NCBI GenBank assembly: GCA_037903475.1
Contig: JBAJFG010000626.1
Span: forward strand, 1-64,000
Origin: Ancylostoma caninum
Lineage: Eukaryota > Nematoda > Chromadorea > Rhabditida > Ancylostomatidae
DNA length: 64,000 nucleotides
Direction of reading: 5' to 3'
Below, piece after piece: positions 1 to 64,000 of the stretch. Below the pieces are notes generated by a model that had not been told where the DNA came from, searched no databases, and saw only the letters and a program-made list of their open reading frames with translations. How positions within the stretch are numbered: the first letter of the stretch is position 1; each line of letters starts with the position of its first letter. Position numbers and translations under genes: made by a program.

Positions 1-690
1 TCCACAATGGAGAGAGGGCCCGCCGTGGCCCGTGGTACGGGTCCAGCGATGGAGAAAGGGCCCGCCATGGCCCAATGGCGGGTCCACCGATGGAGAAAGG
101 GCCCGCCATGGCCCAATGGTGCGGGGGACGCCAGGATGCGGGTCCACCGATGAAGAAAGGGTCCCCTGTGGCCCAACGCCAGGATACCGGTCCACCAATG
201 GAGAAAAGGCCCGCCGTGGCCCAGTGCTGTGGGGAACGCCATGACACAGGTCCACCGATGGAGAAAGGGCCCACCATGGCCCAGTGCTGTGGGGAACGCC
301 ATGACACGGGTCCAGCAGTGGAGAAAAGGCCCGACAGGGCCCAATGGTGCGGGGGACGCCAGGATGCGGGTCAACCGATGGAGGAAGGACCCGTCGTAGC
401 ATAATGGTGTGGAGAACGTCAGGATACGGGTTCACTCAAGTCCGATAGTTGAGAATGCCAGGATGCAAACCCGCCCCTGGAGAACGGATCCGGCTTGCAC
501 TAACTGTGAGGAAGGCGCCAGAATACGGGCGCTCTGATGGAGGAAGGGCCCGCTGCGGCCCAGTAGTCTGGAAAACACTCGGATACGATTTTGCCTTGTC
601 CAATAGTGTGGGGAACGGCAGGATACAGTTCCGCCGATGGAGAACGCGTCTGCGTTAGCCCGGTAGTGAGGAATACGCACGAATACGCCA
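1..690. repeat. 60-bp GC-rich minisatellite, running off the left edge
   Basis: Imperfect tandem copies of a unit close to 60 bp. Each has a core like GATGGAGAAAGGGCCCGCC followed by GGGGACGCCAGGATGCGGG. Copies are near-identical up to about 400 and decay to about 690. Because the period is a multiple of three, two plus-strand frames stay open and give spurious 20-residue protein repeats (GPPMEKGP type). There is no splice signal or conserved domain, so it is read as non-coding, probably intronic or 5' of the magnesium-transporter gene. Confidence 0.85.
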
Positions 691-1473
691 TACGACGGAG
701 AACGAACTCCTCATGCTCATACTCAACTCATAAGAAGGACTTCATGTTTGGGCCCATTGGAAGATTGGTTCTGCTTCTTTATCAATTTTCTAGAGATTTG
801 GCAAGTGTGAAGCGTTTGCACATGTCCCAAGTGGCTGCCCCACCCCACTTCCTAGCGTCCCGAAGGGGCGCTAGTAGTTAGGAAAAGAGAGCTAGGAATG
901 CGACTACTGATGTTCTCGTGGCATTTCCCTTGAGATTTTGATCTCCACTGTTCCCACAGACCTCTGTTTAGACTCGACAATGACACTGGAATGAGCCGCG
1001 CTCTTTGAATAATGGAAACTACAAGCAAAACAGTGCGATTTCACACCTACTATTGCTGCAAAGTGTAAAAACTTACAAATCACTAAGCACAAGGGCTGCG
1101 ACGAGATCCATTTCTTCAATTATTTAGTTATTTACGATTTTGTTACGAAATTTAGGCCATTTTTCGTAAATCGTAAATCTCAAAAAATCGCCAGAATTGG
1201 CCGTAAGTCGTAATTCGTAAATCGTAATTCGTAAATACGCACATCCGTGAATTGGACGTTTCGGCCGTACCGTGTTGTTTGAAGTTGTTACTGATACTGC
1301 AACGAATTTTGCACCAGTAACCTGGAGAGTGTGGAAGTTCAACGTTCTCTTCCTTCGAGTGTAACTGGGGGCGAAACCCGCGCATGCCTGGGTATGCTTT
1401 AGAGCCATAAATTGTAATTTTTTAGCAACCTCAAATTTTGTGAATAATAATGCAAATGCGAAGTCTTTTCTAG
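691..1473. other. Non-coding stretch upstream of the first visible SLC41 exon
   Basis: No exon was recognised. The expected N-terminal SLC41 residues (the segment before VPQFIAI) are not encoded here in any frame I could match. At 1163-1237 there is a simple array of TCGTAAAT/TCGTAATT words on the plus strand. The rest looks like intron sequence. Confidence 0.6.
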
Positions 1474-4400
1474 GTACCGCAGTTCATAGCTATTTGTCCA
1501 CCGTTACAGGGTATGAAAGGAAATCTAGACATGACATTTACATCGAGGCTTAGCACAGAGGTATTGCAATAATTTTTTACTACATCTATACATACAGATT
1601 TCTAACTAGAAAGATTTCATTAACAAGCAAGAGAAGCAATATGCAATTAAACAGGATCAGTCAATTGCTACGCCTCTTAGCTCATTACTGAACAAGCCAG
1701 AACATTTTCACGAGGTTATTCAGGCTCATCAAGGTCGCTTCAGAAACTCCGGGGTTACGAAGCACATACTGATGAATATAGCATTGCTACAGGTAGTGTA
1801 AAACTTTCAATGGTAAAAAAAAATCTGCATAGAAGCAAGCTATTTTCAAGGCACAGGCTGTCGCGATATGTCTTTTTGCCGCTCTGATAACCTTCGCACT
1901 CGATGTTCTAGCAAAAAAGCCGCATGAAGAGAAGCCAGTGATGAATTTCCTATTTCTTGGTTCGAGCGCACTTTTCGCTATGTGTGCTGCGTGTATGATT
2001 TCATCACTAGGTAAGTTTATTGGATTGTTCCGAAGTGAAGTGTTAAAGGCAGTGTGTCAGCTCAGGATTCGCATTCGAGATATAGTTGAACATATGAGAG
2101 CCGCTGAGCACAATGATGTACTTTAAATTTTGAAGGAACATCGAAAATCACGTAAGTTGTGGTGACTTTGTAAGGCGGAATGGTGGCGCCTGTGATTTCG
2201 GGAGGATGGGTGGCTCCCTTGCTGTGTTTTGAACACAAGAACACTTCTCTCAGCTTTATTATCGCTTGACCTGCACTCGGTGGTGCAGTGTTAGAATATT
2301 CTAATGACATATAGGGGCGTGGCTCCGCACCTTACATAGAGCATCTAGCCATGTCCCACAAGCATATCATATACGACACAATTAATGACCCTTGTCACGG
2401 GCAATATAAAGGGACCAGATACGGTAAAGAAACTTGAGAGAAGAGTGCCGCTCCTGTCGGCTTATAAGTTACGGATTCATTTGGCCGAGAATTTCGAAAC
2501 TCTCGGTCAATGGATGACACCTACTGCTGAGGAGTTCATTTTGATGTGCAATCTCAGCTTCTCAGCTTCGCTTTCCGCTCAAACATCAGATTTTCCCTTG
2601 AAAATAGTTTTTTTTTACCGCTTCCTATCTCAAGTTCATTTTTGAAATCAGCGCGTCGAGCTAAACCGGATTCTGTTGATTTCTACCCATCATGAGGTGG
2701 TACACTGCCTACATGTAGCTGGAACATACTGAGACCACACTTTTCCAACGAACAGTGATATTGTAAATTGTCTTAGCGAACGGTGAACTCGGATCTGCCT
2801 AAATAGCGAATCCAACTGTATTCTTTGACCATTAACTTCGCGAGACCTTTCGTCAGGCATCTGTGGTACATCCCCAGGTAGCTCCGCAGAACCTCCACGG
2901 AAATTATGCGCACGAGTAGGCGTGACGTTATTCTTACCTTATATATTAGGTTGGTCAGGAAGTTTTGCACCAAGGTATTTTTTAGGACCTAGAATTCTAT
3001 GGACTTTGAATTAAAATGCCCCTACATGTGAACTGCAGGACACACCTGGCTGCGGCCGTAATAATCTCCAGACATCTCGAAGTGGTGGGTTACAGAAAAC
3101 CGATGACGGATTGGATCTCCCAAAAAACTGACTGCTTTGTCAGAGATGAGAGTTGGGTGCTGTATGTAAACCATGCACGAGAGAAAATTGGCTCCTATGT
3201 GGCGAACCATCTCCAAGACAGCCGAAAGGAGGAGCGCACGAAAGGCGGTTTTTCTGTGTTGTTGGTGGAATTCCGAGGAAATGCTGTATCGAAAACTGCT
3301 GACACCCTGAGCCACCGTGATCACAAGTCTACTCTTTTTAACTACAGAAACTGGGAGACAAAACTCGCCTGGAGCGGGGAAAAATTGACCATGTTGCTCC
3401 ACTTCATGACAACGCCCGACTTCACGTGGCAAACCTTACCCCCCAAAAAATTGCCGAATTGGCTTGGAAAGCCTTACCACACCCTGCCTATTCCCCTACT
3501 ATCTTATCCCCATTTGAATGCCACTGGTTCGAAGCCCTGAATCTGCATCTACCAGAAAAGAAATTCGATGATGGGACCAAACCAAAAAGTGAGATTTCAA
3601 GCCTTTTACACTCGTAGCTGACAGAGTTCTTGACTTCTGGAGCTGATGCTCTAATGGAGCGTTGGCCATACCTCGTGGATCATGAGGGTGATTATTTTGT
3701 TGATTGTTATCTATTCATAATGAACTAAACTTTCTTTGAAGAAAGTATGAAACTAGGTGCAAGACTTTCGAACCAACCTAATAGATGAGAAATGAACCCA
3801 TGTAATAGTAGCGTTGATCAAAAGGAGCTGTGCGTTACAAAACTTCCTGATTCCGTTAATTCGTTACCCAACAAAAATAATTATTTGTGTAAATATAACT
3901 TGAAAAAGTTTAAAAAACTTCTGCAGCAACCTAATTACTGCACGATTTAACGTTTCTCACTCCTTAGCGATGGTCTTACTCGTGATGCTAACCCACATGT
4001 TCTCCATAAATCCGGACAATGTCGCCACACCACTCGCAGCTAGCTTTGGTGATCTACTCACAATTGGATTACTGGTAAGATATCATGCATTTACCATCTC
4101 AAATGTAATCTGAATGGTGCAGTGGCGGCATGCGAGACGAGGCGGGAGCCTTCTTTTGAAGTTATTCGACCCAAATTGCACAAAGTGTACCATAAAGAAT
4201 TTATTTATCGAATTGTTTGTCATATAATAAGTTTTACTTCGATATAAAAGCAGATAAAATTATTCTCATCGAGAAAGTACTCTTTCCTCAGGGCGAAAAA
4301 CGTTAGCCACACAGACTCCTAGGCCTGGATGCATCAGTGAGATAACTCAGGGTAAGCGCGTTGGATGCCAGTATCAACGATGGGTAAATTCGTGCGGTAT

Positions 4401-7400
4401 TCAAACCTTCACCTTGTATAATTTCAATGATGCATGTGGCCAATGTGATACCCACCCTTTCAATGCCCATCTGCGACTGCCATTGTGACGCTGAGATTCC
4501 ATAAATTGTGACCCCCGACCTCTTCAACAATCATCGACAGAAGTTTTTATTCCAGATAGGTGTGGCGGTAGCGTTCCACCCTTTTGCATCCATCTCTTTC
4601 TACACCCCTGTGTCAGTTATAGTTTGCTTCGTTTCACTGGTGCCATTTTGGCTTTACGTCGCTCGTAAGTTTGACGTTAAAAATTTCTAGTGTCATTAAA
4701 TGATGGAAGGTACTCAGTTTGTAAATACACGTATCCTGAATCTCTAGTAGAGAAGAGGAACTAGAAAGTTTCCTGCCACTTTGGGTATTGTTTTTACATT
4801 TGTGTCTCATTTCTAATTGAAACTTTGGGACGCTCTTCCTAAACTCTGTAGATGATATACCTTTCTTAGCAAAAAAAGCCGTCATATGACAGAACAGCTC
4901 ATTGCCTTGGAGAAAAGCCTGATTTGTGCTGTAGTAAATGCTTGGAACGTTCCACTCTTTTGATGGCGGAAGTTATCCTGAGTTAATTATGTACTTTAGC
5001 GGAGAACCATGAAATTGAGATAATTTATAGAATCTCTATAGAAGTTGAACCTCATTCCGATACCATAGTTTTATATGGTACTTTGCTATAAGCTTGTAAT
5101 CTTGCAGAGACGCAAAACAATTGAAGGAATCGTTCCGAGTCAGAATCGTTCTCGATATTTTAATGCGAAAAGAATCTCCAGGAGTTGTTGATCAAAAGGG
5201 TATACATGAATCCCAACGAAACTGCGGAAAACTCGTTTTCCAGCCCCAATTTTTGGGGAGCCTGTGGGTGGAGCCGGGGGGGGGGGGGACCAAGGAGGGA
5301 GGACGAGCTTTGTGAATAACTCCCTGGGAGCGCACCTTTCTATCAAATTCGCACTCGTTAGAATTCATCATGATCCACTTCCCTATATGATAGGAGATCC
5401 GCACCATGTGTGACGAACAAGGAATTGCGGTGCGCAAAACCCGTAGTCACCTTTGGCTCCGCCCACAATCTCTTCAAATATGTGCCCTGAAAGTGGTTTC
5501 TTCTGCGGTTTATCCGGAATCACATGTGCCCTTTAGAGTTTTGACCGAATCGAATAAATTCGAATATTTATTCAAACGCTCGAATATTCGAAAATTCGAT
5601 GGTTCGGTAACATTCGAAACTCCGAATATTCGACGATTCGAGGGCCAAGAATTCGAATATTTCGAATAGTTCTACCTCGCAACCATGTTGTTATCCGAGC
5701 TTCGTTTAATTGTGCAGAACAAGTCAATTTTACTGGGGCTGTGGTCCCATCCATTAGCCAGAAATCGCTTTAAAGGTTTTCGCGTGGGTGGAACCTGTAC
5801 AGGCTGCCAAAACAAAAGGTAAGTGCCAAACACTACAAAACTTCGGGAATACTCGTGGCTATTTAGCTGGCTAGAGAGACAGTCGATGCCTTGTGAGAGA
5901 TGAGATGGGCTTGCTAATGGTCTCTTACAAGGTCAGATTCTTCGACGCGTGTTTGTGCTGCATGCTGGACCAAACCGCAATAAATCAGATCCTCGAATCT
6001 GAGAGTGCTTCATTCTTATTCTAGTGGCATATCCCACAGCGACACTAGCCACAACATCTCTCTACAAAATCTCATATTTTATGACAGGATTTTCATTAAA
6101 TGACGTACTGCAATTGAAGCAGTTGTGAGAAAACTTGCAACGGCACTTTCTTTGTGAACTATGTCCAAGGCCTTAGAAATCAGCAGTTTGAGAAGCGCAG
6201 CATTAACGTGAATTATGCTGTTAGCGAGGAAAACCTGCTGAGCAGCCTGAGATTCCCTAGCGATTTTCCAGCGACCAGTTTACTGTCAGGGCAGGAACTG
6301 CATACATCAAAATAAGCAGGAGAATCCCCACCAGATGTTCCAGCGTTCCGTTCAAACGAGCTGTTAGGTCCAAGATATGTGTAGCATAGATCAGTATGAT
6401 TACTTTACATTTTCTTAGTAATGGTAACTGCTCAACCAGAAATCGTATTTCATTTGTATTTGTATCCATAGCGTTGTAAATAAGACGCAATAAATCAATT
6501 ACCAGTTGTTTCAATTAACTCCTAACCAGTTCAACTTCTCTCTTCATCCAGCCTCTCCCACTACATCCCGCTACATATGATTTTCCCGGTGATTTTCTAG
6601 AAGTAGATTGCTAGGTGTTAATTCGAACGCTAGCTGTAGATTCGAACTTTTCTGTCTCGAAATTCTCTATTTTTCGCTAATGACCAATTTTATTCGAGCA
6701 CATGTGGTTCGAGAGATTGCTCCTCAGACACTCGGTGCGGACGATCCGCGGGCCATTGCCTAACAGCCACAATGCGTCATGCGCCGCCGCTCGCCCTGTA
6801 ATTATTGTGATCGAGTGCATTACTATATTGGATACAGTATGTATCTTGTTCTTCGTACTCCCTGCATTGTGGCTGAGACATAACGCTATGAATAGACCTT
6901 TATTATTTAACAGTACGGGTTTTACTACATATATTGACGGGCTATAGGAGCAGTGACAGTGGGGCGAGAGGCAGAATACTGCTCTTAAAGTTGTGATCAG
7001 TAGTTAAGGAGCACAACAGTAAGAGTTACAAACAATTAGATTTGATGGTTGATAGCAATTATCACAGCAAATACAATACAACCAGTTAATATGCAACAGC
7101 CCGCTTCAAGGATACTTGTAGCAGTTTTTGAGATCAGTACTAGCTTGCTACCCACACAGTACTTGCCCTAGTATTGGCTTTATGAATGCAATGTGCGTAT
7201 GGTTCTGATCGTGGTAGAGGGAGTGACAGAGAATAGCGACAAATGAGGTGACGAGCAGTGTTCTGCTGATACCGCCAACACTTTGTTGAAGAATGTCTAT
7301 AGAGTTATATGTTCATATACCTGTAGTAATCGGCATTATTATCACCGCATTAGCATCCTTACAACCTCTACGTTGACTCATTTTATCGAACTGCTGCCAA

Positions 7401-10121
7401 GAGAAATTAAATGAGAACATTCTTTTCATTAGCTCATAGCCTCTCATCCAATTAACCATTGCTTGAATAACGAGTACAGTCTTCACAAATGTTTGGCGTT
7501 TCGAAGCTAACTTGGGGTTCAACTGATTGACTGTAGCGATCGAGTTAGGTTCCCGTTCATAAGAAAATGAGGAATTTCCAGAAACCCGAATATTCGCTAA
7601 GGTACGAATACTCGAAAATTCGAAGATTTCAAAATTAGAAAGTTCGAAAAATATTTTCGAATGTAAAACTCCAGTACCCTTGGTGAGTCTTCAGGTGTGG
7701 AAACCCCAGAAACGACCCTGAGGTGGGACGGTGTATTGACGTTTTAATAAATGACAGAACTTTTTCAGACCATGATGAACGCGCATGGGTAGCAGCACGT
7801 CAGCAAGGTCCTACGTTTTTGCTGGCGTCTATATTATCGAGGTAAGCATCTCGTAAGTGAGGCATCTTTGCATTCACCTTCATGTTTTTGCCAACTTTCA
7901 GTGGCGCGGGAATCATTCAAGCTCACGGTCTGAAAAGTTTCCCAGAGCTTACCGTGTACCAACCCCTGATAACCGGTAAATTTCTCCACAATTCTGTTGG
8001 AAATTCAGGTTTCCAAGAATCTTCCAATAATTGAAGACTTGGCACCAAATCCAGTTTATTTGCTTGCTTCAAAATATTGGAGTAAGAAAAAGAAAAAGCA
8101 CATCAAAAAAACATTGAAAAATCACCCCCCCCCCCCATCAGACGGGAATATCTTGTAATAAATTGCAGGAGTTGCTGGAAATCGTGCCAGTCTACAATCC
8201 GCTAGAATTTCCTCGTATGTTAACACTTACAGAGGGACAGAAAAGCTTTCAGCACGCTTGAATCCTTGGACCTACTATACAAGTCCAGGTATGAAATTTT
8301 CACATGAAAGGAATCCCTAAGAGCTTTTGATCACAATGACGTGCGTGGTTCGGTGCAAAACTGCAGCAAAACACGTTTCCCAGCCCAAGCCTTGAGGAAC
8401 TTGTGGGCGGAGCCAAGGCGGGTGGACGAGTTTCTCAACAAGGCACACAGTCCCAGAAGTGTGTCTTCTGAGGAGATTCCTACTCCTCGTAAGAGTTCCT
8501 CATCATCCATGTCCTAACCGGAAAAGAGAAGCACTCCATGTGTGACCAACGAAAAAAGTGCAAAATCCCGCAGTGCCGCCTTGGCTAAACCCACAGCCTC
8601 CAAAAAAACTGGACCTTGAAAACGGTATTTCCGGCGATTCTGCATGGAGTCACATATTTCATATTGATAAAGAGCTCCTGGACATACCTTCCATGTGAAG
8701 ATCTTGAGAACGATCCTAACAAGGGAACTGCACGAGGCTAACCCCGGGGATCGAAACGAAACGTCCACTTGCAGAAGCATTGCCTAAGATGATGTTGAAG
8801 TATACATATAATTTTTGCTCAATGGTCCTGATGCGAAAAGTCAGGAGAGTGCGCCGAAAATTTCTATATTGCACTGCCATAGGACTTCATGTAGAGCTGG
8901 GATTTATGAAACTCTGACCACTCAAAGATATTGTGCTTGTCTTGATTACCTTTCCTGGGACCATGGAGTGTATAAAGACCCATTTTCGAAGAATTTGGTT
9001 TCCTTTGATTATGAGATGATAGGCATAGTATGGCATCGGTGGCGAGGTGGCCGAGTGTATAGCGCGTCAGGCTATGGAGCAGGAGGTCGAGGGTTTGAAT
9101 CCCGTCAGCTCTTTGCACTTTTTAGGCTTTAAACTTGTTTAGACTACTTCTAATGACTAGAACACATCAGATACGTGCACCAATGCAAGAAAGCCAGGAC
9201 TCCATTGATAGGTCACTAGAAAAATTGGCACTATTCAACCAACCATCGTAGACCCAAACTCTTCAGGATTTTTTTTTTCGACTGAACCTTTGCATGCGGG
9301 GGTTATTTGAGGTGCTGAACACGAATATCGTATCCATTTTGCACCCCAACGCCGTTTTGGAGGGTTACGGTAGATGCGCGATAGCATGCTGTCGTACACC
9401 CACCGTAACCCTACAAAAATAGCGTTACGGTACAAAATGGATACGATATTCGTATTAAGCATCTCAGATCACCTCCATACGGAAAGTTTCAGTCAAGAAA
9501 ACCTTTTTAAAGATCTTGAGCGCATGGAATGTGAATGACGCCGGAAAGTCTCTAACGCGCTCTCCTACGCGCATCAAGACCATTGGGCAAAAATGATGTA
9601 CATACATTAACATCGCCTTAGAAAGTGTTACCAAAAATGGATGTTTCCTTTCGATCCCCGGGGCTAGCCTCGTGCACTTCCCTTGTAAGGTGGCATCTTT
9701 GTTCTCCCGTTAAGATCGAGTAATAGCTTTAAGTACGATTTCCAGATAGCGAAAGCAGAGCAGCGCTGCTTATTATACTCACTTCCGTGCCCTACCACAC
9801 ACTTTTCGTCTCGGTGTCGCATATAATCGCATACGCCGCATTGAGACCTTTGAAATTGAGCTTTGTTTTTCTAGCTGGGTATATGTGCGCAGTTTTTATC
9901 CAGGTAACCTGATCATTTGATAAAAACCACAGCACTCGTTCAATCGCTTTATTCAGATTTTTTTCCTAGTATATATTGCACAAGTTATCGTTTACTGGAT
10001 GTATTATTTTCGAATCGATCCCGATATGCATGCAATACCAATGGTAACTGCTATTGGTGATCTGGTCGGTACGGCACTACTTGTGTCTCTGTTCTATGTG
10101 ATGAGCTATGGGGACGAGTGA
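1474..10121 (+). CDS. SLC41/MgtE-family magnesium transporter, 5'-partial, 10 exons
   Basis: Membrane Mg2+ (Na+/Mg2+ exchange-type) transporter with two tandem MgtE-like repeats. Exons: 1474-1560, 1724-1792, 1851-2010, 3968-4074, 4556-4664, 7769-7841, 7902-7975, 8169-8288, 9746-9903, 9957-10121; all junction phases agree and the joined frame is 373 aa. The first half carries GMKGNLDMTFTSRLS, then NPDNVATPLAASFGDLLT. The second half carries GAGII, YQPLITGVAGNRASLQSARI and DPDMHAIPMVTAIGDLVGTALL. These sit in the order and spacing known for human SLC41A1-3 (about 500 aa), so roughly the first 130 residues and first membrane segment are missing, beyond the left edge. Many hydrophobic membrane segments are visible. 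The TGA at 10119 overlaps a possible GTGAGT donor, so a further 3' exon cannot be excluded. Long introns hold a mariner relic and foldback repeats. It is convergent with cct-1. Confidence 0.9.
2946..3781 (+). mobile_element. Degenerate mariner transposon with TIRs and TA target duplication
   Basis: Imperfect terminal inverted repeats start TTAGGTTGGT (2946) and end ACCAACCTAA (3781), each flanked by TA. The 836-bp body holds remnants of a mariner transposase. It lies in the SLC41 intron between exons 1851-2010 and 3968-4074, in the same orientation as the host gene. It is too short and too mutated to be autonomous. Confidence 0.85.
3016..3617 (+). pseudogene. Mariner transposase remnant, frameshifted
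   Basis: A DESWVLYVNH block, typical of mariner transposases around the first catalytic Asp, is followed by HDNAR-like residues and, after a frame change near 3420, by LTPQKIAELAWKALPHPAYS and LPEKKFDD. Where mariner normally has YSPDLAPSD, this copy reads YSPTILSPFE, so the third catalytic acidic position is altered. The N-terminal half is missing. Clearly dead. Confidence 0.85.
5217..5512. repeat. Foldback (inverted-repeat) element, family also at 8354
   Basis: The left arm (around 5220-5275, including GTGGGTGGAGCC) is the diverged inverse of the right arm (around 5445-5512, including GGCTCCGCCCAC). A G-run lies at about 5277-5288. A related foldback is at 8354-8624. Both are in SLC41 introns. 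Confidence 0.6.
5537..5668. repeat. AT-rich array of TTCGAATATTCG palindromes
   Basis: Repeated TTCGAATATTCG-like self-complementary words within about 130 bp of SLC41 intron. A weaker cluster of the same words is at 7585-7660. Confidence 0.6.
8354..8624. repeat. Foldback element, second copy of the 5217 family
   Basis: The left arm contains TTGTGGGCGGAGCCAAGGCG (8400s); its inverse, with GCCGCCTTGGCTAAACCCAC, lies near 8575-8595. This matches the arm consensus of the 5217-5512 element. No coding potential. Confidence 0.6.
9036..9114 (+). other. tRNA-like sequence (A-box and B-box), probably tRNA-derived
   Basis: An A-box-like GGTGGCCGAGTG at about 9048 is followed about 45 bases later by a B-box-like GGGTTTGAATCCC. 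This resembles a serine/leucine-class tRNA body, but I could not pair a clean acceptor stem or anticodon arm. It lies at the centre of an inverted-repeat element, so a tRNA-derived repeat is more likely than a working tRNA gene. Confidence 0.4.
9299..9475. repeat. Foldback repeat with ACGAATATCGTATCCATTTT arms
   Basis: The left arm (TTGAGGTGCTGAACACGAAT, then ATCGTATCCATTTTG) and the right arm (CAAAATGGATACGAT, then ATTCGT, then AGCATCTCAGATCACC) are inverse copies. The same arm words recur several times at 23450-23880 and more weakly at 22370-22510, so this is a dispersed family. Confidence 0.65.
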
Positions 10122-11045
10122 GTACTTGAGCAAACTACAGCTTCATTTGTTTATTTTTTAATAGATATGATGTTCCACAACAGCAGAATTGAGCTGAACA
10201 CTGTCCCATCCATAGTATCAATAAATACCCTTTTGAGTGGAGCAAATACTTTTTAGAGAGGCCTTTGATCTCATATGGTCGGCCGCTGCTGCACGTATAT
10301 CTGGGTAGCCTATGGAGTGCGTCTGTGACAGTCACTGAATTCACGGCTATCGCAGTGTCGGAGTGCTGATCAGCCGGTCCATCGATGAAAGAATACAGCA
10401 GCAGAAAAAAAAGAAACTGTAGAAAATAAAAGAAAATCTCACTGAATGACAGTAAGAAAACCTTAAAATAGGAGGAATCACATCACGTACACATTAAAAC
10501 TCACAGAGGCAAGTGTAAAAACCGACCGAACCAGCTAACCAGCCAGCCAATACTACGCTGCAGAGGCACTTTCTATGCTACCCAACTGTATTTCCGTCAG
10601 TATTCCATCACTGATTTGGACAAAGACTAAACACAAAAATTAATTCGAGATTCTATGCCTTGTAAATTCCTGACAATAATTTTATTGATTCAGCTTTGTG
10701 CTCAAGTCAAGTGCAATGTCCGAGACACCAAGCAATGCGACGCTCATGTGTTCATACGAGTAAATGCAGTAGCTAACATGATTGATGAATAAATGTTAAT
10801 AAAAACTACCTAGAGTCAAGTGTTCACGCACCAATATTTGAAAACTTCGTCTGTCATTATGTATACGCATTCAACCAAACAATTCATGACATGCTAAAAA
10901 CAACTTTTGAAGAAAATTGCAAAAACAAAACAAAAACAATTATTACGGTCTGCACGGAAAGCTGAACATGACGATCTTAGTGGCACGCGAGAACATAAAT
11001 GATCGGGGCAAACAAAACAACAGCTGAACATTTGTGCCTACTGTC
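10122..11045. other. Intergenic region between convergent SLC41 and cct-1
   Basis: No coding exon was recognised. AATAAA at about 10220 can serve SLC41 on the plus strand. TTTATT at about 10681 is a minus-strand AATAAA that could serve cct-1. Otherwise AT-rich, unremarkable sequence. Confidence 0.5.
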
Positions 11046-14000
11046 TTACGCTCCGCATTCATCTTCACCTCTTGTCGGTGCGGGCTTATCCAACTTGATC
11101 AAGTCATCGATGCGAAGAATTGTGATTGCTGCTTCAGTGGCGAACTTCAGAGATTTCACCTTAAATAATTGCCGGATAGCATTTACAACAGTGAACGCTA
11201 CTCAGTGGGTATGATTTCAAAACATTACCTTGCTCAGGAGTGGTTCAATAACGCCTGCAACACGGTTGTCACGAATATCGCCGCTTTCCAAATCCAGACC
11301 AGCCCTAAACCAATAAATGAGAGTGCTGGAGAGCTACAATTATTAGTAAACATCAGTGGAAAGTTACAAGATGAACGCAATAGCGATCATCCACACCAAT
11401 CTAAGGATGTACTACTTCATATGAGGAACACCGTCTCCGAAAATGTTATGGATTACCGTATCATAGTGGCAGCTCCATATGCACGAGTTACATTAGATAA
11501 GAACAATACTAAGAAGATCACAGTTTTTTAAAATCATTGAAGCAAAACACGACCGAGCAACTTTCCATTTCAGATGAAGATTCGCGAATCAAACGTCAAA
11601 ACAATATAGAACCAAAACGGTGTGCTAGTGCGAGAAAGGGATGTGGGAGGTGAAGGAGAAAGAGGAGGAGAGAAAGGGAAAAAGATGTTTGGTTGATGAG
11701 GCACGTAACGGGTAAACTGTGAATGCATCCAAAAAAATCGAAAATTTCCCTGTAAAAAAGGTACACATTCAATGGATTAGAAAAATTCGAGAATTAATGG
11801 AAAAATTAAGTTAATTGCTGCTATAATTCCATGCCAAGCAACAGAGACGTAAATAGCATGTTTGTAGAGTGTAATTTTGCAGACCTAGAGCGACATTACC
11901 CACGCTATTCGCTTGTTGACCAGCCACACCCCGTAGTGATTTAGAGATCTTTTTCATTGCTTTAATGAGCATAAGCACCTTCAGCGCAGGCGCACGGTAT
12001 CGACAGAATCGCATTGGACAGGAAAAAAGAAAATCGCTCACCATTTAAGATGCTGCAACTGCAAATTGGTTTGTGCCTTGTGATGGAACGCTCTGAGCTT
12101 CGCCACGAGTTCAGTCGAATCTTTCGCAGCATTCGCTGACAAGGTCTTCGGAATAACTAACAATGCTTGGGCGAATTCCGCCACCGCAAGTTGTTCCCTT
12201 GATGACTAAACCAGGAAGACCATGTTTTCTGTCTTCACAACAAAATGGAAGCACGAAGAACTAACCAAAGTAGTAGCGAAGGCCTCCAACCACACGTTTA
12301 ACGCTGTTTCCACAGCTCCTCCACCAACCACTAATCGACGGCTTTCTAACACACGGCGGACGACGCACAGAGCATCGTGCACGGAACGCTCCATTTCGTC
12401 AAGCATTACGTCATTAGCTCCCCTCAAAAATTCGGATCTCAGTTATAATCCAAACACATATGTATGAGAAACAGAAATCTTACCTCAGAATGATGGAGCT
12501 CGCCGTACGTGCCTTAGGTCCTTTTATCAAAATAAGCTCGTCATCGCTAATACGTTCTTGTACTACTTCTTCCGCGTGACCGAGAAGCGTAGGATCGAAC
12601 GCTTCGTCACCTTCCAAAGTAGCCAAGGAGCTTACAAGTGTGGCTATAAGAGGAATGTGTTTTCCATTAAAAACACATATTTAAATAACCGCTACTCACA
12701 GCACTGCGCAATCAAAGAATTCATGAAAACCAACCTCCGGTAGCCTTTGCAATACGTTTCAAGTCTGTCTTCTTACAACGACGAACAGCCATAGCGCCCG
12801 TCTCAACAAACTGCTTCAGGCACAAATCGTCAATTCCTGAAAACATGACAAATGCCGAAGGTACCCCTGTACGAAGGCAATACACGAAACAAAAGGAAGG
12901 TTCAACATAACACAAAACAAAAGAAAGGTTCAACATACCTCCAGTGGTCAAAACTACATTAGCACCGGCCTTGAGAATCTTCTCAATACGTCGTTTTGTG
13001 ATGTCAAACTCCCTATAGAATATAAAGTATACAGCACCAGTCGGATCGACAAGCTCTTCTTATACAACTCACTCTCGTCGTATCGCCTCCAATTTCTCAG
13101 GATCTTCAACAACCACAGAAATTCCAAGGTGCATCTTGGCCTTTTGCAACGAGAAATCAAGGCAGGCAATTTTTGCATTGGACACAAGCAGTGGCATAGC
13201 TATAAACACAGAACTTTGTCTATGAAAAGCTCATATTTTGGAAGAAATTATGTATAGAGCAAGATCCATACGAATAGAATATCCATATAAATAAGACATG
13301 TACAATTACAAATCTCAACTGCGATACACCATTATCCCCTTGTTAATAAGTGAATCTGAAGGAGAAAAAAAAACAAGAATCATGCAGTCCTACCTTGACT
13401 GGCCACAGTGCAGTTCAAAGCATAGCCTTTAATCAACATGGATTCGCGAGCACTCTTTCCATGCGCCTTAAGCACATTGACGGCTGCGATGGGGTAAGTT
13501 ACCTGGAAACCAATGTTATAAAGAGGTATATGAAGTATGGAAATAAGCTGCAACGGTCAACCTTGCCGGTAGAATCAGTGACTTTCACTGCCTCAGTCGC
13601 GTCGACACAAAGTGCAGCAAAGAAATCAGAATCACTTAAAAAATCATTTCAAAAGTTAACGTAACTATTTCCGAAAACGAAAAGAAATCACTTACGGGCC
13701 GATAATTTTGCTACTCATTGATGTCTTTGCAGCTTCAATCAGCGATTGACGACCCAGTTCATCAACAGAGAACGACAGATTTTCCTATTAACAGTATATT
13801 GATAACAATTTGCATCGATAGAACCGAGAGCAATAGTAATGTTTAGCAGAACAAGGAGAGGAATCTTTGAAATTAACTTCAACAACGTGGGACCTATACA
13901 AACTTCACATGACCATAATTTAATTAGAACTCACTGATGGTTTTCCAGATGTTCTGAATATTATTTTCTGAGAAAGTAACAGGAATGCCAACTAAGCAAA

Positions 14001-15159
14001 ATCAGCCTGCCAAATTCTTAAAGTCGCAATTACGCACTATTCAAGTTAACCACTAAGTAGAAACAAACTCGGATACTTTGGGTAAGATTAAAATACGCAT
14101 GTATAAAATGCAGCATAAGTACCCGTTGAAGGCAGCAATACCTCGACCATAGCATCATTTCACCTACTCGCCAATAAAAGTATAGAACAAGGGATGAAGA
14201 TTCACCTGCATGTATTTGACAGCTTCCTTACAAGCAAGCCTGTAGCCATTAATCACAGTCGTAGGATGCAGCTTGTTCTTCACAAGTTCGTCAGCAGCCT
14301 TCAGAAGCTCAGCAGCAACAATCACAACCGAGGTTGTACCATCACCAACCTTGATAAAGACCAAGAACAATATGGTCGAAATTTAAAGTAGAATTAAAAT
14401 ATGAACAATTCGTTCAAAGAAGACAACCAGAGGAAATTGAGTACCTCATCATCCTGCAGCTGAGCTAACTCGACAAGGACCTTTCCGGCAGGGTGTTCCA
14501 CCTCAAGTTGCTTGAGGATAGTGGCACCATCATTGGTTACGATGACATCCTTAAACAAGCACGAATCGAAATGCAAAGGAAAGGTGCAGAGAAGTCCAGT
14601 GCAACTAAGGTGGGTGCGGGAGAAATAGTGGCTGCCTCAAAAAGCGATACTGCATCACCCAATGAAACTGTAACCACACAATTTCTAGAGTAAATAGAGA
14701 AAAAAAAAACGATCGAGAACGATAAGATCTGATTGTGAGAAGGAAAGTAGAACTTGGCCCGGGTAGCTCATTTCAGCCAAAAAACATCGAAATCAAAATT
14801 TTCGCCCAAAAATCGTCAACGAGGATCATTCGACTCCAAAATCATGCTTATATATTTTCTAGTGCAACATCATTTTTGTATTGAAGCTCCTGAACCGAGA
14901 ACCCTCAAAACATTCAAAGCGACTTACCCCAACATCGTCCACAAGCATCTTATCAAGTCCAACGGGACCAAGGGACGACTTGACAATGTTTGCAATGGCA
15001 ACTGCTGCCGTAACTTAAAAAAAAAAGGTTGTGATTACCAGCAGTGAACCAAGTATGAGAGCGAGAAGCAGACAAAAGGTTACCATTCTGCGTACGAATA
15101 CTCTGACCAGTTGTACGTTTACCCGTGAGGGCTAGAAGAGATTCCGCACCTGATGCCAT
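11046..15159 (-). CDS. cct-1: T-complex protein 1 subunit alpha (CCT chaperonin), complete
   Basis: ATP-driven cytosolic chaperonin subunit that folds actin, tubulin and other proteins in the hetero-oligomeric TRiC/CCT ring. Exons (minus strand, in order): 15084-15159, 14928-15013, 14445-14549, 14206-14349, 13696-13784, 13562-13634, 13394-13502, 13073-13199, 12939-13012, 12735-12836, 12484-12643, 12266-12422, 12042-12205, 11229-11304, 11046-11159. They total 1656 bp, giving 551 aa plus stop; the C. elegans protein is about 549 aa. Visible signatures: start [34 protein letters not shown] near residue 37, [19 protein letters not shown], the nucleotide-binding GDGTTS at residues 91-96, [44 protein letters not shown], and C-terminal [20 protein letters not shown]. 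Every splice phase agrees. The ATG is the only in-frame start before the conserved N-terminus. TTTGTAG about 40 bases upstream could be a splice-leader acceptor. It is downstream of mig-5 on the same strand. Confidence 0.97.
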
Positions 15160-15274
15160 CAGAAGAGGTTACAGGTAATACCCTACAAAGTTAGTTCAGA
15201 AATTACCATTATAGTGAGCAATCAAAATATTTGCTCCCACTGATGTCGACTCAAAGTTGAACAGTTTTAGAAAT

Positions 15275-15344
15275 TAAAGGTAATTGAAGAGTTCCAGAAA
15301 CTCTACAAATAAAGGTAATTGAAGAGTTCCAGAAACTCTACAAA
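15275..15344. repeat. 35-bp tandem duplication
   Basis: Two almost identical copies of a unit beginning TAAAGGTAATTGAAGAGTTC, starting at 15275 and 15310. Located just upstream of the cct-1 start codon, on its 5' side. Confidence 0.85.
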
Positions 15345-15797
15345 AAGGATCAAATTAAGTAAAAGAAGCCTCAAAAGGTAATAATACGAGAAGTATTTGA
15401 ATCCTGAGGAGAACAAAGCTACGTCACCAGGAAAGAAAAGAAGCTGCAAGTCAACCGCTGTTATTAGAAAATTCCCGCAAGAGTTTCTGGAAGCATGCCA
15501 GTGTTAGAAGGTCGTCTCAGGACCGCTCGTCGCACGACAACTGATCAAAGAGCCAGTGGCAGGTGTCGCCTTGAAGCCATTTGGACAACAACATTCTCTA
15601 GTGCAGGCGGTCGCGGTGATTGTCGCGGGCGCCAGAGTCGCAGTAGGGCGCATTACACACTGAACTCGGTACCACTTTTAGATTGGGACGAAACATCGGT
15701 TACGGAAATTATTTGATGTACTGGTAATGAGAATCATGCTCACGTGTTTGTAACGGTTCAGTGAACAAATTATATAATTAGGTATTAGTAACATTTC

Positions 15798-16585
15798 ATA
15801 TGGTCTGTTAGCCCAAAGGTGGCACCTGAGGTGACTTTGTCTGCAATTGCGACTTTGTCTGCAAAATGCATCTTGGAGGAGTTTTTACTAAATGGCAGTA
15901 GGGAAACATCAGAGTGGAAGGAACTACAGGAAGCTCCAAATGTCCGCAGTCAAGAGGGACGTGGCCACGACGCGGCTTTAGACAGAGACACAGGCGCTCG
16001 GCATGCTGCCACTGGTTGGCTGCAGAGTCAGAGAAGCCAGAGGCAGCATAGAGAGCGCCTGTGTCTGATCAAGGAGCCGCGCCGTGGCCACGCCCTCTTG
16101 ACTGCGGACATTTGGAGCTTCCTGTAATTAGGTATTAGTAACATTTCATATGGCCTGTTAGCCCAAAGGTGGCACCTGAGGTGACTTTGTCTGCAATTGC
16201 GACTTTGTCTGCAAAATGCATCTTGGAGGAGTTTTTACTAAATGGCAGTAGGGAAACATCAGAGTGGAAGGAACTACAGGAAGCTCCAAATGTCCGCAGT
16301 CAAGAGGGACGTGGCCACGACGCGGCTTTAGACAGAGACACAGGCGCTCGGCATGCTGCCACTGGTTGGCTGCAGAGTCAGAGAAGCCAGAGGCAGCATA
16401 GAGAGCGCCTGTGTCTGATCAAGGAGCCGCGCCGTGGCCACGCCCTCTTGACTGCGGACATTTGGAGCTTCCTGTACATACATGTCAAAAAAGTGTAAAA
16501 ATTTGATTATCTGGCCGATTTCGGGACGAGGTCGTAATTGTGGGCAAAATCGACCCAGGTGCCACCTCTGCGCGACCAGACTGTA
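15798..16585. mobile_element. T-family MITE carrying an inserted F-family foldback, partly duplicated
   Basis: Outer ends are inverted: TGGTCTGTTAGCCCAAAGG at the left, and an inverse ending CGACCAGACTGTA at the right (to 16585). Inside is a foldback, F, with arms CAGGAAGCTCCAAATG and CATTTGGAGCTTCCTG flanked by TA (15927-16124). A 350-bp block covering the left T arm and F is repeated in tandem (15777-16126 and 16127-16476). The copies are practically identical; I see one clear difference (TGGTCTG versus TGGCCTG). Related T elements are at 36680-36917 and 37915-38587. Confidence 0.75.
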
Positions 16586-16836
16586 GAATCCTTTCTGTGA
16601 TCTATGTACAGACAGTACAGCTGAAACTAAATTCAAGACAAGCGAAGCTTCTCATGAGAGGAGTTGAGGAAAGACTGACTCGTAGCAGGGTCAACGGTCC
16701 AGTTTCGGGTATTCGCCCATGAAATCTTCTGCAGATTAAATAGTGAAAGGATTCTTTTTTTGAGCCGTGATATTGATTAGAGCAGAGAGAGTCTCATAGA
16801 ATTGGGTAGAATCCACTTTCAAAACTGCAGAAGGCT

Positions 16837-17048
16837 GGGTGTGGGTCATGATGAGGCAAAATGGGGCGGCGCCTTCCCGCCCTTTGGCGTCGACTCGTCC
16901 TCACTCACACTCAGATTTGCATGGGCAAGTATGATGAAATCGCACGCGAATCAGTGCGAGTAGGTCCTGAAGGGCGGAGCGAGGGTTTCATTGAACCAAT
17001 CGCGGACACATCGCCCACCCACTTTTGCCTCATCATGACCCGCACCCC
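16837..17048. mobile_element. Foldback MITE with 8-bp target duplication (hAT-like)
   Basis: Inverted ends GGGTGTGGGTCATGATGAGG and CCTCATCATGACCCGCACCC enclose a GC-rich core. Direct copies of AGAAGGCT flank it exactly (16829-16836 and 17049-17056). An 8-bp duplication fits hAT-type insertion. No coding capacity. Confidence 0.75.
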
Positions 17049-17585
17049 AGAAGGCTTGGTTTCAAAAAAGGAATGTAGTACACCTCAACCGCTTATGGAA
17101 AGAAACGCTGAGAATTCTGCGCAGAAATACTACCTTGAACTTTTACAAGATGAGAGTTCCATCTAGATCAGGCTAAAAACTCGAGAGCGGTACCATCCTC
17201 TTCTTCTAATAAGGAAAGTAAAATTGGATTAATCTCAAGTGACATTGTAGTCCAAACCCCTACATTAGCACTCGTACAGCGAACGTCAATCGTTATTGTA
17301 GCGATTTAAAAAGGGTTGTGCCTCGTCACTCTATCTATACCCACGTTGATACGCGTTAATCGTTAAATGGTCAATGGTTCCCTGTATATCTTCACATTGT
17401 TTTACCAAACCTGGAAATTGATCAAGCACACAATTTTATAGAATCAACTTTCATTTCAACAAATAAGTATAATAGCATACATACTCCGCACTGCTAAACT
17501 AAAGATACACGTTGACATTGATGCCAGTTGCTTCTTTGAAGCTTCAAAAAAAAAACAAATAGCTATGGCATACTGTACAAAACCA

Positions 17586-20500
17586 TCATCGCCGCAGAAT
17601 TCTTCTTTTGTCGTCATCCTCAAACACTGTCTCACAAGGACTAGGATGAGGAGGAGCGAGGTTCGACTGCATGTCGGATGTTCCATCCACAGGAGTATTC
17701 AACGCCCTGGGTATCCCTCGATCAACACCTCTTGCATAGGAAGTACTGCTTTCACCTCCGACCATAGATGCGTAATCATTCGTCTGAAAAACAAGGTTCA
17801 GAAAAAAAATCCACTCGCAAGTAAGCAGAATAAGAAATACTCAAAGATTGGAGCAGAAATTAAACTGGCAGTTACAGGATTGTGAAAATAAGTCTTTTAT
17901 TTAATACGTGAATGGACTCACAACAGGACTCTCACAATCGTTTCTGAACCTCCGCGTGGAATCAAATACTGTTATGGGGCTAAATGGCCATGTCTGATCT
18001 GCTACCTGATTCGGACCACTGGGTGGTGGTACATATGGGCGAACAACATTACCATGATGAGCTCCTGCAATGAAGATCACATAAGAATACTAAAAGTGAT
18101 CCAACCCCTTATGAAAATAAAAACAGTGACACCGTTGGAAGAATGATCTACAGATTACAGATACAACTCTCAACTGACCATTTGGTGCCGGTGAGCCAAC
18201 ATAAGTCACTTCTGTTGTTGCCTCCACCTTCATCGTTCCACCACTATTCTGTGTGCTGTCTGCTCCACCTCTCGCTCCAACAACGGCGTCTGAAAGAATT
18301 CATCCAGAACAAATTGTAACGGATTAAACTAAAAACAAAATTAGGCTATCGCTTACCACCAAACACGTAGTAGCATTTCTCCGTGAAAGTCAACTTGCTC
18401 ACAACATGCCTAATCAGCCCGGCTCTGAGCAATTCGGCGGCATATTGACGCGCAGCTTTCCTATCGCTTAGGTCTTCTACATGTTCCAGGAGCCAGTCCA
18501 CAAGATCACGACCTGCACAGAATAAATTACTCGCTAAGACCTCTACTCGATAGCAAATGTATCGGCACTGCACAAGTAAAGTCAATTCACCTATGAAAGA
18601 CATAGGAACGAGTATCTTCAACCATTTCCTGTTTTTCACCTGTAATCCTGAGTCTGGGCGAGCAAGAGCCCTCAATATAACAACAGGATCCATTGTTATT
18701 GAGAGACGTTGGGTGGCCTTATGTTCTGGAAAATGTCGACAATGAAGAGAGGCTAGCTACACTCTTGTCTCGTGAACGCAGACAATTTGGTAGATAAAAA
18801 TTACCATTTTGCTCATTCTCCCTTCGCCGCTCCAACTCCTCTATATTTATTTGAGGTATACCATGACGTCGTTGCTCGTAAAGAGCGCGCTCCTGAAATG
18901 CAGAAGTGATGAGCAGCTGTGAGAGTGTTATTTAAAAGATCAAACCACTACAAAAGTCTATCATTAGAGTGTAACACAATATGTGACTGGGCTACACATA
19001 TGATCTGTTCGATTTGGGATGGCGTGTATCCGCACCGCTAATTCCTCCTTCTATATTGTTATCTGTAGCAAGCCAGACACGTCACGGATAGTTCGAGGTG
19101 AAGGATGGCTATGATGTAGCTATGATATGCAGACAATGACAGCGATATGGATGAAGGGTGAACGGTGCGCACGCACGCCACCGTAAGTCGAAAACACTAT
19201 AGCTTCACTCGTGACAAGTGCAGACTGCAGCATGGAAAGAACAGTTCCCGCCAACAAATCTGGGAGCGGTCAAAGTTGTACCAAAAAGAGAAAAATTAGC
19301 ATCAGCAGAGGTTCCTTTTATAAAACGCTTCTATTCTATTGCAAAAAAAAACTGTTGGGGTATGACAGAATTCAACTCGGTTGGTCTCTTTCCAGAGTAA
19401 TCCAAATGACAGTGTAATTGAAGCCAACCCCTGTCAATTTCAACAATCTTGTTCATCTACACCTGAAGATGTACGTATCGCTGCGTGGCTATAGAATGCC
19501 TCACGTCCAGCATGCTGAAGAGTACGATTACGCGTCAAGCAAACCATTTCTTCACGTAGATTCAGCACATGGAATGACCATAATTTTCGAAACAAATGAT
19601 ACCTCTTCATCGTCGGTCTCTCCGGTGTTGTCCAGGGCATTCTCATCAAATGTTTGAGTTAAATCGTCTGGGATGCCCCTTTCACGATAAATACGCTGTC
19701 GCTCAGCGCACTGGCTGAAATGGTAAGCTATGGCATTTCAATGCGTTGCATAATCCAGTAACACACATCCTCGTCCGATAAGTTAAAAAAATAAGAAACA
19801 GGGTAGTTCACTCCTTTTTTCTTTCAATAATGTTTAGAAAAACAAATGGAGGACGTCGTGACTGAAATTCAATTCGAAAACAAACATACACAGCTGTCTG
19901 GACCCAAAGTGAAACGTCGAGCGGTAACGTTTCAGACGCCAACGTCGACAGCGGGTCGTAGTCATTGCCACGAGAGTACTTCGCAATAAACAATGTCAGC
20001 GGCCTAAAATGTTCTATTTTGTAGCCTTGATTTACAGATGACTAGAAAATAGGAATAAAACATACAACACAGGAGGAAGTGCTCAAGTCTACAGATTCGA
20101 GTAGAATACAAAGTCCTTGATATGAAAACAACACGATCTTTTTGAATAACCAAGGAAATTTTGACGTTCTGAGGTCCGCACCAGTGAGGAACATAATTGG
20201 AAAGGTGCCAAAGAGAAAAAGAGTATGAGAGCGTGAAGCAGTTCGAGAGGTTGTCAAGAATAGGAGGCACTACGCAAGAACACTAAACTATCGTCGCGTT
20301 TGAAACATATTTCACTGAAACTGATTTTCTGTAAATTTGGAATGGTGTTTAGATCCTTTAAGTACATAATATTTGGAAAACGACCAAAGACCTTACAGGC
20401 TTTAAGAGGACCATGGTCCGAAAACAGACTTCAAAAGCAAGTTAATTAGCAGGAAAAATTATAAGTGGATAAAGGATAAAGTGGTCGGCGGTAATCAATC

Positions 20501-23500
20501 CCGTCACGAGGGATGCGCCACGCATTCGACTTCATCTGAGCATCGTAGAGGCGATGAATGCATATGTGCCCTGTACAATGACTTGCGGGGGGCACCCGAT
20601 GTACATACCAAGTCAGTGCTTCATCCTCCCAGATCCCTCTGGTACCAATTTACCGACCCCGAAGACATGGAAGGCTTGGTTGGCCTCGGGCGGGATCGAA
20701 GCTTCGATCGTGTGCGTGCGCAGCCGGCCTTTTAGCACTGCGCCACACGCGCCCTCAGGAAAAATTACGGTCACATACAATTCAGTCGTAAATATGGTCC
20801 CGATTGAATTAAAGGCAGCACTCACGCTGAAAAAAAAAAGTTTTCTCGCATTTGTTCCCATTCTAAAGGAGCCATCAATTGGAATGTAACTGCAAAAGAA
20901 ATCACTCCAAATTCTGTAATTACTCGAGCAATAAAACTCGTACGCATGTACAAATGCGCCTGCCATGCTCAATCCCGCCCCATTCTTTTTGATCGTGTGC
21001 GGCTGTGTTTCTCAGCTGATGCAGGATCGATCAGTATTTTCGGATAGCGGTGATCCTTTCCGCTACTCGACTGCCGCAGCCATCTCAGGCAATAGATCTC
21101 GTACGAATGCACATGTATTGGCAGAATATAACATGGTATTTCTCGGAAACATAGCCTTTTTTGATGGTCTTTCCTCCATTATGGGTACTAGAGTAGGCTT
21201 CAGAGTAGAATCTCATAAAAAAATCGAAGACGTTTTTTATCGTGAGTGCTGTCTCTAAAGCAAAAACAGTTAAGTGCAGATTTCCACATTTCGCAACATT
21301 TCTAGTCGTGAATCGTGGGATACAACAGAAAAAACTCGGATTATTGTCAACATGTCCCCTGATCACAAAAAAAAAATCATGAAAAACCCAAAAAAAAACT
21401 ATCAGCAAAAAGTGATCGCCAACAGTGGTGAGCCACGGAATGTCAACTGCGTCAATTTAGAATGACTCACTTCTTTGCAGCAGCTACTTCCCTCAGCAAA
21501 CGAACTGCTTGTGCTTCCGTAAGATTCTCAAAGGATCTATTATTGACTTGCACGATTTGATCGCCAACTTCTATGCGCCCGTCTTTCGCAACCGCGCCAT
21601 CTGAATATATCAGTTCAAATTTGCCTTTATTACTGCTGCTCAAATGAGAATCTTACCTGGCAGAATTTCGCTGACCAGTATGCTACCCTGGAAGCTTCCT
21701 ACGGATATACCAAGATACGGTGTAGTCCTCATAGAGAGATTAACCTCCAGTATACGAGGAAGGGATAGGCTAGTCATGCTGAAGATTTATTTTTTTTTTA
21801 TAGTAGATGATTTTCAAGAACGATAGGAATGGTGAAAGAAATGGATTATAATGAGAGCAAAGGCCACAAAGTTCCAACCTGCTTTCAGTTATGGAGCTGA
21901 TCGTGCTGGGAACATATGCTTTTCGAAACCGCTCCTTTCGTGGTTTTCGTCTTCGCACTTTTCCACCATCGTTATAGTTACCCATGGCACATAGTGGCTC
22001 GTAAAGTGAGGACGAAGCCGTAGCAGAAAATCTGAAGTGATGATAACTGAGACCGTGCAATGGTCTACTCAGCTGCTTTTACTCTATCCATTGGATCTGT
22101 ATATAATAAAGTGAAAGTGTGTTTGTTTGTTTGTTTGTTTGTTTGTTTGTTTGTTTGTTTGTTGGTATGTATGTTCCGAATAGAAATCGCGGAGGGTCAA
22201 CGGATCGCGGCCAAACTTTGCATACGTATCCCGCATGTACCGGCGGAGGTAATAGGCTACTTTTACCCAGAAACTATCAATTGATTTATCGATTATATCG
22301 ATTTTATTGATTTCTTTGCGATTTTCGCTCGGGGGTCGGTGAGGACATGTCTACTGGGGTTTCCTAGTACGCTGAACACGAATTCTGTTATCGTTTCGCA
22401 CGAAATATTGATTTATCGATTCCACTGATTTTTCGTCTTTCAATCCCATGGGGCAGTGAAGACATATCTACTGGGGTTGCTCAATATGCTGAATATGAAT
22501 ATAACAATCCTTTTGCACGAATACATCCATTCGGTGCCAGCGAAACAACTTTGCTAACTTTTCGCTTATGGGTCGGTAGAAAAGGGTCACTTGAGCTTTG
22601 CTAATATGCTGATCACCAAAATTATGGGCATTTTTGACAAATTTATCGGCAACAGCCATTGGTGTCGGCAGTGTGACCACGATGTTGCAATCATGCTTTA
22701 AGAAGTGACCGCATGCAGCTGGAGATATTAGTGAAAAAAGAGGATACGGTGCCCCAAGAAAAACTGAGCTTTGTATCCTTTTTTGCTGTTGTGCCAAGAG
22801 AAATGAAGCATTCACTTAATTTCTCGGTGAGCACTAATAAAAGTAACTTAGAGATGCAAGCGTTATCTCAATGGAGAGACTCATCCACCACAAGCAAAGA
22901 GAAGTGAATTAGTCATTAAATCGTGCGAAATGAGCGCTGTATTCACAACAGAATAATTTTATGACAGCAACAATAATTCAAGAGTATGTACAAGTAGTTG
23001 TGACAGAATTTGTAAAACATAAACATGGAAAATCAACGCGCTATTCGCTGACCTGGTAGAATCGTTGTAGAAGTTTTCAGAATTTGAAGTATACAGTTCA
23101 GCTAGGTGTTCACCAGCCCGCCCTAGAAAATCATTCTTTTTTAGAAATCCATGCATGCCACAGGAAGGAAAAAAAGAAGGAAAACCTACGGCTAACAATC
23201 GTTCCCCCAACACTACTGGCAGGGTGTGTACTCTCAGAAGCATCCAGCAAATCCAGATTAACAAGCGATCGTCGTCTACCAGGCTGAAATTTGGAATACG
23301 TGAAAAAAAATAGCTGGAATCCGCTTAACGTGCACAAAACAGATGTAACGCTGTAAAACATTTTCGACTTCTAATATTGAGGCACTATTCCACACTAGGG
23401 GCCCCAAAATTTTTAAATTTTTCTTTCGTCGAAACCTTGTATAGGAGGGTTATCCGAGGTGCCAAACACGGATATCGTATTCATTTGGTGTCGTAACCCC

Positions 23501-24959
23501 ATTTTTGTAGAGTTACGGTGGGTACACGGTAAATACGGTGTCTCACAGAATCCTCTCAAATTTTGTGCAGAGGGATTGTTCTAGGCGTTGATCGCGATTA
23601 TCAATGTTATTTTGCGCGATACCTTCATTCTTCCATCCAAAATCGGCAACTTCTCCGGAATTACCACCATATACCTACCGTATCGATGCGAAAATAGGGA
23701 TACGGTACAAAACGGATACGATATTCGTGTTCAGCACCTCAAATAACCCCACCGCGCAAAATCTTAGCCGATTCCATGAGGCACCTTATCTTGGGTAACC
23801 TTATCTTAACCCTATAGAAATGGGGTTACGGTGCAAAATGAATACGATATTCGAGTTCAGGACCTCAAATAACCCACCAGCATAAAGTTTCGGCCGAAAA
23901 AAAAATCTTGAAAATTTTGGGACCCTAATGTGGAATAGTGCCCTAACTTGATTCTAGATAATAGGATTTCTTACCTTGTCCAGATAATCGATGTCATGCA
24001 CATATTCAGTTTGTCCTCTTCTCGGCAACGTTCCGGAACGTGGTATTGTTCCAGAAACTCCGCAGCTATGCAAAAACAGCTCGATCAGGCCATTGGCTGA
24101 CCGTTTTAAGGGGGCAGAATCATCACATAGCTCGATCTTCACTTCTCTAAAACAAAAAGATATCTAACAACATCAGCAACATTCTGGAACATCTTATATG
24201 TCTTATTTTACGCAAAGAAGCAGGACTAGCTGGTGTAACAGACCCTTAGCTTAGTGGAATGAGAGCAGTTCAATCAAAGCACTGCTAAATAGTGTCTTCA
24301 ACGAGAACAAAGATGAGAAAGCCAAATGAAACGATCTCAACTCTCATTCTTAGCGCAATTTTCAATAGATTACAGTACCAGTTCTTCCATAGGTGCAAAC
24401 TCGTTCCGCGCAGCTATTTGCACTCGTTGCAAGCAGTATATTCTTCACAACCACACATCTATGTACTGGTAGTGTTATCGAACACAAGAGGAAGTAAGCT
24501 CTCTTCCCCACCATTCACGGCAAAGCTTGAACAACCTAGCCCACTCAGCGTGCTAACAAGAGCACGAAACAGCTACAGTGAGCGGAGACAGACGTGTGTT
24601 TTTTGCGTGCACACCGCCGCAATCGTCGCTGTGATAGCAACCCATAGGGGCTGTCAACAACTCCTAGGAGAATCTCCATAAACAAAGTGCTAATTTGTAC
24701 CATACCTTTTGATATCCGCGTCCAGCCCTTTGCAGAAGTATTTGAAACCTTTCCTAGTGAATACTTTCTTGAAATCTCTCAATGTTGCCAAATCCTGGGG
24801 GACAGGAAGTATAGATACGAAAGGAGTGGCATCATCGTCTAGGTAGTAGTAGACCTTAAACAGTTGCTTGTAAAATTGGCAGAATGTCTGCTAAACAAAA
24901 TGGAACCAAGGAAACCTTCGTCTCAGCCGTCTGTTGTAGATCAGAGTTCGCAGGCTCAT
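17586..24959 (-). CDS. mig-5: Dishevelled (DIX-PDZ-DEP Wnt signalling scaffold), 5' end not found
   Basis: Cytoplasmic Wnt/Frizzled signal transducer. Exons (minus strand, in order): 24916-24959, 24706-24854, 23975-24146, 23186-23283, 21879-22031, 21657-21778, 21471-21600, 19890-20003, 19603-19714, 18805-18892, 18591-18725, 18357-18512, 18179-18289, 17922-18064, 17586-17783. All phases agree, giving about 641 codons. The DIX domain (KVYYYLDDD to the [10 protein letters not shown] region) lies in exons 1-3; the basic stretch [12 protein letters not shown] and SSITES precede the PDZ ([38 protein letters not shown]); the DEP runs from [20 protein letters not shown] to EKCYYVFGD; the tail ends [10 protein letters not shown]. 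Upstream of 24959 the frame closes and a TTTCAG acceptor sits there, so a further 5' exon with the ATG is missing. The symbol rests on adjacency to cct-1, as I recall in C. elegans; dsh-1 or dsh-2 orthology was not tested. Confidence 0.93.
20463..20756 (-). mobile_element. tRNA-derived SINE
   Basis: On the minus strand a tRNA-like head (A-box TGGCGCAGTG, B-box AGCTTCGATCCC) occupies roughly 20671-20756. A body and a tail of repeated TTTATCC words follow, ending near 20463. This head-body-tail order is that of a tRNA-derived SINE. It lies in the mig-5 intron between the two halves of the PDZ coding sequence. Confidence 0.65.
22119..22163. repeat. (GTTT)n microsatellite
   Basis: About eleven uninterrupted GTTT units in a mig-5 intron. 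The cysteine- and leucine-rich open frame it creates is an artefact. Confidence 0.95.
23381..23942. mobile_element. 562-bp foldback element with GGCACTATTCCACA ends
   Basis: Ends are inverted copies: GGCACTATTCCACACTAGGG at the left and CCCTAATGTGGAATAGTGCC at the right, followed inward by AAAATTTT. The interior holds several copies, in both orientations, of the ACGATATTCGTGTTCAG word also found in the 9299 foldback. It lies entirely inside a mig-5 intron (23284-23974). No coding capacity. Confidence 0.75.
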
Positions 24960-25045
24960 CTGAAATAATACTGTTCCGTGCACATTCACCTTCACATCGT
25001 GGTCATATGTACAGTGGTGAATTGCGGTGGCCTCTCCGCTGCCTC

Positions 25046-25269
25046 AAGAAGGACGCCGTGCGCACCGGGATCGGTGTCGTCTGCCGCCGGAATTCTATTC
25101 CTAGACGCTTTTCTCTCCGATTCGGTCGAAAATCCTTAACACGGGAAGAAAAGCTGCTAGAAATAGCATAACAGCAGCAGAAGACATCGGTTATGCGCGC
25201 GCGGAGCAGTTGTGCGACGTCCTTCTCCAGGCCGCGGATGGACCACAGCCATTGACGTCCACTGTATAC
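25046..25269. repeat. Dispersed repeat R1, copy 1
   Basis: Shares long stretches with 35523-35757: GGATCGGTGTCGTCTGCCGC, then GTCGAAAATCCTT-like, AGCATAACAGCAGCAG and CCATTGACGTCCACTGTAT, in the same order and orientation. It is a non-coding interspersed repeat upstream of mig-5. Confidence 0.75.
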
Positions 25270-25383
25270 CTTTTAGATAAAACGGTACATCCTGAATTTT
25301 AGCTCTTTCCTGAATGTTCTCGACGAATCTAACAGAAAAATGCATTGGAATTTTCGTTGGATTATCCCTATGTCCCCTCCATA

Positions 25384-25540
25384 CAGTGTGTTTTTCCGGG
25401 AGTAAAATCGGGCGCGATCTGATCCATTCCAATAGATCAAATTCTCAGTCGAAAGACCACGTGAAAGCGGAGGTTCCAGCAATTCGCACGTAGCCTTTGT
25501 ACTGGGTCCGCAATTGCACTACTCCCGGAAAAACACCCTG
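25384..25540. mobile_element. Small TA-flanked MITE
   Basis: Ends CAGTGTGTTTTTCCGGGAGT and ACTCCCGGAAAAACACCCTG are inverted copies flanked by TA on both sides (25382-25383 and 25541-25542). The 157-bp interior has no coding capacity. TA duplication suggests Tc1/mariner-type mobilisation. Confidence 0.8.
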
Positions 25541-25556
25541 TACCTGTAGCAATATA

Positions 25557-26461
25557 CAGGGTGGTCCAAAATTACGGACACACGCTAAAAGGTTCAAATC
25601 TAACGGTGGAAAACGAGTTGGCAATTTTGTTTCCAATACGATATTTTTCACTCTACAATGAAAAAATCTACCACCACATCTCACGATTTCCCCTACCACC
25701 GGCGAGAAAACATATGAAGAATTGGAACTAGTCGCCTGCTGTGGCGCGGAAGTGCAGTCTTCTTAGATAATCTGCTCTTTCTAAAAACGTTTGCTCGAAG
25801 GATTAAACAATTTTTATGAGAGTGAAGTCAGTTTTTGTCCTGGAATGAATATCATAACGAGAAATCTGCTCGAATGAGTACTGAAGATAAGATTTATGAG
25901 GAAGCGGACATGATTTCCTGACAAAAACAGAGCGAAAACGTACTTTAAGGTTGTTTCTGGTTCTTTTTTCACTGTTTAGGGAGGGTACTGGAACTTATTA
26001 GGCTCATCAACTTCCAGTCTCAATGTTCTGAGAAGTATTTCCCTCATAATACATCTAATGATGGTGATTAGAAACGAAAAGCACCCTCAGTCCGCGTTGA
26101 ATTTCGGCGTATCCGCACGAAATTTTGGATCTCATACCAAGGGAGGTGGCCATTCACAATGACTTCAACGATTTTCTGTTTCCCACACTTTGTACTTATC
26201 GATGTACTGCTTAGTGTGCCTCTTGTAAAATTTTACAAATTAGCACAACATGCGCGCCAAGCGTACACAAAAATTGGGTGGTAAAACTAAGCGTGACTGA
26301 CGCCTAGCTGTTCCTAAAAATCATAGTGTTAGGTAATGTTTTGAAAGAAACTGTACAACTGAACAAATGAACACCAAAAGATTGGATGGAAAACGCCAAA
26401 ACTCGAGATAAGTCGAGAAACGCGCATCGCGCCCTTCTTTCCGTAATTTTGGACCACCCTG
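25557..26461. mobile_element. Non-autonomous mariner-type element, 905 bp
   Basis: Perfect-looking ends CAGGGTGGTCCAAAATTACG and CGTAATTTTGGACCACCCTG are flanked by TA on both sides. The interior has no recognisable transposase frame. It lies 17 bp to the right of the 25384 MITE, on the 5' side of mig-5. Confidence 0.8.
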
Positions 26462-26900
26462 TAATTTGGTTTCGGATTCAAGTGTTGTCTCATATAGGAG
26501 AACATCACAAATCAATTCAAAGTCTAAAAAAAAACAGAACAAAATTTGAAGAGATCAAAACCCACTCCTAGTCTTTGACGTCTGGCTCATCAAATTCTAC
26601 TGAAGCAGGCCTGAAACATTTCCTTTTGCTACTTCCAATAACATTATTTACACGTGAACCCAAATTCCATAAACACTCTTAAAAAGTTTAGCGTTATGAG
26701 AAAATAAATGCTGCAAAAGCTTCGCAACAAACAGTGGCCTCAAAAACACTGGCCGAATCGTCAAGGTTTATAGAATTTGCTCCTGCGGTTGCGTCGCGGT
26801 GATATGCCATAGAGCGCGGTAGTAGCCCACCCACCACCCAGTGGGGGGTCCGGGACAAGAGGTGCGCTTGCTCGTTAGCTGGGTCATGTCGCACCTCCAC

Positions 26901-27062
26901 TGATAACTGTGCAGGACGAACGCAGACCAAACGGCGTAATGGTTCGGGTAGAAACCCTAGCAGCAACGGTTGGAGAATGGCAGCAACTGGCAACCGTTGC
27001 TGCTAGGGTTTCTAGTCGAACCATTACGCCGTTCGTGCTGCGTTCGTGCTGCACAGTTGTCA
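26901..27062. repeat. Foldback palindrome
   Basis: The arms (left with AAACGGCGTAATGGTTCGGG, then CCCTAGCAGCAACGGTTG; right their inverse) cover almost the whole element, with about 15-20 bases of loop. No coding capacity. Confidence 0.8.
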
Positions 27063-27180
27063 GAGTCGCTCGCACCTTCTCAGACAATAATAGCGTGCTG
27101 CACGCGTGCCAAAACGTCAAGCGTCCAATCGGACACCGTTCACGCCGATGGCACGCTGATAGTAGGTGATAGTATTGGTA

Positions 27181-27417
27181 TAGTCTGTCCGAAACGACGA
27201 GTCCGCCCACGCACGCGGGGATCGAGAGGCGTCGCGGCTGGGACGGATGATGTTGGCTGCCACGTCGTCCATGTTACAACCAAATCATTGATCAATACCA
27301 TGAAGATAACGAGGAAACGTGATATGCAGATCAGGGATGATGACGTGGGGCGCTGGCCAACGTGGCAGCTTCTCGATCCCCGCGTGCGTGGGCGGACTCG
27401 TCGTTTCGGACAGACTA
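27181..27417. mobile_element. P-family MITE, copy 1
   Basis: Inverted ends begin TAGTCTGTCCGAAACGACGA and run about 50 bp (through CGCCCACGCACGCGGGGATC). A second copy at 36439-36675 has the interior reversed. TATA flanks suggest TA target duplication. Confidence 0.8.
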
Positions 27418-28077
27418 TACGCGGGCCGCACGCTTGAATAATCGAGAAGTTTCCATGTTGGTACTGCGCGATCGACGTGCTTCAAATCAACGAGCGGCGT
27501 TCATTTAGCATGCAATCGGCGTGACCGGTGTCCGATTACACGCAGTTATTGTCTGACTTCCCACAGGCAGAGGCAGCCATGGCTACAGTATCCATCTGCC
27601 TCTGAACCCTTCACAGCTGCAGAGAACAACCAGTGAGACAACTCGTACGTATCGTCGCGCACGATGGACCGCAATTTATTTAATTCAATAGGTTTCATGA
27701 GGATTTTCATCATGTGAGCAGAAATACATGACGTAGACGCTTTTGTTTTCTTGTTCTGATTCCGCTGAAGTGCCTCTTCAAACTTTATTTTTAACTTAAT
27801 CATTGGTCTTTTAGATCTGCCTGACTTCACTCATTACTCCGTGCTTAGCACATCAAGTCTTGGCACGGAATCTACTACCTGTTACAGTACAAAAAACGAT
27901 AGAGAATGTCTTTTTCGCTAGAGGAAAGCTTCCAAGACTTTTCGTCTGTTCAACTGTTATCTCGACTGTTAAAGGCAGCAGGAGCTGAAATCCTCGACTT
28001 CGAGCTGAGCTGTGGGTGATGAAGTACAGACTCAGCACATCATAAATGTGAAACGAACACAGACAATTATGGCTTAT

Positions 28078-28331
28078 CTGCAGAGAAAATGGAACATTCG
28101 TCGCGAACACGCCTGGCCGTGTTCGCGCGCGGACGAGTTTTCCCTGGCGCAAAAAGCCATTGCAGTGTGTGGTTTGGCGCAAAGGGAAAACGAAATGCAT
28201 TCAATTCACAGAGTTTCATGGCGGGACTCGGCCAAAACCACGCGCCGCAATGGCTTTCGCGCCGGGGAAAACTCGTCCGCGCACGAACACGGCCAGGCGT
28301 GTTCGCGACGAATGTTCCATTTTCTCTGCAG
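28078..28331. repeat. Inner palindrome A
   Basis: Arms of about 85 bp start CTGCAGAGAAAATGGAACAT and end with its exact inverse ATGTTCCATTTTCTCTGCAG. The arms include CGCGAACACGCCTGGCCGTG. The spacer is about 80 bp. Confidence 0.85.
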
Positions 28332-28332
28332 G

Positions 28333-28502
28333 TACAGTGCCTTCGATCCGGATCTTCCTCCTTCCGCACCGCCTTAGATCATACGTGGCATCCTGCTGGC
28401 TGCATTCTCGCAGCCAACCGGCTGAGTATCGATCGCCAGCAGGACGCCACGTATGATCTAAGGCGGTGCGGAAGGAGGAAGATCCGGATCGAAGGCACTG
28501 TA
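28333..28502. repeat. Inner palindrome B
   Basis: Arms start TACAGTGCCTTCGATCCGGA and end TCCGGATCGAAGGCACTGTA, with near-perfect pairing for about 70 bp and a short central loop. It abuts palindrome A with one base between. Confidence 0.9.
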
Positions 28503-29162
28503 AGCCATCATAGTCTGTGTTCGCTTCACAATTATGATGTGCCGAGTCTGTACTGCACCACCCGCATCTCATCTCGGAGTCGAGGATTTCGGCTCTTGCT
28601 GCCTTTAAACTGCATTATCGAGAAGCTTATGGAGAGTCTAAAACTTTGCTTAGAAAGTAAAAGAAAGGGAGCTTCGGGTAGATCCTTACACATTCACTGC
28701 TCTCAGATTCAATTTTTCTTACTCGGTTTTATTTCGTTGGAATTTTTCTTTGATGGAGCTTGAGTTCATCAGTTATTGAGTGGTGCTTGCAAAAGTGACC
28801 TAGAACTACGGAAAAGATCAACTTTGCCTGTAGCATATCCTTAGGAAGAAATAGTTCCTGCAAGTGGAGAACTAGGGCGTGGGGGATCACCTGATAACGC
28901 TTCGAGACAAATTACAGGGCATTCGGAAAGGAGTCGGTACTGGTGCATTCACGGACCTGAGGTGAGCCATGGGTTCCACGTACTCCCATATCATTTCCGG
29001 GATCCTTTCTAACATGTTAAGCAGTTAAAAATCACTGCGGCTAACAAGCCTGAACATGCGCGACTTGCCAAAGGCCCCTCTGATCTTTTCACGTAAAAAT
29101 GCACTAATACCGACTCATTTCTGAACCGCCTGTAGTTAGTCATAGACGTGCTCTCCGAGTTT

Positions 29163-29411
29163 AGGGCAATTTATACTAGCTGCGTGCGTCAGTCGCACAT
29201 CAGTCGCACGCATCCATTTGTAAGGGATTTTAGATGAAGACCGGTCAACACGGCAGGTACATCTTCAATGAAAAGAACACGCAGCCGCCGCGAGGCCGTA
29301 AATGCGTGCGTCTGAGCTACGACTGCGATGCGACTGTGATGCGACTGGGTCCTATTCTTCATCATATAGACGCACGTGCGTCAGTCGCACGCATCCAGTA
29401 TAAATTGCCCT
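29163..29411. mobile_element. Short MITE with AGGGCAATTTATAC ends
   Basis: The left end AGGGCAATTTATAC and right end GTATAAATTGCCCT are inverse. Just inside both are GCGTCAGTCGCAC words. Length 249 bp, non-coding. Confidence 0.75.
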
Positions 29412-31326
29412 TTTCGATTACAAAGTCGCAAAATACGAATGATGTTCAAAATTGGAAAGTACGAGTGATGTCCATTTTAGAAAAACCTTTGGAATGGTGA
29501 AGTCGAAGTCATCGATCATATCTATATACATGGTTGCTGAGATACATTCTGCGTGATGAAAGGGAAAAATTAAGCAGTGGTTCTAACTACCAATATTACT
29601 TGAAGAAGTTTTCAGCACAGTCGACAAATTTTAACCACATTCTTGATTATTTATATGTTTAGGCATTATTTGTGCGTATATACTGCTGACAGTGGATTTT
29701 CTTGATGCATGGGTGAATACGATTTTGGCATCCCAGCATCAAAAGTTCCCAACTGCTTCAAATAACATAGCATTACCCGATCCATATTGCGGTGTCCGCG
29801 TCTTCTTTACACCTTCGACGCCCTTCTGCCGCGCGCGACGTTTCTGGCGGCAAGGCTCTGTTCGGGAGACAAGGAATGAATGCTCTCTCGAAAGATGTCG
29901 TCCCACCGCGAGTGAAAATAGCAGCACGCGTGGGTTTTCTGCGTGAAAATAGGAATGCTCAGAGTATAAAAGCAAGCAATGATTTTATTGTGCCAAATCT
30001 TGGTTACACACCTCATGAGGCGGGACTACCCACTCGGCGCAGCGGGCTGGCTGGCTGCTACGCAGGGATGAGCGGAATTCCGTCTTCCGAAACTTCCGAT
30101 ATTCCGGCGTTTTTTGGACTTTCGTCTTCCGTGTTCCGACTGCCGAAAAACAGCGAAAAAAACCGCAAGCTTTCGGAAGGGTTGGGAGGTGACCAAGCTG
30201 GATTTTATCATATGAGTTTCGTGGAGTTTCTTAGCAGATATCCGGCACCGACTACCCTAGGCGGCAGTAATACGTATACCAAAAGTGGAGCTTTCTGTCT
30301 GTCTTCTGTTTTCTTGCACGCATTGCTGTCATCCATCGTACCACGCGAACATAGGAAGACAACAACCTCTAGCCGGAACTTTCATCTTTTTTTTCTCTCA
30401 AAGAATGAAATTCTGGAAGTTGCGTTGCGCTGGCTGCGGTTTTACCGTTTACGTTATTCCATATATGTTTACTAAGTTCAGTGCTATATATCAGCATATG
30501 AAGGAAATCACAGTGTTGAAAAGTGAGTTACTTGGATAAGAGAATCTTGCTGAACATCGGGTACATGGTGAAAAGGGCAATCAAAACTTCGAAACTATCC
30601 ACTTTCGCTCAGTATACGCGTACTGCCAACTGACTAAATAGTATAGAATTGATCCAGAAACAACGATAAGTTCTTCCAAACCTTAGCGTCGCACAGGATA
30701 CTGCGGAGAAGATGTGAAAACTCTACTGGATAATTGACAAGAGAAACTACCGTAGAGTGGAGGAGTGGAGTGAGGATGGTGCTAATAAGGCTCTACATAC
30801 TTCACTGTAAGCTGTGATGTTGGGAGCAGTGTGATGGCTACACCATTCCAAAAAGCTTTCGTCTCAACTAATGAGTTTTCGTTGTCTGACCACCATGGCT
30901 TACTAGTACTTATATTTCCTTTATTTGTCGGTGACTCATTTTTCTTCTGTTTTTGAATTCCTGAGTAACTTCATTCATGTCACAATTGGATGAAGCTATT
31001 CAAATGAGCACTCGTTTATCTAACAATACACTGACTAACCTACTCCTCCACCCAAGTCTCCGTAGACACTTCCGATATTCCGGTGTTTTTTGGGGCTTCC
31101 GACCTCCGAAATTTTATATCTGACTTCCGTTCATCCCTGGTGCTGCGGCTGGTGGATGTTCGGGGGATTTTCAGGTTTTCTTTAGTTTCTGTGACAACTT
31201 CACTCATTTGCAGGTCTCCTTGGTAACTGTCGATACTTATTCTTCCAAATAACTATCAACCTTCTTTAGTTAGTCTACTTTCGTCCTGGAATTGTTCTAC
31301 TCTGTCATGGACAGATACCATTGCTT
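29412..31326. other. Repeat-rich non-coding stretch
   Basis: No exon was recognised. Open frames at 29692-30475 overlap on both strands, carry no known motif and are judged chance. ACTTCCGATATTCCGG words recur at about 30090 and 31070, indicating another dispersed repeat. The segment near 31140-31230 resembles the left part of the 34572 foldback. Confidence 0.5.
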
Positions 31327-31700
31327 ATGATAGGTACTTGTAAACCGCCAGGTCATACTTATGATAACACTTGTATAGATACTCCTGGCTGTTATTGTTT
31401 TGAAGTATGTACCTGTTGTACAGATATGAGCATCTAGGGCGACTCCGCCCACATCTTTTGCATAAAAGGACCTGGATGCTCAGATCTGGGATCGTTTTGT
31501 TCGTCTTAACCGAGAGTATCGTTGGCGTCGTCATCAGTGGCTGTGGTCTGAGCCAGGGAACCCTTTGTGACGTGAACTGACGAGGGCGTAAACCAGCTCC
31601 ATCTGTCTTTACCGCGGTGTCCAAATCAGGGAACCCTTCGTGGCGTGAACTGAGGCGGATTTAACTGTAGCCAATAAACGGTTATTAAACAGCTCTACTT
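31327..31700 (+). promoter_or_regulatory. LTR-like or promoter-like leader of the Gag-like element
   Basis: A TATA-like CATAAAAGG lies at 31461-31469 and a polyadenylation-type AATAAA at 31673-31678, the order expected in a long terminal repeat (promoter, then poly(A) signal). An internal diverged duplication (CAGGGAACCCTT, then CGTGAACTGA) occurs at about 31550 and 31630. No second copy was found downstream in the window, so LTR status is inferred. Confidence 0.35.
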
Positions 31701-31837
31701 CACCAAGTCCACTGGTCCCACCAAATTGGTGCATCGGTCATTGGTGTATCACTTTCTCGGCGTTCCAAAAACTCAGAAAGTTGATCAAGAAGACTCGCGT
31801 GGCAGGAACATCTCCACGGCCACTTCGACGACGTCAA

Positions 31838-32764
31838 GTTGACGACCTGGTCTAAACAGTAGTTCAACACTTTTGTGCCATCCACAAGGCACATCGGCCA
31901 ACTGTCACCTCAGCTGACAGATTCCATCCGCTGCGCGTACTAAGTACCCCAGCGACGACTTGGTGCTCCTTCACAATTACCCAAATTTTCACTTCGGTTA
32001 GCTACCTCATTGCTGACAGCGAACTCTTGTGAACTATCTAGTTTATCCAATAGTTCAAATCAAGGAGTCAAGTTGACTAACTGGTCTACCAGTAGTTCAG
32101 CGCAACTTTTGTGCCAGCCACAAGGTACATCAGCCAGCTGTCACCCTAGCTGACAGTTCCGGCTCGGCTGCTTGTATTACAGTACGCAGCGAAGACTTGG
32201 TGCTCCCACCGAAACCCAATATTGCTCTGTTCAGCTGCACACTGCTGACAAGCAAACTCTGTTGACTATATGGTTTATCCATTAGTCTAAAATCAAGGGA
32301 ATCATTGACTAATTGGTCTCCTCCGTAGTCATTCTTTGTGCCACCTCACCAGGCACATCAGATAGCTGCCACCCCACCCGACAGCTTCCATCCGCTGCGC
32401 GTACTAAAGGACCCAAATTTTTCGCTCCGCTCAGCTACCTCATTGCTGACAAGCAATTCCTTGTGAACAATTTGGTCTATCCAATAGTTCAAATCAAGGA
32501 AGTTAGCTAACTGATTGGCTCACCCAATAGTCTAGCTTTTGGGCAACAAACAAGGTACAACACGTGGCTGCCACTCCAACTGGCAGATACAACTCAGCTG
32601 CGCGTACTATAGTATCCAGCACCGTCTGTGCCGCTCCTTGAGCCAGAGCCAGCCGCTCTCAGCCGCCTCAAATGCGGAAAGCGGACATTGCTGACTATCT
32701 GGTCCGTCCAGTAGTCCAGCTCTAGTGTCAACCACACGACACTAGCTGTCACCACAGCTAACAT
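31838..32764 (+). repeat. Tandem array of five hairpin-bearing units
   Basis: Five degenerate units (hairpin-to-hairpin spacing 236, 228, 202 and 178 bp) precede the 32935 ORF. Units typically contain hairpin A (GACTA.CTGG...CCAGTAGTC type: 32075-32097, 32307-32330, 32504-32536, 32693-32716), hairpin B (TGTGCC...GGCACA: 31874-31893, 32110-32129, 32337-32357; AGTGTC...GACACT 32724-32743) and hairpin C (CTGTCA...TGACAG: 31902-31920, 32138-32156; CTGCCA...TGGCAG 32568-32586). Additional A-like stems are at 32031-32056 and 32264-32287. A GCTGCGCGTACTA-like word follows hairpin C in most units. No coding. Confidence 0.7.
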
Positions 32765-32934
32765 CTCGAACTGCTGCGCGTACTACAGTACCCAGCAAAT
32801 CGTTTGCTGCCAAAAAAGAGCAGCTGACCCCAGTGCAATCAGAGCTAAGTGAATTTCTCACTCATCGAAGAGAAGTCAGCAGAAACCATCACCATGCATT
32901 CTACGATAGCTAGGAGTCAGTCACATAGAGAAAA

Positions 32935-34146
32935 ATGGCCGAGCTTGTTGTATTTAGAACACGAATCTCATTGGCTCGCAGTTCAATAAACGCACTTCGT
33001 ACTAAGGTGCAAACTATCGATCAACCATCTGAGTTCCCAACCACGGCAAGCGAGTGCACCATTTTTGTGACAAGAAAGCTGGGGGAAATTGAAGAAGTCG
33101 AGATGTTTTTAACGGATTTGCTTGAGTATCTGAGAAGTCAGATTGAGGCTGCAATCACCTATATTGTGGCGAGAGAGGAGCAGTCAGAAAGGGAGCTCCT
33201 GATGAACGATCTCGATGATTTTCTCAAGACGAAAGCATATCAGGTAGAGATCACGACTACTCGATGGACCAGTCGATTGAAGCACAGAAATCGAGAACTG
33301 GAAAGACAGTCTAGGCTGAATCAAATGCCACCTGGTACATCTGCTACGGCATCAGCTAGAGGTTCTAGCACGATTGGCTCCACATCAAGTAAACGAAACA
33401 TCAAAGAGGCCCAGAAGCACGATAGAAACGAAGATGCGATATTCCACTCCACACATCGTCAAGACTGGGCACCAGGAAAGCTCCCACAGAATACAGTTGT
33501 CCTCAATGCTCCACCACAGGATAAAGTCGAGCTGAACTTGGTAGAGTCATTCAACATCAACGCCTGCAACGGTGAACCAGACACGTTCTCGTTGGACAAT
33601 GACGTAGAGGACAACGAAGTAAATGCTTTGCCGGAAATGACGGGAAAATGTCGTCAATGTGAGAACATATTGAGTGTGCGTAGAGAAAACCTGAGAGACC
33701 ATCGTTCTGAATGTCGCTACGTTAACGAGGGCATCTCATCACACAACTGGACATCATCTATGGTCACGCAGACTCCACATCTCTGGAGAAACAATGAGGA
33801 TCACAACCATCTACTTTTGGGATGTTTTGCGAAGACGCGCACCGAAGCAGCCAAACGACCCATTCTCCAGCAAAATATCAGTCTTTGCATTGAAGAACGG
33901 AGTCTTCTCACGCTCTTTTTGACGGGTGAGAAAACAGTCTTCAACGATTCGCAGATGAAAGAGCTAGGATGGAACGGTCGTATATCTGATGAAGATTGCG
34001 AAACCTGGATGTCAATTACCGCGAGAACGCGACTTCTATCTCAAAGAGGAAAACCGCAACAACCACACATCACACCCGTGCCCCGAAAGCAAGTTGCAAC
34101 GGCAACATGCTCACGTAGACGTCGAGATCGCCTCAACTATGGCTAA
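32935..34146 (+). CDS. Gag-like ORF of a retroelement (BEL/Pao type suspected), 403 aa
   Basis: The longest open frame in the window, intronless, starting about 105 bases after the last sequence of the hairpin array. Residues 1-130 are predicted helical and charged (LRTKVQTID, EIEEVEMFLTDLLEYLRSQ, RELERQ), as in BEL/Pao Gag N-termini. Residues 140-200 are Ser/Thr-rich and low in order. A CRQC plus HRSEC arrangement near residue 240 gives a C-x2-C-x13-H-x3-C zinc-knuckle-like pattern. The C-terminus is basic (CSRRRRDR). No protease, reverse transcriptase or integrase frame follows before the 34572 foldback, and no 3' LTR was found, so the element would be truncated. A host gene of unknown function is the alternative; I recognise no specific family member. 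Confidence 0.5.
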   Translation: MAELVVFRTRISLARSSINALRTKVQTIDQPSEFPTTASECTIFVTRKLGEIEEVEMFLTDLLEYLRSQIEAAITYIVAREEQSERELLMNDLDDFLKTKAYQVEITTTRWTSRLKHRNRELERQSRLNQMPPGTSATASARGSSTIGSTSSKRNIKEAQKHDRNEDAIFHSTHRQDWAPGKLPQNTVVLNAPPQDKVELNLVESFNINACNGEPDTFSLDNDVEDNEVNALPEMTGKCRQCENILSVRRENLRDHRSECRYVNEGISSHNWTSSMVTQTPHLWRNNEDHNHLLLGCFAKTRTEAAKRPILQQNISLCIEERSLLTLFLTGEKTVFNDSQMKELGWNGRISDEDCETWMSITARTRLLSQRGKPQQPHITPVPRKQVATATCSRRRRDRLNYG

Positions 34147-34571
34147 CCGCGTCAAGCAGGGCAGGGCTTCGATGTACAACCAATCGGATATCTTTAGTTT
34201 TATTAGTTTCATGTGTAAATGTGATGAAGATTTGAGCTATGTAAGGTTAAGGTCAAGATGTGTAAGGCTATGGCTAAGCTGTGATTTAATTTTCAGAGTA
34301 TGTGAATTTGTCATCGTTCACGATTCTAGCCATGTTTGTGGCAAATTGCTCCAGAAAGCAGATCGTGGGTGGAACAAATCGCCTAGAATCAAAAGATGTT
34401 TTTCATATGAAATTTTCATTAGGTTCGGAATTGAAGTGCTAGACAAATCATACTGTTAATTTTCTTTTTTCATATAACTTCGACTCCTCAGGTATTGTCA
34501 GCAGCAAGTAGTCGTAAACAGTCAGCAACCCACATCCGATATACAGGGGACGTCAATCACGATCAGCATTC

Positions 34572-35171
34572 CCGCGGAATGGCGCGCCGCACCACCCACG
34601 GCGGGCTGGCTGGTTTCTGCGGCAGGTGGATATTGCTGGATTTTCAGCTTTTCTTTAGTTTCTGCGACAATTTCACTCACTTGTGGGCCTTCTTGGTAAC
34701 TGTTTGAGATAGAATGGCACCGATTTAGTTCTAATATTCGAGTTTGAAGAAGATATCGTCCTGCAATTTGTTTCCTACAAAGAGGCTTTTTGCCATTGCT
34801 TAGTAGAAAGCTGTTGTATCGCAAATTTGCTGTCTTCACTGTGGTTAATGACTAGCTTTCTCCTATTCACGATGATTTTTGGGTCAATCGTGTGAAGACA
34901 TTGCATTGTGCGTTCTTTATCGAAGTTACTGACGTCAGGTAGAAGTTCTTGCTGAAGCACCTGTAAAAGTCCTACTCAACCCAGGAACATTCGAAGAAGA
35001 GTGCGACTGCCCACAGCGCCACTCTATCTCAAACATTTATCAAGAAGGCCCCGAATGCGTGAAATTGTCGCAGAAACTAGAGAAATGCTGGAAATCTCCG
35101 CAACACGCACCAGCCGCAGCACCCAGCCAGCCCACCGGGCCGCGTGCGTAGTGCGGCGCGCCATTCCGCGG
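34572..35171. mobile_element. 600-bp foldback element
   Basis: Ends CCGCGGAATGGCGCGCCGCA and TGCGGCGCGCCATTCCGCGG are exact inverses, and arm similarity extends inward (TAGTTTCTGCGACAATTTCA against its inverse near 35075). A diverged partial copy lies near 31140-31230. No transposase. Confidence 0.8.
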
Positions 35172-35522
35172 AAGTACTGTAACAGACTGTGACTCGACAA
35201 GATGGCTAGGAAAGTGGACAAAATTCTGACGTAATTTTCCCAGTGGTGTCGCGGGTTCACATTGTGAAGAGTCACCTCTTACTGAGCGCTTGGGTGTTTT
35301 TCACGAAGTGGATCAGCTGAACTTAGTTGTTGCTGAAAATTACCATCGGCACTGGTGCTTCTTTACATTTAGGACAAGCCCTAGCCAATAGTCATCTCAT
35401 TGTTCTCCAAAGCGCACGTCCAGAAAGAAGGACGTCCTCCAGGCTAAAATTGACCTCTCTGAAGCGGACGTCAGCTTAGGAGCTACACTGAAAGGCACTG
35501 GCAGCGGCCCAACTGCGGCCTC

Positions 35523-35757
35523 GAGAAGGTCGCAGAGCTCGCCAGGATCGGTGTCGTCTGCCGCCGGAATGCTATTTCTAGGCTCCCTTCTTCCAGATTT
35601 GATCGAAAATCCTTGAACTCGGGTATATAGAAAAGCTGGTAGAAGTAGCATAACAGCAGCAGAAACATCGGTTACGGCGCACGCGGCGCGGTTGCGCGAC
35701 GTCCTTCTCGAAGCCGCGAATAGGTCAACGCCATTGACGTCCACTGTATGTATCTTT
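35523..35757. repeat. Dispersed repeat R1, copy 2
   Basis: Same word order and orientation as 25046-25269 (GGATCGGTGTCGTCTGCCGC through CCATTGACGTCCACTGTAT). Non-coding. Confidence 0.75.
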
Positions 35758-36438
35758 TCAGCAGTGGTGGTTTCTCCTCAGTCGTCATTGGTATCCTTGG
35801 CCACGTGAGCTGTATTTGATCCAAACTGGAAGTCGATCAGTGTCGGAGGTTTGTAGTGATAGTTATTGAATCAATGTAGTGTGAAACGTTCTCTTTTAGA
35901 TATTAACCTATGTAGTTCAGAACCTGAAGAAGTGTTATTTGGTGCGCTAATGGGCGGTCGGCGAGAGCAATGACTGACTTCGTGTCGGGATCCCAAAACG
36001 CGCTTCGCGCTGTAACTGCGCGGGTAGCACCCTTTGAATTTCGAAAATCTCCTCAGTTGTCTTTCGTCTTTGACCACGCGCGGCGTCGTCCTACCTTGAG
36101 AGACTGTATTGTACTGTTCTGTGCTGTACTGCCTGAGTGCTGTATTGCCAACCCTGTCGTCGCCCCTCAGCATACTAAGGTTTTTACTAAGTCGTTCCTT
36201 TTTTGTAATCGTTTTTGCACTAGTTCGGTTATTGTATTTTCGTAGTTTCGATAAATTCAGTTTCTCTTGTGGTATCCTTATTCGCCGATGAAGAAGTGAG
36301 TTATTCGTGTAGTGAGTGAGTTGAAGGTTTCTGCCTTCATATACTTTGTCACCTTTGTTTTGGGCTATTCGATTCTTACTCTCTAAAACTTAACTGGTTT
36401 CGTTCTTGTCACTTTTGAGGGTCACACTTCATGCGATA
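35758..36438. other. Non-coding stretch
   Basis: No exon, domain or obvious repeat end was recognised. It includes a TACTGTTCTGTGCTGTACTG low-complexity patch near 36112. Open frames on both strands overlap and carry no motif. Confidence 0.4.
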
Positions 36439-36675
36439 TAGTCTGTCCGGAACGACGAGTCCGCCCACGCACGTGGGGATCGAGAAGCTGCCACGTTTGC
36501 CAGCGCTCCACGTCATCGTACCTGATCTGCGTATCACGTTTCATCGTTATCTCAATGGTATTGATCAATGATTTGGCTGTGACGTGGACGACGTGGCAGC
36601 CAACAGCATCCGTCCCAGCCGCGCCGCTTCTCGATCCCCGCGTGCGTGGGCGGACTCGTCGTTTCGGATTGACTA
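36439..36675. mobile_element. P-family MITE, copy 2
   Basis: Ends TAGTCTGTCCGGAACGACGA and TCGTCGTTTCGGATTGACTA are inverse. The interior matches copy 1 (27181-27417) in reverse order, i.e. the element is inserted in the opposite orientation. The 3' end abuts a T-family element. Confidence 0.8.
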
Positions 36676-36679
36676 TATA

Positions 36680-36917
36680 TGGTCTATTAGCTCACAGAAG
36701 GCGCCTGATCTGACATTGTCTGCATTTACGACTTTGCCTGCAGAATGCGTCTGGAAGGATATTTTAGCGGATGGCAGTGGGAAAACATTAGAATGGAAGG
36801 AACCACACCGCATGAATACCAAAAAAGTGCAAAAAATAGATCATTTAGCCGAAAAATGGTGAAGTCGTAGATGCGGACAAAGTCAGATCGGGCGCCCTCT
36901 GTGAGCTAATAGACTGT
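36680..36917. mobile_element. T-family MITE without the F insert
   Basis: Ends TGGTCTATTAGCTCACAGAA and inverse CTGTGAGCTAATAGACT. The interior aligns with the 15798 copy (GCAGTGGGAAAACATTAGAA, then GGAAGGAACCAC, then CCAAAAAAGTGCAAAAA) but lacks the F foldback present there, giving an empty site. Confidence 0.75.
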
Positions 36918-37914
36918 ACTTAAAATGAGGCGAGGCGAGAATTGAGAAAATCGGCCACAATACTTGTAAAGAGCTGAAGGAAGTGCTACAAAACGGTTCA
37001 TGACAGCCAGCCCGTCGGACAAAGTTCAGATCCGAGTGAAAACACAAGATGAAAAAAACAGCACGAACCTACTGCCCAACCCAATGTTTTTAATCCGGTT
37101 CTGGCCTCCAAAGTGCTAATCCCGTTGCGCAGATATTTTGCATGGCTGGAGCAAGACCAAAACAGCAGCACATCTCAGTCCCCGATCCCACCTCAATCCC
37201 TCCCCTGCACATCATCCAGAAGAGGTAAGGTGAAGCACGGCTCGCAGCGCCGGCGCTTATGAAAGGCGCACTATTTCGCAATGACATCACTGTATGATGT
37301 CATTGCGGGGAGACAGCACGCCCCGCGGGGGGACGCAGGCGCACGGGGCGTCGACGCGGCAGTGCACGCAGCGGCGGAGTGCGCCACACAATGGTGTCGG
37401 TGCGCGTTTTGTGCGTGGTGTCGCACGTCTAGTCCATCGGCACCAGTTCTACAATCCAGCTGCGAATCGATCGATAGCGGAATCAGAATGGCTAGGTGGG
37501 TGTCGTTGTAGTATGCATGTTTCGTTTGATCTATGTTCCTTTGCCTGTAGTACCACATTCCTCGATGATTCCGATGACGTTTGCGCAAACGGTTGTCACT
37601 GATGACAAATTTTGACACTGCAGGCCTTCGTCATCTGTTTTGCTATCAAGATTACTCTCTCATTGCTCATTTGGTCTATTATACGTACCCTAGTGAACCC
37701 CGCTGTTCATTTTCGTGTTCTATGGGAAATTAACGCGTATTTACACCGTTTCATTTAAAGTCGGTCTCAAAAATCATGTTTGATTCGTTTGCTGACTGTA
37801 GGTGCTATTCTTTACTATGGGCCGGATGCTTACTTGAGATTGCCCATGGTAAACATGTTAATCTGCTCAAATTTACCCTTAACTCTGGCTATCATCAACA
37901 TGTTCACCCTTACA
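36918..37914. other. Non-coding stretch with a GC-rich patch
   Basis: A perfect 13-bp stem hairpin (CGCAATGACATCA...TGATGTCATTGCG, 37277-37307) is followed by a GC-rich segment to about 37440. The overlapping open frames on both strands reflect base composition. No exon was recognised. Confidence 0.5.
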
Positions 37915-37927
37915 TATAGTCTGCTAG

Positions 37928-38177
37928 CAGTGGCAGACGCAGGGGGGGGCGCCCCCCTGAGAAAGGGTCGGCAAATTTTTGAAATTACTTTGCAATACAT
38001 ATAAAAATCTTGTATTAGTTTATTCTTGCTTGTTTATTCCTAATATTATTTTTAATATAATTTTCATTAATTATTTAACATTAATTATTTCAATCTTCCG
38101 TCTGGGTCTCCAAAACGGCGGAGACCCCCTTTTTTCCCACCCCCTCCCCTCCCGCCCAATTTCTGCTTCCGCCACTG
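37928..38177. mobile_element. hAT-like MITE, 8-bp TSD, copy 1
   Basis: Ends CAGTGGCAGACGC and GCTTCCGCCACTG are near-inverse and match the CAGTGGCGG ends common among hAT elements. TCTGCTAG is duplicated exactly on both sides (37920-37927, 38178-38185). The interior is AT-rich with a GGCGGAGACCCC patch. Non-autonomous. Confidence 0.85.
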
Positions 38178-38299
38178 TCTGCTAGGTCAGGGAGTGCCTA
38201 TGGGGGAACATGTCTGCAATGCGACCGCAGTGTTATCAGCTGATGTGCTGGTACGATCTATTTTTACACCTCTTCTGTGGGCTTTAATATGTAATGGGT

Positions 38300-38443
38300 A
38301 CTCCAAATGTACGCAGACAAGGGTAGGGACCGCGGCGCGGCTCTCTTTAGCAGAGTCACGGGCGCTCTGCATGCTAACCGTCTGCATCTCTGTCCAAGAG
38401 AGCCGCGCCGCGGTCCCGACCCTTGTCTACGTACGTTTGGAGT
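38300..38443. repeat. F-family foldback inside a T element
   Basis: Arms ACTCCAAATGTACGCAGACA and the inverse with GTCTACGTACGTTTGGAGT, then GACCGCGGCGCGGCTCTC and its inverse, leave a short loop. Same family as 15927-16124. Confidence 0.75.
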
Positions 38444-38587
38444 TCCCCATATGTGGGGGTGGTTCCTCCCGTTTTGATGTTTCGCCACTGTCTCCTATCG
38501 AACCAGCTAGTCGACGGGCTGATACCACTGTGGTCGAAATTGCAGACAAAGTCCCCCCACAGGCACACTTTGAGCTAACAGACTATA

Positions 38588-39911
38588 CATGGTAGCAGCT
38601 ACAATACTCATCCCTCACACCTCTCTAAATTTTTACCGTGTCCAATACGCAAAATTTTTGATGTCATCCTTATCTCCACTTCATTTAGTTTCTTTTGAAT
38701 TCTTTTTTTTTTTTGAGTTGACTGGTCTGGAACTTCTTCTTCCTACCTGATGCAACTGATGTGAATTTCTATTTGTTGGATACCATCGGCAGTCACAATT
38801 AATCATTACTAGCGGTTGCAAGCGCCGTTAGCAAAGAATTAGTTTACACTGGTTCTGCGTGCTTGGAAGCATTCCGTCTATGAATGTCGCTATACTCTTC
38901 GTGGAGTATACACTCTGCGTTACCGTCGTTCATGCGACATCGGTTTTGATGCGTATCGATCTTCGTTGACTCCTGCAACTGCGATGCTGGTGATGCTCGG
39001 TCCAAAAGCGATCAGCATTGAGGTCGATATCGCTAGCGATGGCGAAACGCGGTGCCATACCTCGCGTGGAGTTTAGCAGCAGGCTACGGTCGTGTGACTA
39101 GTCTGTTTGAAACGCGACGATAGTTTAATATTCTTGCATTTCCTTGTTTTTCGCCTCACCCTCTACAATTATTGAACAGGTTCATGCGCTCCTTTTCTCT
39201 CTACCATTTCTCCAGCTATCTTCCCCGCTGGAAGAAACTATGAACTGCGAATTGTGCGTATCATGGCCCATTTTTCACGAATAGAGACGGCGTGAAAGTT
39301 TGAGGCGGACATCAAATTTTGCCTGTCAATGCATGCATATCAGCATAAATTGCACAGGAAAGGGGGTAATTTTCCCGAAAATTGTTTGACCAATTTAAAT
39401 GCAAAGCGTTACGAAATATAATTTGCTGGGAAGATGTTCAGAGAATTGTAATCGCTGTTGTACATAGAGAATGAGCATTTTTGCGGTTCCTAGTTCTGAG
39501 AAATTTTGAAATAACTCACAATACGACCCTTACCAATTTTACTGACCCCACACATATACAGCTGCTGCCGCCGCATAATGTCCTTTGTACACGGCTGCAG
39601 CGCGGCTGCACTGCTTCATCTGCAGGGAATATCCAGTTCTTTTTCATAAGACTTTATTCCGTTGTATGTAATCAATACGAAGGATTTTTACATACTTATA
39701 ATATGCTATGTTGTAGTACCTAGCTAAGGCTACGCGAACTTTATAGGTTTTTTCCTGCTTGCACGCGTTTGTCCATATACGGTTCTATCCTTGCTGAAAT
39801 CTTTTTGATGAGCAAAGCTTTCGATAGGAATGAGAAAGATGCTTTCGGTTGTGGAATATTTATAACTTAGAATAAATTACAGCTTTGTATATAAGTGAGT
39901 CATTCTTGCAA
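38588..39911. other. Non-coding stretch upstream of the 39912 gene
   Basis: No exon was recognised. A word TTTGAAACGCGACGATAGTT at about 39107 also occurs inverted near 20290, marking a dispersed repeat end. The rest is AT-rich sequence that could include the promoter of the next gene. Confidence 0.4.
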
Positions 39912-42900
39912 ATGTCGTCTGCGCTCAGATCTTTGGCCTTGCGAAATTCTGCAAGCAGTTATGAGATTCTGACTGCAACTCTTTCTCGTTTGCCAGCCAA
40001 CCGGTAAGGACTGTTTTCCGTAATTTTTCGATGTCATAACATCCAAAACACATTTGCAATATGTCTTTGAAAGCCTATGTGTCTGACCTTTGTTGGGACC
40101 AGCAACTCTTTCATGTAATTCAATCTGTCAAATGAGGCACTCACGAGTTTTCATATCATATTGTGAGATTGAAAAAGTGCTTCTTGGGAGAGGCTGCTAA
40201 TTTAGTACATGGAACTTATTCCAAAACATTGATAAGCGATCGCTGCTGACGGGGAGAGTCATGGTGACTGCAAGAGTATGATACGATTTCTACTTTTCTT
40301 CTCAAGACGCATGCAAAGGATTTAAACCGGTCTTAGGATGTTTGAACATCTTAACATTGATGGTTGCAGTGATGTCACGCCAAGAAATTTCGAAGAATTT
40401 TCTGTAGTCTCCTCTTATTTTCCTAGTGTACTGCTTCAGGTAACGGGCATTATCGTGGAAACCACCGTTGCAAAAGCGTACTATTGGCATCAAATCTTCG
40501 TTAGCGCAGAAGTTTTGTTTCACAGAAGTGCTCTAGGAGAGCATATTTATGCAAACTGGTTCTCCAGATGGACAAGGAACTGTAGCGTTAGTCCATGGTT
40601 TTGTTCTGCTCCGCATTACCGTAGCACACCACCACTCTACTATCAGGAGTCCAAATTTCGCAACGCTCATGACGCGAGTTCTAATTCGAATCAGGCAGTC
40701 ACGCTGATGGCCGGGCAAATCTGTGACAAAAAAATTATCACGTACAGAAACTCCAACTTTCTTTAAAATTGTCACGTACAGAAACTCCAACTTTCTTTAA
40801 CTCATTTCATCGTCATGTTATTGAGGACTGGTCGCTACGCGTAATGCATTAACTTGTCACGTTATAACGCACAGAACTGATGCACTATTATCAATCAGAA
40901 TTTAGTAGTGGCGCACCACACGGTTGCGTAGCACCGCGATCCGAGAAGCGCGGTGGGACCTAATCGCCACTCGAATGCGGCATTTGGGTCCCGAAGCGTT
41001 CCTCGAAGCTTAGCGATGTGAAGGCACATGTGCCACACCTCAACAAATTTGGCAGCGACTATCTTCCTAGCTTTAATGAAACTTGGTTCACTATACCTTT
41101 TTGCTCATCCTGAACACATGCATCTAATGCAAATAAGATACGCAATAAGAATTTGAAAACCCTGGAAATTTCTTTGAAATGGAGTCCTTTGCCGTTGATT
41201 GTGAAAAGTGAGAATGACCGAATCCTCCTATACTCAAGAAACAACTAATAATAGGATATGTACGCATGAAATACGTGAAATTTATGTTGAGAAGTGATTG
41301 AACTTGGAAATAGAAACTCCATGTTTTGTGGTCTGTTCGCGCTTCTGCCCTGGTACGGTGGGTTACTGTATAAAATAGTAGCCTTTCCATTTCCTTTTGA
41401 TGACAGATGTCGTGGGCGCTGATACTCTTGGGCTTTATATAGTCCGTATACACAATAAGTGCGGTGATTGAATGGATAAATATGTATTATATAATATTTA
41501 TCGCTGCACAGGAGATAGAAAGTGACGTGAGAAGTGAGTAAAGGAGCGCCTTGTGCGGCTTACAACATCGTTCAGACTAGTGCCTATCATTTCCAACATA
41601 AAACGGGTCAGTTCCGGCCCCGCCACATGAGGTACGATATTGGCGGTGATCATGGACACTACAGGGATCATCGATTCGTCGATGATATTATTGGTCTTTG
41701 TTAGGAAGTGGCAGACGTATTTAAGAAATGAAGTAACCCTTTTCTGCTCCTTAAGAGTGGAACTATGCTTCCATTCTTTCTCTTGATTTGAAATTTCTCC
41801 ACAATAACTTCTAGTTTTCATCCCTGGCATTGCGATCGTAGTGGCGCTATTTCGAAATTGCCTTCAGGATTGCGCAACCAATTCCACCAATTCAAGCCTG
41901 TATGTCGAAATCTGATGAGCCCGTACTGAATATCGATGGAAAAATCGTCGTGTACGAGCTGGACAGCGAGTGCGCGTATGAATGCCAGTACGGGAGATTA
42001 ATCAAATAGTAATGCCCACGTTGATTGGTTCAAAACGTTTTGTTTTTTTTTTTTTTTTAGCTTTTACGTGAAGCCATGTGCCGACCGTTATCTATATACC
42101 ATCAAAGCATAAAAGCAGTGTAATCTACATCACTTCGTTTTCTTCAACAACACTTTTCTGTCTTTTCATCAAGGGATGTGCTGGATCAGGGTTTCAGATC
42201 ATTTCATTTTTGCTGGAGCCGCTACTCTTCCGGTTCTTCAACGCTGAGCCTGATTTTAGTGTTCATAGATCCTTAAGGTTTCTTGAATTTCGACACTTTG
42301 TCTTGTGTACTTGTGCTTTGTAGTTTCTACGTTCGCTGATGTCATCGGCAGGTCCTTATTAGCAGCAAAGGAATGCTTTCCGCATGTAAACATTGAAAGT
42401 CATGTACTGCCGCCGCCCAGTGACGGTGAGCGTGCTGTGGTCGCTCAGTGGACGTGCTGACTGAGACATCATGCGGTTTCCTCGCGGTATATTTGTCTAC
42501 ATTTTTCGTATGGACCAGATTAGATGTTTCCGAAATCATATGACGTCATTATTGTTAACACTGACTTTGATCTTCTGATTTCTGGTTATTGCGGTTCAGC
42601 AAGTGCATTTAAAGGAAATTATTTCGGGCGCTGTCGACGTTTAGTCACGTTCATTGTAGTTCAGACTCTTTCAAAGGTCTTTGATGACATGAGCTAGTTA
42701 AATATATATGATTGCATAGCTCATAGTATTCTCCCTGATTGTTTTTTTAAATTTATTTATTTTGATACACTCAAAGTGCGCAAGCCAAGTTGAGGCGATG
42801 AGGAATAAATTGTGGGTAGGACCAGACTCAATATTAATGTACTAGTAATATTAGTAGGAGACAAACGACTGCAATTTACTGTTCACTGTTTCTCGAGTGA

Positions 42901-44719
42901 TTTTGTACATTGCGGAGGGGAGTGTACGTTATTGTAAAACATTTGCTCCCTTATTTCCTTGCAGAAGTGACATGATTTTTGCCTGATTCATGTTTTAGAA
43001 ATAATAGTTGAGTTTTAAACTACTGGCTATGAATTCGACGCAGGGGGGGGGGGGGGGGCGCGCGCCCCCCCCCGAGAATGGGTCGCCAAATTTTCGAAAT
43101 TACTTTACAATACAAATAAAAATCTTGTGTTAGTTTATTTTTAATTGTTTATTTTTATTATTATTTTTAATATATTTTTTATTTATTGTTTATTATTATA
43201 ATTAATATTATTATTAATTTTATTTTCCGTCTGGGTCCCCAAAACGGCGGAGACCCCACTTTTCTTCCCACGCCCCCCCTCCCGCCCACTTTCTGCGTCC
43301 GCCACTGCTGGCTATGAATTCGACTTTGAAATTTGTGACATGGCGGGAATATCCAGTGGATCCGCCAAATTCGGCGCTGCTGATTCAGTCCACAATTTTC
43401 CAGTTATGAAGCGAAGTAGACATTTTTTAACGTTATTCGGTGAGACAACGCCTCCCCTCGTGTTTCTCTTCCTGTTTTGGGAGAACATCACCCAAAATCC
43501 GCAGATCTCAGTTTACTGAAGCGGAGGAGGCAGTTCCAAAAATTGCTTGGGCCAGAAAAACAAGTCGTTCATCGCGGGAGTTACAACCAACCTGTGGCTG
43601 GGCCGTGCTTCGGGCTTGCACGCCTAATATGTAGCATTTTTTTAATCTAGTTTTCGGGCAGCATTACGCATTGATTGTTGTCCTGTTTACCAGATGGAAT
43701 TTTTTTTAAAGAGGTTAGGGTGAAAAATGGATACAACGAGGGCAGTTGATCGTGTATTTTCTCTCTCCCCTATTTTACATGGTCCATTTCGCGGAAGATG
43801 TGAAAAACAGCACCTCTTATACATCCTTATTATTCCAAACATCTTTACCCTTCTGGTAGATTGCGCAGGTGAAAATATTTCGACGGCGCATAATGTTCGA
43901 AAATTGTTCTCCTGGGGAAAACTTACGTAAATGAAGGGGGCCGCTGTGGAAATCTGTAGAAATCCTAACACATATATTCTTTCTATGTCTAAAAAAAAAC
44001 GCGACAACGCATGAGTTCGTGGCAGAGAAATAATTGAGCAAACGTACAACATCCCATCCCTCACATATATCGTCAATTTCAAGTTGCGGTCATTCCGCAT
44101 AGTGGATCCAGATCAGGCATTTGCGGAAGTGAAATTCTGCACCCCGTAAAACGGAAAAAGGAGACTGGAAGGCCAAAAATGAGCGGAAAACGGAAAGCGT
44201 AAAATGGAAAAAAAGCAGTTTGTGAGCAAAAGTCATCTTCAACATTGGTTTTGCTAGGTACCTTCTTGATGAGCGAAATTGGTGACTCCTTCAAGTAATA
44301 AGGTAACACCAGGTTCACTGATGGTACTGATGGTAGCACTTCAAACGCCTGGGATATAGGTAGATCGAGGATTATTTATCTTTCACCTAGTTACGAGAGA
44401 TTTTCAGAGTTATTTAATCAGTAAGCATATTAAGCACTGAATGTTTACTTAGACGAAGAGCTGTAAAGTGTGAAAAGTGCGACTTCTTTGCTTTACTTTG
44501 GAGCAGAACCTATTCTGCAAAAATTCAGACAAAAAGGTAACTACGGTAGTTAATACATTTGCAATCTGGGGAGGATCACGTTATTCACAGAGGATCCCGT
44601 TGGGGCGACAGGAAATGAACCAAGCTAGCAGCAGTGTGGCAGTAAATGATTTCTCGATCATTAAATTACAGGATGAAGAGTTCATTGCGATGAGCAGGCA
44701 GTATTACCGTAACTTTTAA
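39912..44719 (+). CDS. Small three-exon gene, putative mitochondrial ribosomal protein mL42-like
   Basis: Exons 39912-40003, 41868-41987 and 44593-44719 join in phase to a 112-aa frame ending in TAA. The start MSSALRSLALRNSASS is basic and hydroxylated without acids, like a mitochondrial targeting sequence. The middle reads DGKIVVYELDSECAYECQIP and the end DEEFIAMSRQYYRNF. From family knowledge, animal mL42 has a DGR-TIV stretch, then PYEHTKPIP, then an LSKMFF-like segment near the C-terminus; order and spacing fit, but identity is low. Without the last splice, exon 2 alone would end at TAG 42007, giving a 77-aa product. The donor CA|GTACGG of exon 2 is weak and the last acceptor is non-ideal. 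Treat both model and name as provisional. Confidence 0.42.
40736..40800. repeat. 33-bp tandem duplication
   Basis: Two copies of TCACGTACAGAAACTCCAAC followed by TTTCTTTAA, offset by 33 bases, in an intron of the putative 39912 gene. Confidence 0.85.
43040..43307. mobile_element. hAT-like MITE, copy 2, with 17-bp flanking repeats
   Basis: Body matches 37928-38177 (ATACAAATAAAAATCTTGTG, CCGTCTGGGTCCCCAAAACG, GCGTCCGCCACTG at the right end). The left CAGTGGCG terminus is missing. Instead CTGGCTATGAATTCGAC (17 bp) occurs immediately before (43023-43039) and after (43308-43324) the body. Confidence 0.75.
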
Positions 44720-46888
44720 GCATTATGGGTCCAAATCACTCTCTCTGAACTCAAAGTTGGCAGCGATTGGTGGTTTTGCATCCGATAAAGCCTGATCACC
44801 TGGTTGTTTGTCCTGATTACAATTATGCGCGAACCACTTTTTATATTACGCCCGGAAATTACTATGAGACCATCTGCTAACCTGACTAAACTTTCCTTTT
44901 GTCATTAAATTTTACTTTAACACAAGATTTCTGGATGTGCTAATACAGTTGTGCGCAAATATACGGTAAAATTCTTCCCTACAGTTCCATAGGTTCTAAA
45001 AACAGACCTGGGGTGAAGATGTCGCTTAACGTGTTGTTTATGTGATACGACCGATACATAGTGCTTGCGTCCAGGTGTACGTTTGGCCGCGGTCGTGCGG
45101 GTATGCTTTTGAAATTTTCTTACTTCCTCTTTCCGTTGCAACGGTGGCTGCTTATTAATAGTTTCGTGGATTGCAATCTCAAAAGCGTTCCTTAAACCGA
45201 AGCTGGGAGGATGAGCGACAAAGCAGAAAAAAAAGAAACATGTTTTTGAGCTTTCATTCGATATCAAAATCCACGACAATAATGCAAGTACTTACTAGAA
45301 ATTTTTTCCGAATTGGTTTCGTAATGTTGACCTCTCCTCCCGTATATTTTGTTCCTGCTGTCTTCTCCCACAGCGAAAAACATCATTGCTGATATTATCT
45401 GGGGCGGTGATAGTTATATCCATCACAGCAAACAAATTCCTATGCACCTTTATACACCGTGGCGACGATGGAGTGTAAAAACCGCAGCAGGTGCACGTCA
45501 CCTCACGTCAATGTTGTCGTTTTTGCCATGAGTGTGAGAGTAGTAGGGCAGTTATTATTTTTCGCGTCATTTTCCCATAATTTCGTGTGAGTTGGGTGTT
45601 TTCTACCTCAATTATTTGAGGCAGTAAATGTTTTTCTCCGCTGATCTAGGCAGGTGTATATCACTTTATAATAGCCATCACATTTACCATCACATTAAAA
45701 AGGGAAATATTCCTTCTCTACGGGTCCTACCGAGGCGTCATTCCTAAAGCGTTAGTACTGTCTCGTCCAAAAGTGACTATGGTTAAGTATTACTTTCTGC
45801 TGTCTACCTTTCTTGCTAGTTTCTCCAAATTCCGTTCATTTTCTCACGTTCTTTTTTTATTACTTTATTATTTTTCCATCGTTCCGTGTGGAACTGGCAC
45901 CTATGCGATGTTTAATGATCCCATAGTGATTGATGTGTCAACATGCAGTCAAAGTTGTCCTTGCAATTTTGTCAAAGTTTTTTCAACTTTTTTTGCTCCA
46001 AAGATCGGTGTGGGCGGGATGAACCAATGCCTCTTGCAGTACAGTTAATGCTTGTAACTGTAGTGAACACAAGTATGGCTGTGATTCTATACCAGCTACT
46101 AGTTGTATGTTCGTTTTCGTCTCGTCGGACTTCTTGCACTTCCTAGCTGATGTCACTCTTATTTCTATTCGTCCTGTTGAACCATATACAATAATGACAT
46201 ATACATAGTGTATTTCACCGGGGAACATAGTTGTGAAGATATTAGATGGATAAAGAACGCAAGAAATAGTGCCGTATTCGGAGATCCAGGCGAGAAACCT
46301 AGACTATAGGCACAAATACCCAACCAATGTTTTTTTTTTCATTTTGAAATGCACTGTGGCAATGAAAACATGTATGTGGCTTATTTTCCCACGCAAATAA
46401 GAGTGAGTGACACAGTATTATCCCCTTTCCATAAGTAGATAAATAACGACGCTGTACTCGCTCAGTTTTTGTTAAATAGGAAGTGGGAGGGCATGTGATC
46501 ACATTTAGGAGGAATTATGGTTAGTGCCAGGGAAACGAGTTATTCGTGTAAGTCTAACAGCTGAATATCGCGTGGGTTGTTGTTTGGGGAGCTATAATCG
46601 TTTAAACTTGCTCCCCTTCTTCTCTCGGTCGCTATTGTTCACATATTGTGTTAGCGGAATTGCAATGACTCAAACTGTGTTCCATCGATGTTTACTCATC
46701 ACGTAACCGAGACTTTCACGTTTTTTTTCAGCCGCAAAATTTTAAAAAAGTTGTGGAAGGTGGGACGTGAGTTATGTCTCGTGCTGGTCATGATCATCGT
46801 TTTGTTTATCCTCGCCAACTGCTTGTCGAAGTTCAAATTTTCTTCGAAAGTCTGCTACTAGCGTTGCCTTACAAAAATGACATCACGT

Positions 46889-47098
46889 TAAAGGCAGTGT
46901 TCTCACCTCATTATGGGTGCCGAGATATCAACGGGATCTGGTCCTACTCGACGTGCTGGTTCCAATAATGTGCTTGAAATGAGAAAAAAAACGGTTTAAA
47001 AAACCTTATTTTGAAGGCCAAATTCAATATCGGAGCGGACGAGTTCCCTTGCTAGGAAGTTAGCAAAAGCGGAGCTGAAAAGTTAAGGTTACACATAA
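46889..47098. repeat. Dispersed repeat R2, copy 1
   Basis: AAAGGCAGTGTTCTCACCTC, then GAGCGGACGAGTT, CCTTGCTAGGAAG and AGCAAAAGCGGAGCTGA recur in order at about 50619-50827 (copy 2, in vhp-1 intron 2). Confidence 0.7.
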
Positions 47099-47104
47099 AA
47101 ATAT

Positions 47105-47380
47105 TATTGAGATTACCCCAGGGTAGACGTGTTGACACCCATTTTAACAATATATAAATTTCTGTTGAATTAGAACGTTTATCTTGGGTCATGTTAATGA
47201 GGCTCCTGATCCTAGATGCATCATTGAGATTACCCAGCGTAAATGTGTTGACGCGCGTGCGGCTCCTGGACCGGCAAGCGTCATTGAGCTTACTCAGGGA
47301 AACGTGTTAACGCTCGTGATATTACCCCCGTACTTTGGAGTCGTTAACACGTTTACCTTGGGTAATTCCAGTGATGCATG
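47105..47380. repeat. Tandem and inverted copies of a CATTGAGATTACCC unit
   Basis: Three direct copies (near 47107, 47222, 47282) of CATTGAG.TTAC.CAG followed by ACGTGTTGAC/ACGTGTTAAC, and one inverted copy near 47343-47377. Diverged single copies are at about 4335-4400 and 50225-50330. Confidence 0.65.
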
Positions 47381-47918
47381 ACGGACCTGGATGCATCTCT
47401 GGAAGGATGGGTGGTCTCACTCCCATGGGTATAGCTATTCATGCGTAGCAGCTTGGTACAGACAACTTCATGTATGAGTAAACATGTTGATGGGTGCTAG
47501 AGGTAGGGAAATATTGGGTGTGCAAAACGTTTACAGCTGGTAATCTCGGCAATGCATCCAGTACCTGTAGTAAATATGAACTGTAACTCCAGAAACTTTG
47601 TTACAGCACAAGAAATTTATGATTTTCACACTTAGCGCATCACATAACCTCTGCAGGCAAACCTTTGACAAGGAGAATTCTTTTGAGACTTCAAGATACA
47701 AAACTGGAGAAGTGCCTGGTTTTTTTTAAACTTCGAAGCTTTCTTGGGTTCTATTATTGGACAGCTGGATACTTGCTGTCTAATGATTCCCTCGATGCCG
47801 ACATGTTTGCACCTCCAGTTCTTACAAACAGGAGTTAGAGTCACAATCTTGTTCGTCTGATCAACTAGCACGTATACTTTACCAAGTTCTTCTCTTCGTT
47901 AGTTGTTTCAAATCAAAA

Positions 47919-47935
47919 TAAGATTTTTTAAGGGA
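47919..47935 (+). promoter_or_regulatory. Probable spliced-leader acceptor of vhp-1
   Basis: A T-rich tract ends TTTTTTAAG at 47932, three bases (GGA) before the ATG. An acceptor immediately before a start codon, with almost no 5' UTR, is typical of nematode SL trans-splicing. A conventional 5' UTR intron would look the same. Confidence 0.55.
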
Positions 47936-50900
47936 ATGACAGTTTCGCTACACGGGATGGAGATCTCTGCAGCGTCTCTGGCAGCTATCGTTCGTAATGC
48001 TGATACAACCACGGTATGTTTACTTCTCTTGATCACTACTTGAATTGTGCACTAGTCTTATTCATATTGTGATGGTACACGAATTCAGCTAATCGTGGAT
48101 TGTCGATGTCTAGCCGAATTCAAACAATCCCACATATGTCGCGCGACGAATCCGTTCTATTCAAAGCTTCTTCAAAGGCGCCTCCTTGAGGACAAGGTCT
48201 GCATCTTGTTTCTCTTCAAAGATTAGTCATCATCCATGTTGAGCCGTCTTTATTTACGTCATTGTGCGGGTCGGTTTCGAGCTGGTCTGAAGTCCACGAG
48301 GCGACCGCTCTCGGCCCATGTGACTAACAGCTGTATTCTCAATCTGTGAATTAGTCCTACATAGTTAGTATCACAAGTCACATTGTGGAGCCCTGTCCTA
48401 CGAACTTTCTCGTCATCTTTTTTTTTTCACGTGCTTTTTTTTCACGTGGAGGCGTGCGGGGGGGGAGGGGGTGCACGTGTTAACGTACAGCTATCTTTGT
48501 ATTTATAACCATGAGCTGTAGCCATTGCTCAGAGAGCAGTATCCAGTCTAAGATAAAGCGCAGAAGTTCATTTAGAAGATGTCTGCCTTTCCATTCTGTC
48601 GCCTCTATAGTGATCTCTCTAAGCTATTCAACATTCTCTTACAGATTTTTGTTTTCTCTAGCTGTTCTTAACTCTTAAATACTCGTCCACACCTCTCCTG
48701 CTTCAGTCTGATTTTTCTGCACCACAGGCTATTAGAATTTCTGTTCTGTATCTGAGTGTCACTGTTTTCAATGGTTCTTCATTGTTTTGAAGCTGGGCGA
48801 GTCGCCTTTAGTTAGCCGGGAACCGACAAGGTGTCGCAGAGGGAGCGGATCGCTATCCAGGGAGAAATTTTTATTAAGACGTAATTTCCACGTACTCGTG
48901 GTGTTTGGACCTCTTACTCAATTCTGAAGATGTCATAACCGTCGTAACGTCAGGCATTATAGAATGAAGCTCCACAAATCTGGTTGGTGCAGAAGTGCAG
49001 CATCAACTTTTGTGATCAGACGATTTTCCATCTTGGAGGATGGGAAGGGATCATATTGGGGGAAATTTTCTACCGTTACCGTACCGGATGAGCCGGTTAA
49101 AGTCCAGCTTTCATACTTCTTACTGCTTCTTATTGCTACTACCCCACTATTCATCGCATCTTCATCCCCGCCATTTTGCCTAGATTTTTACCATTGAGTC
49201 TTTTCTTTCATCTATAAACTTACGTCCACGTGTTGGGTGTTTTTTTTGTCATATTCTTATCTACCTGTTTACCAAACTTTTTCATATCACAACACTTTAC
49301 TCACCTTCGTTTAGTGATTCATCTCCTTGCAAGATAAAAGGTAGCACGACTAGGTTTCTTTGCAGAATTATGTCCTTTTTTCTTCTCGATTCTGGATATT
49401 CGCTTTTGTACTGGTGCCCCATCAGAAATGATATTTGATGACACCTGTCACATGCAAAATTCTCAAAGAAACCATGCTTGCAGAATTCGTCGTCTCATAG
49501 CGTCATTTGTTTGATTTCTTAGATTCCGCGTTAATAGTGAGAGTCCAAAGTTAAAAACTCCTTAGACTAAACTTCCAAAGCGGGAAAGGGAACTGACTGT
49601 GCTGTAATTAACCAGTTTTTATCAGCTACATAGTAAGTGATTCCTATCGCTTTATAGATTTAGTGTAGGTAGGTGAACGACTGCCAATGTGGGGGCTTTT
49701 TAACGGCATTGAATCTCACCCTTGGTCATATGCGGTTTGCTGGACGTGAGAAGAGCGACCAATTCCGTAGAGAAACTTGGAAATTTGACATATGATCTTA
49801 TGTTTATGTCCTTGTTGTCGATTAGTAAGCTGTCACAAGTAAGGCTTATTAGTAAAGTGCCACACCTTAACCAGTTTACCTTGAACACAGATTTTCTAGC
49901 AGAATTTCGCTTAGTCATAGCGTCCTCTTGAAAACCACTGGAACGTCTTTCCCTCTTACTTCCTGTGAGGTAATGGAATTCAGAAGAATCAGGCGTTCTT
50001 GTATTACGAAGAAATTTTATAACTCGCATGAATGTGCATTGAGATTGATTGATCTGGAAAACGAATTGTTCCATATGTTTTGCCACCAATAATCAACAAG
50101 ATGCCCGCCGGGTCTTCTTTGTTTGAATTCGGTCAATTCTGTGTATCAATCTATTCATCCAGTGTTCATGAACTGTTAAGCGCACAAACCAGCAATGGTT
50201 GGTGTGATTGTTCATCTTATAGACTAGGTATAGAGATTAACCAAGGTAGAAATGATGACACCACATGAATTTAACCATGTTTATCACGAGCGTCAACATC
50301 CTTACCCTAGTATCTTAATCATGCATCCAGTTCGAGGTAATGTTGAAGGCGCACTGCTTCGATGTTGGTTTGCTTACCTGGCTTCGTATGGTTATGCGTC
50401 ATGAATCCTAGCCATGATTAATGAGGTCAACAGTGATTCACGGCTTCCCACGTCAGTTTGATTCGGCAAAACGTTACGGAGCCCATCTGAGAAAAAGGGT
50501 CTACAAGACATTTTGAAACGTTTCATCTATGATTCAGCATGTCGAGAAAGTCCGGGATGTGTTAGAAACTCAAATGCGAGAGTTAGATGCGAGACTGCTT
50601 TAACATCGGATCGATGATAAAGGCAGTGTCTCACCTCATTTTGGGTATCGAGATATCCACAGATATAGGTGCAGCTCGAGGCGCTGATTCCAATGATGTG
50701 CTTGATGTCAGGAAACACCCTCGAAAACCCCTACTTTTAAAGCAAAATTGGATACGGGAGCGGACGAGTTTCCTTGCTAGGAAGCTAGCAAAAGCGGAGC
50801 TGAGAAGCTGAGATTGCACATTAAAATGAACTTCTCAGCAGCAGCTATATCAAACAAACAAACATTTTCGTGTTGAAAAGAAAAACCATGCCGCACCCTC

Positions 50901-53900
50901 AGCAAGCTCTTGCTGCGGAATGAACCCTCTCGTCCACTGGTCGAGAATTTCGAAATTCTCCGCCAAAGAAACCCGTAACTTATGGGGTTTTCGACGTTTC
51001 CACGAAACTTAAAGTACATTTTTGTGCTCAGCTGCTCACGTATGTTCGACTAAGATGGGAATCTCGAACGCGGCCCATGAGCTGAGACACTGCCTATAAG
51101 GCAGCTAGTGGCACGAGTATTGCTGGGTGAAATCATACATCACTCATCGTAGATTAGGAATTGGAAATGGGGGAGGGAGCTTTGGCATCTTCAAAATAAT
51201 CTACTCGCGTGTTGTGAAATGGTTGGATCTATCGGAACATCAGCACTTCTTGTGAATTCAAAACATTGTGCATGAATTCACATGCCCCATGATTTACGCC
51301 GGGATCAGTGTTTTCCTACCAATTCTCCTTCACTCCTCCGCTTCCTTAAGTAGGCTTCCTCTTACCAGTCATCCGGACTCACAAGTCTGACGGAAGCGTG
51401 AGACTAATGGGTACTTATCCTGCTTGTCTTGACGCTTACTCATCACATTCCGGGTATCGTGGGCACTTGAATGAATCAGGCGAGATTTCATCGTAGCGTG
51501 AACCAGGCGCTTTTCCATTACTAACAATGGCCTTGTGGATCTCTGATTCAGACGCGAGTTGACTCATCTGGGCCTCCTTACTGCGCTGACTCATGATGAC
51601 CGCTCTCGTAAAGGGCGGGGCCACTACGTACGAACCGGCTGTCTGCGTCATCACCCACATAACATAGCTGTTCGGGTTCGCCAGTTCAGCACTGACCAAT
51701 ACCTGGGGCGGACCTTGCTCAAGTTCATGTCCTAGATGTATACAATGGCTTTCAACCTCGCTATGCTGTATGTTCTCTTTGCATCCTTTCGTTGTCCTTG
51801 GTATCTCTAAGTGATTGATTTTCCCATGTCGACGTGAGAGTTTCGTTTTCCGCTCTTATTCGCTTGAACAGTATCTTTCATGGTTTGGAGGTGGTTTCCC
51901 TTCATCACCTTGATCAATTTCCATTGTTTTCATTTAAATCTAACATGTTCCATGCAAATGTTCTTGTCAAATGTTGACTTCCCTACTAATATCCTTCTGT
52001 GCTTCTATCTTCACTGCCACAGGTTCAGACTCCACGAGAATTAAAATCTGAACAAAAATTGTGGCTCCAACCTCGACAGTCCTCGTTGAACTCTAAAATA
52101 GATTTCTATTCGACCAGATGTGGCGTGTTATGTAAACATTGCGATTGAAAAATAACGTTGTTTTAAGATATTCCTGGTTATTCTCCACTGCTGTTTAATC
52201 ATAGTGGAAAATCACGTTTTGTTATTGTTATCCTCAAGGTAATCGGATTGTAATTTCCACGGTATCAGAATTATTTGACCATCATGCTCCACTTTTTCTT
52301 TGCTCTGTAGCAGCCTGGTTTTCCTTGAAATATGCGCAGAATTGATATCACGTGGTAGTTTTGGGATTCTTCTAGAAAATTTTGAGGTGAATTATGATGT
52401 CTAAAAAGCTTGGAAAATCGAAGAGCAAGAAAAAATGTTGTTGTTCCATTTTTTGGGATAGTTCCTTTCCTTTCCCAAAGGATTATGGTTTATAGTTTTT
52501 GGATTAGGGGTAATACCTCACTAGATCGCTAATTACAACCGGTGGGCGCTGCCACGCCTGTGTCACGTTTTAGTTTTTCTTATGTGATTACGTATACTGT
52601 GCGTCGGAGTCTCCACATTCCTGACGCTGGTGACTCAGAGTCAGACTAATTATACGAGTCACGCTTATACGAGATGACTTCCTCCTCCACATGTTTACAA
52701 CGCTTTGCTGAATGAAGTATTTTTACATTATATTTCCTCGTGTTTGACTTTGTTTATTAACAACGGCGTTGGTGATTGGTTTTCTGTTTGTCGAACAATG
52801 ACTATCATCTTTTACGTACTGCCACTGATCTAGGTGTTTCATGATCCTTTTGTTCTCGTACTGTAATTGTAATTTATCTGGTTTTTATCAGGTCGACCAC
52901 GTTCGCCTCGCCAATCAATTACGCTCAACATTACGTGGGAAAGAATCCGAGAACGGCATGGTTGACGTTGTTCTTTACACAGACGAGCAGCCGGAAAAAC
53001 CACCTACAAGATTCTGTTCGAAGAGGAGGTGAGTACGTCATTGAATGCTCGTGACCACTAGCCCTTCGTAATCTGCCTCGTCTACGAAGTGAAAAAAGTG
53101 CATTGGACGAAGTGGTACAGCGGTGATATTCTTCTGTTTCATAGAATGAACGCCAATGCGCAGCTGGAAAGCCCGGTGAAGATCCTACGAAAACTACGAG
53201 ATCAGCTGGAGTGCACAAACGTTTTCGGGAAGATTCAAGTGCTGGAGGGTAAGTGTGTTTGTGTGCTAACTTACCTTATACCGCAATGACAACCATCGGT
53301 TTCTGTTGCCTGTTTACAGCAGTTTTTCGAATTAGTTGTTCCGCCATGGTTGTCTGACTAGCGTTGATGGTATAATAGAAGCGTTGGAGGTGTAGTAGAT
53401 ACGGCTTTGCTTATATGCTGATCCTGAACAAAATAGGTTTCCACAAATAGATCCTGAACGTTTTTGTCATACATCCCAGAAAGTGTTTATATTGAATTGC
53501 AAGCGTTGCATGTCATATAAGCAATCTCGCCAGCTAATGTGTCACGTTCAACCTGTTTTTTCCACTTAATCTCACGCTTCAAAGAAAAAAAAACTAGTGT
53601 AGCCAGTACTTGTTGCCAACGCCAAGGCGGGCACGTAATTCATCTGTTTTGCTATAATGGCGAATAGGGTTGTTAATTCTCCAGTATTATAGACTTTGTA
53701 AGTAAAATTAATCGAAAATATGCCACATAGGCAATAATGCTTTCCTGCCAGATGTACTGGTGGTCAGTTGGTAGAGTAACATCACTGAATAATGCCACCT
53801 CAAAACACTCAAGTTAACAGATTTATTTATCCATCTGCTTATTCATCTATTTACTTGTTTGTTTACTTTTCCACCCGTTTTTTTGTTCAGTTTTAATTTA

Positions 53901-56900
53901 TTTATTTTATTTATACATCATCCAACTGCTCATGTAGAACTTATTGCTTTAAGCTGAATGTGACCACTATTGGTGCGAAATGACGATCCTTGTATAATAT
54001 TTTTTCAACCACTCTATCTTTGTTATGATCTTACGCAGTCTATCGCACTTCTATTCTGCATTAACAGTGGTTTTTAATAGTGGACGTTAGAACTTCGGCA
54101 TTTCACTGAGTGCGATGAGCTCAAGTAAATGCTGCAACTACTGAAATCCTAGGTAACGACAGTCGTTTTTTGTTGATGTCTACGCCCCTCTTTCCACTAA
54201 TGAACCACAAGAATGTCAGTTACCTTGGCTTATTTTCTTTCCGTTACAGTAACGGCGTTGTATGTGTAGAAAGTTCTTTCAACGATGCAGATTTCACCCG
54301 ATTTCACCCGACAGTAGAAAGTTCTTTCAACGATGCAGATTTCACCCGACAGTTTTGAAGTCCAGTCTTTTTTCGAATGCAAGAGTTCCATGAAGTCTTC
54401 GTTTTCTCAATAATCGCCCTTGTTCTTGTCACATTCGCTGTGAAATTCGAATACGCATGGGAGTCTCGATCAAATTCTGTCGTATTCGGGCGGAGTCATG
54501 CTTTGTGAAGTGGAGCTCTTCTTCAGTTTCTGCCAACTTGATGTCAAACACCAATTTTCCAAGAGCTTTTCTTTTATGTCCATTGGCTTTGTTTTTAATC
54601 CTTATTCGACATTCAACGCATGCCGGGGCTTTCTCATGTCGCTGGAATTCGATATTTGTTCCTTTTTCATAGCAGTGCTATCGCATTTAATTTACTTTTT
54701 TGTTCTAAACTAACAATACCAATTGGTAAAATGTGGAAAACCAACTCTACTTTGGGACATTGAGTTCTGTGGAAATTTCGACTTCGACGATTGTCATCAG
54801 ATTGGACATAACCTCCGTCACCCTGGATCCGAAATTCAGTAAAAATTCTTCTCAGTTGATTTAGTTTATTCAAAAGTACACGAGTTAAGTTGCATCTTCC
54901 AATAATGGTACTAACATTCACAGTTTCTAACGTCATTTATTCTTATAATAGCTAACTTTATTGGCTCAATTTTCGGCTGGCCACGCCGCCCACCTAAAAA
55001 TTCCTTTGCAACCACAGCTACCACAAGCGCCGAGCTGTTGGTAACCTTCCAAGGTTGTTGAAATCTTGAAAAGGCTGAGACTGCCGCTGAGTGGCCTCTG
55101 TTTGATGTGCAGATTCTTCCATCGCTAATTGAATGAACCTCTGCCTGAGTGACGGTGCAGGCTAAGACTCGCCTCTGCACCTCGCATTGCATTGCTCATG
55201 AGCGCGAAGTTCCTCTTCCCTTCTATTGAGAGTTTTACCAGTACAGTACGAATGAGCTGATGTCACTGTCCTTCAAATATGATTTGCCTCTTCAAATTGT
55301 TTGTGGAAATTATGGGTAATCAATTTTGATTTTGTTTCTATTAGTAGTACTTCAACTACTTTACTTGAATGCTCTAGTATGAATGGCCCGAGAATGATTT
55401 TCGTGCTTTCCTCAATACTACTTCACCAAGATTTAGAGCGTCAAAATTTATTTCAAGAGCTTTATATTAGCCTTCAGAATAGTGCGTGAAATTTCCCCGA
55501 TTCGCCACTTCATTATCCGACTATCGCATCATCATTTTATTATCCCAGTGCAGTCCTCCCGACGCTGTCTCGCTGTGCGCTGCAGATAACTCTGCTGCCA
55601 TCTCACTGCTTCTGGATTCATCCACTCCTTGAAACACATCTATCTGCTTCAGCTATACAAGTCCCAATGTTTACTGCATGACATCATAGTAGCGAAAGTA
55701 ATGCGGTTGCTATGACTACCCTCATACTCTTCTCAAATTAGGGCAAAATATTTTCATGACATCAGGACTAAGCGCAGTTTGCATGACGCCATGTCAAATC
55801 CGCCCACGTAACGATACGGACTAACTATACCTGGGTAGTGAAATATGTAGGTGATGGCGTCAACTGTGCACTACAAACGCATACCTTCTGTCAGTCAGAG
55901 CTGAGACAGCACACTATGTAGTTTTTGTGCATGCAGTGAATCATCGCGCTAAAGTGTGACTGAGTGTTAGAAATTGCCCACCAGTAATCAATAGTGTTAT
56001 TCGTAAATATTATGGTATATTCCTGTCGCTGAGTAAATATAGTATTGAGCTGAACTTGATAGACGAGGGACAATGGCATGATTTTTGATTTCTTCTTCTC
56101 ACCAGTTTGTCATAGCGTACAATTCGGCTACTTCCATTATCGATGTGCAGGGAATGCCTCCGAATCAGAAGATCAGTGACTTCTATAATATGACTTAGCG
56201 TAATATCGAAAAGATTTTTTCTCAAAATTTAGAATATCTTTTTTCATAAGTTTCTCTTTTTGTTTGTTCGGTTTGCAATAATATTAAGGGTACATGTCTA
56301 TGTCCTAGATTTCACAATCTTTTTCATTTCTTCAATTCATTTGTTTAAAATCTGTAGGTTCCTCTGATGGAAATGGGAATTCAGTCAGAATATGCACCTA
56401 TAAAGTTGTAGTAGTGGTTTTTTTTTGCATGCGGTTCCACAAATTTGTTTACTGTCCCAGAATTACTCCGCTCACTTTTGAAATGAACTGCAAGCACTAG
56501 CTTATTGAGCAGTTCCACAAGTGTGTTATTTTTAGATACATAGTTTATTTCGCTCTCCAATGCATGGCAACGTGTAGTTGACTCATCCAGCACCTCTCTC
56601 AGTTTCTGTGGGATTTGCAGAATTGAAGTGTCCTGCTGTTGTATATGTGATGCTTTTCAAATGATATTATGACATTTTGCTGGGAGGGTCAATATCTGAA
56701 TTATCTTGAATGACTTGGGTATTCTGTAGCAGAAAATGAGAGCCACCTGTGGTTAGGATCTGCTTACCGTTGCGAGTTCGGCAGGTAAAAAACTGAATAT
56801 ATCTCAAAATTGCCTGGACAATGAGTGAGATGGCTGTATTTTACTAGTTGCGATGTTAACATCTTAAGAAAAGAAAACCTGATACTAAATGATGCAGCAG

Positions 56901-59900
56901 AGATTGACTTCACTGTGCTTCAACAGCGGACCATGGGGATCCACTAAAGGGACCACTCATGGATGTCTCGCGACCCCTCCATTGAACGTTATTCACGAAG
57001 ACTACGGCAGGTCTGCTCTCTCGCGCTGCCGGAGGACATTCAAGGATGGGCGTGTCCTCCGGCGTCGAGAGGGGGTGACTCATCGTGCATCGATTGTATC
57101 CCGCGTGTTTTCAATGATGGCGCAGCGGGCGAATGCGCCCCGTCTGCGTCCCTGTCCGAGCGTTGTGTTCAACTCTGCCCGTCTGTGCGCTGTCGCAAAT
57201 CCGCGATTCATATTTGGCATAAGCCGTCACTACTTCTTCTCCTCCTCAGTGGCGCTGCGCTGAATATTTGATTCAAGCTCCGCGGCTGGTGCTCTAGCCG
57301 ACGAACTAACTGACGCACGTTTAAAACTACGTTCGTCCTCTTCACACTACCCGCTTCACTTCTTTGAACTACCAGTTGACTGATTCTCTGAGCATGAGAG
57401 AAGAACGGAACAAGAAGAAGAAGAATAAGCAGAAGGCCCGCAGACCCAAGGCTAAGCTGCAGGTTCAGCCGCAGCATGGCGCAGCGCAGGAGCCCGCGGA
57501 GACGAAAGCGGTGAACGAGGAGCCATCAACAAGTGAGAATTTGGTGGAATGAGTTTTACTATGAAGTTGTGACGTAGCTTTTGAGATGCCTCACAAGTTG
57601 TAAGTGAAGAGGTTGCTATAACAACGGAGCGTTGAGCAGTTTCTGTGAGGTGTTTTGAATGGAATCGTTGCTGCACTTTGGTGTCAGGAGAGTTTGGCTC
57701 TTAAGTGAGAAGATAAGGTGAAGAAAACAAGGGGATTTATAGATTCTGATTAGCTTACACACGGCTTTTAGCAGTAACCTTTCATCTTTCCCATAGTTTG
57801 TTTATGTATCGTAGCCCTAGACTCTGTTTCTGTTCAAGGCTCAAAAATTATTTTCAAAGTTTCAACTGTGGCTTTCTGAGCCCTCTAGTCGCCTCTTTAA
57901 CTGTAACAAAATCTCACTATTTCCAATCATTTCCAATTATCTTCACATATATTTTATTCTCTTCGCTGTCCTCTATCATATCTAATTCTCAAATGGCCTT
58001 TTTCTTGTTGGAACGCCTCTCGAATTTCCATCAGAAGAGATATTCTTTCCATTGCTGCGGTCCACCAATTTCTGCCTCACACTACTAAACTATCAGCACA
58101 TGTGTTGTGTCATCCGTGAACTCTCGATGGGCTTGTGACACCCCAGCTATCACAGGACCTTTTTTCGAAACATACAACATCGAGAAAATGTTGAGTCATC
58201 GAGGTGGTAACGCAGGTTTTCACGGGAATAGCAGCACATACTCGTGGCTGCGACTAAATTAAAACATAAACCCTTGTGATAGTCGAGTTATAGTAATGTT
58301 TTTGCTTTTTTTCAATTTAAGGACATGTTCAGCGATGTTTTATCCAAAGTGGAAGTCTGGTATTGGGTTTGGGAATAAGTTTGCTCGGTTTTTTTTTCAA
58401 CTTGTTTCTTCACGGGGGTTTGGATCCCGCTTTACTTGCCGTCATATGTAGTTCATTTTGTAGCACTTGATTTGATCTTTGCAACCATTCCAACCTCATT
58501 TTTCAATTCTCGCTTTACCTTGTTTTATACAGTACGGATTGTGACCACCTAAGTCAACAAAGTTGAACCCCCCCCCCCGCAACCGACTTTCACTCGACTT
58601 CAGTCGTGGCTCAAATGTGGCTCAATTAGCTAGGGGTACGTTTGGAGAGGAACCTTTACTGCTGAAAGGACAACATAGAAGTGGTAAACCCACTTCAGAC
58701 AAGGCAAATTTGGCTCTGAACTTGCTTCTCGTTCTGGACGCCCAGTTTGTGGAACATAAAGGCGATCGTCCGCTAAGGTTGCTTTAGATGTAAGGAATAC
58801 TCATCACTGAGGCTATTCCTCAATAATGTGTAACTTTAGCTAACGCATTTTGTGTGAAACTCGAAAATGCTCGATTAGAGGTGATCACATTGGGTATGCT
58901 CGATTTCTCCACGCAGATTTCACCAAGATGACTAGCAAAAAACACGAACGTAGGAGGTTTTCACTACAACCGACTCTACAGGTCTAATGCAGTCATACGC
59001 AGCTTATTTTGTCCACTTTCCTATTGATTTCGGAAACTTTATCCAAGATTTGCGATTGCAGGCTACAAATTGAGTCATCTCAAACAACGCGATATTTCGT
59101 AGACATGGAGCTGAGGAGCTGCCCTGTTTCTGACAGCATTAATAGAAGAGGGCACGAGCTATGAAACGCATTCAGTTTGGTTGTCATTGTTCGTGGAAGG
59201 TTGTGGTTTCTATGCTCATAAAAAACCGAACGAACTTATTCCCCAACCCAATATAAAAACGAGGAGAATGAGTGGGTTTGAAGGGGGTGATCTGAGCGAT
59301 GTCACCTGTGTGAGGATGACTCATTCTCAGTGCGCATACAACGCCGCGCATTGATTTGCTACTAACGAGTCGACTCATCGCTGAGGTGGTTTTAGCTTCG
59401 ATTTAAGCGGCTATTTAGTGAACTTATTTGAGCTTGTTTCTCATTTAATTTGAAAAGCTCATTAGTGGATGTATTTGAAGCTGAAATAAGCTGTATTGCT
59501 GCGCAGAATCGCTTGTATAATGGAGCAGTTAAGAGAAATTTTGTATCTGCAGTTGATCGTTCCTATTAACTATGACTTGGTGCAAAAAAGAAACTACGAA
59601 TTGGACGTGGGCTTCCTGTTCCTGCTAATTTTTCCCAGTATATTATGGTTGCAGATCCCGTGACAGCTCCAGTCATCGTCAGAATGACTATTACTTCATT
59701 TAAATAAGAACTAGATATGAAAACCTGCACACATTGTTCGAAAATCACTGGGAATCTCTCGTTCGGTGCTTTTTCTTCTTGACTCTTAGTCTTCATCAAG
59801 CTTCATATATTTACCACACGTGGTTTCTTGTTACTCTTTGAAAAGCTCCACACTCAGGCACTCTGACCAGTAGGCCTGCTTCTTATTATCTAATGTTCTT

Positions 59901-62900
59901 TTTTTTTTCTTTCAAATTGGTTGGACTATTTGGAAGAGCAGTTGTCTGCACTGTAGTATGTTCTTGTAATTGGGTGTTTTGAATGTGACATAGTGTGACA
60001 GCTGTCTGTCTTAAAATACGATGATTCATAGATAGTCTTGCAGGCCGTCTTTATAAACTACATGATGCCCAAAAAATGTGACTTTTAATTTTGAACATGC
60101 CATGAGGACCTAAGATTCCCAAGTTTTCTTCGCTAATGGAAGAATTTTAAGAATAGATGCTTGATGACGAAGAGCATTGTTCGAAAAAAAAAAACTTTTG
60201 GGCTGCCTTATTGTTTTATTCTTCGTTAGAACTTTTTCTAGGGCGGAAATGAGCGATATTGCTTTCCTGTTTTAACACCTCCAACTAATAAATTATGACG
60301 CTTGCAGCGTGATCCTAGCAAAGAATTATGCTTTCGGACCGGTGTTCTAAAGTGATTCAGTTTCTCTCGTCTTGCTTTACCTGAAAATTATAGCGCCTGC
60401 ACGTCTCACAGATGGTAATTTTATTGTGAATGGCTGGTTTTACGATGCCTCACTGTTTGAATGCCGAGCACTGTATAGTTGTGTGCGAGCGTTGTGACTC
60501 ATCAAGAGCTGTCGGTTTTTATCGCTGACTGCTGGGCTTGCAGGGCGTAGTCACACAATTTAAAGGGGCAGAGGAGGAGGAAGGGGGACTCGAAATTCCA
60601 GAAATTCGGATGGTAGAGAGAATCTTGTTCATCTTCGATATTCTAAAGAAGAAAAAAAAAACGATTTGACGTACAAAGGATCTTCTAGAAGCGCTAATCA
60701 CTGCGGTATAAATATTGCCTTGGAAAAGGGAAGTATAAATTCTCTAGATTTAAGGATATAGGGAATGTAAGTATTATTTTTGCAAAGCGTACTCGTACTG
60801 GTTGTAGTTGACTACATTCCTGCCAAACTGGTTTGAAGGCGATTCTGCAATTTTTAACAACGCACACGTGGAACCAGTATATTGAGAGGGTTCAGAATTT
60901 TGTTAGTTTTTCATACGTACAATTGGGGGTCCCCATGTTCAAACCAAACGTTATCCATCCCTTTTGTCTCTTATTATCTAACAGTTACTCCGTAGGTTCT
61001 ACTTATTTGAGTTTTTCTTTTCAAAAAATGTTCTTAAGCAGGGATTATATTTTCTTTATTATTCATTCAATTATCTCTGCGTACTGTCAATTGCACATAA
61101 GACTTTAAAATTTTAGCTTAACCTGGCATCCCATATTATCCGACACTTTGCACACATTTTTTTTCGTTTGATTCCACCCCCAAAGACACTGCACCCATTT
61201 TTAAGAAAAGATTTACAGCTTCTCCATTCTGGATGTTTTTTGTTTTGCCGCTCTTTGAACGGGCTCGGGCGCGTTTTTGAGCGTCGATGGTTAATCACAT
61301 GTCGAGGTGAATCACGGTTCATGTGATGACGCTCTCATTTACCAATGGCTACAGAATATTGACAGCTATGACGTCATTGTGTGGCTTGACCATATCGTGT
61401 AGATAAGATCCCCCGAAATTAGAATATTCGATGAGCCATCCACGTTAACCTTGATTGAGAAATAGCGTCAAATATGGAATTTTCTTGTCATCTGTTTATC
61501 GATGATTCGACATTGCTCACTGTGTAAAGATGGGGGACGTTATCGCGCTGATTCTGTCCGGGAAACGATCTTTCCTTCTGATCAGCAGCAATCAGTTCGC
61601 AAATGGGAGTGTTTTGTGGATCGTGTGAGTAGAAAATGCCCTGGAATTGACAAATCCTCGATGGGAAATAATATCCAAACGAGGTGGTATAATTTTTGAA
61701 CGCCCGTATAAGTTTTTCTCCGGGTTTCTTTTTTCGGACTTTTTTTTGCTTCGTTTTGTAATGTACATACAAACTTTTCCGTTGCAAGGGATGTGTCAGT
61801 TTTTGCCGGAAAATTCGGCAATTTTGGTGGGAATGCTAATTAGACACGGAGTAACAAATTCTGTTGTGAAGACTACTGACACTTTTTCCACTACATATGC
61901 TTGCAACATACTGGCTACACTGGAGTCCGTGAATTCACCAAAGGGGGCTGACCGCCCCACACGCAACGGTGCATAGTGAAATAATTCTGTTTGCGAGGCA
62001 ACTTTCGAGATGAAATTTGGCCGGTGGGAGCCATTTCCCCCTAGTTGGGGGAGTGAGTTTTTCTTTCACGTTCGAAGCGACTACACAATTTCCAACTCTT
62101 TCCTTTGGTAGAGGCGTCTCAATTATAAAATTTTGTTTGCTGAAGTACTAAATCTTATTTTTCCCAATCAAACTGCTTGCAAGTCAATGCTCAAATGTGT
62201 TTCAGGTGGATTCCAAAATTTCCGGCTACAATTCCCGCAACAGTGCGAAAGCGAACATTCTAGCGGTGGTTGTGCGATGAGCCGTTTGTCGGCCAGCATC
62301 TCACAACCGTGCCTTTCTTCCATAAGTTTGCAATCGACTCCAGATGGTCCAACACAGATCTTTCCATTTATGTACCTCGGCAGCCAACAGGACGCTCTTG
62401 ACACGGAGCAGATGCGGGTTTGTGTTTGTGACTCGTTGAACTGCTACTCATGCGCACCCGCAGCAGTGTCGATGGATACATTAGTCAGCGTATTTCTTTC
62501 CAGAAGCGAGGCATAACCCATGTCGTTAACTTGTCGATCGGATGTCCACGAGCGTCATCGATCACGAGTGATGAGAACTTCCTCCGGATCCCCGTCAACG
62601 ATTCATATCAGGAGAAGTTGTCGCCGCATTTTGAAACCGCATGGGAATTCTTAGGTGAGTCATCAGGATGGGCACGCGGTCTCAGCTTCCAGGAGAGCAT
62701 AAGAGCGAACATTGCTATGAGACATTGTGTCGTACTCATATCCAGGACACGGCAGCCTTCTAGAAAAAAAAACTTTGAAACATTCCTTGGAATATCTTAC
62801 CAACGGGAATGACACGTTTTCGAAATTGGCTGACGTGTATTGAATTTAGAAGGAGTTCGACGGTCAGGAAATGTGGTTCTCATCCATTGCCTAGCCGGAA

Positions 62901-63722
62901 TATCACGTAGTCCCACCCTGGCCATTTCGTATGTGATGCGGTATAAGAATATGTCGTCCGAGGATGCCTATAGGTACTTTACTTTGAGCATTTTCTGCAC
63001 TTATGTGCGTCTTTGAAAGTTTTCCTCTTCTCTGGAGTGTCCTTGTTTTCCAGACTGGTCAAGGAGAAGCGGCCTTCAATTTCGCCAAATTTTAATTTCA
63101 TGGGTCAACTGCTTGAGTATGAGCAGTTGTTGATAAAGAAGGGCCTCTTATCGGCAGAGGCCTCGTCAAAGCGGGTAGATCGGCCACTTTCGCTGAAACA
63201 AGAATTTGACTCAGAAGTAAGTTTCAGAGAAATATCATGGATTTATTTGTATTTACGGAGCACATATCTTAGTAAAAGTGAAGTACTTTCCAGGATGCTG
63301 ACACCACTTCTGGTCCAGCGACGAAAGTGCCAAAGTCTGCCTCCACACATTGTGTGTTCTTCGATCGGCCACGCGACTTCTCCACAACAGTCACAACGCG
63401 AGTGAATGAGCATGGTAAACGAGGCCTGAATGATTCACTTGATCGCCCGAAAGTGCTCGGACTGTACAACGCGGACACAAAGAGACACGTAGCGGAAGAA
63501 TTGCCGTCGCCGTCGACGGAGTTGTCGAAACTCACATTTGCCGGTGGTCTGCCGTCACCGTCGTCACCTGTAGCTGAACATGCAAATCTGTCTCTGTCAA
63601 ATCCGTGCTTCGTCTCGCCCACTCGGGAAGCGCTTCATCCGGAGGCGGCGAGCTCGCACACCGAAGAATGCGAGACGAGTCGGCGCAGCTATTTCAAACA
63701 TCGCATCGTGTCATTGTTTAAG
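47936..63722 (+). CDS. vhp-1: MAP kinase phosphatase (rhodanese + dual-specificity phosphatase), 3'-partial
   Basis: Dephosphorylates Thr and Tyr of JNK/p38-type MAP kinases, restraining stress signalling. Exons: 47936-48013, 48089-48196, 52892-53028, 53145-53248, 62206-62417, 62504-62654, 62850-62973, 63054-63216, 63294-63722; all phases agree, giving 502 codons. The last exon ends in a good donor (AAG|GTGAGG), so the gene continues past the window. Start MTVSLHGMEISAASLA. The rhodanese/kinase-docking domain (residues about 1-150) has LIVDCRCLAEF and the basic LLQRRLLEDK, and ends VLEGGFQNF. The phosphatase domain (about 180-335) has FMYLGSQQDA, general acid D246 in VNDSYQEK, catalytic HCLAGISR at 276-283 (Cys277, Arg283) and RPSISPNFNFMGQLLEYEQ. 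The tail is Ser/Pro-rich (ELPSPSTE, GLPSPSSP), with possible proline-directed phosphosites. Introns 2 and 4 are 4.7 and 9.0 kb. The donor after 48196 (GTCTGC) is unusual. Confidence 0.95.
48428..48479. promoter_or_regulatory. Cluster of three CACGTG E-boxes
   Basis: CACGTG at 48428-48433, 48443-48448 and 48474-48479, separated by T-rich and G-rich runs, in vhp-1 intron 2 about 230-280 bases from the exon end. CACGTG is the palindromic E-box bound by bHLH-ZIP factors (Max-like, TFEB/HLH-30-like). Function here is inferred only. Confidence 0.4.
51436..51699 (-). pseudogene. Possible RTE-type reverse transcriptase fragment
   Basis: A minus-strand frame contains SESEIHKAIVSNGKAPGSRY followed by DEISPDSFK. 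Non-LTR reverse transcriptases of the RTE type commonly have an EV-x-x-AI...K-x-GKAPGPD-x-I-x-P-E/D segment just before the palm. Only about 35 residues fit, and the frame closes quickly, so it would be a short relic. Confidence 0.45.
54266..54348. repeat. Tandem duplication of a 35-bp word
   Basis: GTAGAAAGTTCTTTCAACGA through TTTCACCCG occurs at 54266-54300 and again at 54314-54348, with an extra ATTTCACCCG between. In vhp-1 intron 4. Confidence 0.85.
56889..57560. other. GC-rich island with overlapping open frames in vhp-1 intron 4
   Basis: Base composition is clearly more GC-rich than the surrounding intron. Plus-strand frames include a lysine-rich MREERNKKKKNKQKARRPKA segment from 57394. 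A minus-strand frame has a leucine-rich, signal-like start from 57477, which is the antisense of that lysine-rich stretch. GCCGGAGGACA pairs with TGTCCTCCGGC nearby. No homology was recognised. Could be a small nested gene, a CpG-like element or a repeat. Confidence 0.3.
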
Positions 63723-64000
63723 GTGAGGCTTGATGTTTTATTTTCCTTGTTTATTAACTTTATAGCGAAAAAATACTGTTGGGAACCGCACTAAATTCAC
63801 GTCAGTTTTCTGCTTAATTCGTTTACATCTGCATAATTCCTAAAGCTGTCCTTAATCCTACCGTATTTTCATGCTAATGAAATAGCACACTGGGTCTCAT
63901 TAGAAGCTAGTTAGCCTGATGCTTTTCCTTGTCACACATGGATGACCTGTACAAAGACTGATTTAGGTAACGTTTTTGTACTGTGAAGAATATTTGGGCG
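63723..64000. other. Right-edge sequence, vhp-1 intron 9
   Basis: Follows the GTGAGG donor after exon 9 of vhp-1. AT-rich, no exon recognised up to the window end. Confidence 0.7.

What the first reader, a model, noticed from the sequence alone, without database searches (positions are those of the whole stretch)
31838..32764. Tandem array of covarying hairpins in front of a Gag-like ORF
Five degenerate units each carry up to three short inverted repeats in a fixed order (A, B, C). Several stems change on both strands yet still pair: hairpin B is TGTGCC/GGCACA in units 1 and 3, TGTGCC/GGTACA (one G-U wobble) in unit 2, and AGTGTC/GACACT in unit 5. Hairpin C is CTGTCA/TGACAG in units 1-2 and CTGCCA/TGGCAG in unit 4. 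Hairpin A extends to GACTA.CTGG...CCAGTAGTC in unit 5, while related stems read GAACTA/TAGTTC and GACTA/TAGTC. Paired changes point to selection for RNA structure, not just decaying DNA repeats. Placed in a putative 5' leader, it could act in packaging, translation control or nuclear export. Unit 3 hairpin C and unit 4 hairpin B do not pair well, so support is uneven.
Basis: partly seen in the sequence, partly recalled or inferred. Interest (0 to 1): 0.78.

Follow-up and report, generated by a model that had tools for sequence, protein, structure and literature searches.

The report
Repeated RNA hairpins in hookworm retrovirus leader
In front of the first gene of a retrovirus-like element in a hookworm genome there is a cassette of small RNA hairpins repeated three to five times; it seems to have been kept folded while the element was active and may mark the element's RNA for packing into particles.

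Summary
The array is real and larger than reported: five degenerate units at 31837-32798, with up to six hairpins each (A0, A, B, C, D, F). It lies in the 5' leader, between a primer-binding-site-like sequence (31727) and the ORF (32935), of an LTR element in a genome whose protein matches are Ancylostoma ceylanicum. About 24 places in this genome carry array sequence. A long copy (about 10 kb) encodes BEL/Pao Gag, protease, reverse transcriptase, integrase and a phlebovirus-like envelope; the window copy belongs to a short, gene-poor subfamily and has lost its 3' LTR. Of 41 LTR hits, found without using the array, 10 (the window included) run on into the leader, and all 10 lie beside an array. 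Across 77 distinct units the stems stay paired beyond a tree-aware null (0 of 300), and A-C changes are rarer than G-U on internal branches (about 12 vs 26, p=0.01) but not on terminal ones. Eight leaders avoid ATG on this strand only. No single base pair passes a home-made R-scape-like test. Best reading: a cis-acting structured RNA leader, most likely a repeated Gag-binding packaging signal; packaging is untested.

The parts
31228..31725 (+). 5' LTR (TGT... start); start shared sharply by other copies, end set by matches to 3' LTRs of other copies
31462..31468 (+). TATA-like ATAAAAG in the LTR (consensus match only)
31673..31678 (+). AATAAA polyadenylation-type signal near the LTR end (consensus match only)
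31727..31739 (+). primer-binding-site-like TGGTGCATCGGTC; TGGTGCATCGGCC in the 4 other copies read; match to tRNA-Gly 3' end is recalled, not tested
31740..32934 (+). 5' leader, poor in ATG on this strand only
31837..32025 (+). array unit 1: hairpins A, B, C, D, F
32026..32257 (+). array unit 2: hairpins A0, A, B, C, D, F
32258..32459 (+). array unit 3: A0, A, B, weak C, broken D, F
32460..32688 (+). array unit 4: A0, A, broken B, C, D, F with an inserted inner hairpin
32689..32798 (+). array unit 5: A, B, altered C, D
32935..34146 (+). 403-codon ORF: Gag N-terminus (about first 140 codons) joined to remnants of the pol region and 3' part by internal deletion (nucleotide matches; frames of the later parts not compared)
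34147..34348 (+). 3' remnant of the element; homology to other copies stops at 34348, 3' LTR missing

Best explanation
The array is the structured 5' leader of the genomic RNA of an endogenous belpaovirus family (BEL/Pao, with phlebovirus-like envelope) in a hookworm genome. A cassette of about 120 nt holding hairpins A-D, with A0 and F in the spacers, was duplicated to 3-5 units. Shown: place, family, recurrence, stems kept paired in sum, + strand signature, ATG avoidance. Inferred: the transcript folds so in the worm; the repeated hairpins act in cis as a multivalent platform, most likely bound by Gag to select (and perhaps dimerise) the genomic RNA. Short copies that lost enzyme and envelope genes, and would depend on proteins from elsewhere, still carry it. 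I put selection for + strand RNA structure at about 0.85 and packaging/dimerisation as the main role at about 0.45.
For: Five window units: 41 consensus pairs, 90.4% of cells paired, 7 pairs with double changes, against a tree null of 64.9% and 2.9 (0/300 and 8/300); refolded null alignments give 17 pairs and -5.8 kcal/mol against 41 and -26.7 (0/300). 77 distinct units of 89 matches: 89.9% of cells paired on the model-fitted alignment; on a sequence-only alignment 87.4% against 81.0 +-1.2 in a rate-preserving tree null (0/200) and 69 double-change cells against 37.8 +-13.2 (2/200). Internal branches: WC>GU 25.6, WC>AC 11.6, p=0.01; terminal 56 vs 50, p=0.31 (32 pairs). Fold z lower on the + than on the - strand in 69 of 77 units; loops 6% G, 39% C. 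ATG depleted and CAT not, in 8 of 8 leaders examined. Pieces of long copy L033 match DUF1759, DUF1758, RVT_1, Peptidase_A17, integrase and Phlebovirus_G2. A-type hairpins or whole units in long copies (L033, L036), 3.6-kb copies (L031, L032) and 4.8-kb copies (L038, L039, L040). Of 41 LTR hits the 10 that extend into the leader (window included) are array-bearing places.
Against: No single pair significant in the R-scape-like G-test (34 drawn pairs all E>75; corrected pair 10-23 E=27.8). Number of pairs with double changes not above the rate-preserving null (15 vs 13.4; 70/200). Over all units G-U and A-C are nearly equal as first drawn (168 vs 146); the window's own five units show 11 vs 7, p=0.24. 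Linkers are G-poor too (11%), so low G is a trait of all unpaired leader sequence, not of loops alone. ATG is the second most depleted trinucleotide (GCA is first), and units and leaders are related, not independent. Nothing tests Gag binding or packaging; retention in short copies would also follow from a role in reverse transcription, stability or translation. Most copies were found with the array itself; only one genome was available.
Confidence: 0.5

Rival explanations
1. Structured leader acting mainly in translation or RNA fate (ribosome scanning or shunting over hairpins, nuclear export or stability of unspliced RNA) rather than packaging.
For: ATG avoidance in 8 of 8 leaders examined suggests that upstream start codons are costly, so ribosomes passed the leader; G-poor unpaired sequence and small hairpins suit a scannable leader.
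Against: ATG avoidance needs no repeated cassette of specific hairpins; stems are better conserved than loops and linkers (78, 63, 49% pairwise identity in the window units), which points to the folded shape. An IRES does not need ATG avoidance (general knowledge).
Confidence: 0.25
2. DNA-level element: tandem protein-binding sites acting as insulator or enhancer, as in the 5'UTR of Drosophila gypsy, ZAM and Idefix.
For: Same position and tandem-repeat design as described in PMC8872304 (passages read); inverted repeats are natural sites for dimeric DNA-binding proteins (general knowledge).
Against: Does not predict strand-specific signs: lower fold z on the + strand in 69 of 77 units, G-U over A-C on internal branches, ATG but not CAT avoidance. 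Paired changes are not needed for half-sites of fixed sequence.
Confidence: 0.12
3. No function: inverted-repeat-rich DNA duplicated in tandem, with stems kept matched by palindrome correction (template switching).
For: Arrays vary from 3 to 5 units between copies; no single pair passes the covariation test; terminal-branch changes look neutral.
Against: Correction would change both arms at once: same-branch WC>WC events are 0 on internal and 4 on terminal branches. It is strand-blind and explains neither ATG avoidance nor the internal G-U excess. Array beside all 10 LTR hits that reach the leader.
Confidence: 0.12

Closest known systems
Atlas virus and other endogenous belpaoviruses of Ancylostoma ceylanicum (PMC9094657, 12 of 24 passages shown)
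   Same: BEL/Pao pol domains and a Phlebovirus_G2 envelope in the long copy scanned; LTR element of 9-10 kb in a hookworm genome
   Different: The passages give 271-nt LTRs and a 9204-nt element for Atlas; here LTRs are about 500 nt and long copies about 10 kb. The word 'leader' does not occur in the held text. Whether Atlas has such an array was not tested.
Retroviral packaging signals (Psi) of HIV-1, MMTV, FIV (titles and abstract starts in listings only)
   Same: Cluster of stem-loops in the 5' leader between PBS and gag (general knowledge)
   Different: Here the stem-loops form a cassette repeated 3-5 times in tandem; Gag binding unknown
Tandem-repeat 5'UTR insulators of gypsy, ZAM, Idefix (PMC8872304, passages read)
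   Same: Tandem degenerate repeats in the leader of an LTR element
   Different: Those are described as DNA bound by host proteins; here repeats carry paired stems with + strand RNA signs

Membership tests
Belpaoviridae (BEL/Pao) | Pao-type pol: RT followed by Peptidase_A17, DUF1758 protease, integrase, DUF5641 | tested here: met
   Pfam matches in pieces of long copy L033; some of them (rve, Asp_protease_2, rve_3, gag-asp_proteas) lie below Pfam's own cut-off. The window copy itself lacks pol and is assigned by LTR, leader and ORF homology
Belpaoviridae (BEL/Pao) | Paired LTRs and PBS after the 5' LTR | tested here: met
   LTR pairs in L031, L032, L033, L036, L038, L039, L040; PBS-like site in the 4 copies read. 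The window copy lost its 3' LTR
Endogenous belpaovirus with phlebovirus-like Env | Phlebovirus_G2 domain downstream of integrase | tested here: met
   PF07245 E=1.9e-63 and 1.6e-15 in two adjoining pieces of L033; no other long copy was scanned for it
Endogenous belpaovirus with phlebovirus-like Env | YVDN motif in RT, as reported in PMC9094657 | not tested
   not looked for in the pieces
Retroviral Psi packaging signal | Conserved stem-loops in the leader upstream of gag | tested here: met
   in sum only: no single pair is significant
Retroviral Psi packaging signal | Specific Gag binding and RNA packaging | not testable with these tools
   needs binding and packaging assays
gypsy/ZAM/Idefix-type insulator | Tandem repeats in the 5'UTR | tested here: met
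gypsy/ZAM/Idefix-type insulator | Insulator activity through bound host proteins | not testable with these tools
   strand-specific signs speak for RNA instead
Rfam families | Match to a curated RNA family | tested here: not met
   0 matches in the window at gathering score; 0 up to E=1 in 31200-33000

The most novel reading that the evidence does not exclude
A belpaovirus packaging signal built as a tandem array: one multi-hairpin cassette copied 3-5 times, giving graded, multivalent Gag recognition that gene-poor short copies keep in order to be packaged by proteins of long copies.
Probability: 0.4. Interest if true: 0.7.

Novelty: new variant of a known kind. Interest (0 to 1): 0.52.

Why it matters
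I found no account of how BEL/Pao elements choose their RNA: one search with Belpaoviridae, untranslated region and tandem repeats gave no paper, and in two looser searches (10 of 324 and 12 of 594 papers listed) no listed paper holds the family term (open-access library only). Because the cassette is repeated and present in 77 distinct units of different age, its RNA constraint can be measured inside one genome and separated from decay after insertion. It also gives a concrete candidate for the cis-acting signal that short, gene-poor derivatives need.

Tried and rejected
Rfam, the phage record collection and IMG/VR gave nothing. Pfam on the window ORF gave nothing. A structure prediction of the ORF from three sequences was poor (mean pLDDT 38.9; helices over residues 2-28 and 38-129), so no fold search was made. 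Home-made R-scape-like test: no significant single pair. G-U versus A-C over all units: inconclusive as first drawn. Two pairs next to the bulge turned out to be register shifts: pair 11-23 or 10-23 forms in 73 of 75 units, and in the six rows printed (of 21) A6 can pair with the next base when position 27 is C; the branch test was repeated without these two pairs and held. A possible array-less element (two LTR hits 9.4 kb apart on C28) was checked: the upstream LTR is not followed by a PBS or a hairpin match, so it looks like a solo or 3' LTR, not a counterexample. Searches for the envelope family, the Gag piece and a tRNA-Gly gene in the genome did not complete, so array-less relatives with diverged LTRs, and the tRNA match of the PBS, remain unchecked. 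The LTR search scored only 40 of 162 candidates, so its 10 of 10 is a sample.

Full report
1. What is there. The window is part of a 348-Mb, 638-contig genome. The ORF behind the array has protein matches only in Ancylostoma ceylanicum (two, three; the best 52% identical over the full length; only proteins of 0.55-1.75 times its length could be found), so I take the worm to be that hookworm or a close relative. The array lies at 31837-32798: five degenerate units with up to six hairpins each, in the order A0, A, B, C, D, F. A covariance model of hairpin A (12 pairs, one bulge on each side) finds its eight building copies and nothing else in the 64 kb up to E=5. RNAalifold on a plain MAFFT alignment of the five units returns A, B, C, D and F by itself. 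The inverted-repeat content is far above shuffles (11 stems vs 2.3, 0 of 300).

2. Element. Many other copies share sequence with the window starting sharply at 31226-31228, which sets the 5' LTR start; 3' LTRs of other copies match to 31725. A PBS-like TGGTGCATCGGTC follows at 31727; the 4 other copies read have TGGTGCATCGGCC. I recall this as the complement of a nematode tRNA-Gly 3' end; that was not tested. The ORF starts at 32935. Homology to other copies ends at 34348 and no second LTR was found in the window, so the window copy is 3'-truncated. Its 5' end abuts a fragment of a terminal-inverted-repeat element (31139-31230).

3. Relatives. The array query finds 31 matches, which I merge by hand to 24 places (two on C212, 7 kb apart, counted as one). 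Of ten longer stretches fetched (L031-L040), seven show paired LTRs: two long copies (L033, L036; about 10 kb from LTR to LTR; LTR identity 100% over 354 nt and 99.5% over 219 nt, cut by the end of the fetched stretch), two 3.6-kb copies (L031, 91.8%; L032, 91-94% in two pieces, start of its 5' LTR not matched), and three 4.8-kb copies (L038, 97.4%; L039; L040). L034, L035 and L037 show no such pair. L040 and L038 are 99.6% identical over 4.9 kb including some TG-repeat flank, so they may be duplicated or allelic sequence, not two insertions. Pieces of L033 match DUF1759, DUF1758, RVT_1, Peptidase_A17, Integrase_H2C2, rve, DUF5641 and Phlebovirus_G2: a BEL/Pao element with phlebovirus-like envelope, the kind described for this hookworm as Atlas virus (PMC9094657; passages only). 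The first 425 nt of the window ORF match the Gag region of the long copies upstream of DUF1759; later parts match the start of Peptidase_A17 in L033 and the end of the 4.8-kb ORF in L038, at the nucleotide level. So 'Gag-like' is right for the N-terminus only.

4. Is the array always there? Copies found with the array cannot answer that. The LTR query, independent of the array, gave 41 matches; 10, the window included, extend through the PBS to the end of the query, and all 10 lie beside array matches. The other 31 stop at or just after the LTR end or earlier; I looked behind one of them for this purpose. It is the upstream LTR of a pair on C28 that looked like an exception, and it has no PBS and no hairpin match behind it. 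Only 40 of 162 LTR candidates were scored, so this is a sample. Unit number per locus: 5 in L001 (the window), L002, L003, L008 and L011 (L004 with L025 adds up to 5); 4 in L005, L006, L007, L009, L010, L020 and, interrupted, L023; 3 in L012, L013, L014, L015, L016, L017, L018 and L021; 2 in L024; 1 in L019 and L028; none in L029, which holds only a short match.

5. Covariation. Five window units: 41 pairs, 90.4% of cells paired; 7 pairs with double changes, 0 of 500 column shuffles reach that. Under a tree null that scatters the same substitutions, 64.9 +-4.3% paired (0/300) and 2.9 +-1.6 double-change pairs (8/300 reach 7); if the null alignments are refolded, 17.2 pairs and -5.8 kcal/mol against 41 and -26.7 (0/300), and double-change pairs 1.95 (3/300). 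Model R2 (hairpins A-D) finds 89 units in 26 of the 27 loci given (of 30; three overlapping ones left out; L023 and L030 overlap too), 77 distinct. On the fitted alignment 89.9% of cells pair, 17 of 34 pairs have double changes (shuffles 10.4 +-1.9) and 84 cells (37.8 +-7.1), 0/500 each; sliding the partner by one column gives 18 such pairs, but only 40 cells and 22.9% paired. On a sequence-only alignment, with stem and other columns kept apart in the null, pairing is 87.4% vs 81.0 +-1.2 (0/200), double-change cells 69 vs 37.8 +-13.2 (2/200), double-change pairs 15 vs 13.4 +-2.7 (70/200, not significant). A G-test with average-product correction finds no significant single pair: the 34 drawn pairs all have E>75; pair 10-23, which I now think is the true pair beside the bulge (T-A or C-G), ranks 16 of 6786 with E=27.8. 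So the case rests on sums, not on single pairs.

6. Which strand, and when. DNA palindromes treat G-U and A-C alike; RNA does not. Over all units they are similar (168 vs 146), or 157 vs 100 without the two bulge-neighbour pairs. Split by branch: internal WC>GU 25.6 vs WC>AC 11.6 (p=0.01), terminal 56.0 vs 50.0 (p=0.31) (32 pairs; 28.6 vs 13.3 and 60 vs 51 with all 34). Control, unpaired columns: on internal branches C>T plus A>G number 32.7 and G>A plus T>C 33.4, with per-base rates 0.016, 0.008, 0.031 and 0.025, which would predict an A-C excess, the opposite of what is seen; on terminal branches the rates predict a slight G-U excess, as seen. I read this as selection on + strand RNA while the element moved, and neutral decay after insertion. 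The tree rests on 119 columns, so branch classes are noisy. Further strand signs: mean fold z -3.3 (+) vs -2.1 (-), lower on + in 69 of 77 units; loops 6% G and 39% C, linkers 11% and 36%, stems balanced. With stems defined by Watson-Crick pairs alone, which favours no strand, loops of 5 nt or more hold 6 G and 32 C of 72 bases (8 loops), against an even mix in the rest of the window. Stems are the best conserved class (78, 63, 49%; major-base frequency 0.87, 0.78, 0.71).

7. ATG avoidance. The window array has 2 ATG where shuffles give 11.2 (0/1000), but 13 CAT vs 17.5 (77/1000); the poorest tiles of the window in ATG are those over this leader. In eight leaders (window, L031-L036 with one of two in L035, L038; L037 left out, L039 and L040 fetched later) ATG is 0-6 against 7.2-15.3 expected, 0/300 shuffles in seven and 1/300 in one; CAT is not depleted. 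ATG is the second most depleted trinucleotide in the window leader, after GCA, and the leaders are related, so the shuffle figures overstate independence. Still, the effect is one-sided and fits a leader that ribosomes pass on the way to Gag.

8. Mechanism. A leader between PBS and gag that is kept folded, kept nearly free of start codons and present in long copies and in both kinds of short copy is what a cis-acting RNA signal should look like. The short copies seem to lack reverse transcriptase, integrase and envelope: in L038 the frame scanned matched only DUF1759 and DUF1758, and for the 3.6-kb kind I infer it from length and from the empty Pfam result for the window ORF. They would need proteins from elsewhere; what they keep is LTRs, PBS, leader, the start of gag and the 3' end. 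In retroviruses that region holds the packaging and dimerisation signal (general knowledge). The repeat design suggests multivalent binding. This last step is inference; a role in translation, export or reverse transcription is not excluded.

9. Known or new. Stem-loop clusters in retroviral leaders are well known (general knowledge), and tandem repeats in 5'UTRs of Drosophila LTR elements are described as DNA insulators (PMC8872304, passages read). A tandemly repeated hairpin cassette in a belpaovirus leader did not turn up in my searches (open-access papers only; titles and abstract starts of capped lists). I file it as a new variant of a known kind: a structured retroviral leader, repeated.

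Noticed in passing
L031:3247-3375, L032:3166-3294, L038:4311-4439, L036:9554-9682: No purine-rich tract stands directly before the 3' LTR in the 4 copies read; instead a shared stretch ending CGCGC(G/A)CCCCAC. Plus-strand priming may be unusual.
   Followed up: no
L038, L039, L040 (C29, C633, C391): A second short subfamily of about 4.8 kb with three array units; in L038 and L040 a frame of about 905 codons is open, and in L038 it holds DUF1759 and a weak DUF1758 match.
   Followed up: partly
L033 (C54): Long copy with LTRs identical over the 354 nt compared, pointing to a recent insertion.
   Followed up: no
window 34564-35179 and 31139-31230: A terminal-inverted-repeat element and a fragment of a second copy; the LTR begins at the fragment's edge.
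   Followed up: partly
window 27179-27419 and 36437-36677: Two copies, 93% complementary, of a sequence that itself has near-perfect terminal inverted repeats.
   Followed up: no
window 15775-16476: A 350-nt tandem duplication with 99% matches.
   Followed up: no
G000:C28:1234012-1234505 and 1243400-1243893: Two LTRs of the family 9.4 kb apart on the same strand; the upstream one has no PBS behind it.
   Followed up: partly
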